Below, piece after piece: positions 1-64,000 of a DNA stretch of 64,000 bases. Origin of the DNA: Buttiauxella selenatireducens (GTDB lineage: Bacteria; Pseudomonadota; Gammaproteobacteria; Enterobacterales; Enterobacteriaceae); NCBI RefSeq assembly GCF_031432975.1, contig NZ_CP133838.1:4278001-4342000 (forward strand), written 5' to 3'. Each line of letters starts with the position of its first letter. The first letter of the stretch is position 1. The notes under the pieces were generated by a model. The model was not told the origin of the DNA, did no database searches, and was given only the letters and a program-made list of their open reading frames with translations. Both the position numbers and the translations under genes were made by a program.

Positions 1-526
1 GACGACCGGTACGAATCAGCTCCAGATAGAAGCGATCGGCAAAATACTGCTGGTAAAATTCCAGGCACTGATCAAGCTGTGCCGTATTTCCACGCAACAA
101 GTTTTTGCCAATATCCCCCATGCGCCCACCAGAGAGCAGGATTAGCCCCTCGTTGAGTTCGGCAAGCCAGCTTCGGTCAACAATCGGGCCCGCAGCGCCA
201 TACCCACGCTGGTAGGCTTTTGAAATTAGCAGGGTAAGGTTTTGATAGCCGGCATTATCGCTGGCGAGAACGGTTAGATGGCTGAGCTCATCACCTAACA
301 ACTCATTGGCTACGTTAAAATCAGCCCCGATGATCGGTTTGAGCCCTGCACCATGAGCAGCACCATAGAATTTCACCAACCCGCAAAGGTTCGTAAAATC
401 GGTGATAGCGATTGCTGGCATCCCCATCGCCGCGGCTTTCTTCACCAGCGGAGCGGTTTTTGCCAGGCCATCAACCATAGAGTAGTCGCTGTGCACCCGA
501 AGGTGTACGAAACGTGGTTCAGCCAT
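1..526 (-). CDS. dnaE: DNA polymerase III alpha subunit, N-terminal part (cut by window edge)
   Basis: This is the 5' end of the replicative polymerase catalytic subunit; about 175 codons are visible and the gene runs off the left edge. The start is the ATG at 526, preceded by a GGAATGAGAA ribosome site, giving [16 protein letters not shown]. The HLRVHSDYS motif (residues 8-16) and the following segment belong to the PHP domain that opens every DnaE. The gene starts 38 bp after rnhB stops, on the same strand, as in E. coli where dnaE ends the lpxA-lpxB-rnhB group. The PHP domain is thought to be structural in enterobacteria; the polymerase palm lies outside the window. Confidence 0.97.
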
Positions 527-564
527 TTCTCATTCCGTTTAGATGTGTAACGTACGTCCGCAAA

Positions 565-1161
565 TCAGGACGCCAGTCCGAGAGCGCGTTTGACCGGAGC
601 AAAACTACGACGATGATGTTCAGTAGCACCATGCTCTGCCAACTTTTCCAGATGAAAAGCGGTAGGGTAACCCTTGTGTTGGGCAAAACCGTATTGCGGA
701 TAACAGAGATCAAGCTCTGTCATTTCACGATCGCGCGTCACTTTGGCAATTATTGACGCCGCGCTAATTTCTGCAACCCGGCTGTCGCCTTTAACTACCG
801 CCAGTGAAGGCATCGGTAGCGCCGGGCAGCGGTTACCATCAATCAGCACATATTCAGGTACCACCGCAAGGCCAGCTACGGCACGTTGCATCGCTAGCAT
901 GGTGGCATGCAATATGTTTAATTGATCAATCTCTTCCGGCTCAGCACGGCCAAGACTCCAGGCCAGCGCTTTTTCTGTAATTTCGTCATACAGAGCCAGA
1001 CGGCGTTTTTCTGATAATTTTTTAGAATCAGCCAGACCGACAATGGGATTGAGAGGATCAAGAATCACCGCAGCAGTGACAACCGCGCCAACTAACGGGC
1101 CACGGCCCACTTCGTCAACACCTGCAACCAGATGCGTATGAGGGTAAATAAATTCAATCAT
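565..1161 (-). CDS. rnhB: Ribonuclease HII
   Basis: Type 2 RNase H of 198 residues, the usual length. It cuts the RNA strand of RNA-DNA hybrids and removes single ribonucleotides embedded in DNA. The catalytic acids are visible in [11 protein letters not shown] (Asp16, Glu17), in LIDGNRCP near residue 108 and in the SIIAKVTRD segment, the family DEDD arrangement. The start ATG overlaps the lpxB stop by 4 bp, so the two genes are probably translationally coupled. It lies between lpxB and dnaE, the normal enterobacterial position. Confidence 0.97.
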
Positions 1162-2306
1162 TGTGCAAGCTCCAGCACAGCATCTGCTGCCTGTTCATCG
1201 GCATTACAACGAATCTGCTGATGCAATTCGCGGAAGGTGTCGTGCATTTGGTGGCTTTGAGCACCGTCTTCAAGCAACGGAGCAAGTACCTGCGCAAGTG
1301 CATGTGGCTCACACTCTTCCTGCAACAATTCTTTTACGAGTTCACGGCCCGCCAGCAAATTCGGCAGTGAAACATAATCAGTTTTTACCAGACGCTTCGC
1401 CAACCAGAAGGTAAATGGCTTCATTCGATAACCGACGACCATTGGGCATTTGGCCAACATGCACTCAAGTGCCGCAGTGCCGGAGGCCAGTAACGCGGCG
1501 TCACTTGCGACCATGGCTTCACGCCCTTGCCCATTGAGCAAATGCATAGTCAGATCTGGAGCGACTTCTGCTTTGATACGCTCAAATTGTTCGCGGCGCT
1601 TAGCGTTCACCAGCGGCACAACAATTTCCAGACCAGGAAAACGTTCACGCAGCAAAAGTGCGGTTTTGAGGAAATCAGCACTGAGCATTTCAACTTCTGC
1701 CCCACGACTTCCTGGAAGTAACGCCAGGCATTTAGCATCAGGGGAAATACCTAAAGTCGCGCGTGCGGCATTTTTATCGGGATCGAGTGGCATGGCATCA
1801 GCCATGGTATGACCGATAAAGCGGCACGGGACGTTAAACTTATCGTAAAACGCTTTTTCGAAAGGCAGAAATGCGAGCACTAAATCCGTTGCTCTGCCGA
1901 TTTTGAAAACACGTTTTTGGCGCCACGCCCAAACGGAGGGACTGACGTAATGAATGGTGCGAATACCTTGTTTTTTGAGATTGCCTTCCAGTGTGATGTT
2001 AAAGTCCGGCGCATCGATACCGACAAAAACATCTGGCTGCAATTCAGTAAAACGGCGCGTCAGATCGGCACGAATATGGAGTAATCGACGCAGACGCCCG
2101 AGTACTTCAACAATACCCATCACAGCCAGTTCTTCCATCTCATACCAGGCTTCGCAGCCTTCGGCTTGCATCAATGGCCCAGCGACACCCACAAAGCGAG
2201 CATCAGGAACCCGAGCTTTTAAAGCTCGAATCAGACCTGCACCAAGAATATCGCCGGAAGTTTCTCCGGCGACCAGGGCAATCGTAAGCGGACGACCAGG
2301 TTTCAT
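1158..2306 (-). CDS. lpxB: Lipid-A-disaccharide synthase
   Basis: Glycosyltransferase family 19 enzyme, 382 residues as in E. coli. It joins UDP-diacylglucosamine and lipid X into the tetra-acyl disaccharide of lipid A at the cytoplasmic face of the inner membrane. Family marks are [14 protein letters not shown] near the N-terminus and [10 protein letters not shown] near the middle. The start codon directly follows the lpxA stop codon and the gene end overlaps rnhB by 4 bp, so it sits in a tightly packed lipid A operon. Confidence 0.98.
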
Positions 2307-3095
2307 TTAGCGAATCAGACCACGCGTTGAACGAGCAAAGAATTCAACAAATGCGTTCACTTCAGGATGTTGCTCGGCAATTTGAGCAATTTCTGGCTTA
2401 GCTTCTTCGAAGGTTTTCCCACTGCGGTAGAGAATTTTATACGCGTTACGAACCGCATGGATTGCTTCTCTACTGAAACCACGGCGTTTGAGCCCTTCGA
2501 TATTAACGCCAAACGGCGTCGCGTGGTTGCCCTGCGCAATAACATATGGCGGAACATCTTGTGCCACACCGGAACAGCCACCTACCATCACGTGCGCACC
2601 AATAATACAGAACTGGTGAACCGCGGTCATGCCGCCGATAATTGCGAAATCATCAACGGAAACATGGCCAGCAAGTGTCGCGTTATTTGCGAGGATACAG
2701 CGATTACCAACCGTGCAATCATGCGCCACATGGGCGTTAATCATCAGTAAGTTATCACTGCCCACCTTCGTCAAACCACCGCCCTGTTCTGTTCCACGAT
2801 GGATGGTGACGCTTTCGCGAATGCGGTTGCGATCGCCAATCTCCACACGAGTCGGTTCACCAGCATATTTAAGATCTTGGTTAACTTCACCAATGGATGC
2901 GAACTGATAAATCTCGTTATCACGGCCAATAGTCGTATGACCATTTACCACAACATGAGATTTCAGAACGGTACCGTCACCTATCACAACATGCGGACCA
3001 ACAATACAAAACGGACCAATATGGACGTTAGCACCAATGACGGCACCGTCTTCCACAATGGCGGATGGATGAATAAAGGCGGATTTATCAATCAC
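2307..3095 (-). CDS. lpxA: UDP-N-acetylglucosamine O-acyltransferase
   Basis: First enzyme of lipid A synthesis: it transfers 3-hydroxymyristate from acyl carrier protein to UDP-GlcNAc. The 262-residue protein is built of hexapeptide repeats (left-handed beta-helix) through roughly residues 1-190, followed by a helical C-terminal part. The catalytic histidine lies in the INAHVAHDC motif near residue 125. It begins 3 bp after fabZ, which uses related 3-hydroxyacyl-ACP substrates; fabZ and lpx enzymes share this pool, so their linkage is meaningful. Confidence 0.98.
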
Positions 3096-3098
3096 GTA

Positions 3099-3554
3099 TT
3101 AACTCTCCCGGCTGCGGGCACACATCATCGTTGCTTCGCAGACAATTTTACCGTCAACAGTTGCCACGCCTTTGAAGCGCGTCAGACCACGGCGGGTTTT
3201 CTCGAAAGTAACTTCCATGACCATCTGGTCACCAGGCACAACTGGGCGTTTGAAGCGCGCTTCATCGATACCAGCAAAGTAATAAAGCTCACCAGGTTCC
3301 AGTTTGCCTACGCTTTTAAACGCAAGAATACCGGTGGCTTGCGCCATCGCTTCAAGAATCAAAACACCTGGGAAAATCGGTTTACCAGGGAAGTGGCCCT
3401 GGAAAAACGGCTCGTTTACTGAGACATTTTTTACTGCACGTAAAAAACGGCCTTCTTCAAAATCCAGCACGCGGTCTACCAGTAAGAACGGGTAACGGTG
3501 CGGCAGAAGCTCTAAAATCTCTTCGATGTGCAGAGTATGAGTGTCGGTAGTCAA
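3099..3554 (-). CDS. fabZ: 3-hydroxyacyl-[acyl-carrier-protein] dehydratase
   Basis: Hot-dog fold dehydratase of type II fatty-acid synthesis, 151 residues. I place the start at the TTG at 3554, behind the ribosome site AGGAAGAG, rather than further upstream, because this gives exactly the E. coli length and the N-terminus MTTDTHTL. Catalytic His54 and Glu68 lie in QGHFPGKP and GVLILEAM. It competes with LpxA and LpxD for 3-hydroxyacyl-ACP and so helps set the phospholipid to LPS balance. A 116-bp gap separates it from lpxD upstream. Confidence 0.96.
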
Positions 3555-3670
3555 GATACTCTTCCTGTCTAAATGTACCAAATGACAATAATAACACGGC
3601 CTGCGACTATCTCAGGATAGCTAGCAGGCCGCAAATCAGTAAGCACTAACGCGTCTTGGGCGGGTGACTT

Positions 3671-4696
3671 TTAGTCTTGTTGATTGATTTTTTTCTCAAC
3701 GGATTTCAAGCGTTTGCTGATCTCGTCAATATTCATCACCAACGCGGCTGTTTTGCGCCACACTTTGTTCGGCTGTAATGGAATACCCGAGGAATATACC
3801 CCTGGTTCTGTAATAGGGCGCATAACCATGCCCATTCCAGTCACGGTGACTTTATCGCAGATTTCCATATGGCCATTGATAACACTGGCACCGCCAATCA
3901 TGCAGTAACGGCCAATTTTCAGGCTGCCTGCCATGATCACACCGCCAGCAACAGCAGTATTGTCGCCAATCACAACGTTATGTGCAATCTGGCATTGATT
4001 ATCAATGATAACACCATTGCCAATAATCGTGTCGTCCAGTGCACCACGGTCAATTGTTGTACATGCACCAATTTCAACACGATCGCCAATGATCACTCGG
4101 CCAAGCTGAGGGATCTTCACCCAGTTTCCGCGATCGTTAGCGTAGCCAAAACCATCAGAACCAATGACGGTACCGGACTGAACCAGGCACTGTTCACCCA
4201 TCTGAATTTCGTGGTAAATCGACACATTTGCCCACAGGCGAGTGCCCGCACCAATGCTGGTGTTTTTACCCACGAAGCAGCCTGGGCCAATCACGACGTT
4301 ATCACCCAGCACTACGCCAGATTCGATAACCGCGTTAGCGCCAATAGCAACGTTTTTACCCAACGTCGCAGTAGCATCAACAACCGCGCTTGGTGCGATG
4401 TTTTGTGCAGGTTGCGGCGTTGAATCAAGAATTTGCGCCATGCGAGCATAAGTCAGGTAGGGATTCTTCACTACCAGGGCTGCGCTATGTGCGAAAGGAA
4501 GATCGGCTTCAGTCATAACGACGGCAGAAGCCTGGCAAACAGCCAATTGCTCACGATAACGAGGGTTAACCATGAACGTAATTTGGCCAGCCTGGGCCGT
4601 TTGCATAGATGCAACGCCGGTGATGACGAGTTCGCCATCACCGTGCAATTCTGCATCCAACTGCTGGGCTAAATCAGCCAGTCGAATTGAAGACAT
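3671..4696 (-). CDS. lpxD: UDP-3-O-(3-hydroxymyristoyl)glucosamine N-acyltransferase
   Basis: Third lipid A enzyme: it N-acylates UDP-3-O-acylglucosamine using 3-hydroxymyristoyl-ACP. The 341-residue protein has an N-terminal uridine-binding domain (about residues 1-100), a long hexapeptide-repeat beta-helix, and a C-terminal helix ending in a lysine-rich stretch. The catalytic histidine is in the [12 protein letters not shown] segment near residue 239. It starts 3 bp after the skp stop codon, so it is in one transcription unit with skp and bamA. Confidence 0.98.
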
Positions 4697-4699
4697 TAC

Positions 4700-5200
4700 T
4701 TATTTAACCTGTTTCAGAACATCTGAAGTGATATCTTTTACACTGCTGCCTGCATAAGCAACGGTGTTAGTATCCAGCACGACATCGTAACCTTTGTCGT
4801 CAGCAACTTTCTTCACTGCGCTCTGAATACGAGTAACCAGTTTGCCACGTTCTTCATTAGAACGACGTTGACGATCCTGCTCAAAAGCTTGCGCTTTAGT
4901 CTGGAACGCCTGACGTTGAGCCATCAGGTCTTTTTCCGCTTTGCTGCGGTCAGCAGCTTTCATGGTAGAACCATCACGTTGCAGCTTTTGCATTTTGGAT
5001 TGCAGATCGCCTTCCATATTCTGCAATTCGCTCGCGCGGCCTTTAAACTCGTTTTCCAAAGTTTTGGACACACCGGTGCTCTGTGCAACCTGTTGGAACA
5101 GATTACCCATGTTTACTACAGCAATGCTGTCTGCAGCCTGAACACTGGCTGATGCAGCCATAGCGATGCCAAGACCTGCGGCAAATAACCACTTTTTCAC
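4700..5200 (-). CDS. skp: Periplasmic chaperone for outer-membrane proteins
   Basis: Skp (OmpH family) trimer that holds unfolded outer-membrane proteins in the periplasm. The 166 residues begin with a signal peptide ([20 protein letters not shown], cleaved after the VQA at about residue 22). The middle is a charged, Gln- and Lys-rich helical region forming the coiled-coil tentacles, and the C-terminus resembles the family trimerisation core. It is 5 residues longer than the E. coli protein as I remember it. It lies between bamA and lpxD, as in other enterobacteria. Confidence 0.97.
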
Positions 5201-5320
5201 AATTAACTCCTTACCATCCCGTATGTGTCCTGAGACACTCTTTTTGCGCGTGCCAGTTCTGCATTTAGCGAACTGGCATCAACGCGACACTGCTTATCCG
5301 CATTCCTTTGCGCAAAACAA

Positions 5321-7729
5321 TTACCAGGTTTTACCAATGTTAAACTGGAACTGTTCTGCTTTGTCACCTTCATATTTCTTGAACGGTTGGGCATAAGAGA
5401 AGACCAACGGCCCTAACGGTGACATCCATTGCAATGCAATACCTGCTGACATACGAATGTTGCTTGGGTCACTATAATCAGGAATCCCATCCGCACCATA
5501 TTTCTCATTGTCCCAATTTGTATCCCAAACGGTACCCATATCCATGAACAGCGATGTACGAACTGAGTTCGCGTACTTCTCGCTCAGGAATGGCGTTGGC
5601 GTGATAAGTTCTAAACTTGCCACGGCCATTGCGTTACCACCGACTGCATCGTCGGATGAGCAAACCCCACCAGCCTGGTCACAGTTATCATTACCTGGGC
5701 CACCAATATAGACCGCTTTCGGACCAATGTTGTTGGACTGGAAGCCACGCACCGTACTGGAACCACCGGCATAGAAGTTTTCATAGAACGGCATTTCTTT
5801 GCCGCTCAAACCATCACCGTAACCAATACGAGTACGACCTAACATAACCCAGGTATGATCATCATCAATTGGGAAGTAGCTTGCCGTATCCAGCGTCACT
5901 TTGTAGAACTCGTTGTCAGAGCCTGGTACGGTCACTTTACCGTTAAGGTTTACACGCGAGCCTTCGGTTGGGAAGTAACCACGGTCAAGTTTGTTATATG
6001 TCCAACCGTAGTTTAGCGTGAAGTCATCTGCCGCGAAGCCATTGTCAGTCGACGTTGTACCCGTTGTTTGACCCATGGAGTCCAGATAACGCCACATCGC
6101 AACCTGCGGTTGCATGTTGGACAGGTCGTTATGCACATAACCCATACCCAAACGCAACGTGTTGTTTTCATTAACCGGGAAGCCAAGAGTTCCATCTACA
6201 CCGTAACTTTTGTTGGTGTAGTCGGAAAGATCCGCGTCATCTGCTTTAAAGTCGTTATAGAAGACACGACCGCCAAGGCTCACACCGTCAACTGTAAAGT
6301 ATGGATCGGTTAACGACAATTCAGCATATGTCTGATAATCGTTTTTGGTACCGTTGATACCAACAGAGTAACCCGTACCTAACCAGTTATCCTGCTGGAC
6401 ACCGACCTGGAAGCTGATACCACTTTCAGTACCGTAGCCAATACCGAAGTTGAAGCTACCGGTATTACGCTCTTTAACTTTGTACACCACATCAACCTGA
6501 TCAGGGCTACCTGAAACACGCTGCGTGTCGACATCGACGGTTTCGAAGTATCCAAGACGATTCAGACGATCTTTGCCTGAGTCGACAAGATCACTGCCCA
6601 GCCAGGTTCCTTCCATTTGGCGCATTTCGCGACGCAGGACAGAATCTTTACTGGTGTCGTTGCCTTCAAAGCGAATTTTACGTACGTAGTAACGGTTTCC
6701 GGAATCAACGTTTACATGCAGTTTAACTGTCTTATCTGCATCATTGATTTCTGGCTGTGTTTGCACACGCGGATAGGCGTAACCATAACGACCCAACAAT
6801 TTCTTGATGTCGTCTTCCATTTTGGTCACTTTAGTACCGTTATACAGCTCGCCCGGCTTAAGTTTAGTCAGCGTCTCAATTTCCGCTGAGTGTCCAGCCA
6901 GGTTACCACTTACCGTCACACCAGCAATCTTGTACTGCTCGCCTTCGGTCACGTTGATGGTAACGTAAATGCTTTTCTTATCAGGCGTCAGGCTGACCTG
7001 TGTGGAATCGATGTTAAAGCGCGCGTAACCACGATCAAGGTAGTAACTGCGCAAAGTTTCGAGATCACCGGCAAGCTTCTGCTTCTGATATTTACGATCG
7101 CCCACCACGTTCCACCACGGCACTTCATCACGCAGTTGGAAATGCGAAATAAGTTCGTCAGTCGTAAACGCATGGTTGCCTACGATGTTGATTTGCTGAA
7201 TTTTGGCCGAAACGCCTTCCTGGAATACCAGTTTCAGGTCAACACGGTTACGCGGCAGTGGCGTAACAACGGCTTTCACGCTGGCACTGTACTTACCAAC
7301 GCTGTAATAGAAATCTTCCAGCCCTTTTTCGATATCAGCCAGAGTTGTTCTGTCCAGTGATTCGCCAACACGCACGCCAGAAGCCTCAAGGTTCTGTTTA
7401 AGCATGTCGTCCTTCACGGACTTGTTACCAGAGAAAGTAATACTTGCGATTGTCGGGCGTTCTTTCACCTGAACAACCAACGTTTCACCATCACGCAGTA
7501 CCCGAACATCTTCGAAGTTCCCGGTAGCGAAAAGTGAACGGATAGTATTACTGATATCCTCGTCAGAGACGGTGTCGCCTACACGAACCGGCATGCTGAG
7601 GAGGGCCGCACCGACGGCGACTCGCTGCAGGCCTTCGAAATGAATGTCCTTCACCACGAACCCGTCTGCACCGTATACGGTGGCGCTGCTAAACAGCAGC
7701 GACGCTATGAGCAACTTTTTCATCGCCAT
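5321..7729 (-). CDS. bamA: Outer-membrane protein assembly factor BamA
   Basis: Central beta-barrel of the BAM complex, which inserts barrel proteins into the outer membrane. The 802-residue precursor has a signal peptide ending VYGA at about residue 20, five POTRA domains (about residues 21-420) and a C-terminal 16-strand barrel. The conserved VRGF motif of loop 6 is present in [12 protein letters not shown], and the chain ends in the usual aromatic residue (GKTW). Compared with E. coli, the extracellular loops around residues 550-570 and 680-700 differ in sequence and length, as expected for surface regions. It follows rseP by 30 bp. Confidence 0.98.
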
Positions 7730-7759
7730 CGTTGTTATGCGTTCTTCCTAACCTACTCT

Positions 7760-9112
7760 CTAAAACCGAGAGAAATCATTGAAAAGTGCAAGCCCCATCA
7801 ACAGCACCAGCAATATAGAGCCAATGCGGTAACTAAAGTCTTGAACTCGCTCGGAAACCGGCCCACCCTTCAGCTTTTCAATCGCCAAAAAGAGCAGATG
7901 CCCCCCGTCCAGGACGGGTAACGGAAACAGGTTGATAATCCCCAGATTGACGCTAATTAGCGCCAGGAACATCAGATAGTAAATCAACCCAGATTCCGCT
8001 GACATACCTGCACCTTGAGCTATGGAAATTGGCCCACTGAGGTTATTCAGCTTGATGTCACCGGTTATTAATTTCCCCAGCATGTTGACCGTAAGCTTCA
8101 TCAGTTGCCAGGTTTTATCCGTGGCTTCCGCAACAGCAGCAAACGGCCCATACTGGCGTACTGTTTTATACTCATCCGGTAGCGGGATAACCTTTGGTAC
8201 CACACCCGCAAACCCTTCAGCCTTTGCTTTACCCGGTTTTGTATCCGGTATCAGCGTTAAAGACAAGAGCGCCCCTTGTCTTTCTATTTCTAGCTCCAGT
8301 GGGTGACCTGGATTGTCACGCACCTGACTAACAAATTCTGTCCACTGAGTGAGTGCCGCACCGCTGACTTTAACGATCCTGTCTCCAGCTTGCAAACCCG
8401 CTTTGTTCGCTGCGGAATCTGGCTGCACTTCTTGTAATACCGTTTCAATTTGTGGACGGCGAGGCCCGATGCCCAAGGACGAAACCGGATCCTGCTTTTC
8501 TGGTTCAAACTGCCAGTGGCGCAAATTCAGCGTTTTCTCAGTACGTAAATTTGACCCCAGAGGAGCCAATGTCACCTTCGTGCTGTCATTGCCAATTTTC
8601 GCCATCAGCTCGAGTTGAACTGATTCCCAATCAGGCGTTTCGATGCCGTCAATCGCTTTAAGTTCCATTCCTGGTGCAATTTGTGCTTCTGCCGCTATCG
8701 AGTTGGGCATTACTTCACCAACAACGGGCCGAACACCAGGGACACCGATAATAAATACCAGCCAGTAGGCAAACACAGCGAAGATAAAGTTGGCAATCGG
8801 ACCGGCCGCAATAATTGCGGCTCGTTGAGAAACGGTTTTGTTATTAAAAGCATAATGGCGTAGTTCCGGACTCACCGGCTCAACACGTTCATCCAGCATT
8901 TTAACGTAGCCGCCCAGAGGAATCAGGGCAATGACGAATTCGGTGCCGTGACGATCGGTACGACGCCAGAGCGCTTTACCAAAACCAATGGAAAAGCGCT
9001 CAACTTTAACACCACAGCGGCGAGCAACCCAAAAATGGCCGAACTCATGCACGGTAATTAACACACCCAGTGCAACGATAAATGCAGCCAAATTCCAGAG
9101 TAAGCTCAGCAT
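7760..9112 (-). CDS. rseP: Site-2 intramembrane protease of the sigma-E pathway
   Basis: Zinc metalloprotease that cuts RseA inside the inner membrane after DegS has acted, freeing sigma-E. The 450-residue protein has the zinc motif HEFGH at residues 22-26 in the first membrane segment and the second active-site motif LPVLDGGHL near residue 400 in a later one. Two PDZ domains lie between, with the second including [13 protein letters not shown]. The position between cdsA and bamA is conserved, tying envelope stress sensing to barrel assembly. Confidence 0.98.
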
Positions 9113-9123
9113 ATAACCTTCCG

Positions 9124-9981
9124 TTAAATCGTCCTGAATACCAGCAATAACAGACAGGCAAAGACCGGTACTGCTGCTGTGAGGCTATCAATGCGGTCAA
9201 GGATACCACCATGACCGGGGATCAAGTGACCGCTATCTTTAATCCCTGCTTCACGCTTGAACATGCTTTCAGTTAAATCGCCCAGCACTGAAGCCAGCGC
9301 AGCGACGACCGAACAGGTCAACAGGATAGCCGGAGCCACTTCCAGATTCGCCCACATGCCAAACAGCAAGGAGATAATCGCAGAAGTGAACAATCCACCA
9401 AAGAAACCCTGCCATGTTTTGCCCGGTGAAACTTTCGGAGCCAGTTTATGTTTACCAAACATTTTGCCAAACATATACGCGCCGGAATCCGCACCCCAGA
9501 CCAGAACCATCACATACAACAACCAAATTGAGCCGGTGTAATGGTTGATATCGTAATGCCAGTTACGCAGTACAATCATGCCCCAGAAAAACGGCACGAT
9601 CGTCAACACGCCAAATACCAGACGCAGTGTTTTTGAATTGCGCCAGATAGATGCAGAGCCTGGATAGAACAACACCAGTAGCAATGCAGCAAACCACCAG
9701 GCAAGTGATGCCCAGAGTGAGGCCTCAATCAGCGGTATGTGAACCGTACGCTGGTATTCAGGCAATGCAAACAACATTAGAGCCAATAACAGACCGCACA
9801 GCACAGCAAGCCATACACGTTGTGAACGCGCTTTAAAGCCTGCCAGTTGTCCCCATTCCCAGGCGGCGAGCATACAGACCACCAGGGTGGTAATAGCAAA
9901 TCCTACAGGTGGGAGCCAAAATAACGCGGCTATAACCACCGGGATTAAAATAAACGCAGAAAGCAGACGATACTTCAGCAA
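9124..9981 (-). CDS. cdsA: Phosphatidate cytidylyltransferase (CDP-diglyceride synthase)
   Basis: Integral inner-membrane enzyme that makes CDP-diacylglycerol from phosphatidate and CTP, the branch point of phospholipid synthesis. The 285 residues form several hydrophobic segments. The family signature is near the C-terminus, covering [19 protein letters not shown] and the following [10 protein letters not shown], which supplies acidic metal ligands. It starts 18 bp after uppS stops and ends 11 bp before rseP starts, so the three form one unit. Confidence 0.97.
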
Positions 9982-9999
9982 AGGTGACCCCCAACAGGC

Positions 10000-10752
10000 T
10001 TACTCACCACCAGGTGCCGTGCCGCCAAAACGACGCTCTCGATTTGCAAAAGCATGTAGTGCACCTTCAAAGTCTTGTTCATCGAAATCAGGCCAAAGAA
10101 CATCTGTGAAATAAAGTTCTGCATAGGCAATCTGCCAAATCAGAAAGTTACTGATACGATGCTCTCCCCCTGTCCTAATTACTAAATCTACGGGAGCCAG
10201 TTCATTCATGCAGATTTGCTGACTTAGCATCTCTTCATCAATCTGGTCTGGACGCAATAAGCCTTCCTGTACCTGTTCGGCAAGATGCCGCACTCCCTGA
10301 ATAATATCCCAACGTCCACCATAATTCGCGGCGATATTGAGAGTCAAACCGGTATTGGTACTGGTAAGAGCTTCGGCTTTGTTAATACGTTCTTGCAGGC
10401 GAGCATTGAATCGACTGGTATCACCAATAATTCGTAGACGGACATTGTGACGATGTAAACTTTTGACTTCACTGTCTAAAGCCCACACAAATAATTCCAT
10501 CAACGCGCTGACTTCTTGAGCCGGGCGATTCCAGTTTTCACTACTGAAGGCATAAAGTGTAAGCGCATCAATACCGTTATTTGCTGCAAAACTTACAGCT
10601 CGGCGTACAGATTTCGCACCCGCTTTATGGCCAGAAATCCTCATCTTCCCCTGTCGTTTAGCCCAGCGTCCGTTACCGTCCATAATGATGGCAACATGAC
10701 GAGCGCCATGGTCAGATTGTGATTCGCTTAATTGTTGGTTTGCAGACAACAT
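10000..10752 (-). CDS. uppS: Undecaprenyl diphosphate synthase
   Basis: Cis-prenyltransferase (also called ispU) that extends farnesyl diphosphate to the C55 carrier lipid used for peptidoglycan and O-antigen. The 250-residue protein has the signature IIMDGNGRWAK, with catalytic Asp25, the SSENWNR substrate-binding stretch and the RTGGEHRISNFL motif near residue 195. It lies downstream of dxr, which feeds the same isoprenoid pathway, but is separated from it by a terminator and a 186-bp gap. Confidence 0.97.
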   Translation of the reverse strand: MLSANQQLSESQSDHGARHVAIIMDGNGRWAKRQGKMRISGHKAGAKSVRRAVSFAANNGIDALTLYAFSSENWNRPAQEVSALMELFVWALDSEVKSLHRHNVRLRIIGDTSRFNARLQERINKAEALTSTNTGLTLNIAANYGGRWDIIQGVRHLAEQVQEGLLRPDQIDEEMLSQQICMNELAPVDLVIRTGGEHRISNFLIWQIAYAELYFTDVLWPDFDEQDFEGALHAFANRERRFGGTAPGGE

Positions 10753-10813
10753 AAGACGTAATTATTCCCAGATAAGGACTAAGCGGTACTCAGAATGATT
10801 TCAGCTTCTACAT

Positions 10814-10838
10814 AAAAAAGCCGTGCTATAACACGGCT
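10814..10838 (-). terminator. Rho-independent terminator after dxr
   Basis: On the minus strand a GCCGTG / CACGGC hairpin with a 6-nt loop is followed by six T residues. It lies about 100 bp after the dxr stop and before uppS, so it should end most dxr transcripts. Confidence 0.85.
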
Positions 10839-10938
10839 TACCTATCGTTCAGTCAGAAATTTTCGACCAAAAGATGGCGCAGACTATATCACTGAAGCAC
10901 AAAGCTAACAAATGGAGGTACATCGGCTGAATAAATAA

Positions 10939-12138
10939 TCATCGGGACGCAATACGTGTCACCAGATTTCGGGCAACCTCGCGCGCTTTCGCATCCACAG
11001 TAATCACATCGTCAACACTCTTTGGCTCCGTCAAATCAACACTTTCCAATACGGCTCTATTCAGGGCGGCAATCTCTGTGAATCGCAGTTGTTCGCGTAA
11101 GAAGGCTTCAACAACCACTTCATTCGCCGCATTCAATACGGTGGTTGCGGCCTGCCCCTGCTCAAATGCATCCATCGCTAATTTCAGACACGGATAGCGA
11201 TCATAGTCTGGTTCCATAAACGTGAAAGTGCCAATTTTACAAAAATCGAGCGGCTCAACACCTGATACCACTCGCTCTGGAAACGCCATTGCATGTGCGA
11301 TTGGCGTCCGCATATCTGGGGCGCCTAACTGTGCCAGCACGCTCCCATCACGGTAGCGAACCATCGAATGGATAACCGATTGCGGATGTATCAGGACTTC
11401 CATTTGCTTCGCTGAAGCATTGAATAGCCAGCGAGCTTCAATATATTCGAGACCTTTATTCATCATAGTGGCTGAATCGACAGAGATTTTACGCCCCATC
11501 GACCAGTTCGGATGACTACATGCCTGGTCAGGCGTCATCGCCGCCAAATCACCTAATGCGGTCTCACGAAAAGGGCCACCTGACCCAGTAAGGATAATGG
11601 ACGAAACGCCATTACTCTCAAGTTCAGCGTACCCAAGATTCTGTTGGATGGATTCTGGTAAACTCTGAAAAATCGCGTTGTGTTCACTGTCGATAGGCAG
11701 CAACTGAGCGTGACTTCGCTGGACGGCATCCATAAAAAGACGCCCACAGGTGACTAATGACTCTTTGTTTGCCAGTAGAACCTGCTTACCTGCAGCAATA
11801 GCCGCAAGTGTAGGCAACAGCCCAGCAGCCCCCACAATCGCTGCCATTACCTGATTAACTTCATCCAGCGCCGCCATTTCACAAGCCGCATGCTGCCCTG
11901 CGAGGACTTCGGTGGGACTCCCCTGCTCTTTCAGCAGACGACGCAATTCCCCGGCAGACACTTCGTCATCCATCACTGCCCAACGAGGCTTGAACTCCAG
12001 GCATTGCTCAGCCATTCGTGCGACATTTTTCCCGGCAACCAATGCCGTGACGGAAAACTTATCAGGATTATGACGAACAACGCTAAGGGTACTGGTACCG
12101 ATAGATCCGGTAGAGCCAAGAATGGTCAGTTGCTTCAT
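10939..12138 (-). CDS. dxr: 1-deoxy-D-xylulose 5-phosphate reductoisomerase
   Basis: Second enzyme of the MEP isoprenoid pathway; it converts DXP to MEP with NADPH and is the fosmidomycin target. The 399 residues open with the dinucleotide-binding motif GSTGSIG (residues 8-14). The metal-binding acids lie in [11 protein letters not shown] near residue 150, and the flexible loop and C-terminal domain are of normal length. It sits between frr and uppS with its own terminator on each side. Confidence 0.97.
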
Positions 12139-12194
12139 AAGACGCTCTGGAATTTTAGTATGAAAAATCAGATAAAAAGTTTAACGCGCATAAA

Positions 12195-12252
12195 AACAAA
12201 ACGCCGTAAACAATAACTGCGACGTTAGCCACAGCCTGCGTACGGCGTTTGA
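12195..12252 (-). terminator. Rho-independent terminator after frr
   Basis: A long hairpin: AAACGCCGTA at 12199-12208 pairs with TACGGCGTTT at 12241-12250, with further pairing possible inside. On the minus strand it is followed by the T-rich stretch GTTTTTATG. It separates frr from dxr. Confidence 0.8.
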
Positions 12253-12269
12253 TCCGTCATATTAACGGA

Positions 12270-12827
12270 TTAGAACTGCATCAATTCAGTTTCTTTCTCA
12301 GCCAGGGCGGCGTCTACTTTTTTGATAGCAGCATCAGTCATTTTCTGAACGTCATCCTGGGAACGACGATCATCATCTTCACTGATTTCTTTATCTTTCA
12401 GCAAGTTTTTGACTTTGTCGTTAGCGTCACGACGCACGTTACGTACAGCAACGCGAGCGCCTTCAGCTTCACCGCGAACAACTTTGATCAGGTCTTTACG
12501 ACGTTCTTCAGTCAGCGCTGGTAGTGGCACACGAATATCGCTACCTGCTGAACTTGGGTTCAGACCGAGATCAGAAGCCATAATCGCTTTCTCAACTGCT
12601 GGGCCTAAAGAACGGTCAAACACGTTGATTTTCAGAGTGCGTGAATCTTCAACCGTGACACTTGCCAGTTGGCGCAGTGGGGTCGGAGTTCCGTAATATT
12701 CAACAATGATACCGTCCAGCAGGGACGGAGAAGCACGGCCAGTACGGATTTTACCGATTTGGTTTTTGAATGCTTCTACGCATTTTTCCATACGCACTTC
12801 GGCATCTTTTCTAATATCGCTAATCAC
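12270..12827 (-). CDS. frr: Ribosome recycling factor
   Basis: Works with EF-G to split the post-termination ribosome. I use the GTG at 12827, behind an AAGGA ribosome site, which gives 185 residues and the N-terminus [13 protein letters not shown], exactly the E. coli length. The protein is charged and helical, with the conserved [13 protein letters not shown] motif near residue 30 and the RRDANDK motif near residue 130. The order rpsB-tsf-pyrH-frr is the standard bacterial translation cluster. Confidence 0.97.
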
Positions 12828-12999
12828 GTTACGAATCCTTGAAAACTGGTTTAGGGCAGACCACACTTCACGCCGCGATGCAGACGCTGCGAGCTAAGTA
12901 TAGCCCTGTTTATTCATGGCGCCCGTTGGGGTTGCCTGTTACTCAAACTGTTCAGAGTATTTGAAACTGAATATTACCCTGATTAAGCATCGACTGAAA

Positions 13000-13725
13000 T
13001 TAATCAGTGATTAATGTGCCTTCTTTTTCACCCATAACCACACGACGTAATGCACCAGGCTTGTTCATGTTGAAAACACGAATTGGCAATTTGTGGTCGC
13101 GAGCCAGGGTAAACGCTGCCAGATCCATTACTTTCAGCTCTTTATCCAGCACTTCAGTGTAAGTCAGTTGCTCATAAAGCGTTGCGGTAGGATCTTTCAC
13201 CGGATCGGCAGTAAATACACCATCAACTTTAGTAGCTTTTAATACGACGTCGGCTTCGATTTCAATCCCGCGCAGGCACGCTGCGGAATCTGTGGTGAAG
13301 AACGGGTTACCCGTACCAGCAGCCAGGATAACTACGCGGTTATTTCGCAGCAAGCTGATTGCTTCTGCCCAGCTGTAGTTATCGCACACGCCATTCAATG
13401 GAATAGCGGACATCAGGCGAGCGTTCACATAGGCGCGATGGAGAGCATCACGCATTGCCAGGCCGTTCATGACGGTAGCCAGCATGCCCATGTGGTCGCC
13501 CACAACACGGTTCATGCCTGCTTTCGCAAGACCTGCACCGCGGAATAAGTTGCCACCACCAATCACCACCCCGACCTGAATGCCCAATTCAACCAGCTCT
13601 TTAATTTCCTGAGCCATACGATCAAGGATGCTAGCATCAATACCGAAGCCTTCGGTACCTTGCAGAGCTTCGCCGCTTAGCTTGAGCAGAATGCGTTTGT
13701 AGACAGGTTTTGCATTGGTAGCCAT
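13000..13725 (-). CDS. pyrH: Uridylate kinase
   Basis: Bacterial UMP kinase of the amino-acid kinase family, a hexamer that makes UDP and is inhibited by UTP. The 241 residues include the N-terminal LLKLSGEAL motif, the glycine-rich [11 protein letters not shown] loop and the [14 protein letters not shown] phosphate-binding segment. It lies 143 bp after tsf, behind a terminator, and 172 bp before frr. Confidence 0.97.
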
Positions 13726-13832
13726 GATTCTTTCCTGGGAACAGTCAACGAATGGGGATGGTTAATTCAGGCGACATTGTGTCGCATATCAGCAAGTTCT
13801 GTATCAGAGCAGACTGATTTTTAAAGCCAGAT

Positions 13833-13863
13833 AAAAAGGAACCGCCAATTGGCGGCTCCCTTT
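13833..13863 (-). terminator. Rho-independent terminator after tsf
   Basis: On the minus strand the hairpin GAGCCGCCAATTGGCGGTTC is followed by five T residues, just past the tsf stop codon. Confidence 0.88.
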
Positions 13864-13868
13864 AAAAA

Positions 13869-14720
13869 TTAAGACTGCTTGGACATTGCAGCAACTTCTG
13901 CTGCGAAGTCAGTCTCAACTTTCTGGATGCCTTCGCCCACTTCAAAGCGGATGAAGCCAGTCACGTCAGCATTGTGCTCTTTCAGCAGCTGCGCAACAGT
14001 TTTGCTTGGGTCGATTACGAAAGGTTGACCAGTCAGAGAAACTTCACCGGTGAATTTCTTCATGCGGCCTTCAACCATTTTCTCTGCGATTTCTTTCGGC
14101 TTACCAGACTGCATAGCGATGTCCAGCTGAACCTGGTACTCTTTCTCAACAACTTCAGCAGACACGTCTTCTGGCTTAACGAATTCTGGTTTGCTTGCAG
14201 CAACATGCATAGCGATTTGCTTAACCAGTTCTTCGTCAGCGCCTTTAGCAGCAACAACAACACCGATGCGAGCACCGTGCAGGTAGCTACCCAGAACATC
14301 GCCTTCCAGAACAGCAACACGACGAATGTTGATGTTCTCACCGATTTTAGCAACCAGTGCAACACGCTCTTCTTCGAACTGTGCTTTCAGCACTTCGATG
14401 TCAGTAACTTTGCCTGCAGCAGCAGCGTCCAGTACTTTGTCAGCAAATGCCTGGAAACCACCATCTTTAGCAACGAAGTCAGTCTGGCAGTTAACTTCCA
14501 GAATCACAGCATAGCCGTCTGCAATTTTAGTTTTGATCACGCCGTCAGCAGCTACGTTGCCTGCTTTTTTAGCTGCTTTGATCGCACCAGACTTACGCAT
14601 GTTTTCGATTGCCAGCTCGATGTCGCCATTAGCTTCAGTCAGTGCTTTTTTGCAATCCATCATGCCTGCGCCAGTACGCTCACGCAGTTCTTTTACCAGA
14701 GCAGCAGTAATATCAGCCAT
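13869..14720 (-). CDS. tsf: Translation elongation factor Ts
   Basis: Guanine-nucleotide exchange factor for EF-Tu, 283 residues. The N-terminal domain carries [16 protein letters not shown], and the core carries the TDFVAKD motif (near residue 80), whose Asp-Phe displaces the EF-Tu magnesium ion. It is co-transcribed with rpsB, but a hairpin terminator in the 210-bp gap would lower read-through. Confidence 0.98.
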
Positions 14721-14793
14721 TCTAAAATCCTCGGTTATCTCGTAGAGAGAGATAAGCCCTGGTCCACGGAACAGACGAACCCTGGCTCAAAAT

Positions 14794-14822
14794 AAAAAGG
14801 GGGCCTGAGACAGGCCCCCTAA
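14794..14822 (-). terminator. Terminator or attenuator between rpsB and tsf
   Basis: On the minus strand AGGGGGCC and GGCCCCCT form a strong GC hairpin followed by five T residues. It lies between rpsB and tsf and probably allows partial read-through, as E. coli makes both single and two-gene messages from this pair. Confidence 0.85.
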
Positions 14823-14845
14823 CCAAACTATTCAATACCTGGTTA

Positions 14846-14904
14846 ATACCCTTTATCTTTTAAGCCGCTGCGGCGTTGGCTGCAACTTAAAATCTATTGG
14901 GTAT
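14846..14904. repeat. Short ERIC-like element (about 59 bp)
   Basis: The ends ATACCCTTT and ATTGGGTAT match the outer ends of the longer ERIC copies at 20364 and 53730. The inner part keeps the TGCAACTTAAAA arm and the CGGCG segment, but the central conserved GAGCTTAC/GTAAGTGA core is missing. It looks like an internally deleted ERIC. It lies in the rpsB-tsf message downstream of the terminator hairpin, so it is transcribed with read-through. Confidence 0.7.
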
Positions 14905-14930
14905 AAGGGCTCAAATAAGAGCGAACCTTA

Positions 14931-15816
<886 letters not shown>

Positions 15817-15846
15817 TTTATACCATAAAACAGACCCAGACACCAA
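15817..15846 (-). promoter_or_regulatory. rpsB promoter
   Basis: Minus strand: TTGGTG at 15846-15841, an 18-bp spacer, and TATAAA at 15822-15817, followed by the GC-rich discriminator GCGCGCC. Such a discriminator is typical of promoters repressed by ppGpp and DksA, as expected for a ribosomal-protein gene. Confidence 0.65.
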
Positions 15847-15967
15847 TAGTTGTTAGCAGAAAGCGTGTTCACCTATTCTCGATTTGGCACCGATCGCACG
15901 CCCTGATAACATTGCCATACACTTGCTTAATTATTGTCGATATTGACGACACCTGCGGATCGAATGA

Positions 15968-16762
15968 ATGGCTATCTCAATTAAAACCCCAGAAGAAATT
16001 GAAAAAATGCGCGTTGCGGGCAGACTTGCCGCTGAAGTGCTGGAAATGATTGAACCTCACGTACAACCCGGCGTCAGCACTGGCGAGTTGGATCGTATTT
16101 GCAACGATTACATCGTTAACAATCAACAGGCGATTTCAGCCTGCCTGGGCTACCACGGTTTCCCAAAATCAGTGTGCATTTCTATCAATGAAGTCGTCTG
16201 CCACGGTATTCCTGACGACACTAAAATCTTGAAAGATGGCGATATTGTCAACATCGACGTTACCGTCATCAAAGACGAATACCACGGCGACACTTCAAAA
16301 ATGTTCATTGTTGGCAAGCCAACAATTCTGGGTGAGCGCCTGTGCCGAGTCACGCAAGAAAGCCTGTATTTGTCGCTGCGCATGGTAAAACCAGGCATTC
16401 GCCTGCGTACCCTCGGTGCAGCAATTCAGAAGTTCGTTGAAGCAGAAGGTTTTTCTGTGGTACGTGAGTACTGCGGACACGGCATTGGCCGTGTTTTCCA
16501 CGAAGAACCACAAGTCCTGCATTATGATGCTGATGACGGCGGCGTGGTGCTGCAACCGGGCATGACTTTCACCATCGAGCCGATGGTCAACTCCGGTGAT
16601 TACCGCATTCGCACCATGAAAGACGGTTGGACGGTGAAAACCAAAGATCGCAGCTTGTCTGCACAATACGAGCATACTATTGTGGTGACAGATAACGGCT
16701 GCGAAATTCTCACTTTGCGTAAAGATGACACTATCCCAAGTGTAATTTCGCATAACGAGTGA
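15968..16762 (+). CDS. map: Methionine aminopeptidase, type I
   Basis: Removes the initiator methionine from new proteins. The length (264) equals E. coli, so the metal ligands fall at Asp97, Asp108, His171, Glu204 and Glu235, and the substrate-binding His79 lies in YHGFPKS. The NIDVTVIKDEYHGDTS and CGHGIGRVFHEEP motifs are intact. It is divergent from rpsB across a 311-bp gap that also holds the rpsB leader and presumably the map promoter. Confidence 0.98.
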   Translation: MAISIKTPEEIEKMRVAGRLAAEVLEMIEPHVQPGVSTGELDRICNDYIVNNQQAISACLGYHGFPKSVCISINEVVCHGIPDDTKILKDGDIVNIDVTVIKDEYHGDTSKMFIVGKPTILGERLCRVTQESLYLSLRMVKPGIRLRTLGAAIQKFVEAEGFSVVREYCGHGIGRVFHEEPQVLHYDADDGGVVLQPGMTFTIEPMVNSGDYRIRTMKDGWTVKTKDRSLSAQYEHTIVVTDNGCEILTLRKDDTIPSVISHNE

Positions 16763-16787
16763 TTCGCCTGACAAAAGTCAGCAATTG

Positions 16788-16812
16788 AAGCCGGCTTATG
16801 CCGGCTTTTTTT
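16788..16812 (+). terminator. Rho-independent terminator between map and glnD
   Basis: AAGCCGGC, a TTAT loop and GCCGGC followed by seven T residues. The T-run ends only 12 bp before the chosen glnD ATG, so glnD expression depends on read-through or on a promoter within map. Confidence 0.88.
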
Positions 16813-16824
16813 ATGGATGGCGAT

Positions 16825-19497
16825 ATGACCCAGAGCTTACCCGAGCAGTACGCGACCACTGTGCTTCCTGAGATTTCCGGGCAACCTGAATACCCCGTCA
16901 ACTGGCCAGATTCAGAGTTCCATTGCAGCCAGATAAAAGCCCGTATCGACCTCTTCCAACAATGGCTGGGGAGCGCATTCGACGACGGTATTTCTGCTGA
17001 AAAGTTGATGGATGCCCGCACCGAATTTATCGACCAACTCCTACAACGATTGTGGCTGAAATACGGCTTTGGCGATGTGACTGAAACGGCCCTGGTTGCA
17101 GTAGGCGGCTACGGACGCGGGGAACTGCATCCTCTTTCCGACATTGATTTGCTGATTCTCAGCCGTAAACGCCTGACCGAATCACAAGCCCAGAAAATCG
17201 GCGAGCTGCTGACGCTACTTTGGGATGTGAAACTGGAGGTCGGCCACAGCGTGCGTACGCTTGAAGAGTGTTTACTCGAAGGACTGTCAGATTTAACGGT
17301 CGCCACTAACCTGATTGAATCACGTTTGCTGATTGGCGATGTCGCCCTCTTCCTCGAACTGCACAAACACATTTTTAGTGATGGCTTTTGGCCTTCGGCG
17401 AAATTCTTCGCCGCCAAAATTGATGAGCAAAATGAACGTCATCAACGTTATCACGGCACGAGTTACAACCTCGAACCGGATATCAAAAGTAGCCCAGGCG
17501 GCCTGCGCGATATCCATACCCTGCAATGGGTCGCACGTCGCCACTTTGGCGCAACGTCATTAAGCGAAATGGTCGGCTTTGGCTTTTTAACTGAAGCGGA
17601 ACGAAATGAACTCGATGAGTGCCAGCATCTGTTGTGGCGCATCCGTTTTGCCCTGCACCTTGAAGTGAATCGCTACGATAATCGGTTATTGTTCGACCGA
17701 CAGCTCAGCGTCGCCCAACGCCTGAATTACCACGGTGAAGGGAATCAGCCGATCGAGCATATGATGAAAGACTTTTATCGTGTGACGCGACGTGTGGGTG
17801 AACTTAACCAGATGCTATTGCAGCTTTTTGATGAAGCGATTCTCGCACTCGATGCCAGCGAAAAGCCGCGGCCTCTGGATGATGACTTCCAACTGCGTGG
17901 ATCACTTATTGATCTACGCGACGAAACGTTGTTTATACGCGAGCCGCAGGCCATTTTGCGCATGTTTTACTTGATGGTGCGCAACCGGGACATCACCGGC
18001 ATATATTCGACCACGCTGCGCCATTTGCGTCATGCGCGTCGCCATCTCAAGCAACCCCTTTGCTACATTCCCGAAGCACGTGAACTGTTCCTCGTCATCC
18101 TGCGCCATCCGGGTGCCGTGAGCCGCGCATTATTGCCCATGCACCGTCACAGCGTGCTGTGGGCATATATGCCGCAATGGTCACATATCGTCGGCCAGAT
18201 GCAGTTTGACCTGTTTCACGCGTATACCGTTGATGAACACACCATACGTGTGCTGCTAAAACTGGAAAGTTTCGCCAAAGAAGAAACGCGCCCTAAACAT
18301 CCTTTATGCGTAGATTTGTGGCCACGCCTGGCACACCCGGAGCTGATTCTGATCGCCGCGCTATTCCACGACATCGCCAAAGGCCGTGGTGGGGATCACT
18401 CGGTACTCGGCGCGCAGGACATCGTAAAATTTGCGGAGCTTCATGGGCTGAATTCTCGTGAAACACAGCTCGTCTCCTGGCTGGTACGCCAGCATTTGTT
18501 AATGTCCGTTACGGCACAACGCCGCGATATTCAGGATCCAGAAGTCATCAAGCAGTTTGCCGAAGAAGTCCAGACTGAAAACCGTCTGCGCTACCTGGTT
18601 TGCCTGACCGTTGCTGATATCTGCGCGACGAACGAAACCTTGTGGAACAGTTGGAAACAGAGTTTGTTACGCGAGTTGTACTTCGCTACCGAAAAACAAC
18701 TCCGTCGCGGGATGCAAAACAGCCCGGATATGCGCGAACGTGTCCGCCACCATCAATTGCAGGCGCTGGCATTGCTGCGTATGGATAACATCGACGAAGA
18801 AGCATTGCATAACATCTGGCGTCGTTGTCGGGCGAACTACTTCGTCCGCCACACACCTAATCAAATTGCCTGGCACGCCCGCCATTTGCTGAAGCACGAT
18901 CTAAGCAAACCGATGATTTTGCTCAGCCCACAAGCAACTCGCGGTGGCACAGAGATTTTCATCTGGAGCCCAGACCGCCCTCACCTGTTTGCTGCGGTTT
19001 GTGCAGAGCTGGACAGGCGCAATCTCAGCGTTCACGACGCGCAAATCTTTACCACGCGTGACGGCATGGCAATGGACACCTTTATCGTTCTGGAGCCAGA
19101 CGGCAGTCCACTTTCCGCCGATCGTCACGCACTTATTTGCCAGAGCCTGGAACAGGCCATCACCCAGACCAGTTGGCAGCCGCCTCAACCACGCCGCCAG
19201 TCAGCAAAACTGCGTCACTTTACTGTCGATACCGAGGTGAATTTCCTGCCGACACATACCGACAGGCGCACCTTCCTGGAACTGATTGCTTTAGATCAGC
19301 CGGGTTTGCTGGCGCGTGTGGGAGAAGTGTTTGCCGATCTCGGGATCTCGCTTTATGGTGCAAGAATCACGACAATTGGTGAGCGAGTAGAAGATTTATT
19401 TATAATCGCCACTGCCGACCGGCGTGCTCTTAATGATGAGTTACAACAGGAAGTACAGCAACGGTTGACAGCGGCCCTTAATCCAAACGATAAATAA
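16825..19497 (+). CDS. glnD: Bifunctional uridylyltransferase / uridylyl-removing enzyme
   Basis: Primary glutamine sensor of nitrogen control; it adds UMP to, or removes it from, PII proteins. I start it at the ATG at 16825 (MTQSLPEQY), which gives 890 residues, the E. coli length; an ATG at 16813 sits directly on the terminator T-run. Domains in order: nucleotidyltransferase with [17 protein letters not shown] near residues 93-110, a helical linker, the HD hydrolase domain with [14 protein letters not shown] near residue 512, and two C-terminal ACT domains that sense glutamine (about 710-890). Confidence 0.97.
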
Positions 19498-19534
19498 CAG
19501 TCTTTTTAATTTTGTCACAATCAGGAACAAGTCA

Positions 19535-20359
19535 ATGCAGCAGCTACAAAACGTAATTGAAACCGCTTTCGAGCGCCGCGCCGAAATCACTCCGGCAAAT
19601 GCTGATACCGTTACTCGTGAAGCGGTAAACCAGGTCATCTCCCTGCTCGACAGCGGTGCGCTGCGCGTTGCCGAAAAAATTGATGGCCAGTGGGTAACCC
19701 ACCAATGGCTGAAAAAAGCCGTTCTGCTCTCTTTCCGTATCAATGACAACCAGGTTATTGATGGTGCAGAAAGCCGCTACTTCGATAAAGTGCCGATGAA
19801 ATTCGCCAACTATGACGAAGCTCGCTTCCAGAAAGAAGGTTTCCGCGTTGTGCCACCAGCGGCAGTACGCCAGGGTGCATACATTGCACGCAATACTGTA
19901 CTGATGCCTTCTTACGTCAACATCGGTGCATACGTTGATGAAGGTTCGATGGTTGATACCTGGGCAACCGTCGGTTCTTGCGCGCAGATTGGTAAAAACG
20001 TTCACCTGTCTGGTGGTGTGGGCATCGGTGGTGTTCTGGAGCCGTTGCAGGCTAACCCTACCATCATCGAAGATAACTGCTTTATCGGTGCGCGTTCAGA
20101 AGTTGTGGAAGGCGTTATCGTTGAAGAAGGTTCTGTCATTTCCATGGGCGTTTACATCGGCCAAAGCACGCGTATTTATGACCGTGAAACCGGTGAAGTA
20201 CATTATGGCCGCGTGCCTGCGGGCTCTGTTGTCGTTTCCGGTAACCTCCCATCCAAAGATGGTAAGTACAGCCTGTACTGCGCTGTTATCGTGAAAAAAG
20301 TAGATGCCAAAACCCGTGGTAAAGTGGGTATCAACGAGCTACTTCGCACCATCGACTAA
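19535..20359 (+). CDS. dapD: Tetrahydrodipicolinate N-succinyltransferase
   Basis: Lysine and diaminopimelate pathway enzyme that succinylates tetrahydrodipicolinate with succinyl-CoA. The 274 residues have a helical N-terminal domain and a hexapeptide-repeat beta-helix, seen in the [18 protein letters not shown] and [10 protein letters not shown] segments. It starts 37 bp after glnD and may be co-transcribed with it. An ERIC copy and a terminator follow the stop codon. Confidence 0.98.
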
Positions 20360-20363
20360 ATAC

Positions 20364-20485
20364 ATACCCAAAATAATTCGAGTTGTGGGTAGGCGGCAAA
20401 CTTACGAATGCCCAGGAGCTTACTAAAGTAAGTGACTGGGGTGAGACAGTGCAGCCCCCCCCACAACTTGAAGTATGAAGGGTAT
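20364..20485. repeat. ERIC (IRU) element, full length
   Basis: About 122 bp with inverted ends (ATACCCA at 20364, GGGTAT at 20480). It contains the diagnostic ERIC core CCCAGGAGCTTAC...GTAAGTGACTGGGGTGAG and the outer arms AATTCGAGTTGTGGGT / CCCACAACTTGAAGTATG. It starts 4 bp after the dapD stop, so it is transcribed as a long hairpin in the dapD 3' region. Confidence 0.92.
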
Positions 20486-20493
20486 AAATGTGT

Positions 20494-20519
20494 AAAAGGT
20501 GGGGTAACCCACCTTTTTA
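20494..20519 (+). terminator. Rho-independent terminator after dapD
   Basis: AAAAGGTGGG, a GTAA loop region and CCCACCTTTTT form a strong hairpin with a T-run, directly after the ERIC element. Confidence 0.88.
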
Positions 20520-20592
20520 GCATCCGGGACTGGCGGAAAAAGAGTTTCCCGCTGATTATCTGTCGATTAATAGTATGGAAAAAGGTAACGCT

Positions 20593-20982
20593 ATGTACGA
20601 TAACTTGAAAAGTTTGGGTATTACCAATCCTGATGAAATCGATCGTTACAGCCTCCGGCAGGAAGCCAACAACGATATCCTGAAAATCTATTTCCAGAAG
20701 GATAAAGGCGAGTTTTTTGCTAAAAGCGTGAAATTCAAATACCCACGCCAGCGTAAAACTGTCGTTGCCGATGGCGTAGGCCAGGGCTACAAAGAAGTGC
20801 AGGAAATCAGCCCGAACCTGCGTTATGTGATTGATGAATTGGATCAACTTTGCCAACGCGATCGCACTGAAGTCGATCTGAAACGCAAAATTCTCGATGA
20901 TCTTCGCCATCTGGAATCTGTGGTTGCTCATAAGATCAGTGAAATTGAATCCGATCTGGATAAGCTAACCCGCGGTAAATAA
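20593..20982 (+). CDS. yaeH: Conserved protein YaeH (UPF0325 family)
   Basis: Small cytoplasmic protein of 129 residues, no signal peptide or membrane segment, function not established. The start is the ATG at 20593 ([20 protein letters not shown]), with AAAGG upstream. The sequence is nearly identical to the E. coli protein, which suggests strong constraint. The C-terminal half is charged and likely helical ([15 protein letters not shown]). It is a single-gene unit between dapD and the convergent cdaR. Confidence 0.95.
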
Positions 20983-20997
20983 GCAATCTGGTGCGGC

Positions 20998-21075
20998 CTG
21001 ATGCCCTCACCCTAGCCCTCTCCCACGTGGAGAGGGGGAAAACCATAGTCCCTTTTCTCCTCAGGGAGGGGGGCA
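20998..21075. repeat. REP-like GC-rich palindrome cluster
   Basis: Two palindromic units: CCCTCTCCCACGTGGAGAGGG and CTCCTCAGGGAGG, with the flanking ATGCCCTCACCCTAG arm. The same family occurs at 31114, 57784 and 60566. It lies after yaeH, upstream of the shared terminator. Confidence 0.8.
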
Positions 21076-21081
21076 TACACT

Positions 21082-21111
21082 AAAAACGGTAACCATTGGG
21101 TTACCGTTTTG
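21082..21111. terminator. Bidirectional terminator between yaeH and cdaR
   Basis: AAAACGGTAACC and GGTTACCGTTTT form a hairpin with A and T tracts on both sides, placed between convergent genes. Confidence 0.85.
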
Positions 21112-21117
21112 TATTTA

Positions 21118-22275
21118 TTACCTTTGCTCGTCCAACTGCAATGCCACATAGAGCAACAATCGGTCGTCAAAATTCCCTAAATCTAAACCGGTTAATTCAG
21201 AGATACGGTTCAGCCGATACTCAAGCGTATTGCGATGAATAAACAAGGCCTTGGACGTAGCCAGTGGCTGTACGTTATGACGGAACCATGCGCTGAGCGT
21301 ACGACGTAGTAGCCCGTTGTTATCCATGGATTTCAGTCGAGCTAAAGGACGTGCCAGTTCGTTCGCCTGCCAGCCACCGCGTAAACTATCCAACAGCACC
21401 GGCAACATTAAATCCTGATAAAAATAAGCGCGATTTTCCGGCATACGCTGCTTGCCGACCATCATGGTCGTACGGGCAGTACGGTATGAACGTGCGATGC
21501 TACCAGGGCCAGTAAAATAATTTCCCAGCGCAACGCGAAAACGCAGCTGACCGTTTTCTTTCATGCGGCTAATCAACTGTTCAACGCGTTTACGGTGATC
21601 TTCCGCATCCCAACGGCCAAACTGGTTTAGCGCGGGTTTCAGCACCACCATTTCCGTTAACGATACAATCGCAATCAGGTTATTCCGCTCAGGTGTTGTC
21701 AGTGCGGTTTGCAACTGTTGCAGCTCCTCCATCGCGCTGTCCACACCAAGCTGGCCGCTGTCGACTTCCACCACCGCAACCACTCGAGGCTGATTCAGGT
21801 CGATCCCCAAACGCTGCGCCCATTCACTCAGCGCAGGCGTATGTTCTTCAGCCTGGATTAAATTCATCACCAGTTCTTCGCGTAAGCGACTGTCTTGCGC
21901 CAGCAGGTGCATCAAGCGAGATTGCTCAAGCATCATCTCAGCGGTCATACACACCAGCTCACCGTACTTGCGCAGCGACTTTGGCTCGCCCGTCAAACCA
22001 ATCACACCAACAATTTCACCGTCGATGCGCAATGGCAGGTTGATACCCTGACGCACGCCATGCAGATGCCGGGCAACCGCATCATCAATATCGACAACAC
22101 GCCCCTGAGAGAGCACCAGCAACGCACCTTCGTGCAATTCACCAATACGTTCTTTATCGCCGCTACCAATAATCCGCCCACGCGCATCCATCACATTAAT
22201 ATTGGTATCAATGATGGTCATGGTGCGCGCCACGATGTCCTGCGCCATTTTGGTATCAAGATGCCAGCCAGCCAT
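21118..22275 (-). CDS. cdaR: Sugar-diacid regulator CdaR
   Basis: Transcription activator for glucarate, galactarate and glycerate use. The 385 residues have an N-terminal sugar-diacid recognition domain (about 1-135), a central GGDEF-like domain and a C-terminal PucR-type helix-turn-helix. The last is seen in SKALFIHRNTLEYRLNRISE near residue 345. It is convergent with yaeH and has degP downstream-facing on its 5' side, in the same direction. The genes it controls are not in this window. Confidence 0.96.
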   Translation of the reverse strand: MAGWHLDTKMAQDIVARTMTIIDTNINVMDARGRIIGSGDKERIGELHEGALLVLSQGRVVDIDDAVARHLHGVRQGINLPLRIDGEIVGVIGLTGEPKSLRKYGELVCMTAEMMLEQSRLMHLLAQDSRLREELVMNLIQAEEHTPALSEWAQRLGIDLNQPRVVAVVEVDSGQLGVDSAMEELQQLQTALTTPERNNLIAIVSLTEMVVLKPALNQFGRWDAEDHRKRVEQLISRMKENGQLRFRVALGNYFTGPGSIARSYRTARTTMMVGKQRMPENRAYFYQDLMLPVLLDSLRGGWQANELARPLARLKSMDNNGLLRRTLSAWFRHNVQPLATSKALFIHRNTLEYRLNRISELTGLDLGNFDDRLLLYVALQLDEQR

Positions 22276-22384
22276 GCTTCCTCCTGAGTCGTGCTAATGG
22301 ACCAGCATAGGCGAGATGAATTGCCTCGGCATTGTGCAAATGCACAAAGCGCGAATGAAGAATATGGAGTTGTGGAAAGGCTCA

Positions 22385-22411
22385 CAAAAAAGGGCCGCAT
22401 AGCGCGGCCCT
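22385..22411 (-). terminator. Rho-independent terminator after degP
   Basis: On the minus strand AGGGCCGCGCTATGCGGCCC forms a tight hairpin followed by six T residues, just past the degP stop. Confidence 0.88.
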
Positions 22412-22439
22412 GATAGTTTTGAGTGTGACTCAGTGACGA

Positions 22440-23888
22440 TTACTGCATCAGCAGGTAGATAGTGGTATCACCACGCTGAATGTTCAGAGCCATGACTGAC
22501 GGTTTGGTGTCGAGAATTTTACGCAGCTCAGCAATGTTATTGACCACCTGCTGGTTCACACCAATGATGACGTCACCTTTTTTCAGGCCAATACGCGCAG
22601 CCGGGGTATTCGCTTTCACGTTATTAACGATAACCCCTTTCTCACCTTTACCGCTGCGGTTGCTCATTTCAGCACCTTCAATACCGGTAAAGATGGTTGC
22701 TGAGTCAACCTGAGTCTGGCTGCTTTGTTGCAGTTCCAGATCCACAGAGACAGGTTTGCCATCGCGCAGCAAGCCAAGCGTCAGTTTGCTTCCCACTGGC
22801 ATAGAACCGACTTCCGCACGCAGTGCAGCAAAGCTGCTAATTGGCTTACCGTTCAATGAAACCACCACATCACCGGCTTTAATACCTGCTTTTGCAGCCG
22901 AAGAGTTTGGCATAACCTGGCTTACAAATGCGCCGCGTTGTGCGTCAACCTTCATGGCTTTCGCCAGTTCAGAGTTCAGTTCGGTACCCAAAATACCCAG
23001 CTCGCCACGACGAACCTGGCCGAACTCAACCATTTGCGCGGTGAGGTTTTTCACCATATTGCTTGGGATAGCAAAGCCGATCCCGATGTTGCCGCCATCT
23101 GGCGCCAGAATCGCGGTGTTAATCCCGATCAGTTCACCGTTCAAATTAACCAGTGCACCACCGGAGTTACCACGGTTGATTGCCGCATCGGTCTGGATAA
23201 AGTTTTCATAGTTTTCAATGTTAAGGCCGCTACGACCCAACGCTGAAACAATACCGGAAGTCACCGTTTCACCCAGGCCATATGGGTTACCGATTGCGAC
23301 GGTGTAATCACCAACGCGCAGTGCATCGGAATCAGCCATCTTAATCGCAGTCAGGTTTTTCGGATCTTGCAACTGCAGCAGTGCAATATCAGAACGTGGA
23401 TCTTTACCCACGACTTTTGCCTCAAACTTACGGCCATCACTCAGAGAAACCTGAATTTTTGTTGCATTATCAACAACGTGGTTGTTAGTTACGACATAGC
23501 CTTTCGCTGCATCAATAATGACACCAGAACCAAGGGCTGCGAATTTCTGCTGTTGAGCACCACCCTGGGAACCCCCTTCAGCCGCGCCCTCCTGGCAGAA
23601 AGGTGAACTCTGGAACGGTGAACCTTCCTGACAGAATGGTGAGTTGTCACCAAAGAATTGCTGGAAGTTACGCCCCATGCGTGGCGTGTTAACGGTGGTG
23701 CTTCCTTCAACATTAATGCTCACCACTGATGGCATTACTTTTTCCAACATTGGCGCAAGGCTTGGCAACGGTTGCGCCGCCGTTGCGGTGGAAGAAGAAG
23801 CCGTTTCTGCGGCGATAGCGGATACAGGACCCAGCGCCAAACCCAGACTAAGAGCCAGCGCGCTCATTGCTAAAGTTGTTTTTTTCAT
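22440..23888 (-). CDS. degP: Periplasmic serine protease and chaperone DegP
   Basis: Heat-shock protease (HtrA) that degrades or protects misfolded envelope proteins. I start it at the ATG at 23888 (MKKTTLAMSALALSLG), giving 482 residues with a signal peptide cleaved near residue 26-31. The catalytic triad is visible as His in TNNHVVDN, Asp in DPRSDIALL and Ser in GNSGGAL. The redox-active loop with two cysteines (SPFCQEG twice) and two C-terminal PDZ domains are present. A sigma-E-like promoter lies upstream. Confidence 0.97.
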   Translation of the reverse strand: MKKTTLAMSALALSLGLALGPVSAIAAETASSSTATAAQPLPSLAPMLEKVMPSVVSINVEGSTTVNTPRMGRNFQQFFGDNSPFCQEGSPFQSSPFCQEGAAEGGSQGGAQQQKFAALGSGVIIDAAKGYVVTNNHVVDNATKIQVSLSDGRKFEAKVVGKDPRSDIALLQLQDPKNLTAIKMADSDALRVGDYTVAIGNPYGLGETVTSGIVSALGRSGLNIENYENFIQTDAAINRGNSGGALVNLNGELIGINTAILAPDGGNIGIGFAIPSNMVKNLTAQMVEFGQVRRGELGILGTELNSELAKAMKVDAQRGAFVSQVMPNSSAAKAGIKAGDVVVSLNGKPISSFAALRAEVGSMPVGSKLTLGLLRDGKPVSVDLELQQSSQTQVDSATIFTGIEGAEMSNRSGKGEKGVIVNNVKANTPAARIGLKKGDVIIGVNQQVVNNIAELRKILDTKPSVMALNIQRGDTTIYLLMQ

Positions 23889-23939
23889 CTGTTTAAGTCT
23901 CAAGTTAATAAGTCACGCAAAATTGCTGTGTAGGCCTGT

Positions 23940-23968
23940 ATAGAGTGACGATTAGGGCGCTAAGTTCC
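23940..23968 (-). promoter_or_regulatory. Probable sigma-E promoter of degP
   Basis: On the minus strand GGAACTT (23968-23962) matches the sigma-E -35 element, and a CTCTA/TCTAT sequence about 16-17 bp further on could serve as the -10. E. coli degP is a classic sigma-E and Cpx target, which supports the call. The -10 match is imperfect. Confidence 0.55.
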
Positions 23969-24030
23969 GCCGATAAGTCACTGGAAAAGTAAAAATTTAT
24001 TGTCCGTCTTTACAAAACTCAATGACTCAC

Positions 24031-25545
24031 TTATTCCACGGCCATTAAACGACGATATTCATCCCAGGCAAATAAGTCCGTCATTCCACTGATATAATCC
24101 TGAATCAGACGACAGCGGTAGTAATATTCCCATACCGGATAATTACTGTCTGACGGTGCTAAGTCATTGATGGCTTCGATATAAGCAAGCCGGTGTTTTG
24201 TCGATAATTTGTGGAATAACCGTGTCTCAATCGGTAGACGACGTAAACTTTCTTTTTCCACCAGTTCAGCAAAATCCTCGCAGGATATATTGAGTAGCGG
24301 ACTGTAAATTTCAAGTAAACCACTAATGACACGATAACCCTGTAATTCGAGCTGCTCCACCTCTGGATGGCTAAACACATGTTTAAATGCCACTTGTTTA
24401 TAAAGTTCCAACAAGCGAGCAAATGAGCTGTCATCTTCAAGAAGCGCGTGATTAAACTCCCCACTAAATATCTCGTCCAGATTATCGATAAAACGTTGCG
24501 CGGCGTAAGGCACCAGTTGATTTAGCGTATTGACGCGCAGGTACATAAAGAACTGGTCTTCGGTGCTGCGACGCATTTGATTTGAACGGGATTTCTCCCA
24601 GGCTTCATTCACCACTCGCTCAAAAAGATCGCCCTCGCAGCGCTCGCCCCAGGCATCACATAAGTGCTGATAAAGCTGCTCAACACTAAAGATGCGCTTC
24701 TCAACGGCATCTTCGAGATCCGCCACGCAATAAGAGATATCGTCAGCCGCTTCCATTATCCAGGTCAGTGGAAACCGGCTGTACTCACCGAGCCCAAGCT
24801 CTGCACGCAGACGCACAATGTACGACTCTTCAGACAGATAAAAGCCGGGCTTCTTCATCAAATACGCATGGCTTTTTGGCGGTTCTCCCACAAACCAGGC
24901 GGGACGGGTATATTTGAGAATGCAGCCAACCTGCGCCCAGGTCAGATTCATGCGTAACAGACTATGCACCAGGCGAATACCTTGCGCATTCCCCTCAAAC
25001 TGGCAAAGATCCTGGCGGACTTTACGGCGCAAGCCATTCAACTGATCTTCGCCTTCATGCAGACGTAATGTTGCGACCCGGCAACGATCGTCGCTCCGCG
25101 GTTGGCTCCCCGCATCTCCCGGAAACAGGCGCTGACGGAACCAGTCATTTATTGCCGACTCGCCAAAATGACCAAACGGTGGATTGCCGATGTCGTGCAT
25201 CAAGCACGCCATTTCCACGATGCTCTCAAATGGGCCAGTCAGTTCATGCAATCCATAGCGTTCAAGATCTTGCTGTTCTTTCAGTCGACTCAATATCTCT
25301 TTGGCGATATAGCGCCCGACTTGCTGAACTTCCATCGAGTGGGTCAAACGGGTACGAACAGAAGCATTACGCTCCAGCGGAAAGACTTGGGTTTTTTGCT
25401 GCAAACGGCGGATTGCCGGAGAGTTAACGATTCGCCCGCGATCGCTTTCAAAAATACGCAGGATCTCATGCTCGTTTTTTTGTCCTTCGGGCGAACGGAA
25501 ACGACGGTGCCAGTTAATTTTCTTGCGGAAATCTATTTCGCTCAT
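24031..25545 (-). CDS. dgt: Deoxyguanosinetriphosphate triphosphohydrolase
   Basis: Splits dGTP into deoxyguanosine and tripolyphosphate. The start is the ATG at 25545 behind GGGGTGGG, giving 504 residues close to the E. coli length. The HD phosphohydrolase metal site is visible as [16 protein letters not shown] near residue 65 and [15 protein letters not shown] near residue 116. It is divergent from mtn across 94 bp and lies upstream of degP on the same strand. Confidence 0.97.
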
Positions 25546-25639
25546 GCCCACCCCTGTTCCATTTAAAGCCTCGCTGCCAGCCATGATAGACTATGCGCTG
25601 AAATTTGGTTCAAATTCCACCACATTAGCGAGTATCACT

Positions 25640-26338
25640 ATGAAAGCAGGCATTATTGGTGCAATGGAAGAAGAAGTTACGCTACTGCGTGACAAAATTG
25701 AAAATCGTCAAACGCTGACGCTGGCAGGGTGTGAAATCTACACCGGTCAGCTTAACGGCGTTGAAGTGGCATTGTTGAAATCAGGCATCGGTAAAGTTGC
25801 CGCTGCCATGGGCGCAACGCTGCTACTTGAGCATTGCAAACCGGATGTTGTCATTAACACCGGTTCTGCGGGTGGTCTTGCCCCTACGCTTAACGTCGGT
25901 GATATCGTGGTTTCTGATGAAGTGCGTTACCACGACGCAGACGTAACTGCTTTTGGCTATGAATACGGCCAACTGCCAGGTTGCCCGGCAGGTTTCGCCG
26001 CCGACGCCAACCTGATTGCAGCGGCTGAAGAGTGCATTGCTGAGCTGAATCTGAACGCGGTACGCGGCCTGGTTGTCAGTGGTGATGCCTTTATTAATGG
26101 TTCTGTGGCATTGGCAAAAATCCGCCATAACTTCCCTGAGGCTATCGCGGTTGAAATGGAAGCGACTGCCGTTGCGCATGTTTGCCACAATTTTGGTACG
26201 CCGTTTGTCGTGGTTCGCGCTATTTCTGACGTTGCCGATCAGCAATCTCACCTGAGCTTTGACGAGTTCCTCGCCGTAGCAGCGAAACAGTCCACGCTGA
26301 TGGTTGAAAACCTGATACAGAAACTGGCGCGTGCGTAA
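25640..26338 (+). CDS. mtn: 5'-methylthioadenosine / S-adenosylhomocysteine nucleosidase
   Basis: Hydrolyses methylthioadenosine and S-adenosylhomocysteine, by-products of polyamine synthesis, methylation and autoinducer-2 chemistry. The start is the ATG at 25640 ([13 protein letters not shown]), giving 232 residues, the E. coli length. Catalytic Glu12 is in AMEEEV and Asp197 in RAISDVADQ. Its stop codon lies inside the btuF reading frame start, an 8-bp overlap, and btuF and yadS follow. Note that speE-speD, a main source of methylthioadenosine, are absent from their usual place in this window. Confidence 0.97.
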
Positions 26339-27131
26339 TAAGAACCTCTGGCGCGGGCTGGTCGCGCTGCTATGTTGTCTCCCGGCGTTGCTGATTGCAG
26401 CGCCGCGGGTTATCTCATTGTCGCCGAGTAATACTGAACTGGCATTCGCTGCGGGGATCACACCGATTGCGGTTAGCGCCTGGTCAAATTATCCGGAGGC
26501 AGCCAAAAAGCTTGAGCAAGTCTCAAACTGGCAAGGGATGAACCTCGAGCGCATCGTGGCGCTAAAACCCGATGTGGTGCTGGCGTGGCGTGGTGGAAAT
26601 GCAGAACGGCAAGTCAATCAGATGCAGGCGCTGGGGATTAACGTTATTTGGCTTGATCCGACGACCGTCGAAGGTGTTGTTGCCGCACTGCGTCAACTGA
26701 GCCAATACAGTCCAACGCCACAAACCGCTCACGACGCCGCTGATCAACTGGCAAAAGAATTTGCAGATTTGAAAGCGCACTACTCCCAGCATCCGAAGAA
26801 AAAAGTGTTTTTACAATTCGGCCAGCAGCCGCTGTTTACTTCTGGGCGCGGTTCGATTCAAAACGAAATTCTGGAAGTCTGTGGCGGGCAAAATATCTTT
26901 GCTGATAGTCGGGTTCCCTGGCCGCAAGTGAGCCGCGAACAAGTGATTAGTCGGCGTCCGCAGGCTATTATTATTACCGGCGATGAGACCCAGATTCCAC
27001 CCGTTGAACATTTTTGGAATACCCAGTTAAAAATTCCGGTTATTGCAGTGAATGATGACTGGTTTAGTCGCTCGAGCCCACGTATTATCCTCGCCGCAAA
27101 ACAGCTCTGTAAGGAGCTGGCAGAAAAATAA
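26331..27131 (+). CDS. btuF: Vitamin B12 periplasmic binding protein
   Basis: Captures cobalamin in the periplasm for the BtuCD transporter. The 266 residues begin at a GTG that overlaps the end of mtn, followed by a signal peptide ending IAAPRV near residue 24. The two-lobed fold of class III binding proteins is shown by [16 protein letters not shown] and [19 protein letters not shown]. BtuCD are not in the window, as in E. coli where they lie elsewhere. Confidence 0.95.
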
Positions 27132-27152
27132 ACTTACTGAGGGTAATCTCCC

Positions 27153-27773
27153 ATGCTCGTCTATTGGCTGGACATCATTGGCACAGCCGTCTTTGCCATC
27201 TCCGGCGTGCTGTTGGCTGGAAAACTTCGTATGGACCCTTTCGGCGTACTGGTGCTGGGCGTAGTAACAGCCGTCGGCGGCGGGACTATTCGCGATATGG
27301 CGCTGGATAACGGTCCGGTATTTTGGGTTAAAGATCCCACAGACTTAGTGGTCGCGATGGTCACCTGTTTGCTGACTATCTTGCTCGTGCGCCAGCCGCG
27401 TCGCCTGCCAAAATGGATTTTGCCGGTGCTGGATGCTGTCGGCCTTGCGGTGTTCGTTGGGATTGGGGTTAACAAAGCATTTTTGGCTGGCACCAGTCCG
27501 CTGATTGCCATCTGCATGGGCGTGCTGACCGGTGTTGGCGGTGGGATTATTCGCGACGTATTAGCGCGTGAAATCCCGATGATCTTGCGTACCGAAATCT
27601 ATGCCACGGCCTGTATTGCAGGCGGTATTGTGCACGCGACAGCATATGACACGTTCCACGTCCCGTTAGAACAAGCCAGTATGATTGGCATGGTCGTCAC
27701 CCTGGCTATTCGACTGGCCGCCATTCGTTGGCACCTTAAACTGCCGACGTTTGCGTTGGATGACCGACAATAA
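27153..27773 (+). CDS. yadS: TRIC-family (UPF0126) membrane protein YadS
   Basis: Inner-membrane protein of 206 residues with about seven hydrophobic segments arranged as two similar halves. The repeated glycine motif VTAVGGGTIRDM and LTGVGGGIIRDV marks the prokaryotic TRIC cation-channel fold. In this family such proteins have been linked to cation or glycine transport, but the substrate here is not shown. A GAGGG ribosome site precedes the ATG. It completes the mtn-btuF-yadS operon and ends at a terminator. Confidence 0.93.
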   Translation: MLVYWLDIIGTAVFAISGVLLAGKLRMDPFGVLVLGVVTAVGGGTIRDMALDNGPVFWVKDPTDLVVAMVTCLLTILLVRQPRRLPKWILPVLDAVGLAVFVGIGVNKAFLAGTSPLIAICMGVLTGVGGGIIRDVLAREIPMILRTEIYATACIAGGIVHATAYDTFHVPLEQASMIGMVVTLAIRLAAIRWHLKLPTFALDDRQ

Positions 27774-27777
27774 ACAA

Positions 27778-27815
27778 TAAAAAAAGCCGTGTTTGAAGAC
27801 ACGGCTTTTTCTTTT
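27778..27815. terminator. Bidirectional terminator between yadS and erpA
   Basis: AGCCGTGT and ACACGGCT form a hairpin flanked by A and T tracts, between two convergent genes. Confidence 0.9.
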
Positions 27816-27825
27816 TAAGCAGCAA

Positions 27826-28173
27826 TTAGACGCTGAAGGAAGAACCACACCCGCAGGTACTTTTCGCGTTCGGGTTAGTCACCACAAAACGGGAACCTTC
27901 CAGACCTTCGGTGTAATCCACCGCGCCACCTACCAGATATTGCAGGCTCATCGGGTCAACAACCAGCGAAACGCCTTGCTTCTCGATAGTCATATCACCA
28001 TCGTTGATCTGATCGTCGAAAGTAAAACCATACTGGAAGCCGCTGCAACCACCACCGGTGATGTAAACACGCAGTTTCAGATTTGGGTTCTCTTCATCCG
28101 CGATCAGGGTTTTTACTTTATTGGCTGCTGCTTCTGTAAACTGCAACGGCAGCGCTACTACGTCATCACTCAT
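27826..28173 (-). CDS. erpA: Iron-sulfur cluster insertion protein ErpA
   Basis: A-type carrier that delivers Fe-S clusters to apo-proteins, notably the IspG and IspH enzymes of isoprenoid synthesis. The 115 residues contain the three conserved cysteines in GGGCSGF and in the C-terminal STCGCGSSF. It is cytoplasmic. It lies 80 bp downstream of clcA on the same strand but probably has its own promoter. Confidence 0.97.
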
Positions 28174-28254
28174 TGTTTGCTCCCAACGAAATAGGTAGTC
28201 GGGTATATTTCAACCCGAATTCTGGGGTCATTATCTAATACCCGAGTAAATCGT

Positions 28255-29676
28255 TCAAGTATTCTCCCCGCTCGGGGTTTGCTGTTCTTTAGCCTGCTTC
28301 TCGGCTTCTTGTTTGGCAAGCGTTCGCGCAAGGATCGAGGAGTATAGCGGCTTTCCGCCAAGAAATTGTGCCAATAGTGTCGCGCCAAGGCAGGTAATTA
28401 TCATTGGCAGAATGAGCTGATAATTGTCAGTCATTTCCAGAACCAGCACGATCCCCGTCAACGGCGCACGCACCGATGCGGCAAACAACGCGCCCATTCC
28501 GGCAATCGCAAATGTCCCAACATCAAGGTGATAGACAGGGAACCAGGCAGCACTCGCCATACCAAACGCGGTCCCAAGCAATGTGCCTAAAGCCAACATA
28601 GGCGCAAAAATCCCGCCTGGTGCACCGGAAGAAAAACACAGTAGCGTAGTAATCACACGCGCAATAAAGATAAACAGCAGCATCCCTAACGTGTAATTTC
28701 CGGCAGCCGCGATGGGAATCAGGTTAAAACCACCGCCAGACGCTGCGGGTTGGATAAGCCCTAACACGCCACAAATGCCACCCAACAAGCCGCCGATGAT
28801 CACCCATTTTTTGATGTTTCCACCGTGCATACGCTGGAACATATCCTGAGTGCGGAACACCATTGCGTTGAAGAACACGCCAACGATACCGAAGACCATG
28901 CCTAACACCAGATACAACCACAGCGTATTAACAGGTGCATTCGAAAGCTTCCCGACTTCAATCACCGCGTTTTCACCGTTAAAAATACGGAAAACCACGC
29001 TCGACATGATCACGCCAATAAACACGGCTTTTATCGAAATCAGGTTATAGCGAAACTGCGGGCGCATCTCTTCGATGATGAACAGTATCCCCGCCAGCGG
29101 CGCGTTAAACGCCGCGGACAAACCCGCAGCAGCACCGGTTGCCAGCAGAGAATGGCGGGCTTCAGCACCCCGCAGGCGGAAAATATCCAGCACCATGCGC
29201 CCGATATTGCCACCCATCTGCACTGTCGGGCCTTCGCGCCCGAGAACCATCCCCGCACCGAGCGTTCCCATACCACCGATAAACTTAACCGGGATGACAC
29301 GCCACCAGCGGACCGGGCGTAATTCTTCAAGTGCCCCTTCAATTTCAGGGATACCCGAGCCCCCCGCTTCCGGAGCAAAACGCCGCACCAGATAGTAACC
29401 GACCATCGCCAAAAGCATTGAACTGATGAATGCCAACGGCCAGACAATGAGACTGTAATCAGCCACATGCGCCAGCATCGCCAGGCGGTTTTGCTGCATC
29501 CACGTCACCGATTTCTCAAAGGCGACACCCATCAAACCGGCTAACGTCCCTACTATCGCGGCCATAAATAGAATTGCGACCGGAGTTTTATCCTGTCTAA
29601 TAAGGCGACGCACCATGTCGCCCCTACGTAAGCGCACAACCTGCTGTGCTTCAAAAGAGGGGTGGGAGTGATTCAT
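28255..29676 (-). CDS. clcA: H+/Cl- exchange transporter
   Basis: CLC-family antiporter that swaps two chloride ions for one proton and aids extreme acid resistance. I start it at the ATG at 29676 (MNHSHPSF), giving 473 residues as in E. coli; another ATG four codons upstream is possible and no strong ribosome site decides. The ion-path residues are present: GSGIPE (Ser107 region), GREGP (the gating glutamate, Glu148), IIEEMRP (the proton glutamate, Glu203) and KPLYS (Tyr445 region). Confidence 0.96.
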
Positions 29677-29824
29677 TTGGCTAATCATTTATTGGTAATA
29701 CAAATCGAAGGGGCATTCTACTCCCTCGATGCGTTTGGGCAATACCTTCATAACGTCCACCGTTTCCCTTAGAATAGCGTGTTGCCACTATTTCCACGAA
29801 TTTCCACGAATCAGGAGCCGATTC

Positions 29825-31105
29825 ATGAGTAAGTCTGAAAACCTGTACGCTGCCGCACGTAAAGTCATTCCTGGTGGGGTTAACTCACCTGTTCGTGCTT
29901 TTACCGGTGTCGGCGGAGTGCCGCTGTTTATCGAACGTGCTGACGGGGCTTACCTGTATGACGCTGACGGCAAAGCCTATATCGATTACGTCGGTTCATG
30001 GGGGCCAATGGTGCTCGGCCACAACCATCCGGCGATCCGCAATGCCGTTATTGAAGCGGTTGAACGCGGCCTGAGCTTTGGTGCGCCAACCGAGATGGAA
30101 GTGAAAATGGCGGAACTGGTGACGGAACTGGTTCCAACGATGGATATGGTTCGTATGGTGAACTCCGGTACTGAAGCCACCATGAGTGCCATTCGCCTGG
30201 CACGTGGTTTCACCGGCCGCGATAAAATCATCAAATTCGAAGGCTGCTACCATGGTCACGCAGACTGCCTGCTGGTGAAAGCCGGTTCTGGCGCACTGAC
30301 CCTCGGCCAGCCAAACTCTCCGGGCGTTCCGGCTGATTTTGCCAAACACACCCTCACCTGCACCTATAACGATCTCGCCTCAGTACGCGCAGCGTTTGAG
30401 CAATATCCGCAAGAGATCGCCTGCATTATTGTTGAGCCGGTTGCGGGCAACATGAACTGCATTCCACCAAACGATGATTTCCTGCCAGGCCTGCGTGCAC
30501 TGTGTGACGAGTTTGGCGCACTGTTTATTATCGACGAAGTGATGACCGGTTTCCGTGTCGCACTGGCTGGCGCACAGTCTTACTACGGTGTTGAGCCTGA
30601 CTTAACCTGTTTGGGCAAGATTATTGGTGGCGGTATGCCGGTCGGTGCCTTCGGTGGTCGTCGCGAAATCATGGACGCGCTGGCACCCACTGGGCCGGTT
30701 TATCAGGCGGGTACGCTTTCCGGTAACCCAATCGCGATGGCAGCCGGTTACGCTTGCCTGACCGAAGTCGCACAACCGGGTATTCACCAGACGTTGACCG
30801 AGTTGACGGAAATGCTGGCTGATGGCTTGTTGAACGCGGCTGAAGCCGAAAATATTCCCCTGGTGGTCAATAATGTCGGCGGGATGTTCGGTCTGTTCTT
30901 TACCGATGCAGAATCTGTGACCTGCTATCAGGATGTGATGGCGTGTGACGTTGAGCGCTTTAAGAAGTTCTTCCACTTAATGCTGGAAGAAGGCGTTTAC
31001 CTGGCACCGTCTGCGTTTGAAGCAGGCTTTATGTCAGTTGCGCATTCGAAAGAAGATATTCAGAAAACCATCGACGCCGCGCGTCGGGTGTTCGCGAAGC
31101 TTTAA
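29825..31105 (+). CDS. hemL: Glutamate-1-semialdehyde 2,1-aminomutase
   Basis: PLP enzyme that makes 5-aminolevulinate, the haem precursor, in the C5 pathway. The start is the ATG at 29825 behind AGGAG, giving 426 residues. The catalytic lysine is in [17 protein letters not shown] near residue 265, and the [14 protein letters not shown] and DEVMTGFR segments bind the cofactor. It is divergent from clcA and convergent with fhuB. A 10-bp direct repeat (TTTCCACGAA twice) lies 16-35 bp upstream of the start. Confidence 0.98.
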
Positions 31106-31113
31106 TCTGTCGT

Positions 31114-31276
31114 TCCCCTCCCCCTTTGGGAGAGGAAGAAACCCGGCAATTCCCCTCTCCCTTTGGGAGAGGAAGAAAACCGATAATTCCCTCTCCCTCA
31201 GGGAGAGGGCCAGGGTGAGGGTGGTTTTAGTCAATAGCCCCCTCATCCCAGCCTTCTCCCCCAGGAGAAGGAGAAA
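31114..31276. repeat. REP-like palindrome array between hemL and fhuB
   Basis: Several copies of the CCCTCTCCC...GGGAGAGG palindrome: units near 31120, 31155, 31190 and 31250, the last weaker (CCTTCTCCCCCAGGAGAAGG). Arms GGCCAGGGTGAGGG and CCCCTCATCCC flank them. The array fills almost the whole space between two convergent genes and has no separate classical terminator, so it may end transcription from both sides. Confidence 0.85.
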
Positions 31277-31278
31277 GA

Positions 31279-33264
31279 CTAGCGAGTCTGCTTACGCAGC
31301 AAATAGATGAAGTACGGCGCACCGATAAACGTTGCCAATAACCCCGCCGGAACTTGATCCGGGAACAGAATCATCCTGCCACACCAGTCCGCCGCTACCA
31401 TCAACATCCCACCCAACAACGCCGATATTATCAACTGTGGCATTGCGCGTCTAAAACCGAGCATGCGCGCGATATGCGGTGCCATTAAGCCAACAAAACT
31501 CAGCGGGCCGACGGTCATCGTGGCCGCAGCCGTTAACGTCGCGGCCAGCAAAAGCAGTGCGAAGCGTGATGGGCTCAAAGCCATACCAATCGCCCGCGCG
31601 GTGGCTCCCCCCAGCGGCAGAATCATCAACCAACGGCGACACAGTGGCGTCAGGGCAAATAAAATCACCATCAGGATAAGCGTTCTGACGGCCTGATCGC
31701 CGGTGACGTTATAAGTCGATCCTGAAATCCAGGTCAGTATGCCTGCCATGCGCGGATCGCCACTAGCCATCAGTAACATCAGCAGCATGGTAAACGCCGT
31801 ACTCAGCGCCATCCCCGCCAGCAGCATGCGTTGCGGTGAAAAACCACCACGACTTGCCGTGACCATAATCACCAGCAATGTGACTGCCGCCCCCAGACTG
31901 CCCGCTGGGAACAACCAGGCAAATGCATTTCCTGGTACGATAAACAGCATCACGACCACGCCAAATGCCGCGCCGGAACTGATACCCAGAACTTCAGGGC
32001 TCGCCATGGCATTGCCGGTCAGGCGTTGAATCACGCTGCCCGCAACCGCCAGCATCATGCCAGCCGTCAGTGCCGCTAATACCCGAGGCCAGCGCCACTG
32101 CAACAAGTCGTGGAATAACGAACCACTCGCCCAATTCCAGCCGTACGCGTCGCGCCCAAGCGTCAGCGCAGTCACGATAATCAGCGCCAACACGCCGCTA
32201 CCGATTAACGCCCACCATGCTAAATGCTGGCGCTCATCAGGAACGTTATCGCCCTGATTCATGGCAGGCGTGCCAACAGTGCGCAGGCGTGGCAGAAGCC
32301 AAAGCAGTAAAGGAGCACCAATCAGCGCCGTTACCGTACCGGTAGAAATTTCACGCCATACGCTGGTAAGCCAGACAACCGATTGATCCGACAGCCACAG
32401 AATCAACGCACCAATAACCGGTGCCAGAAGCAAGCGTGCAACCAGGCGGCGCGCACCGAGCATTTTCGCCAACAACGGGGCGAACAGGCCGATAAAACCG
32501 ATAATCCCGACCGCATTAACCAACAATGCGCTGATGGCAATCGCCAGCACCAGCGTTGCCAGGCGCACCATCGAAAGTGCCAGGCCCAGATTACGTGCGA
32601 CGCCATCGTCGAGGCCCATGAGCGTTAACGGGCGCAGCAGCAATAGCGTTAGCAGCAAACCGCCCACCAGGCGTGGCCACAAGCCGTTAACGATGTCCCA
32701 GTCTTGCTGGTTCAGCGAACCGGTGCTCCACAGGAACATGTTCTGTAATTGGTCGTGATGGAAAATGGCGAGCAACTGGTTTACCGCACCGCAATACAGG
32801 CTAAGCACCAGACCGGCAAGAATCAGGGTGACTGGCGATAAACGCTTGCCCCAGGCGACACCAAACACCAATAAGCCGACAACGCCCGCCCCGACTAATG
32901 CCGCGAACTGTTGTGTCGCAAATCCGCCGGGCAGCGCCCACAACGTGGCAACCGTGACGCCCAACTGCGCGCCACTCGCCACGCCAAGCGTGGTCGGCTC
33001 GGCAAGCGGGTTACGCAGCACTTGCTGGAAAAGCACACCTACCAGCCCAAGTCCGGCTCCCACCAATAACGAGATAGCCAGACGCGGGAGTAAGCTGTAG
33101 TGGAACAACATCTGATTGATGTCATCAATACTCGGTTGCCGTAAGGCCGCAGTCCACTGCGCGAAAGGCAGTTGCACATTCAGGTTATGCAGAGTCAGCG
33201 CACAGGCAAGAATAAACAGCAGTGATAAAAGCAACGCAGGGAACAGCGCATAACGATGTTTCAC
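31279..33264 (-). CDS. fhuB: Ferric hydroxamate ABC transporter permease
   Basis: Inner-membrane channel for hydroxamate siderophores such as ferrichrome. The 661-residue protein is a tandem duplication of a FecCD-type permease, about 330 residues per half. Each half carries hydrophobic segments and a glycine-rich loop of the LGVASGAQLGV / LGISSGAAFGV type. It therefore acts alone where other systems need two subunits. Its start overlaps the fhuD stop by 4 bp. It is the last gene of fhuACDB. Confidence 0.97.
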   Translation of the reverse strand: MKHRYALFPALLLSLLFILACALTLHNLNVQLPFAQWTAALRQPSIDDINQMLFHYSLLPRLAISLLVGAGLGLVGVLFQQVLRNPLAEPTTLGVASGAQLGVTVATLWALPGGFATQQFAALVGAGVVGLLVFGVAWGKRLSPVTLILAGLVLSLYCGAVNQLLAIFHHDQLQNMFLWSTGSLNQQDWDIVNGLWPRLVGGLLLTLLLLRPLTLMGLDDGVARNLGLALSMVRLATLVLAIAISALLVNAVGIIGFIGLFAPLLAKMLGARRLVARLLLAPVIGALILWLSDQSVVWLTSVWREISTGTVTALIGAPLLLWLLPRLRTVGTPAMNQGDNVPDERQHLAWWALIGSGVLALIIVTALTLGRDAYGWNWASGSLFHDLLQWRWPRVLAALTAGMMLAVAGSVIQRLTGNAMASPEVLGISSGAAFGVVVMLFIVPGNAFAWLFPAGSLGAAVTLLVIMVTASRGGFSPQRMLLAGMALSTAFTMLLMLLMASGDPRMAGILTWISGSTYNVTGDQAVRTLILMVILFALTPLCRRWLMILPLGGATARAIGMALSPSRFALLLLAATLTAAATMTVGPLSFVGLMAPHIARMLGFRRAMPQLIISALLGGMLMVAADWCGRMILFPDQVPAGLLATFIGAPYFIYLLRKQTR

Positions 33265-34160
33265 GCCTGGCTCCCTATGGCTTTAGCCAGCGTGGTTGTG
33301 AAGCTCATCGCGGAAAGCGTCGCGCCATAAAGCCACACCGGAGGTACGCGCTGGAAACGATTCTGACGAACGAAAGGCATGGCATTCCACAGAGGCGTCG
33401 CGGTTACGCGAGCCATTTCAGCATCGTTATTATGATCAAAGCAGATAACATCGGCGTCTTTGACCTCGGCTAAACGCTCAAGGCCAACCACCGCACTCCC
33501 CCAGAAATTGGTTTCACCCGACCATGCGTTTTTCACACCCAACAAATCCATTACCTGTTGGAACAAACTGTTTTTCCCAATAATCAGCGCATGGCGGGAA
33601 TCTAACAGTGTCATCAGCAATACCGGTTTGTCACCGCGCAAAGCGAAGCGAGGTTTCATCTGCTCGATAAATTGGTCGAACTTCAGCAGGTGATCGCTTG
33701 CTGCTTGCTGCATACCGAGTTTCTCACCCAGTTGCGTCAGTGACTGGCGGGCAACGGTCAGCGGCTTGCCGGAACCATCGTTAAAGCTAAAGCCTAAGCC
33801 CGGCGCGATACGCGACATCTTTTCCGGTGACGGGCCATAGCCTGCGGAATAGAGAATCAGCGACGGTTTTAATTGGGTGAGGAGTTCGAGATTAGGTTCA
33901 GTACGTAAGCCAACTTCGATAATGCCTTCCGGCAATTTTGGCTCGCCGACCCAGGCTTGATAATTCTTGATATCTGCCATCGCATAAGGCGTGATGCCCA
34001 GCGCCAGCATCAGTTCGACGGGCAACCATTCCAGCGCCACAATGCGGCGAGGATCTATCGTTGCAGCCTGTGCATTGCCCATTTTGAGCAGTAACGGTGA
34101 GAGCGCCAACGCGGTTAGCAACTGCCGACGACTCAAAAAAGGATTAATCAGCTCACTCAT
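33261..34160 (-). CDS. fhuD: Ferric hydroxamate periplasmic binding protein
   Basis: Binds ferric hydroxamates in the periplasm and hands them to FhuB. The 299 residues start with a signal peptide carrying a twin-arginine motif (SRRQLLTALALSPLL) that ends at NAQA near residue 33. E. coli FhuD is also exported by the Tat route. The mature part begins IDPRRIVALEWLPVELMLALG, the binding-protein fold. It overlaps fhuC by 1 bp and fhuB by 4 bp, so all three are translationally coupled. Confidence 0.97.
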   Translation of the reverse strand: MSELINPFLSRRQLLTALALSPLLLKMGNAQAATIDPRRIVALEWLPVELMLALGITPYAMADIKNYQAWVGEPKLPEGIIEVGLRTEPNLELLTQLKPSLILYSAGYGPSPEKMSRIAPGLGFSFNDGSGKPLTVARQSLTQLGEKLGMQQAASDHLLKFDQFIEQMKPRFALRGDKPVLLMTLLDSRHALIIGKNSLFQQVMDLLGVKNAWSGETNFWGSAVVGLERLAEVKDADVICFDHNNDAEMARVTATPLWNAMPFVRQNRFQRVPPVWLYGATLSAMSFTTTLAKAIGSQA

Positions 34161-34957
34161 CAGTAAACAAAGCTTACCGGGGCAGCACCCGCAGGATGGG
34201 GCAGAATGCCCATTGGAATACCGTAAATCAGCTCAAGCGTCGCGCTTTGCATCAGGTCAGCCGGGCTACCCTGGGCAATCATTTCGCCACCGCGCAACGC
34301 CACGAGGTTATCGCAGTAGCGCGCAGCCATATTAATATCATGCAGCACAGCAATCACGGTCAGACCACGCTCCTGGCTAAGACGATGGATAAGTGCCAGC
34401 ACATCAACTTGATGGGCAATGTCCAGCGCCGATGTCGGCTCATCCAGCAGCAGGCAGCGGCTATCTTGTGCCACCAGCATGGCTATCCACGCACGTTGGC
34501 GCTCACCACCGGAAAGACTGTCCACAAGGCGATGCGCAAAAGGCTTTAGCCCAACCAGCGTAATCGCTTCTTCAACCAACTCTCTGTCAGCCGCACCGAA
34601 ACGACCCAGCGCGCCGTGCCACGGATAACGCCCAATCGCCACCAGTTCACGCACCGTCATCCCTTCTGCTGCAGGAAGTTGCTGCGGTAGATACGCGACT
34701 TTGCGCGCAAATTCCTTGCTGCTCCAGCTATCCAGAGGATGATCGTTGAGGTGAATTTCCCCTTCAGAGGGCTTCTGATGACGGCCAAGCATTTTCAGCA
34801 ATGTCGATTTGCCCGACCCATTGTGCCCAATCAGGCCGGTGACTTTTCCCTCAGGAAAGGTCATCGACAGGGGATGGAGGAGCGTGCGGCCGGGTACGCG
34901 GAAGGTAACGTCAGTGAGGCTAAACGTGGTATCGGGATGAAGGTGTTTGTCCTGCAT
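34160..34957 (-). CDS. fhuC: Ferric hydroxamate ABC transporter ATP-binding protein
   Basis: ATPase of the FhuBC importer. The start is the ATG at 34957 (MQDKHLHPDTTF), giving 265 residues; the longer open frame reaches back into fhuA and is not the gene. The motifs are Walker A GHNGSGKST near residue 45, signature LSGGERQRAW, Walker B CLLLDEPTSALD and the switch histidine in AVLHDINMA. A 62-bp gap follows fhuA. Confidence 0.97.
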   Translation of the reverse strand: MQDKHLHPDTTFSLTDVTFRVPGRTLLHPLSMTFPEGKVTGLIGHNGSGKSTLLKMLGRHQKPSEGEIHLNDHPLDSWSSKEFARKVAYLPQQLPAAEGMTVRELVAIGRYPWHGALGRFGAADRELVEEAITLVGLKPFAHRLVDSLSGGERQRAWIAMLVAQDSRCLLLDEPTSALDIAHQVDVLALIHRLSQERGLTVIAVLHDINMAARYCDNLVALRGGEMIAQGSPADLMQSATLELIYGIPMGILPHPAGAAPVSFVY

Positions 34958-35019
34958 GGTAGCCAACTTTGTTGATGGGCACGGCGAACCGTGCCCTAAA
35001 TTGCTGATTCTAAACCAAC

Positions 35020-37191
35020 TTAGAAGCGGAATGTTGCCGTCGCAACAACCTGACGCTCTGCGCCCCAGAAGCAACCGTAAGTGGCGAAGCAGCTGGCAAC
35101 GTATTCACGATCAAGCAGGTTGTTCACGTTTACCGCAACACTTGAACCATTCATACCGAAGCGGCCAAGGTCATATTTAACCACTGCATCCAGCACCGCA
35201 GCACTACCCACTTTGAAGCTGTTCGCCGGGTCGCCGTAGCTGGAACCGATGAAGCGACCGCCAGTACCGATAGTCAGACCGGTCAGCGCACCTTCATTGA
35301 AGGTGTAATCACCCCACAGTGAAGCCATATGCTCTGGCACCTGCTCAGGCGTATTGCCTTTGAAAGTGGTGTCGGTGGTGTATTCCGCATCGGTGTAGGT
35401 GTAAGACGCTGTGACGTTAATGTTGGCATTAACCGCCGCTTTCGCTTCAAGTTCTACGCCACGAGAACGAATTTCGCCGCCCTGAATGGAGGAGAAACCG
35501 TGGGAAGTATCAGGATCGGACATCAGGTTATCAGACTTGGTGAGCTGATAAACCGCACCGGTAATGACCACCGCCATATCCTTCGGCACATACTTCACGC
35601 CCGCTTCGTACTGACGGCCTTTAGAAGGTTTGAAGGTGTTGCCGTAAAAATCCGCACCTGAGTTTGGTTCGAAAGATTCACTGTAGCTAATGTATGGCGA
35701 TACACCGTTATCGAACAGATAGTTCAGACCTGCACGGCCAGTGAATTCGCTGTCGTCACGCTCGGTGAAGTTATTCGCCTGGTACGCGAGAGTAGATTGC
35801 TTGAGCCAATCGTAACGGCCACCTACAGTCAGAACAAACTTGTTCCACTCCGCCTGATCCTGAATGTAGATACCGGTCTGTTTCTGTTTGTTTTGCTGAT
35901 ACGGATCCGCATCGCCAAAATCGTAGTTTTCATAGACTGGGTTATACAAATCCAGCGGAGGCGCGCTGCCAAAGGTAGCGTTCACATCGTTACGCATTTG
36001 CTGGAAATCCACACCTGTCAGCAAGGTATGTGCAATTTCGCCAGTTGCAAAGTTGCTCTGCAACTGGGTATCAACCGCAAAGTTGTGCAGTTTTTCGTTA
36101 TCCACAACGGTACCACGAGTCAACATATGACCCGTTGAATCTACGCCTGTCCCGTAAACGCTTTTCTGATTGGTTTTGGAGTCAACATAACGCAGGTTCT
36201 GACGCACGGTGAAAGTGTCGTTGAACTCATGGTCAAAGCTGTAACCGACCATTTTATGGGACAACGAGTAGGTGTTATTTGGCACACCTTCGTTGAAGTT
36301 AGTCGGCAAGCGCGAACCATCTGGCAACGGCTCAACGGTGCCTTCTTTAGGCAACCAACCGTAATAACCGGTTTCTGGGGTGTCTTGCAGATTAGCTAAG
36401 AAAGTGAAATTGGTTTTATCGTCAGGACGCCAGGAGAACGACGGTGCAATCGCATAACGTTTCTGTTTGGAGAACTGCTGTTGGTCGTCGTTAGAACGCG
36501 CCACGCCGGTCAGACGATAAGAATACTCACCTGCATCATCCAGTGAATCACTGAAATCAAAACCAGTTTGCCACAGGTTGTTGGTACCCATTTTGAACTG
36601 CACTTCTTTCAGCGGTTCAGTGGTTGGGCGCTTGCTCACCATCGTGATGATGCCACCTGGGCTGCTTTTTCCGTACAGTACGGACGTTGGGCCACGCATT
36701 AATTCCACGCGCTCAAGCATATACGGGTCGATGATGACTTCGTTGTAGAAATCACCCTGAAGTTTCAGGCCATCTAAATAGTTGTTCTGGTTAACAGAAC
36801 CGAAACCACGAATTTTCACCGCGTCATACGTGTCTGAAGAGCCACGAGTTGAAACGGTAATGCCCGGCGTATAGCCCAGCGCTTCTTTAACGGAAGCTGG
36901 CTGGTGAGTATCCATCTCTTCACGCGTCACAACAGAAATAGACTGCGGTGTCTTTTCAATTGGCGTATCGGTCTTGGTGGCGGTTGCCGTGCGTTTAGCC
37001 GCAATCGTCGGAGACGGGCCCCATGCACTTTCATCAGCCGCACTTGCAGAAACGGTGATGGTATCTTCTTTGGTTGCTGTGCTATCAGCGGCAAAACTCG
37101 GTGCGCTGACACCGCTTACAGCGGCAGCAACAAAAAAAGCGAGCTTGCGAATTGAGGTATTGACTGGTTGTCCAGTTCTTAAACGTGCCAT
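35020..37191 (-). CDS. fhuA: Ferrichrome outer-membrane receptor FhuA
   Basis: TonB-dependent 22-strand barrel for ferrichrome; in E. coli it is also a phage and colicin M receptor. The 723-residue precursor has a signal peptide ending SFAA near residue 35, then the TonB box DTITVSA, a plug domain with TPQSISVVTREEMD, and a barrel closing in the terminal phenylalanine (ATFRF). It is about 24 residues shorter than E. coli FhuA; differences fall in surface loops, where phage specificity lies. A Fur box lies upstream. Confidence 0.96.
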   Translation of the reverse strand: MARLRTGQPVNTSIRKLAFFVAAAVSGVSAPSFAADSTATKEDTITVSASAADESAWGPSPTIAAKRTATATKTDTPIEKTPQSISVVTREEMDTHQPASVKEALGYTPGITVSTRGSSDTYDAVKIRGFGSVNQNNYLDGLKLQGDFYNEVIIDPYMLERVELMRGPTSVLYGKSSPGGIITMVSKRPTTEPLKEVQFKMGTNNLWQTGFDFSDSLDDAGEYSYRLTGVARSNDDQQQFSKQKRYAIAPSFSWRPDDKTNFTFLANLQDTPETGYYGWLPKEGTVEPLPDGSRLPTNFNEGVPNNTYSLSHKMVGYSFDHEFNDTFTVRQNLRYVDSKTNQKSVYGTGVDSTGHMLTRGTVVDNEKLHNFAVDTQLQSNFATGEIAHTLLTGVDFQQMRNDVNATFGSAPPLDLYNPVYENYDFGDADPYQQNKQKQTGIYIQDQAEWNKFVLTVGGRYDWLKQSTLAYQANNFTERDDSEFTGRAGLNYLFDNGVSPYISYSESFEPNSGADFYGNTFKPSKGRQYEAGVKYVPKDMAVVITGAVYQLTKSDNLMSDPDTSHGFSSIQGGEIRSRGVELEAKAAVNANINVTASYTYTDAEYTTDTTFKGNTPEQVPEHMASLWGDYTFNEGALTGLTIGTGGRFIGSSYGDPANSFKVGSAAVLDAVVKYDLGRFGMNGSSVAVNVNNLLDREYVASCFATYGCFWGAERQVVATATFRF

Positions 37192-37217
37192 TGTGCTTTA
37201 TCTCTGATGAAGTGACG

Positions 37218-37247
37218 AATGATAACGAAAACGAGAATTATTATTAT
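37218..37247 (-). promoter_or_regulatory. Fur box of the fhuACDB operon
   Basis: The minus strand reads AATAATAATTCTCGTT followed by TTCGTTATCATTC, an array of overlapping GATAAT-like hexamers close to the Fur consensus. It lies 27-56 bp upstream of the fhuA start, in the expected promoter position. Iron-dependent repression is inferred from this and from the known E. coli fhu regulation. Confidence 0.75.
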
Positions 37248-37356
37248 GCCCGCAGAATAATAGACGAAACGGAAAGTGCATAGCAAGCGGATCACACCCC
37301 TTCTCAGCGCGAGGGAATAATAATTAACCAGAGTAATTACATGGAGTAGAAAAAAG

Positions 37357-37387
37357 AAAAGCCCCCGGTATAAACGGAGGCTTTTTT
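37357..37387 (-). terminator. Rho-independent terminator after mrcB
   Basis: On the minus strand AAGCCTCCG and CGGGGGCTT form a hairpin with one mismatch, followed by TTCTTTTTT. It separates mrcB from the Fur-controlled fhuA promoter. Confidence 0.8.
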
Positions 37388-37402
37388 GGAAAGCAGTGAC
37401 GA

Positions 37403-39943
37403 TTACTTACTGCCAAACATGTCTTTTATCCAACCGGCAACACCATCACCTGAATCTTGTTGTTGCTGCGGTTGCTGCTGCTGTTGTTGCGGCTGCTGTT
37501 GAGGCTGCTGCTGCGACTGGCTAAACGGATTATTGTTCTGCTCAACCTGCTGGCTTTGCTGGCACAATCCATCCGGATTCGTCGTCCACACTGGCAGCAC
37601 ACGAGCACCACCGCCACCGCACTGGAAGTAACCTGCGCTATCAACGCCCATATCGACGATATCTTCCGGTGGGTTCAGCACCAACGGAATTGGCGTTTGG
37701 TTCGCCAGGTAGCGTTGGTAAAGCGACATCGCCCCGCTCGCACCGTACAGTTTGGTCGGCTGGTTGTTATCACGCCCAACCCAGGTGATGGCGACTTCTT
37801 TACCATCAATCCCGGCAAACCAGGTGTCAACGTTATCGTTGGTGGTCCCCGTTTTCCCTGCCAGATGCAAGTTCGGATATTTGCCACCCAACGCACGCCC
37901 GGTACCACGCGCCATAACCTGCTGCATCGTGTACAGCGTCATGTAAGCCGCCTGTGGAGGAACGGCCTGTTCTGCCTGCGGGAAGCTTTGATACAGCACG
38001 GTACCATCTTCAGCAATCACCGAACGCAATGCAGAAAGCGTTGCGCGGTTACCGCCGCTGGCAATGGTCTGGAATGCCTGAGCCACTTCGATTGGCGTCA
38101 GGTTCAATGCGCCCAGCAACATTGCCGGAACCGGATGCAACTGGTCTTTCGGCACACCCAGTTTAATCCAGGTGTCGGTGACGGCTGGCAGGCCAAGCGC
38201 CATACCCAGATTCACCGTTGGTACGTTCATCGAACGTGTCAGCGCATCAACCAGCATCACCTGACCGCTATAGCGACGATCATCGTTTTGCGGCGACCAA
38301 ACCTGACCATTTGGCTGCTTCAGCGCAATCGGTGCATCGGCAATCCAGGTATTCAGGCGATAGGCATCGGGCTGGCTTAACGCTGTCAGATACGTTGCAG
38401 GTTTAGCCAGAGAACCGATAGAACGGCGTGCCTGCATCGCGCGGTTAAAGCCTGCATATTGTGTTTCCGCCCCTCCAACCATGGCACGAACTTCGCCGGT
38501 TGAACGGTCAACAATCACCATTGCTGCTTCAAGATCTTTCAGCTTACGAGAAGCGCGGAGAACCGGTACGCCTTCGCTCACTGCTTTCTCTGCCGCATCC
38601 TGGGAAACGGAGTCGAAAGTGGTGAAGATCTTCACGCCGGACAGGTCTTTAACTTTATCGCCAAGCTTGGCCTGGAGTTCGTTACGTACCATCTGCATAA
38701 ATGCAGGCTGCGGCGAAATCACCCCGCCACGCGGCTGCACACCCAGAGGGCGAGCGCTCAGCATGTCGTAAAGTTCCTGGTCGATCACTTTCTGCTCTTG
38801 TAACAAGCGCAGCACAAGGTTGCGACGTTCCAGCGCCAGTTTCGGGTTACGCCATGGGTTGTAAATCGACGCCCCTTTCACCATGCCGACCAGCAACGCT
38901 TGCTGGTCAAGACTCAGCTCTTCAACCGGACGACCAAAGTAGTACAGGCTCGCCAACGGGAAGCCGCGAATTTCGTTATCGCCGCTCTGCCCGAGGTACA
39001 CCTCGTTCAGATACAGCTCAAGAATGCGGTCTTTACCGTAACGGGCGTCCATGATCAGCGCCATGTACGCTTCGTTCGCTTTACGCACGTAAGAACGTTC
39101 GCTCGACAGGAACAGGTTTTTAACCAGCTGTTGCGTCAGTGTACTCGCACCTTGCACCGTACGACCGGCAGTCAGGTTCGCCAGCACCGCACGACCGATG
39201 GAGTAGAAGCTGATCCCATCATGTTCGTAGAAGTGTTTATCTTCCGTAGCGATCAGCGTATCAACCAGCAGTTCCGGGAATCCGGTGCGTGGCACGAATA
39301 GACGCTGTTCACCATTGGGTGAAGACAACATGGTGATTAAACGCGGATCCAGACGGAAGAAACCGAAGCTGCGGTTGTTATCCATGTTCTGGATCGATTC
39401 CAGATGGTCGCCATCAAAAACAAGACGTGCGCGGATCTGCCCTTCTTTACTGTCAGGGAAATCAAACGGGCGACGGATCATCTCAATACTGCTGCCCTGC
39501 ACCGTAAATTCACCAGGGCGAGTCATCTTCGTCACCTGGCGATACTGCGTGGCTTCCAGCAGGTTAATCATCTCTTTTTTGCTGTACGGCATGTCTGGTT
39601 CAAGGTTCACCATGCGGCCATATACCGCCGCCGGGAGTTGCCAGACTTTGCCATCAATACGCGCGCGGATCTTCTGGTCCAGATAGACGCCGTAAATCAC
39701 GAACAGCACAACAAAAACGACAAACAGTTTTAGTAAGAACCACAACCAGCGGCGCTTTTTACGTGGCGGACGGCCATTGCCGCTGCCTTTTCCCTTACGC
39801 GGTGGCATCGGTTCCTCGTCGTCATAATCATCGTCGTAATCCGCATCGTATTCCTCTTCGCGGACACGGCGGCTTACTTTCTCTTTTACAGGACGTGAAG
39901 GTTTACCTTTACGTCCAATCGGTTCGCGGTCATTCCCCGCCAT
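37403..39943 (-). CDS. mrcB: Penicillin-binding protein 1B
   Basis: Bifunctional peptidoglycan synthase. The start is the ATG at 39943 ([13 protein letters not shown]), giving 846 residues. Order: acidic and basic cytoplasmic tail, one membrane segment near residues 65-88, UB2H domain (binds LpoB), GT51 glycosyltransferase with [12 protein letters not shown] near residue 230, and transpeptidase with SIGSLAKPA (SxxK), SMN and KTGTTND. The C-terminal tail (about residues 794-831) is a glutamine-proline repeat tract ending in the conserved [12 protein letters not shown] terminator follows. Confidence 0.97.
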
Positions 39944-40022
39944 TGCTTTCTCCACCAAAAATAAGGCGCACGGCCTGATTCTCCTTTCTTCCACCAAAGG
40001 CGAAAGAGGAAATCTCTCAAAA

Positions 40023-42467
40023 TTATTGGTACTTTTTAGTGCGCCGCGTGGGCTGCGCGTCTGCTGGCGAATCCGGCCAGACATGTTTTGGATAACGTCC
40101 CTTCATCTCTTTTTGCACTTCCCGATAGGCTCCGTTCCAGAAAGCGGTTAAATCACGCGTTATCTGCAAAGGGCGCTGAGCCGGGGAGAGCAGTTCCAGA
40201 ACCAGTGGCACACGGCCTTCAGCAATCACTGGCGTTCGCGCTTCACCAAACATTTCTTGCATACGAACAGCAAGAACTGGCGGATTTTCATCATCATAGC
40301 GAATCGCTATCTGGCTTCCAGTCGGCACAGTGTAATGAGTTGGCAACGCACTATCCAGACGAACGCGAGTGTTCCAGTCGAGCAGATTCTGTAACGCGCG
40401 TGTGACATCAATGTTTTTAAGCGCGCGCCACGAGTGTACACCATGCAGTTCAGGTAATAACCAGCTGTCTAAATTTCGTAGCAAAGCATTATCCGAAACA
40501 TCAGGCCACGCAACTTCCGGCAACCATTTGGCTGCACATGCCAGACGCAACCGAAACTGTTGCGCATGGGGTGACCAGTTCAGTATCGCCAGGCCTTTTT
40601 CACGAATGCCGTTGAGCATGGCTTGATGCAACTCCTCTTCGGAAGGTTTCGCCAGCGGCTGGACTTTCACCACGAGTTTGCCAATCTGCGTGCGGCGATA
40701 AGCTTTCAACGTCCCCTGGGTTTCATCCCATTCAATGGAGTCACTTTGGTTTAATAACGACGGGCATTTCGCCGTCAGCACATCAATATCCAGAGGTATC
40801 GCCTGCAAGATACGTGCGTCCGGAGTTTGGCTTCCCTGCAATAATAAAGGTGCTAACAACCATTCATAACGCGTGAGAGGATCGTCCTGATTGAGCATCG
40901 CCCCCATACCGTTAGCTAATTGATAACGACCATCCAGGCCACGGCGTCGGGCGATACGATCGGGAAAAGCGTGAGCCAGTAACGGGGCGATAAGAGAGGC
41001 ATCTGCAGCACCGCCACGATGATTCAACCGCTTTAACAACTGAGAACTCCGCTGCTGCCAGTTTTCCTGCCGACGGCTAAATGCGTTTCGTAAATCACTG
41101 TCCTGACCACGAGGCGGTTCTTCCAGAATCGCGACCAGCCGAGCAGCTGTAACTTGTTCATCGGCGGTTTTGGCATTGACCAGGACGGCGGCGAGACGAG
41201 GTTCGTTACCCAAATTAGCCATCTGCTGGCCGACTGACGTGAGCCGGTTTTGCTCATCCAGCGCATTGAGCTGACGTAGTAATGTCTGAGCAGCGGCAAG
41301 ATTGGCGCCGGGAGGAGTGTCAAGCCAGGTGAGCTGATGCGGATCCTGACAACCCCATTGCAGCAAATCGAGCAGCAGACCGGACAGATCGCTTTGCAGA
41401 ATTTCCGGCTCGCTTTGCGAGGAGGCGCGTTCTGCTTGCTCGGCACTGGTTAAGTGCAGGCAAATACCCGCTTCCAGTCGCCCTGCTCGCCCCGCTCGTT
41501 GAACCATCGACGCCTGGCTAATACGTTGCGTGACCAGCCGCGTCAAACCGGTGCGAACATCAAAACGCGCCACGCGTTCAAGCGCGGTATCCACCACCAG
41601 GCGGATGCCTTCGATGGTAAGACTGGTTTCAGCAATATTGGTCGCCAGCACCACTTTGCGCATGCCATTTGTCGCAGGCAAAATCGCTTTACGTTGTTCG
41701 TTTAAAGGCAGCGCGCCGTATAACGGGCAAAGCTGCACGTCACTTGCTACCCGCTCTTGTAACTGCTGCTGAACGCGCTGGATTTCGGCCACACCGGGTA
41801 AAAACAGCAACACCGATCCTGACTCTTCCCGCAGCAAATTTGCCACGACGATAGCCACCGCTTCATCAAAACGGGGTTGAGTGGGAAGCGGACTGTAGCG
41901 GCGCTCAACAGGAAATGCCCGCCCTTCAGAGGCGATCACTGGCGCATTCGGCAAACACTGTTGCAGGCGCGGGTTATCAAGCGTTGCCGACATAATCAAA
42001 AGTTTGAGATCGTCGCGTAATCCCTGCTGCACATCGAGCAACAGCGCTAACGCAAGGTCGGCTTGCAGGCTACGTTCATGAAATTCATCCAGAATCACCA
42101 GCGCCACACCGTCGAGTTCCGGATCGTGCTGGATCATGCGCGTCAGAATACCTTCGGTGACGACTTCGAGCTGCGTATTTGGCCCCACGCAGGTTTCAGC
42201 ACGCATGCGATATCCCACAGTTTCACCCGGCTTTTCACCCAGAAGTTCAGCCAGACGCTGTGCAACATTACGTGCCGCCAGCCGACGCGGCTCAAGTAGC
42301 AGAATGCGCCCGCCTAAGTTTGCCTGTTGCAAAATCTGCAATGGCAGCCAGGTCGATTTACCGGCACCCGTTGGCGCACTCAGTAAAACTTGCGGTGCAT
42401 TTTGCAAAGCGTGAAGAATATCGGGTAGCACTGCGGCGACCGGTAATGACGGCACAAACGGCTCCAA
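40023..42467 (-). CDS. hrpB: ATP-dependent helicase HrpB
   Basis: DEAH-box superfamily 2 helicase of 814 residues. The role in enterobacteria is uncertain. Motifs: Walker [11 protein letters not shown] near residue 31, DEFHER (motif II variant of DEAH) near residue 127, SATLDN (motif III) and QRAGRAGR (motif VI), followed by the HrpB C-terminal domain ending PTRRTKKYQ. It lies 79 bp upstream of mrcB and is divergent from thpR. Confidence 0.95.
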
Positions 42468-42534
42468 AAAGGTATTATTGAAAGTTCGCTATTGTAGCAT
42501 CACGCCAAATCATACATAACCGAGAGACCCAACA

Positions 42535-43074
42535 ATGGCTGAAACTCGCCGTCTGTTCTTTGCACTCGAACTTCCAGCAGAGGTGCAAAAACAGATTATC
42601 CAGTGGCGCGCCGCACAGTTTCCTGAAGATACCGGGCGGCCGATTGCCGCCGCTAATCTGCATCTGACGCTCGCCTTTTTAGGTGACATCAGCGTGGAAA
42701 AGCAAAAGGCGCTCAGCCAGTTAGCTGGGCGGATTCGCCAGCGCGGTTTTACCCTGACCATTGATGATGCCGGGCAATGGCTGCGTTCGAATGTCGTATG
42801 GATTGGCCCGCGCCATGCGCCTTTAGGACTCATTCAACTGGCAAACATGTTACGCTCACAGGCGGCTCGCAGCGGTTGTTATCAAAGCCCGCAGCCGTTT
42901 CATCCGCATATCACGATTTATCGCAATACGCCGCGCGCAGTCGCTATTCCGCCCCCCAATTTCCGCTGGCAATATCAGGTAGATGAATTTGTGTTGTATG
43001 AGTCTGTTTTCAAACAAGGGCGAACGCGTTACCAGCCATTGCAGCGCTGGTCGCTCAGTAATAAGGAAGAATAA
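42535..43074 (+). CDS. thpR: RNA 2',3'-cyclic phosphodiesterase (2H family)
   Basis: LigT-type enzyme of 179 residues that opens 2',3'-cyclic phosphates on RNA ends and can reversibly join some tRNA halves by 2'-5' linkage in vitro. The two catalytic His-x-Thr/Ile motifs are visible as LHLTLAFLG near residue 42 and FHPHITIYR near residue 125. It ends directly at the sfsA start codon, so the pair is translationally coupled. Confidence 0.95.
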   Translation: MAETRRLFFALELPAEVQKQIIQWRAAQFPEDTGRPIAAANLHLTLAFLGDISVEKQKALSQLAGRIRQRGFTLTIDDAGQWLRSNVVWIGPRHAPLGLIQLANMLRSQAARSGCYQSPQPFHPHITIYRNTPRAVAIPPPNFRWQYQVDEFVLYESVFKQGRTRYQPLQRWSLSNKEE

Positions 43075-43779
43075 ATGGAATTTAGCCCGCCATTACAGCA
43101 AGCCACTCTGATTAAACGTTATAAACGCTTTTTGGCCGATGTCGTCACGCTTTCCGGCGAAGAATTAACGCTTCATTGCCCGAATACCGGAGCAATGACC
43201 GGTTGCGCAACACCAGGGGATACTGTCTGGTATTCCACCTCAGACAATCCGACGCGTAAATATCCTCACACATGGGAAATAACCCAGACGCAACGTGGCG
43301 AATTTATCTGTGTAAATACATTGCGCGCCAATGGTGTGGTTAAAGAAGCATTAGCGGCAGAAACCATTTCAGAATTATCGGGTTACAACATAATTAAAAG
43401 CGAAGTAAAGTACGGCGCGGAGCGCAGCCGTATTGATTTTATGTTGCAAGCAGATTGTAAGGTTAACTGCTATATTGAAGTGAAATCAGTCACGTTATCA
43501 CAACAAGGTTGTGGCTATTTCCCAGATGCCGTAAGCCTCCGAGGGCAAAAGCATTTGCGGGAATTGATGAACGTGGTTTTGCAGGGCGAACGCGCGGTGC
43601 TGCTGTTTACAGTGTTGCATTCGGCTATTACCCAAGTCTCCCCGGCACGCCACATCGATGCAAAATATGCGCAATTGTTATCAGAGGCGCAACAGTGTGG
43701 AGTCGAACTTCTTGCTTATAAGGCTGAACTTTCTGCAAGTGGGTTAACTCTAATTTCGCCGTTGCCTGTCCATTTATAA
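43075..43779 (+). CDS. sfsA: Sugar fermentation stimulation protein SfsA
   Basis: Conserved protein of 234 residues. E. coli SfsA was found as a factor that raises maltose fermentation and has been reported to bind DNA, but its biochemical role is unsettled. The C-terminal half has a nuclease-like pattern (RIDFMLQ, then YIEVKSVTL with Asp, Glu and Lys), which suggests a PD-(D/E)xK-type fold by inference. It immediately follows thpR and precedes dksA by 191 bp. Confidence 0.94.
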
Positions 43780-43970
43780 TTTTTACTTAATAAAGAGCAG
43801 TTAACGTTTGTCTGTTTTGTGTGCTGGCGGCTCGCGTAAATACGCTTTTCTTCACAGGCTTGTCAAGAGAGGAATTTATATAATTGCCATCCTGAAAAGC
43901 ATCTGCTATTTATAGCGGCCTGATTTTCCCCCGACCAGGGGACCGATAGTGCGTGTTAAGGAGAAACAAC

Positions 43971-44426
43971 ATGCAAGAAGGGCAAAAGCGTAAAACATCG
44001 TCCCTGAGTATCCTCGCCATCGCTGGGGTGGAGCCATATCAGGAGAAAACGGGCGAAGAATATATGAACGAAGCCCAGCTGTCGCACTTCAAGCGTATTC
44101 TTGAAGCCTGGCGTAGCCAACTTATGGATGAAGTTGATCGCACGGTAACGCATATGCAGGACGAAGCAGCAAACTTCCCGGACCCGGTTGACCGTGCAGC
44201 CCAGGAAGAAGAGTTCAGCCTCGAACTGCGTAACCGTGACAGGGAACGTAAACTGATCAAGAAAATCGAGAAGACCCTCAAGAAAGTAGAAGACGAAGAT
44301 TTCGGTTTCTGCGAATCCTGTGGTGTTGAAATCGGCATCCGCCGTCTCGAAGCTCGCCCGACAGCTGATTTGTGCATTGACTGTAAAACGTTGGCAGAAA
44401 TTCGCGAAAAACAAATGGCTGGCTAA
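43971..44426 (+). CDS. dksA: RNA polymerase-binding transcription factor DksA
   Basis: Partner of ppGpp in the stringent response; it enters the RNA polymerase secondary channel. The start is the ATG at 43971 (MQEGQKRK), giving 151 residues. The coiled-coil tip carries DPVDRAAQ (Asp71, Asp74), and the zinc finger has four cysteines in [10 protein letters not shown] and [13 protein letters not shown] ribosome site precedes the ATG. gluQ follows 63 bp downstream behind a hairpin. Confidence 0.98.
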
Positions 44427-44450
44427 CGGCCCGCAATTTCACCACTTTCA

Positions 44451-44480
44451 AAGGCGGGAGACTCTCCCGCCTTATTCATT
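44451..44480 (+). terminator. Hairpin terminator between dksA and gluQ
   Basis: AAGGCGGGAGA and TCTCCCGCCTT form an 11-bp hairpin followed by ATTCATTT, a weak T-run. In Shigella and E. coli a terminator here limits read-through from dksA into gluQ; the same design is visible. Confidence 0.75.
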
Positions 44481-44489
44481 TGTAGGCTC

Positions 44490-45356
44490 ATGACAGCTCC
44501 TCACTACATTGGACGTTTTGCTCCCTCGCCTTCTGGTGAACTCCATTTTGGTTCACTGATTGCCGCGCTTGGTAGTTATCTGCAAGCTCGCGCGCAGCAG
44601 GGCCAATGGCTGGTTCGCATTGAAGATATCGACCCACCTCGTGAAATCCCTGGCGCCGCTACCACGATTTTGCAGCAGTTAGAGCATTATGGTTTGCACT
44701 GGGATGGTGAAGTTTTGTGGCAATCCCAACGACACGAAGCCTATCGCGAAGCCCTTTCCTTCTTGCAGCAGCAAGGTTTGAGTTATTACTGCACCTGCAC
44801 CCGCAGCCGCATTCAGCAAATCGGCGGTTACTACGACGGTCATTGCCGCACGCTAAATCATGGGCCAGAGAATGCCGCATTACGGTTTGTGCAACATCAT
44901 CCGGTATTAAGTTTTGCCGATAAACTGCACGGAAAATTAATTGCCGATGAAAAACTGGCCCGTGAAGATTTCATCATTCATCGCCGTGATGGGTTATTTG
45001 CCTATAATCTTGCTGTGGTCGTGGACGATAATTTTCAGGGTGTGAGTGAAATTGTACGCGGCGCAGATTTAATTGAGCCGACGGTACGACAAATTTCGCT
45101 GTATCAACAGTTTGGCTGGGCGGTACCTGATTACGTCCATTTGCCGCTGGTGCTCAACGAGAATGGCGCCAAGTTATCGAAGCAAAATCATGCGCCAGCC
45201 CTACCACAGGGCGATCCACGTCCGGTTATTCATGCAGCGCTGGCATTTTTGAACCAACCAGAAATTGCTGGCTGGCAAGATTTAACGCTGAGTGAGTTAC
45301 TCAGTCTGGCGGTGCAAAATTGGTCGCTGCAGGCTGTAGGAGCAGGCTCTTCGTGA
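44490..45356 (+). CDS. gluQ: Glutamyl-Q tRNA(Asp) synthetase
   Basis: Truncated glutamyl-tRNA synthetase that attaches glutamate to queuosine in the anticodon loop of tRNA-Asp. The 288 residues keep the catalytic core with the HFGSL (HIGH-like) motif near residue 19 and KLSKQN (KMSKS-like) near residue 228, but lack the anticodon-binding domain. Zinc ligands are in YYCTCTRSR and YYDGHCR. It lies between dksA and pcnB, the conserved order. Confidence 0.96.
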
Positions 45357-45431
45357 ATACGTCATTCTCAAATGCCACGCACTGAGCTATGATTAGCCGC
45401 TGTTTTTTTTGTCCCTATGATTGACACTGCC

Positions 45432-45444
45432 GAGGTGTACTATT
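45432..45444 (+). promoter_or_regulatory. pcnB ribosome site and AUU start codon
   Basis: GAGGTG at 45432-45437, a TACT spacer and ATT at 45442-45444, then TTTACCCGAGTC (FTRV). E. coli pcnB is known to start at AUU, and the sequence around the codon is preserved here. AUU starts are discriminated against by IF3 and keep the product scarce. Confidence 0.85.
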
Positions 45445-46839
45445 TTTACCCGAGTCGCTAATTTTTGCCGCAAGGTGCTTAACCGCGATGACGTCGTGGT
45501 CGAGGAGAGTGAAGATCTCCCGCAAATCACGGTAATTCCGCGTGACCAGCACGCTCTGTCCCGCAAAGATATCAGTGAAAATGCCCTCAAGGTGCTCTAT
45601 CGTCTGAACAAAGCAGGCTACGAGGCTTACCTCGTGGGCGGCGGTGTCCGTGACCTGTTGCTCGGTAAACAGCCGAAAGACTTTGATGTCACCACCAGCG
45701 CCACGCCGGATCAAGTGCGTAAACTGTTCCGCAACTGCCGTCTGGTTGGCCGTCGCTTCCGCCTGGCGCATGTCATGTTTGGGCCGGAAATCATCGAAGT
45801 CGCGACTTTCCGTGGTCACCACGAAGAGCAAAAGTCTGATAAACAGACATCGCAGACCGGTCAGAACGGCATGCTGCTTCGCGATAACATCTTTGGTTCT
45901 ATCGAAGAAGATGCTCAGCGCCGCGATTTCACTATCAACAGCCTGTATTACAGCGTGGCTGATTTCTCAGTTCGCGATTATGTCGGTGGCCTGCGTGATT
46001 TACGCAATGGTGTCATCCGTCTGATTGGCGATCCTGAAACACGCTATCGTGAAGATCCGGTTCGCATGCTGCGTGCTGTGCGCTTTGCCGCGAAGCTGAA
46101 TATGACGATCAGCCCGGAAACAGGCGAGCCCATTCCGCGTTTAGCCACCTTGATCAATGACGTCCCTCCAGCTCGTTTGTTTGAAGAGTCACTGAAACTT
46201 CTGCAAGCCGGCCACGGTTACGAGACGTATGAATTGCTGCGTGAATATCAGCTCTTCCAGCCGTTATTCCCGACCATCACCCGCTACTTTACCGAGCAGG
46301 GTGACAGCCCAATGGAGCGCATGATCGCTCAGGTGCTGAAGAATACCGATAACCGCATTCAGAACGATATGCGCGTTAATCCAGCCTTCTTGTTCTCTGC
46401 TATTTTCTGGTATCCGCAACTGGAGATGGCTCAAAAGCTGACCCAGGAAAGCGGGCTTGCCTATATGGACGCCTTCGCGTTAGCGATGAACGAAGTGCTG
46501 GACGAAGCCTGCCGTGCGCTGGCTATTCCAAAACGTATCACCACTCTGGTTCGTGACATCTGGGGCCTGCAGCTTCGTCTGTCACGTCGTCAGGGCAAAC
46601 GCGCATGGAAGTTAATGGAGCATCCTAAATTCCGCGCAGCGTATGATTTGCTGGCACTGCGTGCTGAAGTGGAAAATAACCAGGAATTACTGCGCCTGAC
46701 CAAATGGTGGGGTGAGTTCCAGGTGGCGACTCCACCAGCACAAAAAGATATGCTCGATGTTTTAGGTGATGAACCTGCGGTACGCCGCCGTCATCGTCGC
46801 CCGCGCAAACGTGCACCGCGTAGCGGAGGAAGTGCATGA
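45442..46839 (+). CDS. pcnB: Poly(A) polymerase I
   Basis: Adds poly(A) tails that speed RNA decay; in E. coli it controls plasmid copy number through RNA I. With the AUU start the protein is 465 residues, exactly the E. coli length. The nucleotidyltransferase motif is [23 protein letters not shown], with the catalytic Asp pair near residues 80-82, followed by the RRDFTIN motif and the RNA-binding body. The C-terminus is strongly basic ([13 protein letters not shown]). No in-frame ATG gives a full domain; an upstream TTG lacks a ribosome site. It overlaps folK by 4 bp. Confidence 0.96.
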
Positions 46840-47315
46840 CACTGGCGTATATCGCCCTTGGCAGCAACCTTGCGTCGCCGCTTGAGCAAGTGACTCATGC
46901 ACTGGACGCCATAGCAACCATCCCGCAAAGCTGGGTGGTTGCAACATCTTCGTACTACCGCACCCCACCGCTCGGCCCGCAAGACCAACCTGATTACCTG
47001 AATGCCGCTGTCGCCCTGGAAACGGAACTGTCTCCCGAGGCATTACTGGCTCATACTCAACGTATTGAGCTGGAGCACGGACGAGTACGAAAAGCCGAGC
47101 GCTGGGGGCCACGGACGCTGGATCTCGACATTATGCTGTTCGGTAATCTGACGATTGTCACGCCAACACTTACCGTGCCGCACTACGATATGAAAAACCG
47201 TGCGTTCATGTTAGTTCCATTGCTGGAGATCGCGCCTGATTGCGCCTTCCCTGACGGCCAGCCGGTCGCTAAAGTTTTAGAAAATCTCTCCCAGGACGGG
47301 ATTACTTTTTGGTAA
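46836..47315 (+). CDS. folK: 7,8-dihydro-6-hydroxymethylpterin pyrophosphokinase
   Basis: Folate enzyme that pyrophosphorylates hydroxymethyl-dihydropterin. The 159 residues start [10 protein letters not shown] and carry the signature [13 protein letters not shown] with the magnesium-binding Asp pair near residues 95-97. The start ATG overlaps the pcnB stop by 4 bp. In E. coli a fimbrial operon separates folK from panB; here only 120 bp do. Confidence 0.97.
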
Positions 47316-47336
47316 CCACGGACGTGTTTTACTTCT

Positions 47337-47396
47337 TATACCCAGGCTACTTCAAGATGCCGCCAACACAACTGCAGCTTGAAAGTTGAAGAGTAT
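47337..47396. repeat. Short ERIC-like element between folK and panB (about 60 bp)
   Basis: TATACCCAGGCTACTTCAAG and GCAGCTTGAAAGTTGAAG match the two outer arms of the long ERIC copies (compare GCAGCTTGAAGTATGAAG near 53829), joined by GATGCCGCC. The central ERIC core is missing. It is another internally deleted form, like 14846-14904, located exactly where E. coli carries its Yad fimbrial operon. Confidence 0.65.
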
Positions 47397-47435
47397 TTAG
47401 ATTTCACTCCCCACCCTTAATTTTCAGGGACTGCC

Positions 47436-48230
47436 ATGAAACCAATCACCATGTCTCAGTTGCGCCAATGGAAACAGGCTCAACGCAAGTTCGCCACCAT
47501 CACTGCTTATGATTTCAGCTTCGCAAAACTGTTTGCCGAGGAAGGCATTGGCGTCATGCTGGTTGGCGATTCATTAGGGATGACCGTTCAAGGCCACGAC
47601 TCCACGCTGCCGGTAACCGTAGCAGATATTGCCTACCACACTCGCGCGGTACGCCGTGGCGCGCCGAATTGCCTGTTGCTGGCTGACCTTCCGTTTATGG
47701 CATACGCCACCCCGGAGCAAGCTTTTGCCAACGCCGCAGAGGTAATGCGCGCCGGTGCGAACATGGTCAAAGTCGAAGGGGGTCGCTGGCTGGTTGATAC
47801 CGTCAAAATGCTCACCGAACGTGCGGTTCCCGTCTGTGGGCATTTGGGCTTAACGCCGCAGTCCGTGAATATTTTCGGGGGTTATAAAATCCAGGGACGC
47901 GATGAAACCACGGCGCAAACGCTGCTTGATGATGCCCTGGCCCTCGAAGCCGCAGGTGCGCAGTTGTTAGTGCTGGAATGTGTGCCGGTTGCACTGGCAA
48001 AACGCATTACTGACGCGCTGGTTATCCCGGTTATTGGTATTGGGGCTGGCAATGTCACTGACGGACAGATTTTGGTGATGCACGATGCGTTCGGCATTAC
48101 AGGCGGTCATATTCCAAAGTTTGCGAAGAACTTCCTCACAGGAACCGGCGACATGCGTGCTGCGGTGCGCCAGTACATCAACGAAGTTGAGTCCGGCACC
48201 TATCCAGGTGAAGAACACAGTTTCCACTGA
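47436..48230 (+). CDS. panB: 3-methyl-2-oxobutanoate hydroxymethyltransferase
   Basis: First committed pantothenate enzyme: it adds a hydroxymethyl group from methylene-tetrahydrofolate to ketoisovalerate. The 264 residues form a TIM barrel with [18 protein letters not shown] near residue 43 (metal-binding Asp), VKVEGG and GIGAG motifs. It starts the panBCD group, with panC 13 bp downstream. Confidence 0.98.
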
Positions 48231-48243
48231 CAGGAGAAGGGTT

Positions 48244-49098
48244 GTGTTGATTATCGAAACGATACCGCTGCTGCGTCAGCAAATCCGCCGTTGGCGCCAG
48301 GAAGGTAAGCGCATTGCGGTGGTCCCAACAATGGGGAACCTGCACGACGGGCATATGAAGCTGGTCGATGAGGCAAAAAGCCGCGCCGATGTGGTAGTAA
48401 CCACCATTTTTGTTAATCCGATGCAGTTTGACCGCCCGGATGACTTAACACGCTATCCACGCACCTTGCAGGAAGATTGCGAAAAGTTAAATCGCCGCAA
48501 AGCGGATTTGGTGTTTGCACCTGCTCCTGGTGACATTTTCCCGAAAGGCCTGGATTCGCAGACTTTCGTCGAAGTTCCTGGGCTTTCGACCATGCTCGAA
48601 GGTGCAAGCCGTCCGGGGCATTTCCGTGGCGTTTCTACTATCGTCAGCAAGCTGTTTAACATGGTGCAGCCTGACATCGCGTGTTTCGGTGAGAAAGATT
48701 TCCAGCAGCTCGCGTTAATTCGCAAGATGGTTGCGGATATGGGCTACGACATCGAAATCATCGGTGTACCAACGGTGCGCGCAAAAGATGGCCTGGCATT
48801 AAGCTCGCGCAATGGCTATCTGAACGCTGAACAACGCAAAATCGCACCGGGCCTGCATAAAGTGATGCAGTCTCTGGCGGACAAACTGCTTGCCGGTGAG
48901 CGCGATACTGAAGAGATGTTAGCAATCGCGGCAACTGAGCTAAATGAAAAAGGCTTCCGTTCAGACGACCTGCAAATCCGCGATGCGGATACGTTGCTGG
49001 AGCTGGATGCAGAGAGCAAGCGCGCGGTGGTGCTGATGGCGGCATGGCTCGGACAGGCGCGTTTAATTGATAATGTTCAGGTCGAGCTCGCGCAGTAG
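48244..49098 (+). CDS. panC: Pantothenate synthetase
   Basis: Joins pantoate and beta-alanine with ATP. I start it at the GTG at 48244, since GGAGAAGG lies 3 bp upstream and the frame then reads [16 protein letters not shown], giving 284 residues. The nucleotide motifs are [14 protein letters not shown] (HIGH type) near residue 30 and LSSRNGYL (KMSKS type) near residue 185. A longer frame beginning inside panB is not the gene. No yadD-like gene separates it from panD. Confidence 0.96.
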
Positions 49099-49196
49099 AC
49101 AGCCTGGCAAAATCGGGCAATACTGCCCAACTCAATTCCGGCGGCAAGCGCTGAGCTTGCCGCTTATGTAACCCTATAGTGACGAAGGTTTAAGCT

Positions 49197-49577
49197 ATGA
49201 TACGCACCATGCTGCAAGGCAAACTTCACCGTGTCAAAGTGACGCAGGCGGATTTGCACTATGAAGGTTCCTGCGCCATCGATCAGGATTTCCTTGAAGC
49301 GGCTGGCATTCTGGAATATGAAGCCATTGATATTTATAACGTCACCAACGGTAAGCGTTTCTCTACTTACGCGATCGCTGGTGAACGCGGTTCTAAAATT
49401 ATTTCGGTTAACGGCGCTGCGGCACATTGTGCCGATGTGGGCGATATTCTGATTATCGCAACTTACGTGACGATGCCGGATGAGCAAGCGCGTAGCTGGC
49501 AGCCGAAAGTGGCTTATTTCGATGGCGACAACGAAATGAAACGCCTGGCGAAGGCTGTACCGGTTCAGGTTGCCTGA
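49197..49577 (+). CDS. panD: Aspartate 1-decarboxylase (pyruvoyl proenzyme)
   Basis: Makes beta-alanine for pantothenate. The 126-residue proenzyme self-cleaves between Gly24 and Ser25 in YEGSCA, turning Ser25 into the pyruvoyl cofactor. The rest of the fold ([16 protein letters not shown]) is intact. It follows panC by 98 bp, a gap containing the hairpin GCGGCAAGCGCTGAGCTTGC with no T-run. Confidence 0.98.
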
Positions 49578-49593
49578 CCCCCACCGTTGAATT

Positions 49594-49627
49594 AAAAAGG
49601 CCTGCTTTGTTAAGCAGGCCTTTTTTT
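49594..49627. terminator. Bidirectional terminator between panD and yadE
   Basis: AAAAAGGCCTGCTT and AAGCAGGCCTTTTTTT form a perfect hairpin with A and T tracts on each side, between convergent genes. Confidence 0.92.
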
Positions 49628-49630
49628 GTC

Positions 49631-50881
49631 TCACGATTTCGGTTGGTTGGAGATCAGTCGCGACATCGTTTCTAACGAGTCAGTACGTAATACATAAAGC
49701 CGTTTCAGTAAAAACGGGTTATCTCCTGGCTTCACTTTCCCACGTACAGTCGTCACCGCCATATGGAACCCCGCGTCGTTGGCTGCTTTCACAGCTTTAT
49801 CGTTATAGCCACCAAAGGGGTACGAAAGGTATAAAACATGCGGATTAAACTGTGCCAGCGCGCGTCTGGAATGTTCAAAATCGAGCAGGATATTGCGGTA
49901 GGTACGGCGTAAAAGCGTCGGCTGGCGGTTTGCATCAACGCGATGCAAAAAGTGCGTGTGCGACTGGATATCAAACACATCCTGGCTGGCCTGTAATTCC
50001 GATATGCTCATAAATTGCAGCGTTTTCGGGTTCCAGGTTTGCGGGTGTGCCTTTATACGTGACGAAATAATAAATGACGTTGCCTTAAAACCGTACTCTT
50101 TGAGGATCGGGTATGCGTAGCGATAAACCGACTTTAACCCATCATCAAAAGTAATCACCACCGCGCGCGCAGGCATGTTCATTCGATTGCGCACGTAACC
50201 TTCGAGCTGATACAGAGTCAGCGTGGTGTAACCCATATCCCGCAGCCAGGTCATTTGGTTGCTGAATGCCACAACCGACGTGGTGGTTGATGTATGACGA
50301 AAACGGGTGTTCTCTTCGTCACGCAGAATATGGTGATAGGTAAGCACCGGAATGCCGTTATCCGGCTGGGCATCAAGGCTGCTGATATACCCAAGGCGGT
50401 TGCCAATTCGAATCTGATACCAGGATTGGTTAAGTCGGTCTTTCAGACTGGCAATTATGGGATAACGTAAGTTATTCGCCAGCGTACCAAACGGGGCGCT
50501 ACCGCTGTCTGGTGCGTTATACACGGTCACGTCACGGAAGGTCACCAGGTTTTGGTTGCTCAATGGCTTATGCAAATCACCCAGACGATCTTCAACGCGT
50601 TGTTTTCCCTGCACTGGCTCCAGATGCGTTTTATCAATAAAGCCCGTACCAAAGCCAAAACTGAACTCGTAATAATCTGCCGCCGTCGGGACGACTGCCA
50701 GTATTTGCCCTTCCTGAATAGTGCCGACAGAGATGACTTTGTCCCCCACTTGCGCCCAAATATCGGCATCTTCAGTGGTTTGCATATATTGCGCGGGAGT
50801 ATGGTGGCTGCTGAGCAGGCTAGCATTAGCGCTACTACCACAAATCAGCATCAGGGCTGCAAAGATAAGACGAGTTAGCAT
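49631..50881 (-). CDS. yadE: Polysaccharide deacetylase family lipoprotein-like protein YadE
   Basis: Exported protein of 416 residues with an N-terminal signal peptide ([20 protein letters not shown]). An SH3-like region (about 60-180, [13 protein letters not shown]) is followed by a NodB-type deacetylase domain with [19 protein letters not shown] (catalytic Asp and metal Asp) near residue 255 and SHTHFLH (metal His). It is related to PgaB-type de-N-acetylases, but the substrate is not known. A cysteine in ICGSS could suggest a lipoprotein, though the lipobox is poor. Confidence 0.9.
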
Positions 50882-50965
50882 AACGGGTTTGATTGCACTG
50901 AGTGTCTCAATGACGAGAAGAAGCGGTCATTCTAACAAAAGCCCGCCCAATACCAACCGTTCAAA

Positions 50966-51397
50966 TCAATAATGGTGTAGTAACACGAAGGGGGGATTTT
51001 TTTGTTGCTGATGCCAAAGGCTGGTGATGTCGCCCCCGCCATGCTCAACAATATGGTCGCGGAACGCTTCACTGGTCAACGTGGTTCGATACGCACGCAT
51101 CGCGAACAACACGGGTAACGTAACGCCGGAGATCACTTCACAATGGGTATGTTGGTGGCTGATTAATGCCGCAGTACGATAAGGGGCGGCCCCGGCCTGG
51201 TCGGTCAAAAAGACCACCCCGTCACCCGAATCACAATTGTACAGCGCATCACACATCATACGACTCAGCATATTGGTGCTCAGTCCCTTCCAGTAATTCA
51301 CCGAACAACATTGAGCCTGAGGCCCAAAACGACGCTCAATTGCATCCAGCATATCCTGAGCGTAGTAGTCATGACCCGCAATCACCCAACCTAACAT
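50966..51397 (-). CDS. yadI: PTS mannose-type EIIA component YadI
   Basis: Stand-alone EIIA domain of the mannose-sorbose PTS family, 143 residues. The start is the ATG at 51397, behind AGGAGAA-like GGAG; the protein begins MLGWVIAGHDYYAQ, with the phospho-accepting histidine at residue 9. The usual middle motif VVFLTDQAGAAP is present. No EIIB, EIIC or EIID genes lie near it, so it may be an orphan regulator rather than a transport part. It shares a direction with yadE, yadG and yadH, but a 602-bp spacer separates it from yadH. Confidence 0.9.
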   Translation of the reverse strand: MLGWVIAGHDYYAQDMLDAIERRFGPQAQCCSVNYWKGLSTNMLSRMMCDALYNCDSGDGVVFLTDQAGAAPYRTAALISHQHTHCEVISGVTLPVLFAMRAYRTTLTSEAFRDHIVEHGGGDITSLWHQQQKNPPFVLLHHY

Positions 51398-51502
51398 GGC
51401 ATTCTCCTTTTTGCAGGTCGACAGTGTGCCAAGGTGAGATTTTTGCGCTGTGATACGAATCAATAGCAGGTAAGAAAATTCTTAATTTATATCCCCTTTC
51501 GG

Positions 51503-51520
51503 TTGTCTCTTAGTCACAAC
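51503..51520 (+). repeat. Left terminal inverted repeat of the 475-bp element
   Basis: TTGTCTCTTAGTCACAAC. The nine bases TTGTCTCTT differ from the Tn5 mosaic end start (CTGTCTCTT) only at base 1, and TCA-A follows as in the IS50 inner end. The same bases can also form a small GTTGT/ACAAC hairpin. Confidence 0.65.
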
Positions 51521-51959
51521 TTTGAGATTAGTATGAGTTGTTTATGCCAAAAGGGGTGAAGGTTCCGTTCACCCGAAGTTTTCCGTTACATGCAGCCACC
51601 GAACCGGTGAACGACTTAGGGTGGTCAACGTCAAAACCTAAGGTCAAAAACAACACCGGTTTTGACCTTGTTCCCGGTATAAATTGCCCCAGTGTTCCCC
51701 ATAAATCGGGGTCACGTGGTCGGGAACCACGTGAGAGAGCGATCGTCAGGAACGAATCGCGAACGACCCTGATGTTGGGGATAAGCTGGGGTTTACCGCT
51801 TCAGCGGCAATTTAAAACCGGGCGCCGAGGTCGCCAGGAGGATGGCGTAATCCTCCTGGCACGTTCACCGTTTACAACGGTTACAGGGATAGCCAAACCC
51901 ACGGGTGAACGGAAAATCTGCGCAACTTACAGACCTCACCCTGAAAGACTACTTGAGTC

Positions 51960-51977
51960 AATCTGTATAAGAGACCG
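51960..51977 (-). repeat. Right terminal inverted repeat of the 475-bp element
   Basis: Read on the minus strand: CGGTCTCTTATACAGATT. The run GTCTCTTATACA is identical over 12 bases to the Tn5 mosaic end, and eight of them (GTCTCTTA) are shared with the left end. Confidence 0.7.
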
Positions 51978-51999
51978 CTTCTCAGGGAGGCTATGAAAA

Positions 52000-52770
52000 T
52001 TAGCTACGCAGGCCACGCCCACGTTGAATCAAATACCAGCACAGAATATAGAATGCGGTGATAAAGCCGACCAGTACCGTGATGGTGAACAGCAGCGGTA
52101 CGTCATTGATGCCCAGGAAGCCGTAACGGAAACCACTGATCATATACACCACGGGGTTCAAGTGGGACAGCGCCTGCCAGAACGGCGGCAGCAGCGTCAG
52201 AGAGTAGAACACGCCGCCCAAATAGGTCAGTGGAGTCAGCACAAAAGTGGGGATCAGGCTGATATCGTCAAAGGTTTTGGCAAACACCGCGTTCAGCAAA
52301 CCCGCCAGCGAAAACAGAATTGCCGTCAGTAACAGCGTTAACGCGACAAAGAGCCATGAATGAACCTGGAATGGCACGAAGAACAACGAAACGGCCGTCA
52401 CCATAACCCCAACGCACAAGCCACGTGCCACACCGCCACCAACGTAACCCGCAATAATGATATGGGTCGGCACCGGTGCCACCAGCAACTCCTCAATGTT
52501 GCGCTGGAATTTTGCGCTAAAGAATGAAGACGCTACGTTGGCATAAGAGTTAGTGATCACCGCCATCATGATCAAACCCGGCACGATGAACTGCATGTAA
52601 GTAAAGCCATGCATTGAGCCGATTTGCGAGCCGATCAAGTTACCGAAAATAATAAAATACAGGGTCATAGTGATGACCGGCGGTACTAGCGTTTGAATCC
52701 AGATACGCGTGAAACGATGGATTTCTTTGGTCCAGATACTTTTTAACGCTACCCAATAGAGATGCATCAT
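52000..52770 (-). CDS. yadH: ABC-2 type exporter permease YadH
   Basis: Inner-membrane permease of 256 residues with about six hydrophobic segments and the ABC-2 signature around FVLTPLTYLGGVFYSL. It pairs with the ATPase YadG; the exported substrate is not known. Its start overlaps the yadG stop by 4 bp. The stop codon lies 22 bp from the structured element at 51503-51977, so a yadGH transcript that is not stopped would run into it. Confidence 0.95.
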   Translation of the reverse strand: MMHLYWVALKSIWTKEIHRFTRIWIQTLVPPVITMTLYFIIFGNLIGSQIGSMHGFTYMQFIVPGLIMMAVITNSYANVASSFFSAKFQRNIEELLVAPVPTHIIIAGYVGGGVARGLCVGVMVTAVSLFFVPFQVHSWLFVALTLLLTAILFSLAGLLNAVFAKTFDDISLIPTFVLTPLTYLGGVFYSLTLLPPFWQALSHLNPVVYMISGFRYGFLGINDVPLLFTITVLVGFITAFYILCWYLIQRGRGLRS

Positions 52771-53693
52771 GCCTGGTCTCCTTTTGACCCGTTGACCAGC
52801 GTGACGAACAGCTCTTCGAGACGGTTTGCTTTGTTACGCATACTTAATACCTGAACACCTTGCGAACTTAACTGGCTGAAAACACTATTTATCCCCTGCT
52901 CGCGCAGCACTTCAACTTCCAGAGTCGACGTATCCACCAGGCGATACTGGTAGCCATCAAGCTGTGGCAGCGGGCTTTTCGGCGCTAAATCGAGGATAAA
53001 AATTTCTGACTTCAGTTTGGAGAGTAATGATTTCATTGACGTATTTTCGACTAACTCGCCATTTTGAATAATACCAATGTTGCGGCACAGCATCTCTGCT
53101 TCTTCAAGATAGTGGGTGGTCAAAATAATGGTGGTGCCTTTGTCATTCAGATCCTTCAGGAAGCCCCACATTGAACGGCGCAGTTCGATATCGACGCCCG
53201 CTGTTGGTTCATCAAGAATTAACAATTTAGGCTCATGCATTAAGGCACGGGCAATCATCAAACGGCGCTTCATGCCACCGGACAACATGCGCGCACGTTC
53301 GTTGCGTTTTTCCCACAGATCGAGCTGTTTCAGGTACTTTTCGCTACGTGCGATGGCTTCGCTACGTTCAACGCCGTAATAACCCGCCTGATGAACAACA
53401 ATCTGTTGCACCGTCTCAAATGGGTTAAAGTTAAATTCCTGCGGCACCAGCCCAAGCTGGCGTTTGGCGTTAACAATGTCTTTTTGCAGATCGTAACCAA
53501 ATACGCGAACCCGACCTGAGGTTTTATTGACCAGCGAGCTGATAATACCGATGGTGGTGGATTTTCCTGCGCCGTTTGGCCCCAGCAGGGCGTAAAAGTC
53601 CCCTGCTTCAACACGAAGATCTATGCCGCGCAGTGCCTGTACACCGCCTGCATAGGTTTTCGTTAACTGTTCCAGTTCTAATGCAATTGTCAT
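52767..53693 (-). CDS. yadG: ABC exporter ATP-binding protein YadG
   Basis: ATPase of 308 residues with Walker A GPNGAGKST near residue 38, signature LSGGMKRRLM and Walker B LLILDEPTAGVD. The switch histidine is in LTTHYLEEAEM. The C-terminal extension (after about residue 235) is typical of drug, antibiotic or polysaccharide export ATPases. It is divergent from can, with an ERIC element in between. Confidence 0.95.
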   Translation of the reverse strand: MTIALELEQLTKTYAGGVQALRGIDLRVEAGDFYALLGPNGAGKSTTIGIISSLVNKTSGRVRVFGYDLQKDIVNAKRQLGLVPQEFNFNPFETVQQIVVHQAGYYGVERSEAIARSEKYLKQLDLWEKRNERARMLSGGMKRRLMIARALMHEPKLLILDEPTAGVDIELRRSMWGFLKDLNDKGTTIILTTHYLEEAEMLCRNIGIIQNGELVENTSMKSLLSKLKSEIFILDLAPKSPLPQLDGYQYRLVDTSTLEVEVLREQGINSVFSQLSSQGVQVLSMRNKANRLEELFVTLVNGSKGDQA

Positions 53694-53729
53694 TATTTAC
53701 GGTTGCCTTGTCCGGTACAAAAAAGTTGC

Positions 53730-53852
53730 GCCCCAAATAATTCGAGTTGCATGAAGGCGGCAAGAACAAGAATCCCGATGAGCTTACTCAGGTAAGTGAT
53801 TCGGGTGATTGAGCGCAGCCAACGCACATGCAGCTTGAAGTATGAAGGGGAT
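53730..53852. repeat. ERIC (IRU) element between yadG and can
   Basis: About 123 bp with arms AATAATTCGAGTTGCATG and CATGCAGCTTGAAGTATG and the ERIC core CGATGAGCTTACTCAGGTAAGTGATTCGGGTG. It lies in the divergent yadG-can promoter region, so it could affect either promoter or leader. Confidence 0.9.
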
Positions 53853-53925
53853 AGCTGTTTTAAAATTTATTCAGTTGCCCTATATTACCTCAACGCACTT
53901 CTCCTGTTACAGGTTGTTAACTTCC

Positions 53926-54606
53926 ATGAAAGACATTGATACCCTCATCAGCAATAACCAGGTCTGGTCAAAACTGATGGAGGACGAAGATCCGGGTTTT
54001 TTTGAACGTTTGTCTCAAGCCCAAAAACCTCGCTTCTTGTGGATTGGCTGTTCCGATAGCCGCGTACCTGCCGAGCGTCTGACGGGCCTTGAGCCTGGCG
54101 AGTTGTTTGTTCACCGTAATGTGGCAAACCTGGTCATTCATACGGATTTGAATTGCCTTTCTGTTGTTCAGTACGCAGTAGATGTTCTTGAAGTTGAACA
54201 CATTATCATCTGCGGTCACTACGGATGCGGTGGTGTACAAGCGGCGGTTGAGAACCCAGATTTAGGGCTGATTAACAACTGGCTGTTGCACATCCGCGAT
54301 ATCTGGTTCAAGCATAGCTCCCTACTGGGAGAACTCCCACCGGAGCAGCGTCTGGATACGCTTTGCGAACTGAACGTAATGGAGCAGGTTTATAACCTCG
54401 GCCATTCCACCATTATGCAGTCCGCGTGGAAACGTGGACAAAAAGTCACCGTACACGGTTGGGCTTACGGTATTCACGATGGTCGCCTGCGCGATTTGGA
54501 AGTGACTGCCACCAGCCGCGAATCGCTGGAGCAGGGCTACCGTAGCGGGATTTCAAATCTTCAGAATTCTCATATCAGCCACAAGAATAGAACACCTTCT
54601 CAGTAA
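53926..54606 (+). CDS. can: Carbonic anhydrase (beta class)
   Basis: Interconverts CO2 and bicarbonate; the E. coli gene (yadF) is needed for growth in air. The start is the ATG at 53926 ([15 protein letters not shown]), giving 226 residues, about 6 longer than in E. coli at the C-terminus. The zinc ligands are Cys42 and Asp44 in GCSDSR, and His98 and Cys101 in CGHYGCGG. It is a single gene ending at a shared terminator with hpt. Confidence 0.97.
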
Positions 54607-54616
54607 CACAGATAGC

Positions 54617-54642
54617 AAAAAGGGCCTTAAAGGCCCTTTTTT
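54617..54642. terminator. Bidirectional terminator between can and hpt
   Basis: AAAAAGGGCCTT and AAGGCCCTTTTTT form a perfect hairpin between convergent genes. Confidence 0.92.
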
Positions 54643-54671
54643 AACGTCAAAACTTCGCGCTTTTCGACACG

Positions 54672-55208
54672 TTACTCGTCCAGCAGAACCACTTTACCGA
54701 CGTATGGCAGATGGCGATAACGCTGAGCGTAGTCAATACCATAACCCACCACGAATTCGTCAGGAATGGCGAAACCCACCCACTCAACGTTCACGTCCAC
54801 TTCACGACGCTCCGGTTTATCCAGCAGCGTACAAATTGCCAGTGACTTTGGCTCACGCAGGCTCAGAATTTCGCGCACTTTGCTCAGCGTATTACCGGAA
54901 TCGATAATATCTTCGACGATCAGCACGTCTTTACCGCGAATATCTTCATCGAGATCTTTCAGGATTTTCACATCGCGGGTGGTGGACATGCCGCTGCCAT
55001 AACTCGATGCCGTCATAAAATCGACTTCGTGTGGCACGTGGACTTCACGGCACAGGTCCGCCATGAACATAAATGAGCCACGCAACAGACCAACCAGCAC
55101 CATATCACTACCGCTATCACGATAATGTTCAGTGATCTCACGACCCAACTCAGCGATACGGGCTTTGATCTCCGCTTCGGGGATCATCACTTCAACAGTA
55201 TGTTTCAT
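54672..55208 (-). CDS. hpt: Hypoxanthine phosphoribosyltransferase
   Basis: Purine salvage enzyme that turns hypoxanthine, and less well guanine, into IMP and GMP. The start is the ATG at 55208 ([15 protein letters not shown]), giving 178 residues. The PRPP-binding loop is [14 protein letters not shown] near residue 100. It is divergent from gcd across 196 bp that include a perfect CRP site. Confidence 0.98.
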
Positions 55209-55336
55209 AGTTATAACCATATGATTTAAAAATAAATCATTCGATATCGGTTAATTTTAAACCAATACAAAATATTCAGGCCAGCAGTATAACAGCAAAA
55301 CACATTCTCATCCGCTATCAGTAAAAAAGCCATTTA

Positions 55337-55352
55337 TGTGATGAATATCACA
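55337..55352. promoter_or_regulatory. CRP binding site between hpt and gcd
   Basis: TGTGATGAATATCACA is a perfect match to both half-sites of the CRP consensus TGTGA-N6-TCACA. It is centred about 60 bp upstream of the gcd GTG and 136 bp upstream of hpt. In E. coli cAMP-CRP lowers gcd expression, which fits a site over the gcd promoter. Confidence 0.8.
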
Positions 55353-55404
55353 CTTGTTAATAACTATAATGAATTGCTATCAAATTTTTAAGAGCGTGAT
55401 AATT

Positions 55405-57783
55405 GTGAAAACAAATAACTCTGGTTCGCGAGTCATCGCAACCTTAACAGCCCTGTTTGCAGTACTGACCGGGCTGTATTTACTTATTGGTGGGATATGG
55501 TTAGTGGCAATTGGGGGTTCCTGGTACTACCCAATTGCAGGGGTGGTGATGCTAGTCACCGCAGGTTTACTTTGGCAACGTAAAGCATTGGCGCTGTGGC
55601 TCTATGCCGCATTACTGCTTTGCACCGCAGTGTGGTCAGTCTGGGAAGTCGGTTTCGATTTCTGGGCATTAACACCGCGTTTAGACGTACTTTTCTTCTT
55701 CGGCGTTTGGTTACTGCTACCGTTTGTTTATCGTCATCTGATTCAACCGGCTACAGGTGCCGCTCCCGCACTTGGGGCAGTACTGGTGATTACCGTGATT
55801 GGACTGGCCTGGGCGGTATTTAACGATCCGCAAGAAATCAACGGCACGCTGAAAAGCGATGAACTGGCAACGACAGCAAGCTCCACCATTCCTGATGCCG
55901 ATTGGCCTGCATATGGTCGCAATCAGGAAGGACAGCGCTACTCTCCTTTAAAGCAGATTAACGATAAAAACGTCGCTCAGCTTAAAGAGGCGTGGACCTT
56001 CCAGACGGGTGACGTGAAGCGCCCAACCGATCCGGGTGAAATCACCAACGAAGTTACTCCGATTAAAATCCGCGACACGCTTTACCTGTGTACCGCTCAC
56101 CAGCAACTGTTTGCGCTGGATGCGGCAACCGGTAAACAGAAGTGGAAATTCGATCCGCGACTGGATACCAACCCTTCGTTCCAGCACGTGACTTGCCGTG
56201 GGGTTTCTTACCACGAAGCGACTGCGGATAACGCAAGTCCGGATGTCGTTTCAGACTGCCCACGTCGAATCATCCTTCCGGTGAATGACGGGCGTCTGTT
56301 TGCCATCAATGCCGATAACGGTCAGCTGTGCGAAAGCTTTGCTAACAAAGGTATTCTGAATCTGCAAACCAATATGCCGGTGACAACACCAGGCATGTAT
56401 GAACCCACTTCACCGCCAATTATCACCGATAAAGTGATTGTGATTGCGGGTGCAGTGACAGATAACTTCTCTACTCGCGAGCCGTCTGGTGTTATCCGTG
56501 GCTTTGATGTGAACAGCGGCAAACTGCTGTGGGCATTCGACCCGGGTGCAAAAGATCCGAATACCATTCCAGGCGACGAACATCATTTCACCCTTAACTC
56601 GCCGAACTCCTGGGCGCCAGCCGCCTATGATGCAAAGCTTGATTTGGTCTACCTGCCGATGGGGGTCACCACGCCAGATATTTGGGGCGGTAATCGCACT
56701 CCAGAACAAGAGCGCTATGCCAGCAGCATTGTCGCTTTGAACGCAACGACCGGGAAACTGGCATGGTCTTATCAAACGGTTCACCACGACCTGTGGGATA
56801 TGGACATGCCATCGCAGCCAACACTTGCCGATATTAGCGACAAGAACGGCAACCTGATCCCGGTTATCTACGCACCTGCGAAAACCGGCAACATCTTTGT
56901 GCTGGACCGTCGTGACGGCAAACTGGTCGTTCCGGCTCCGGAAAAACCCGTTCCGCAGGGTGCAGCGAAAGGTGACTACGTTACGCCAACCCAACCGTTC
57001 TCTGACCTCAGCTTCCGTCCGAAGAAAGATCTCAGCGGCGCGGATATGTGGGGGGCGACGCTGTATGACCAGATGGTCTGCCGTATTATCTTCCACAACT
57101 TGCGTTATGAAGGCATTTTCACACCGCCGTCTGAGCAAGGCACGCTGGTGTTCCCGGGCAACCTGGGGATGTTCGAGTGGGGTGGAATTTCAGTTGACCC
57201 GAACCGTCAGGTGGCGATCGCCAACCCAATGGCCCTGCCGTTTGTTTCTAAGCTGATGCCACGCGGCCCTGGCAACCCAATGGAACCACCGAAAGATGCT
57301 AAAGGTAGCGGTTCTGAATCTGGCATTCAGCCACAGTACGGCGTGCCATATGGCGTGACGCTGAACCCGTTCCTCTCTCCGTTCGGCTTACCGTGTAAGC
57401 AACCGGCGTGGGGCTACATCTCTGCGGTCGATTTGAAAACCAATGAAGTGGTGTGGAAAAAACGTATCGGTACGGTGCGTGACAGTTCACCTCTTCCACT
57501 GCCGTTTAAAATGGGGATGCCAATGCTGGGCGGCCCAATTTCGACCGCAGGGAACGTGCTGTTTATTGGTGCAACCGCAGATAACTATTTGCGCGCTTAT
57601 AACATGAGCAACGGTGACAAACTGTGGGAAGCGCGTCTGCCAGCTGGTGGACAAGCAACGCCGATGACCTATGAAGTGAATGGCAAACAGTACGTCGTGA
57701 TTTCTGCGGGTGGCCACGGCTCCTTCGGAACCAAGATGGGCGACTATATTGTTGCTTATGCTTTGCCGGACGACGCTAAGTAG
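55405..57783 (+). CDS. gcd: PQQ-dependent glucose dehydrogenase (membrane-bound)
   Basis: Oxidises glucose to gluconolactone in the periplasm and passes electrons to ubiquinone. I start it at the GTG at 55405 (then KTNNSGSRVIATLTALF), giving 792 residues against 796 in E. coli; the ribosome site is weak. Five membrane segments fill about residues 10-140, followed by an eight-bladed propeller with repeated AYGRNQEGQRYSPL, LFALDAATG and WGGNRTPEQERY motifs that bind PQQ. No pqq synthesis genes are in the window, so the cofactor source is unknown. Confidence 0.95.
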   Translation: MKTNNSGSRVIATLTALFAVLTGLYLLIGGIWLVAIGGSWYYPIAGVVMLVTAGLLWQRKALALWLYAALLLCTAVWSVWEVGFDFWALTPRLDVLFFFGVWLLLPFVYRHLIQPATGAAPALGAVLVITVIGLAWAVFNDPQEINGTLKSDELATTASSTIPDADWPAYGRNQEGQRYSPLKQINDKNVAQLKEAWTFQTGDVKRPTDPGEITNEVTPIKIRDTLYLCTAHQQLFALDAATGKQKWKFDPRLDTNPSFQHVTCRGVSYHEATADNASPDVVSDCPRRIILPVNDGRLFAINADNGQLCESFANKGILNLQTNMPVTTPGMYEPTSPPIITDKVIVIAGAVTDNFSTREPSGVIRGFDVNSGKLLWAFDPGAKDPNTIPGDEHHFTLNSPNSWAPAAYDAKLDLVYLPMGVTTPDIWGGNRTPEQERYASSIVALNATTGKLAWSYQTVHHDLWDMDMPSQPTLADISDKNGNLIPVIYAPAKTGNIFVLDRRDGKLVVPAPEKPVPQGAAKGDYVTPTQPFSDLSFRPKKDLSGADMWGATLYDQMVCRIIFHNLRYEGIFTPPSEQGTLVFPGNLGMFEWGGISVDPNRQVAIANPMALPFVSKLMPRGPGNPMEPPKDAKGSGSESGIQPQYGVPYGVTLNPFLSPFGLPCKQPAWGYISAVDLKTNEVVWKKRIGTVRDSSPLPLPFKMGMPMLGGPISTAGNVLFIGATADNYLRAYNMSNGDKLWEARLPAGGQATPMTYEVNGKQYVVISAGGHGSFGTKMGDYIVAYALPDDAK

Positions 57784-57926
57784 TTTTCCCCTCCCCCTAA
57801 CCCTCTCCCAACGGGAGAGGGAACTGTTCGGTTTTCTCCCTACCCTGTCAGAGCACGGTTTTCTCCCTCTCTTGTCAGAGCCGGTTTTCTCCCTCTCCTC
57901 GTGGGAGAGGGCCGGGGTGAGGGCCA
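57784..57926. repeat. REP-like array with a 26-27 bp tandem repeat, between gcd and cueO
   Basis: REP-like palindromes (CCCTCTCCCAACGGGAGAGGG near 57800, and CCCTCTCCTCGTGGGAGAGGG near 57890) flank three tandem units that each begin CGGTTTTCTCCCT. The units start at 57829, 57856 and 57882; the first two end in TGTCAGAGC and lack a right palindrome arm. It fills the space between the convergent gcd and cueO and has no other terminator. Confidence 0.85.
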
Positions 57927-57928
57927 TT

Positions 57929-59512
57929 TTACGCCACCGTAAATCCGAGCATCATGCCGGTATCTTCATGTTCGAGCAGATGGCAGTGCGCCATATACGC
58001 ATGCTCCTTTGAAGCGACATGATCAAAACGCACTAACACTTCGCTACGCGCGCCTTCCACACGCACGGTATCTTTCCAGCCCTGACGATGGGCCGCTACC
58101 GGTTGACCATTTTCACTGAGGATACGGAATTGCGTTCCATGAATATGGAAGGGATGCAACATCATGTCGCCTTCGCCGGAAATCGTCCATTTCTCGTATT
58201 TGCCCTTTTCGGCAGCGAAAGCTGGCGTATTCATATCAAACGCTTTGCCGTTAATCTTATTGGCATTATGGAAATCGAAACCAGCGCCCTGTTTGCCGTG
58301 ATTCATGCCGCCGTGATTCATCTTTCCATGGTCCATATTCCCCATGCCGCCCATATTGCCATGCCCGGACATCCCCATGCCGCCCATCGCCTGAGGGCCG
58401 TATTTATCCATCAGCGCCTGCATTCCCATCATATCCAGCATCGGATCCATCATCAGTTGCAACCAGCGTTCGGTAACCCCTTCATGATTGGGTATCGCCG
58501 GGACGATAGCCAGTTTATCGGGCAGTTCGGCAGAAGCGGCGATAATCAGCGGTTGGATGCGCACGACAGGCACTGGCTGGTCAAAAGGCGCGACCGTCAT
58601 ACCCATTTGTTTAACCGGCAGCGTGACGATATCAAACGCTTTGCCGTCACGAGTATCTACCAGCACTTCGAAGCGCTCCCCCATTAACATGGAGAGTTCG
58701 GTGACTTTGACCGGTTCCGCGAGCAGGCCACCATCACTGGCAATCACGTACAACGGTCGGTTATCGCTGGCGGCAATATTTAATGAACGAGCGTTACAGC
58801 CATTGAGCAAACGTAAACGCAGCCAGCCACGCGGGTTAGCATGTTGTGGGTACACCGCTCCGTTACACAGCAGCGTGTCGCCAAACCAACCAACAGCCGC
58901 ACTCATCAGATCCAGTTGATAATCAATTTGCCCATCGGCACTGAAACGCTTGTCCTGGATAATCAGCGGCACATCATCGATGCCCCACTGCTTCGGTAAG
59001 CGCAGCGCACGGCTTTCGCTATCCTCAATCAATACCAGCCCCGCAAGGCCCATCGCGACCTGATGACCCGTTTTTCCATGCTGATGCGGGTGGAACCAGC
59101 ATGTTGCCGCGCGTTGCTGCGGTGTAAATTTCACGGTGCGTTTGCCACCTGCGGCAATGACACCTTGTGGACCGCCGTCGACATCGCCGGGGATTTCTAA
59201 ACCATGCCAGTGAAGCGTCGTCTCTTCCGCGAGGGTGTTATTTATCTCAACGGTGACTTCTTCACCCTGACTAAGTTGTAACGCAGGCCCAAGCAAATTG
59301 CCGTTATAACCCCAGGTGGTGGCCGTTTTTCCATTGAATGTGCTTTTGCCGCCTTGTACGGTTAAACGGATGCTATTCTTTGCATCAGGGGAGAGAATTC
59401 CGGGGATCGGCAATGCGGGTCTGTCGGCCGCCAGTGCCGCTTTACTCCAGAGCGGCAGAGCGCTAAACGCACCAATAGCAGCAGAATATTTTAGAAAATC
59501 ACGGCGATGCAT
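57929..59512 (-). CDS. cueO: Multicopper oxidase CueO
   Basis: Periplasmic cuprous oxidase that protects against copper. The start is the ATG at 59512 behind AAGGAA, giving 527 residues. A Tat signal ([11 protein letters not shown]) ends near residue 28. Copper ligands are in [27 protein letters not shown] and [13 protein letters not shown] methionine- and histidine-rich insert spans about residues 350-407 and binds extra Cu(I) in E. coli CueO. A CueR-type promoter lies upstream. The E. coli neighbours gcd and yacC are kept. Confidence 0.97.
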
Positions 59513-59545
59513 ATTCAATTCCTTTCTTTAGCAGGCGTGCTGTTG

Positions 59546-59576
59546 AGCATAAACCTTTACCCAAGGGGAAGGTCAA
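59546..59576 (-). promoter_or_regulatory. CueR-controlled promoter of cueO
   Basis: On the minus strand TTGACC (59576-59571) and TATGCT (59551-59546) are 19 bp apart, the long spacer typical of MerR-family promoters. The spacer carries the dyad ACCTTCCCC...AAAGGT, matching the E. coli CueR boxes of copA and cueO. It lies 34 bp upstream of the cueO start. Confidence 0.88.
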
Positions 59577-59668
59577 GTTTTACCCAGAGAATAGAGCTGT
59601 GAATAATTCTCGTCGCGTCTTGCTCAACTGTGCTAACGTTTCGTATCTGATAAAAAGTGGTAGATGTG

Positions 59669-60016
59669 ATGAAGATGGGTGTTAGGGCATTAATGCTGGG
59701 ATTGTTGCTGGCTTTTTCTACCAGCAGTCAGGCACTTAGCGAGTCTGAAGCAGAAGATATGGCCGATCTTACTGCGGTTTTTGTGTTCCTGAAAAATGAT
59801 TGCGGCTACCAAAATCTGCCTAACGGACAAATTCGTCGCGCACTGGTGTTTTTTGCACAACAAAACCAGTGGGATTTGAGCAATTACGATACCTTCAACA
59901 TGAAAGCATTGGGTGAAGACAGCTATCGCGATCTTAGTGGCATTGCCATCCCAACAGCGAACAAATGTAAATCGCTAGCCCGGGACTCGCTCAGCTTGCT
60001 CGCCTACGTGAAATAA
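59669..60016 (+). CDS. yacC: Exported protein YacC (pilin-chaperone-like, PulS/OutS family)
   Basis: Small exported protein of 115 residues from the ATG at 59669. A signal peptide ends SSQALS near residue 23. The mature part has two cysteines (NDCGYQN and ANKCKS) likely forming a disulfide and is almost identical to E. coli YacC. It resembles the PulS/OutS pilotin family of type II secretion by known classification, but its function here is not established. In E. coli it is followed by speE-speD; here yacL comes next. Confidence 0.92.
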   Translation: MKMGVRALMLGLLLAFSTSSQALSESEAEDMADLTAVFVFLKNDCGYQNLPNGQIRRALVFFAQQNQWDLSNYDTFNMKALGEDSYRDLSGIAIPTANKCKSLARDSLSLLAYVK

Positions 60017-60030
60017 CCAAAAAATATGTC

Positions 60031-60062
60031 GTCCCAAAAGTCACTCAATAAACTTTTGGGAC
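60031..60062. terminator. Long perfect hairpin between yacC and yacL
   Basis: GTCCCAAAAGT (60031-60041) and ACTTTTGGGAC (60052-60062) form an 11-bp perfect stem with a 10-nt loop, in the 62-bp space between convergent genes. No long T-run follows, so termination is inferred from position. Confidence 0.65.
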
Positions 60063-60078
60063 ACTGCATCAAACGGGC

Positions 60079-60444
60079 TTAGCGATTTTGCGCAATAAAT
60101 TCCCGGTAGGCGTTAACCACTTGCATAAAGTCCTCAACGCCGCAGAATGACAAGCTCTCTTCGTCGTAGTAATTCATCCCGTCTTCCATTTCATCACCGG
60201 TTATTTCCAGCTGATTGGCACGGATAATCACCTCTTCTTCATCGAGCCACAACGTGTATTCGTGCCCAGTACGTTGCCACTGGCGTTCACTACCTTTTAC
60301 TGAGTTTGCTGCCTCTTCAACTTCATCGAGCAGGGCGAGATTATCTTTTACTTCTTCATTAAACCAATGACCCACCACTTCGTGACCCATCGACATACGC
60401 ACTTTCACCAACCCGGTGACATCGCGCAAAAATTCATATTCCAT
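60079..60444 (-). CDS. yacL: Conserved protein YacL (UPF0231 family)
   Basis: Acidic cytoplasmic protein of 121 residues, function not established. The start is the ATG at 60444 ([27 protein letters not shown]); a longer open frame runs upstream through the REP-like repeats and is not coding. Acidic runs ([25 protein letters not shown]) are family-typical. It lies 254 bp downstream of acnB on the same strand, with a repeat array between. Confidence 0.93.
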
Positions 60445-60565
60445 GGTGTTTTCCTCTACCCGGCCTGGGGAAATACAGTACCCCTTAGCGTATAAGGTAA
60501 TTATCGCAGCAAAACCGGCGAAAAACAGGATGTAAGTACAGGATAGGGAAATAAAATTGAGTGGT

Positions 60566-60690
60566 CTGATGCCCTCACCCCGCCCCTCTCCCACGGGGAG
60601 AGGGAGAAAAGCGGAGAGTCCCCTCTCCCACGGGAGAGGGAGAAAACCGGACAGTCCCCTCTCCCTGAGGGAGAGGGTTAGGGTGAGGGG
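60566..60690. repeat. REP-like palindrome array between acnB and yacL
   Basis: Three palindromes of the form CCCCTCTCCC...GGGAGAGGG near 60586, 60630 and 60656, spaced by GAGAAAA(G/C)CGGA(G/C)AGTC, with outer arms ATGCCCTCACCCCG and GGTTAGGGTGAGGGG that are inverted copies of each other. It begins 8 bp after the acnB stop codon and would form stem-loops in the acnB 3' region. Confidence 0.85.
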
Positions 60691-60698
60691 TAAACGAT

Positions 60699-63296
60699 TT
60701 ACACCGCGGTCTGGAAAATCACACCGTCTGCTTTCTCGGTGTACTGAGAAAGTTTGTCAAAGTTCAGATAACGGTAGGTATCTACAGCCGTCTTATCAAC
60801 TTGCGCCATAAAGGTCTGGTATTCGTCAGGCGTTGGCAGTTTGCCCAGCAGTGAAGCCACTGCGGCCAGTTCTGCGGAAGCCAGGAAGACGTTAGCACCA
60901 GTACCCAAACGGTTAGGGAAGTTACGCGTCGACGTTGAAACCACGGTCGAGCCATCTGCCACGCGCGCCTGGTTACCCATACACAGTGAACAGCCCGGAA
61001 TTTCGATACGCGCCCCGCTCTTACCAAACACGCTGTAGTAGCCTTCCTCAGTCAACTGAGCGGCATCCATACGCGTTGGCGGAGCAACCCACAGGCGAGT
61101 CGGCAACTGGCCTTTGTGGCTATCGAGCAGTTTACCTGCCGCACGGAAGTGGCCGATGTTGGTCATGCAAGAACCGATAAACACTTCATCAATTTTCTCG
61201 CCCTGAACATCAGACAGCAGACGTGCATCGTCCGGATCGTTTGGCGCACACAGAATAGGCTCTTTGATATCGTTCAGATCGATTTCAATGATCTCTGCGT
61301 ATTCTGCATCGGCATCCGCTTCCATCAACTGAGGATCGGCCAGCCATTTTTCCATGCCCTGGATACGGCGCTCAAGCGTACGACGATCGCCGTAACCTTC
61401 TGCGATCATCCACTTCAGCAGCACGATGTTAGAGCTCAGATACTCTTCGATCGGTTCGCGATCAAGCTTGATGGTACAGCCAGCAGCTGAACGCTCAGCG
61501 GAAGCATCGGTCAGTTCAAATGCCTGCTCAACTTTAAGCGTTGGCAGACCTTCGATTTCCAGGATGCGACCAGAGAAGATGTTTTTCTTACCTTTCTTCT
61601 CAACGGTCAGCAGGCCTTGCTTAATGGCATACAGCGGGATCGCATGAACCAAATCACGCAGGGTGATCCCAGGCTGCATTTTGCCTTTGAAGCGCACCAG
61701 TACTGACTCAGGCATATCCAGTGGCATCACGCCGGTTGCCGCAGCAAACGCCACCAAACCAGAACCCGCAGGGAAGGAAATACCAATTGGGAAACGAGTA
61801 TGGGAGTCACCGCCGGTACCCACGGTATCAGGCAGCAGCATACGGTTTAGCCAGGAGTGGATAACACCATCACCCGGACGCAGCGACACACCGCCACGGT
61901 TCATGATGAAGTCAGGCAGCGTGTGGTGAGTATTCACATCCACCGGCTTAGGATAAGCGGCAGTATGGCAGAAGGACTGCATCACCAAATCAGCAGAGAA
62001 GCCCAGGCACGCCAGGTCTTTCAGTTCATCACGGGTCATTGGACCGGTGGTGTCTTGAGAACCGACTGAGGTCATTTTTGGTTCGCAATACTGATTCGGG
62101 CGGATACCTTCAACGCCACACGCACGACCAACCATTTTCTGTGCCAGCGAGAAACCACGAGTACTTTGCGCAACATCTTTCGCCTGCACAAACACTTCGC
62201 TACGTGGCAAGTTCAGCGCTTCGCGCGCTTTGGTTGTCAGACCGCGACCGATGATCAACGGAATACGACCACCAGCACGCACTTCGTCCAGCAGCACATC
62301 GGTTTTCAGCTCGAAATTCGCGATGACTTCGTTAGTTTCGTGGTTACGTACTTCACCTTTGTACGGGTAGATGTCGATAACATCGCCCATGTTCAGATTG
62401 TTTACGTCAACTTCGATTGGCAGTGCACCGGCATCTTCCATGGTGTTAAAGAAGATTGGCGCGATTTTGCCGCCGAGCACCACACCACCGCCGCGCTTGT
62501 TCGGCACGTTCGGGATATCGTCGCCCATAAACCACAGCACAGAGTTGGTCGCAGATTTACGCGAAGAACCGGTACCAACAACGTCGCCCACATACGCCAG
62601 TGGGAAACCTTTCTTATTTAATGCTTCGATCTGTTTGATCGGGCCAACGCTGCCAGGTTGATCCGGCACAATACCTTCACGGGCGTTTTTCAGCATCGCC
62701 AGCGCGTGCAGAGGGATATCCGGGCGTGACCAGGCATCAGGTGCAGGAGACAGGTCATCGGTGTTCGTTTCACCCGTCACTTTAAATACGGTAACGGTGA
62801 TTTTCTCAGCCAGTTTAGGGCGAGACAGGAACCACTCGGCATCGGCCCAGGCTTTCAGCACTTGTTGTGCGTGGGGATTACCGGCTTTTGCTTTCTCTTC
62901 TACATCGTAGAAGTTATCAAACATCAGCAACGTGTGGGACAACGCTTTGGCTGCAATCGCTGCCAATTTTTCGTTATCCAGCGCGTCAATCAACGGGTGA
63001 ATGTTGTAGCCACCTTGCATGGTGCCAAGCAGTTCTACAGCTTTCTCAGGGGAGATTAACGGGGAAGTGGCTTCACCTTTGGAGATGGCAGCCAGGAAAC
63101 CGGCTTTAACGTAGGCGGCTTCATCAACGCCTGGCGGAACACGATTGGTAATAAGATCTAAAAGGAATTCTTCTTCACCCGCTGGCGGGGTTTTCAGCAG
63201 CTCGACCAGTGCGGCCATTTGGGATGCTTCTAAAGGTTTTGGAACAATCCCATCTGCAGCACGTTCGGCTACGTGCTTACGGTATTCTTCTAGCAC
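60699..63296 (-). CDS. acnB: Aconitate hydratase B
   Basis: Main TCA-cycle aconitase, also able to act on 2-methylisocitrate and to bind mRNA when its cluster is lost. I start it at the GTG at 63296 behind AGGAGAA, which gives 865 residues, the E. coli length, with N-terminus [14 protein letters not shown]. An N-terminal HEAT-like domain (about 1-160) is followed by the swivel domain and the Fe-S core, with cluster cysteines in [10 protein letters not shown] and CSLCMGNQ. It is divergent from yacH. Confidence 0.97.
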
Positions 63297-63700
63297 GACG
63301 GTTCTCCTCGCTCTCATTGTCATTTCGGTTCCGGCTATTCTCTTCACGCTCCTGTGAGACAGCAGTTTGTAGGGTCAATGCCCGGTTCCGCGACGGGCAG
63401 CATAGCAGGATTTTCAGGGGGTGTTAATCCGTTTACAAAAAAGCAACATTAAATACTTGCTGAATCGTTAAGGACAAAATATTACTTTTCGATATGAGCT
63501 TCTGGCACAAAAAAACCGCATTGGGATGCCAGGTTTTGTACAGGATTTGTATAGGCGGAAATAATATTTCACGGTTTTGTCTTATTTTCACGGCAAGAAT
63601 CCCTGTTTAAGACAAAAATTAAACTATCAGCTCTCTATACTCGCCACGATTTGCCGCTTCCCGGCACAGCTCCCTACTTCTGAATACCAGGAGACGTTAA
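63297..63700. other. Divergent regulatory region between acnB and yacH (404 bp, no gene seen)
   Basis: AT-rich spacer that must hold both promoters. I see a Cra-like half palindrome at 63459 and an AAAACCGCAT...ATGCCAGGTTTT dyad at 63512-63537, and no open frame with coding character. In E. coli acnB is controlled by CRP, Cra, Fis and ArcA from this region; the exact sites here are not resolved. Confidence 0.6.
63459..63472. promoter_or_regulatory. Possible Cra (FruR) site upstream of acnB
   Basis: GCTGAATCGTTAAG matches the left half of the Cra consensus GCTGAAACGTTTCA well and the right half partly. It lies about 165 bp upstream of the acnB start. Cra is known to act on acnB in E. coli. 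Confidence 0.45.
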
Positions 63701-64000
63701 ATGAAGTTGCCATTCAAGCCTCATATTCTTGCCCTCGTTGGGAGTGCTGTCATTTTAGCGGCGTCAGGCATGCTAATAGTGAAAAGCCAGTCAACAGAGG
63801 CAGCATCGTCTGTACCTGAACCTGTCGCACAACCTGCAGCGCCTGCCCCTGCCGCCGCACCCGCGACACCCGTAGCAGGGACGACTGCACCACTCACAAA
63901 TGCTCCCACCTTTACGTCTGCCCAAATCGACCAATGGGTTGCGCCTGTTGCGCTATTCCCTGACCCACTTTTATCGCAAGTGCTCATGGCGGCGACCTAC
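63701..64000 (+). CDS. yacH: DUF3300 protein YacH, N-terminal part (cut by window edge)
   Basis: The first 100 codons, from the ATG at 63701 behind AGGAGACG, run off the right edge. A signal peptide or anchor covers about residues 7-27 (HILALVGSAVILAASGMLIV), followed by an alanine-proline-rich linker (about residues 35-65) and then the start of the DUF3300 domain, recognised by QIDQWVAPVALFPDPLLSQVLMAATY. It is probably exported; its function is unknown. It is divergent from acnB, as in E. coli. Confidence 0.9.
   Translation, partial: MKLPFKPHILALVGSAVILAASGMLIVKSQSTEAASSVPEPVAQPAAPAPAAAPATPVAGTTAPLTNAPTFTSAQIDQWVAPVALFPDPLLSQVLMAATY

Follow-up and report, generated by a model that had tools for sequence, protein, structure and literature searches.

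A worn Tn5/IS50-ended element, probably non-autonomous and mobile in the past, in the yadH terminator hairpin of Buttiauxella selenatireducens

The element between yadH and yadI

The window analysed here, a 64,000-nucleotide stretch of contig NZ_CP133838.1 of Buttiauxella selenatireducens, carries a 475-bp element (51503-51977) between the genes yadI and yadH, both located on the minus strand. According to the list of open reading frames, yadH extends over 52000-52770, and yadI begins with an ATG near 51397 and has its stop side at 50966; both gene names come from an earlier note on this DNA. The yadH gene is 94-97% identical to that of four named Buttiauxella records. The earlier note had placed a palindromic insertion with Tn5/IS50-like ends and without a transposase at 51503-51977, and its sequence and boundaries proved correct. 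The claim that no transposase is present also held, as the single long open reading frame of the element (152 aa) has no Pfam match at E<=1. Rfam searches returned sub-threshold matches only, none of which reached the gathering score.

The element is flanked by the two halves of the yadH terminator hairpin (51985-51991 and 51490-51502 on the minus strand, the split hairpin spanning 51490-51991), identified from the intact hairpins of empty sites, and the insertion lies at the hairpin loop. Next to its ends are the copies of a decayed 8-bp target duplication. By comparison with empty sites, the left copy is CCTTTCGG (51495-51502) and the right copy is CTTCTCAG (51978-51985); in the minus-strand orientation of yadH they read CCGAAAGG and CTGAGAAG, respectively, and are identical at 5/8 positions. 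Sequence comparison identified the terminal repeats: the left one, TTGTCTCTTAGTCACAACT (51503-51521, plus strand), agrees with the left end of the family at 17/19 positions, and the right one, CGGTCTCTTATACAGATTG in its minus-strand reading (51959-51977), is decayed and agrees with the family right end at 14/19.

The body is rich in inverted repeats. Three pairs of blocks were found by the search tool (51563-51582/51895-51914, 51602-51613/51862-51873 and 51673-51688/51806-51821), with centres at 51737-51747. The earlier note had described four matched blocks, the fourth of which, CCCCAG, is shorter than the length limit of the tool and was recovered only as part of helix 3 of the alignment structure described below. 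Inverted repeats and alignment together define a remnant of a left inverted arm, TTCCGTTCACCCG ... CCGGTGAACG (51563-51613, plus strand), and alignment, covariation and a covariance model match at 51673-51822 (157 bits) define a remaining structured unit of about 247 nt (51671-51917, plus strand). Within this unit, alignment structure and covariation place hairpin 1, CACGTGG[TCGGGAA]CCACGTG, at 51713-51733 with the loop GGA at 51723-51725, and hairpin 2, GCGATCG ... CGAATCGC, at 51739-51760 with the loop GGA at 51749-51751. Hairpin 3, GCCAGGAGGAT ... ATCCTCCTGGC (51833-51860), corresponds to helix 9, in which 8/9 pairs have changed on both sides across the family. The stem CGTTCAC ... GTGAACG (51862-51911), helix 11, lies near the outer side of the unit and is nearly invariant, so it falls outside the covariation test. 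Folding of the region 51490-51990 yielded z-scores of -7.72 as RNA and -7.71 as DNA, and none of 100 shuffled sequences was as stable. Further copies, alignment and empty sites show that the whole element (plus strand) belongs to a dispersed family of non-autonomous elements and has been partly deleted. The window copy is decayed, and most of one of its two inverted units is gone.

Terminal repeats, further copies and empty sites

Compared with the mosaic end of Tn5, TTGTCTCTTAGTCACAACT from 51503 and CGGTCTCTTATACAGATTG from 51977 on the minus strand are the best 19-mers of the window, with four mismatches each. Matches with up to six mismatches were equally common in shuffled windows, so the ends of the window copy prove little by themselves, and it is the relatives that substantiate the Tn5/IS50-like ends. 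In better-kept relatives the left end is typically CTGTCTCTTAGTCACATCT and the right end CTGTCTCTTATACACAACT, and these share 16-18/19 bases with the corresponding ends of two IS50-group insertion sequences (ISs; L221 and L230) and of ISEc13. The left-end pattern occurs in 11/12 and the right-end pattern in 10/12 genomes of the genus, and the reversed-pattern controls occur in none. One genome, G009, contains 16 two-ended elements of 257-726 bp with intact Tn5/IS50-type ends; ten of them show exact 8-11 bp duplications, at the ends or within two bases of them, and the remaining six have no exact duplication. These ends and duplications bear out the reading of a non-autonomous element of IS50 type. 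The search for paired ends gave 41 records and, after removal of three false pairings, 38 (34 shorter than 1000 bp and four longer), two of the short ones (L001 and L162) representing one site in two genomes. Across the 38 records, the identity between flanks is maximal at 9 bp (0.52 vs 0.39 for swapped partners), and six duplications are exact.

Ends of this type were also seen elsewhere. In genome G194, which has two matches to the IS50-type transposase profile PF14706, a 157-bp element (L204:1501-1657) has matching Tn5-type ends and no match to the structured unit; its 10-bp duplication, ATCTTATAGT, is exact and is centred on a hairpin. Single structured units of genus g175 (L199, L200, L201, L395 and L402) have left ends like CTGTCTCTTAGTCACATTT nearby.

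Copies of the element are numerous in the genus. BLAST found 26 matches in the genome of the window, spread over 11 sites, and, in the first search, matches in 10/10 other Buttiauxella genomes, one of which (G006) has a single 56-bp match; none of the 49 genomes from outside the genus had a match in that search. The second copies called for by the mobile reading of the earlier note are thus present. The small size, the multiple copies and the absence of a transposase (the Pfam scan covering the open reading frame of the window copy) are those expected of this class of element. Because only 4/11 sites in the genome of the window keep a recognisable end, the family looks old there. When a two-armed relative was used as the query, long matches extended to two more genera (g89 and g95). 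Positions 435-514 of this query are a separate short repeat, so the resulting tally of 48/343 genomes and 29/154 genera does not measure how widely the element occurs. Genus g95 is probably Cedecea, judging from the yadH-yadI gap of one of its genomes (G105), which is nearly that of the Cedecea neteri and Enterobacter sp. Ag1 records; within Buttiauxella, G007 and G002 have gap sequences identical to the ones in B. brennerae and B. agrestis. Copy numbers from the searches with the two-armed query, with PF14706 across the order and with the covariance model are lower bounds, as few candidates were scored per genome. Neither the window copy, searched by BLAST in E. coli genomes, in plasmids and in phages, nor the two-armed relatives L198 (in E. 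coli) and L175 (in plasmids) gave a match.

The longest elements of G009 contain a separate repeat of about 80 bp (L175:1017-1106), which by itself has matches in many further genomes of Enterobacteriaceae and in which two GGA-loop hairpins are visible by eye. ERIC was considered as the identity of this nested repeat but received no support, the primer sequences ERIC1R and ERIC2 being absent from L175 at up to six mismatches.

The element is missing from all nine other Buttiauxella yadH-yadI gaps that were read, and each of the nine retains a hairpin resembling a terminator, usually CCTCCCCGAAAGGGGAGG; in four named Buttiauxella records the element is likewise missing from this place. The sequence is therefore not a fixture of the locus in all relatives, as filled and empty sites are both found. 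The same site is also filled in G060, a genome of the same species as that of the window (G000), where the element has the opposite orientation. The elements of G000 and G060 are 80-85% identical, and their flanks are 95-98% identical. Such opposite and divergent bodies within similar flanks would be explained by two independent insertions into one hot spot, but the two genomes have in common the differences between their duplication copies (CTGAGARG and CCGAAAGG). These shared differences suggest one old insertion, followed by inversion or exchange of its body; two separate events seem somewhat less likely.

In G009, the yadH-yadI gap (L315, about 245 bp) contains a different, palindrome-rich insertion, of GTCGGATAAG type by eye; the terminator hairpin is intact in this gap despite the insertion.

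The folded unit and its relatives

The structured unit was matched 244 times in the loci examined, and 94 of these matches are distinct and near full length. Among the 34 two-ended records shorter than 1000 bp, 15 contain two inverted units, ten contain one and in nine the model detected none; the nine unit-less records may represent different elements or members with internal deletions. The body of the element was originally composed of two inverted copies of a unit of about 250 nt whose folded structure is maintained. Two alignments were made: A1, with the window unit and 34 of 37 non-redundant units, and A2, with 29 of those 35. The 35 aligned units form 65 pairs in 11 helices, with 96.8% of the cells paired, and 33 of the 65 pairs show changes on both sides. 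Cells changed on both sides number 256, compared with 72.8 after shuffling and no more than 41 when the partners were slid, the latter a control in which the structure is favoured because it was derived from the same alignment.

In the 37 non-redundant units (below 90% identity), 1962 cells comprise 1888 Watson-Crick pairs, 34 G-U, 11 A-C and 29 other combinations. Such a scarcity of G-U is compatible with upkeep at the DNA level or with a constraint that both strands be able to fold. The unit might accordingly be a DNA palindrome without any RNA function, maintained because template switching corrects quasi-palindromes or because single-stranded DNA is under selection, an explanation that would account for so few G-U cells against 1888 Watson-Crick ones. 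It does not account as readily for the apical loops of hairpins 1 and 2, where GGA is retained in 90 and 93 of the 94 units while the stems vary, nor for the unit strand having more G-U than A-C (34 vs 11), and few G-U would also be expected if both strands must fold. Maintenance purely as DNA is on this evidence plausible, though it seems the weaker choice. Preservation of the host terminator by the body was also considered. In folding of 29 of the 34 short two-ended records (240-800 bp), the flanking stem halves re-paired equally often when the body was shuffled and the terminal repeats were kept (94% vs 90%), and in 71% after shuffling of the whole element. Re-pairing at equilibrium thus needs the terminal repeats and not the body, and this role received no support. 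The conserved structure of the body therefore requires another reason, either an RNA role or palindrome upkeep.

Relatives of the unit were sought with a covariance model, R1, built from its first 153 positions, whose E-values are rough owing to a short calibration. R1 matched in 12/394 genomes of the order, four from Buttiauxella and eight from five other genera of Enterobacteriaceae. Among 15 distant loci examined, Tn5-like ends were found as a pair in L402, from genus g175, where they enclose a single unit at a distance of about 333 bp from each other, and as one end in L395; the same genus has a 333-bp two-ended record, L199, with a weak unit match (26 bits). Since relatives without Tn5-type ends exist in other Enterobacteriaceae, the unit probably predates these ends.

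One of the distant units found by the covariance model, L380, extended the analysis to E. coli, where it matched 5376/5426 genomes at a median of three places; it was the only query to do so, the two-armed L198 giving no match there. The best match covers 64% of the query and no place reaches 80%. No annotated feature underlies the 15 L380 matches listed. All three E. coli loci inspected (L406:701-960, L407 and L408) were matched by R1 over all 153 positions, at 52, 39 and 28 bits. A copy was seen near tauA in strain ECONIH4; the region upstream of tauA in K-12 has no model match. The E. coli units may be the sequences known as RSA/BEE95. This intergenic repeat of E. coli shares the architecture of the unit, but it consists of a single unit, without Tn5-type ends in the copies seen, and has ANGGA loops where those of Buttiauxella have CNGGA.

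Strong covariation, and relatives of the unit in almost every E. coli genome, are also what a vertically inherited structured RNA, or a regulatory region of yadH-yadI that never moved, would show. Such a stationary sequence should not, however, be missing from 9/9 other Buttiauxella gaps that keep the terminator, have copies at many unrelated sites, end in terminal repeats with duplications or stand in opposite orientations in two genomes of one species. Vertical inheritance of an immobile RNA is thus largely contradicted and highly improbable.

CsrA binds the motif ANGGA (N being any base) in hairpin loops. Every one of 18 distant units has at least one GGA-loop hairpin, 12 have two (counted by eye) and 15 have ANGGA in one hairpin or more. 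The loops of Buttiauxella are mostly CNGGA, with some TN before GGA, and C is also found in three units of g175. They resemble the binding hairpins of CsrA/RsmA in the GGA of the apical loop and the variable base before it, and differ in having C, not A, two bases before GGA; they are candidate sites only. As a working hypothesis, the likeliest role of the unit would be that of a folded RNA domain with two GGA-loop hairpins in read-through transcripts. A more far-reaching proposal, which we consider speculative and unlikely as a whole, is that an old GGA-loop RNA unit of CsrA type, the E. coli-wide repeat, was captured between Tn5-type ends in Buttiauxella and close genera, frequently as two inverted copies, and adds CsrA-sponge or 3'-end structures to transcripts by way of terminator centres. 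If this were true, an inverted pair of units would give the read-through 3' end of the host a sense copy in either orientation of insertion.

Mobilisation and insertion at palindrome centres

The past mobility of the family is evident from its ends, the duplications of relatives, the empty orthologous sites and the insertion at palindrome centres. We consider it very probable that 51503-51977 is a worn, non-autonomous element with Tn5/IS50 ends, inserted in the yadH terminator hairpin, with a body derived from inverted folded units and moved by an IS50-type transposase acting in trans. Mobilisation by such a transposase, as proposed in the earlier note, is suggested by the ends, the duplications, the choice of target and the IS50-group ISs with matching ends that exist in other Enterobacteriaceae and in E. 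coli. PF14706 matched in 14/343 genomes of the family and 26/394 of the order (overlapping samples), and in 0/12 genomes of the genus. Because of this absence from the 12 genus genomes the mobiliser is an inferred one, although a relic MITE does not require an autonomous partner. An IS50-type transposase supplied in trans would have cut and pasted the element into the centre of a palindrome, here the loop of the yadH terminator hairpin. Palindrome centres would be tolerated because an inverted-repeat element placed in the loop leaves the stem halves able to re-pair. The window copy has lost most of one arm, and its ends and duplication have decayed.

The position of insertions relative to palindromes was scored by taking the best palindrome within 12 bp, with ties broken towards the centre, and counting it as centred when it lay no more than 2 bp from the centre of the duplication. 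For this target analysis 14 IS records were added to the 38 end-pair records. A palindrome is centred in 31/34 two-ended records shorter than 1000 bp and in 12/18 IS50-group ISs, compared with 31.8% of random positions; when at least 7/11 pairs were also required, the values were 23/34, 12/18 and 8.1%. The 18 ISs comprise 13 of ISEc13 type from E. coli, one of the IS4 family from a Rahnella plasmid and four from other genomes; two of them (L371 and L375) share one site in two strains, and two others (L363 and L364) both lie in ibs-type repeats. When flanks were swapped between MITE records, the palindrome remained centred in 75.6%, because many records share one target palindrome, and the sites are therefore not independent evidence of a structural rule. 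The common target type is the palindrome CCCTCTCC-N-GGAGAGGG, of which there are 247 in the genome of the window and 143 in G009; among the other Buttiauxella genomes that were counted, six have just 11-22 each. The window itself has seven, vs 0 expected, some of them close together (21016-21036, 31189-31209, 57801-57911 and 60584-60677). Insertion at the centres of palindromes, such as terminators, recurs and adds to what the earlier note had described. That Tn5 sites are often palindromic has already been stated (PMC1525189). The accessible parts of the open-access literature searched contain no description of the element or of terminator-centre targeting by IS50-group ISs.

Among known systems, the IS50-group ISs of the IS4 family (Tn5/IS50 and ISEc13) are similar to the element in their terminal 19-mers (16-18/19), duplications of 8-9 bp and frequent insertion at palindrome centres, but the Buttiauxella element has no transposase and its body is unrelated. 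ERIC and REP/BIME sequences are likewise intergenic, non-coding, palindromic and dispersed. They are given as 127 bp for ERIC and 21-65 nt for REP (PMC3751351); the Buttiauxella element is longer and, unlike them, has Tn5-type ends and duplications. REP-targeting ISs (IS1397, IS621, ISPpu9 and ISRm22), of which ISRm22 also belongs to the IS4 family (PMC1525189), insert into intergenic palindromes too, but they carry a transposase and have REP as their target, whereas here a MITE enters terminators and CCCTCTCC-type palindromes. If the present reading is correct, the family would supply naturally occurring MITEs with Tn5-type ends, for which well-preserved copies, empty sites and duplications are available, and would connect the mobile element of a single genus with an unannotated, strongly covarying repeat that has relatives in nearly every E. 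coli genome. It would also suggest that IS50-group elements, including ISEc13 of E. coli, often target the centres of GC-rich hairpins such as intrinsic terminators. The insertions of ISEc13 type (L362-L375) have mostly exact 8-bp duplications and are often centred in terminator-like hairpins close behind genes.
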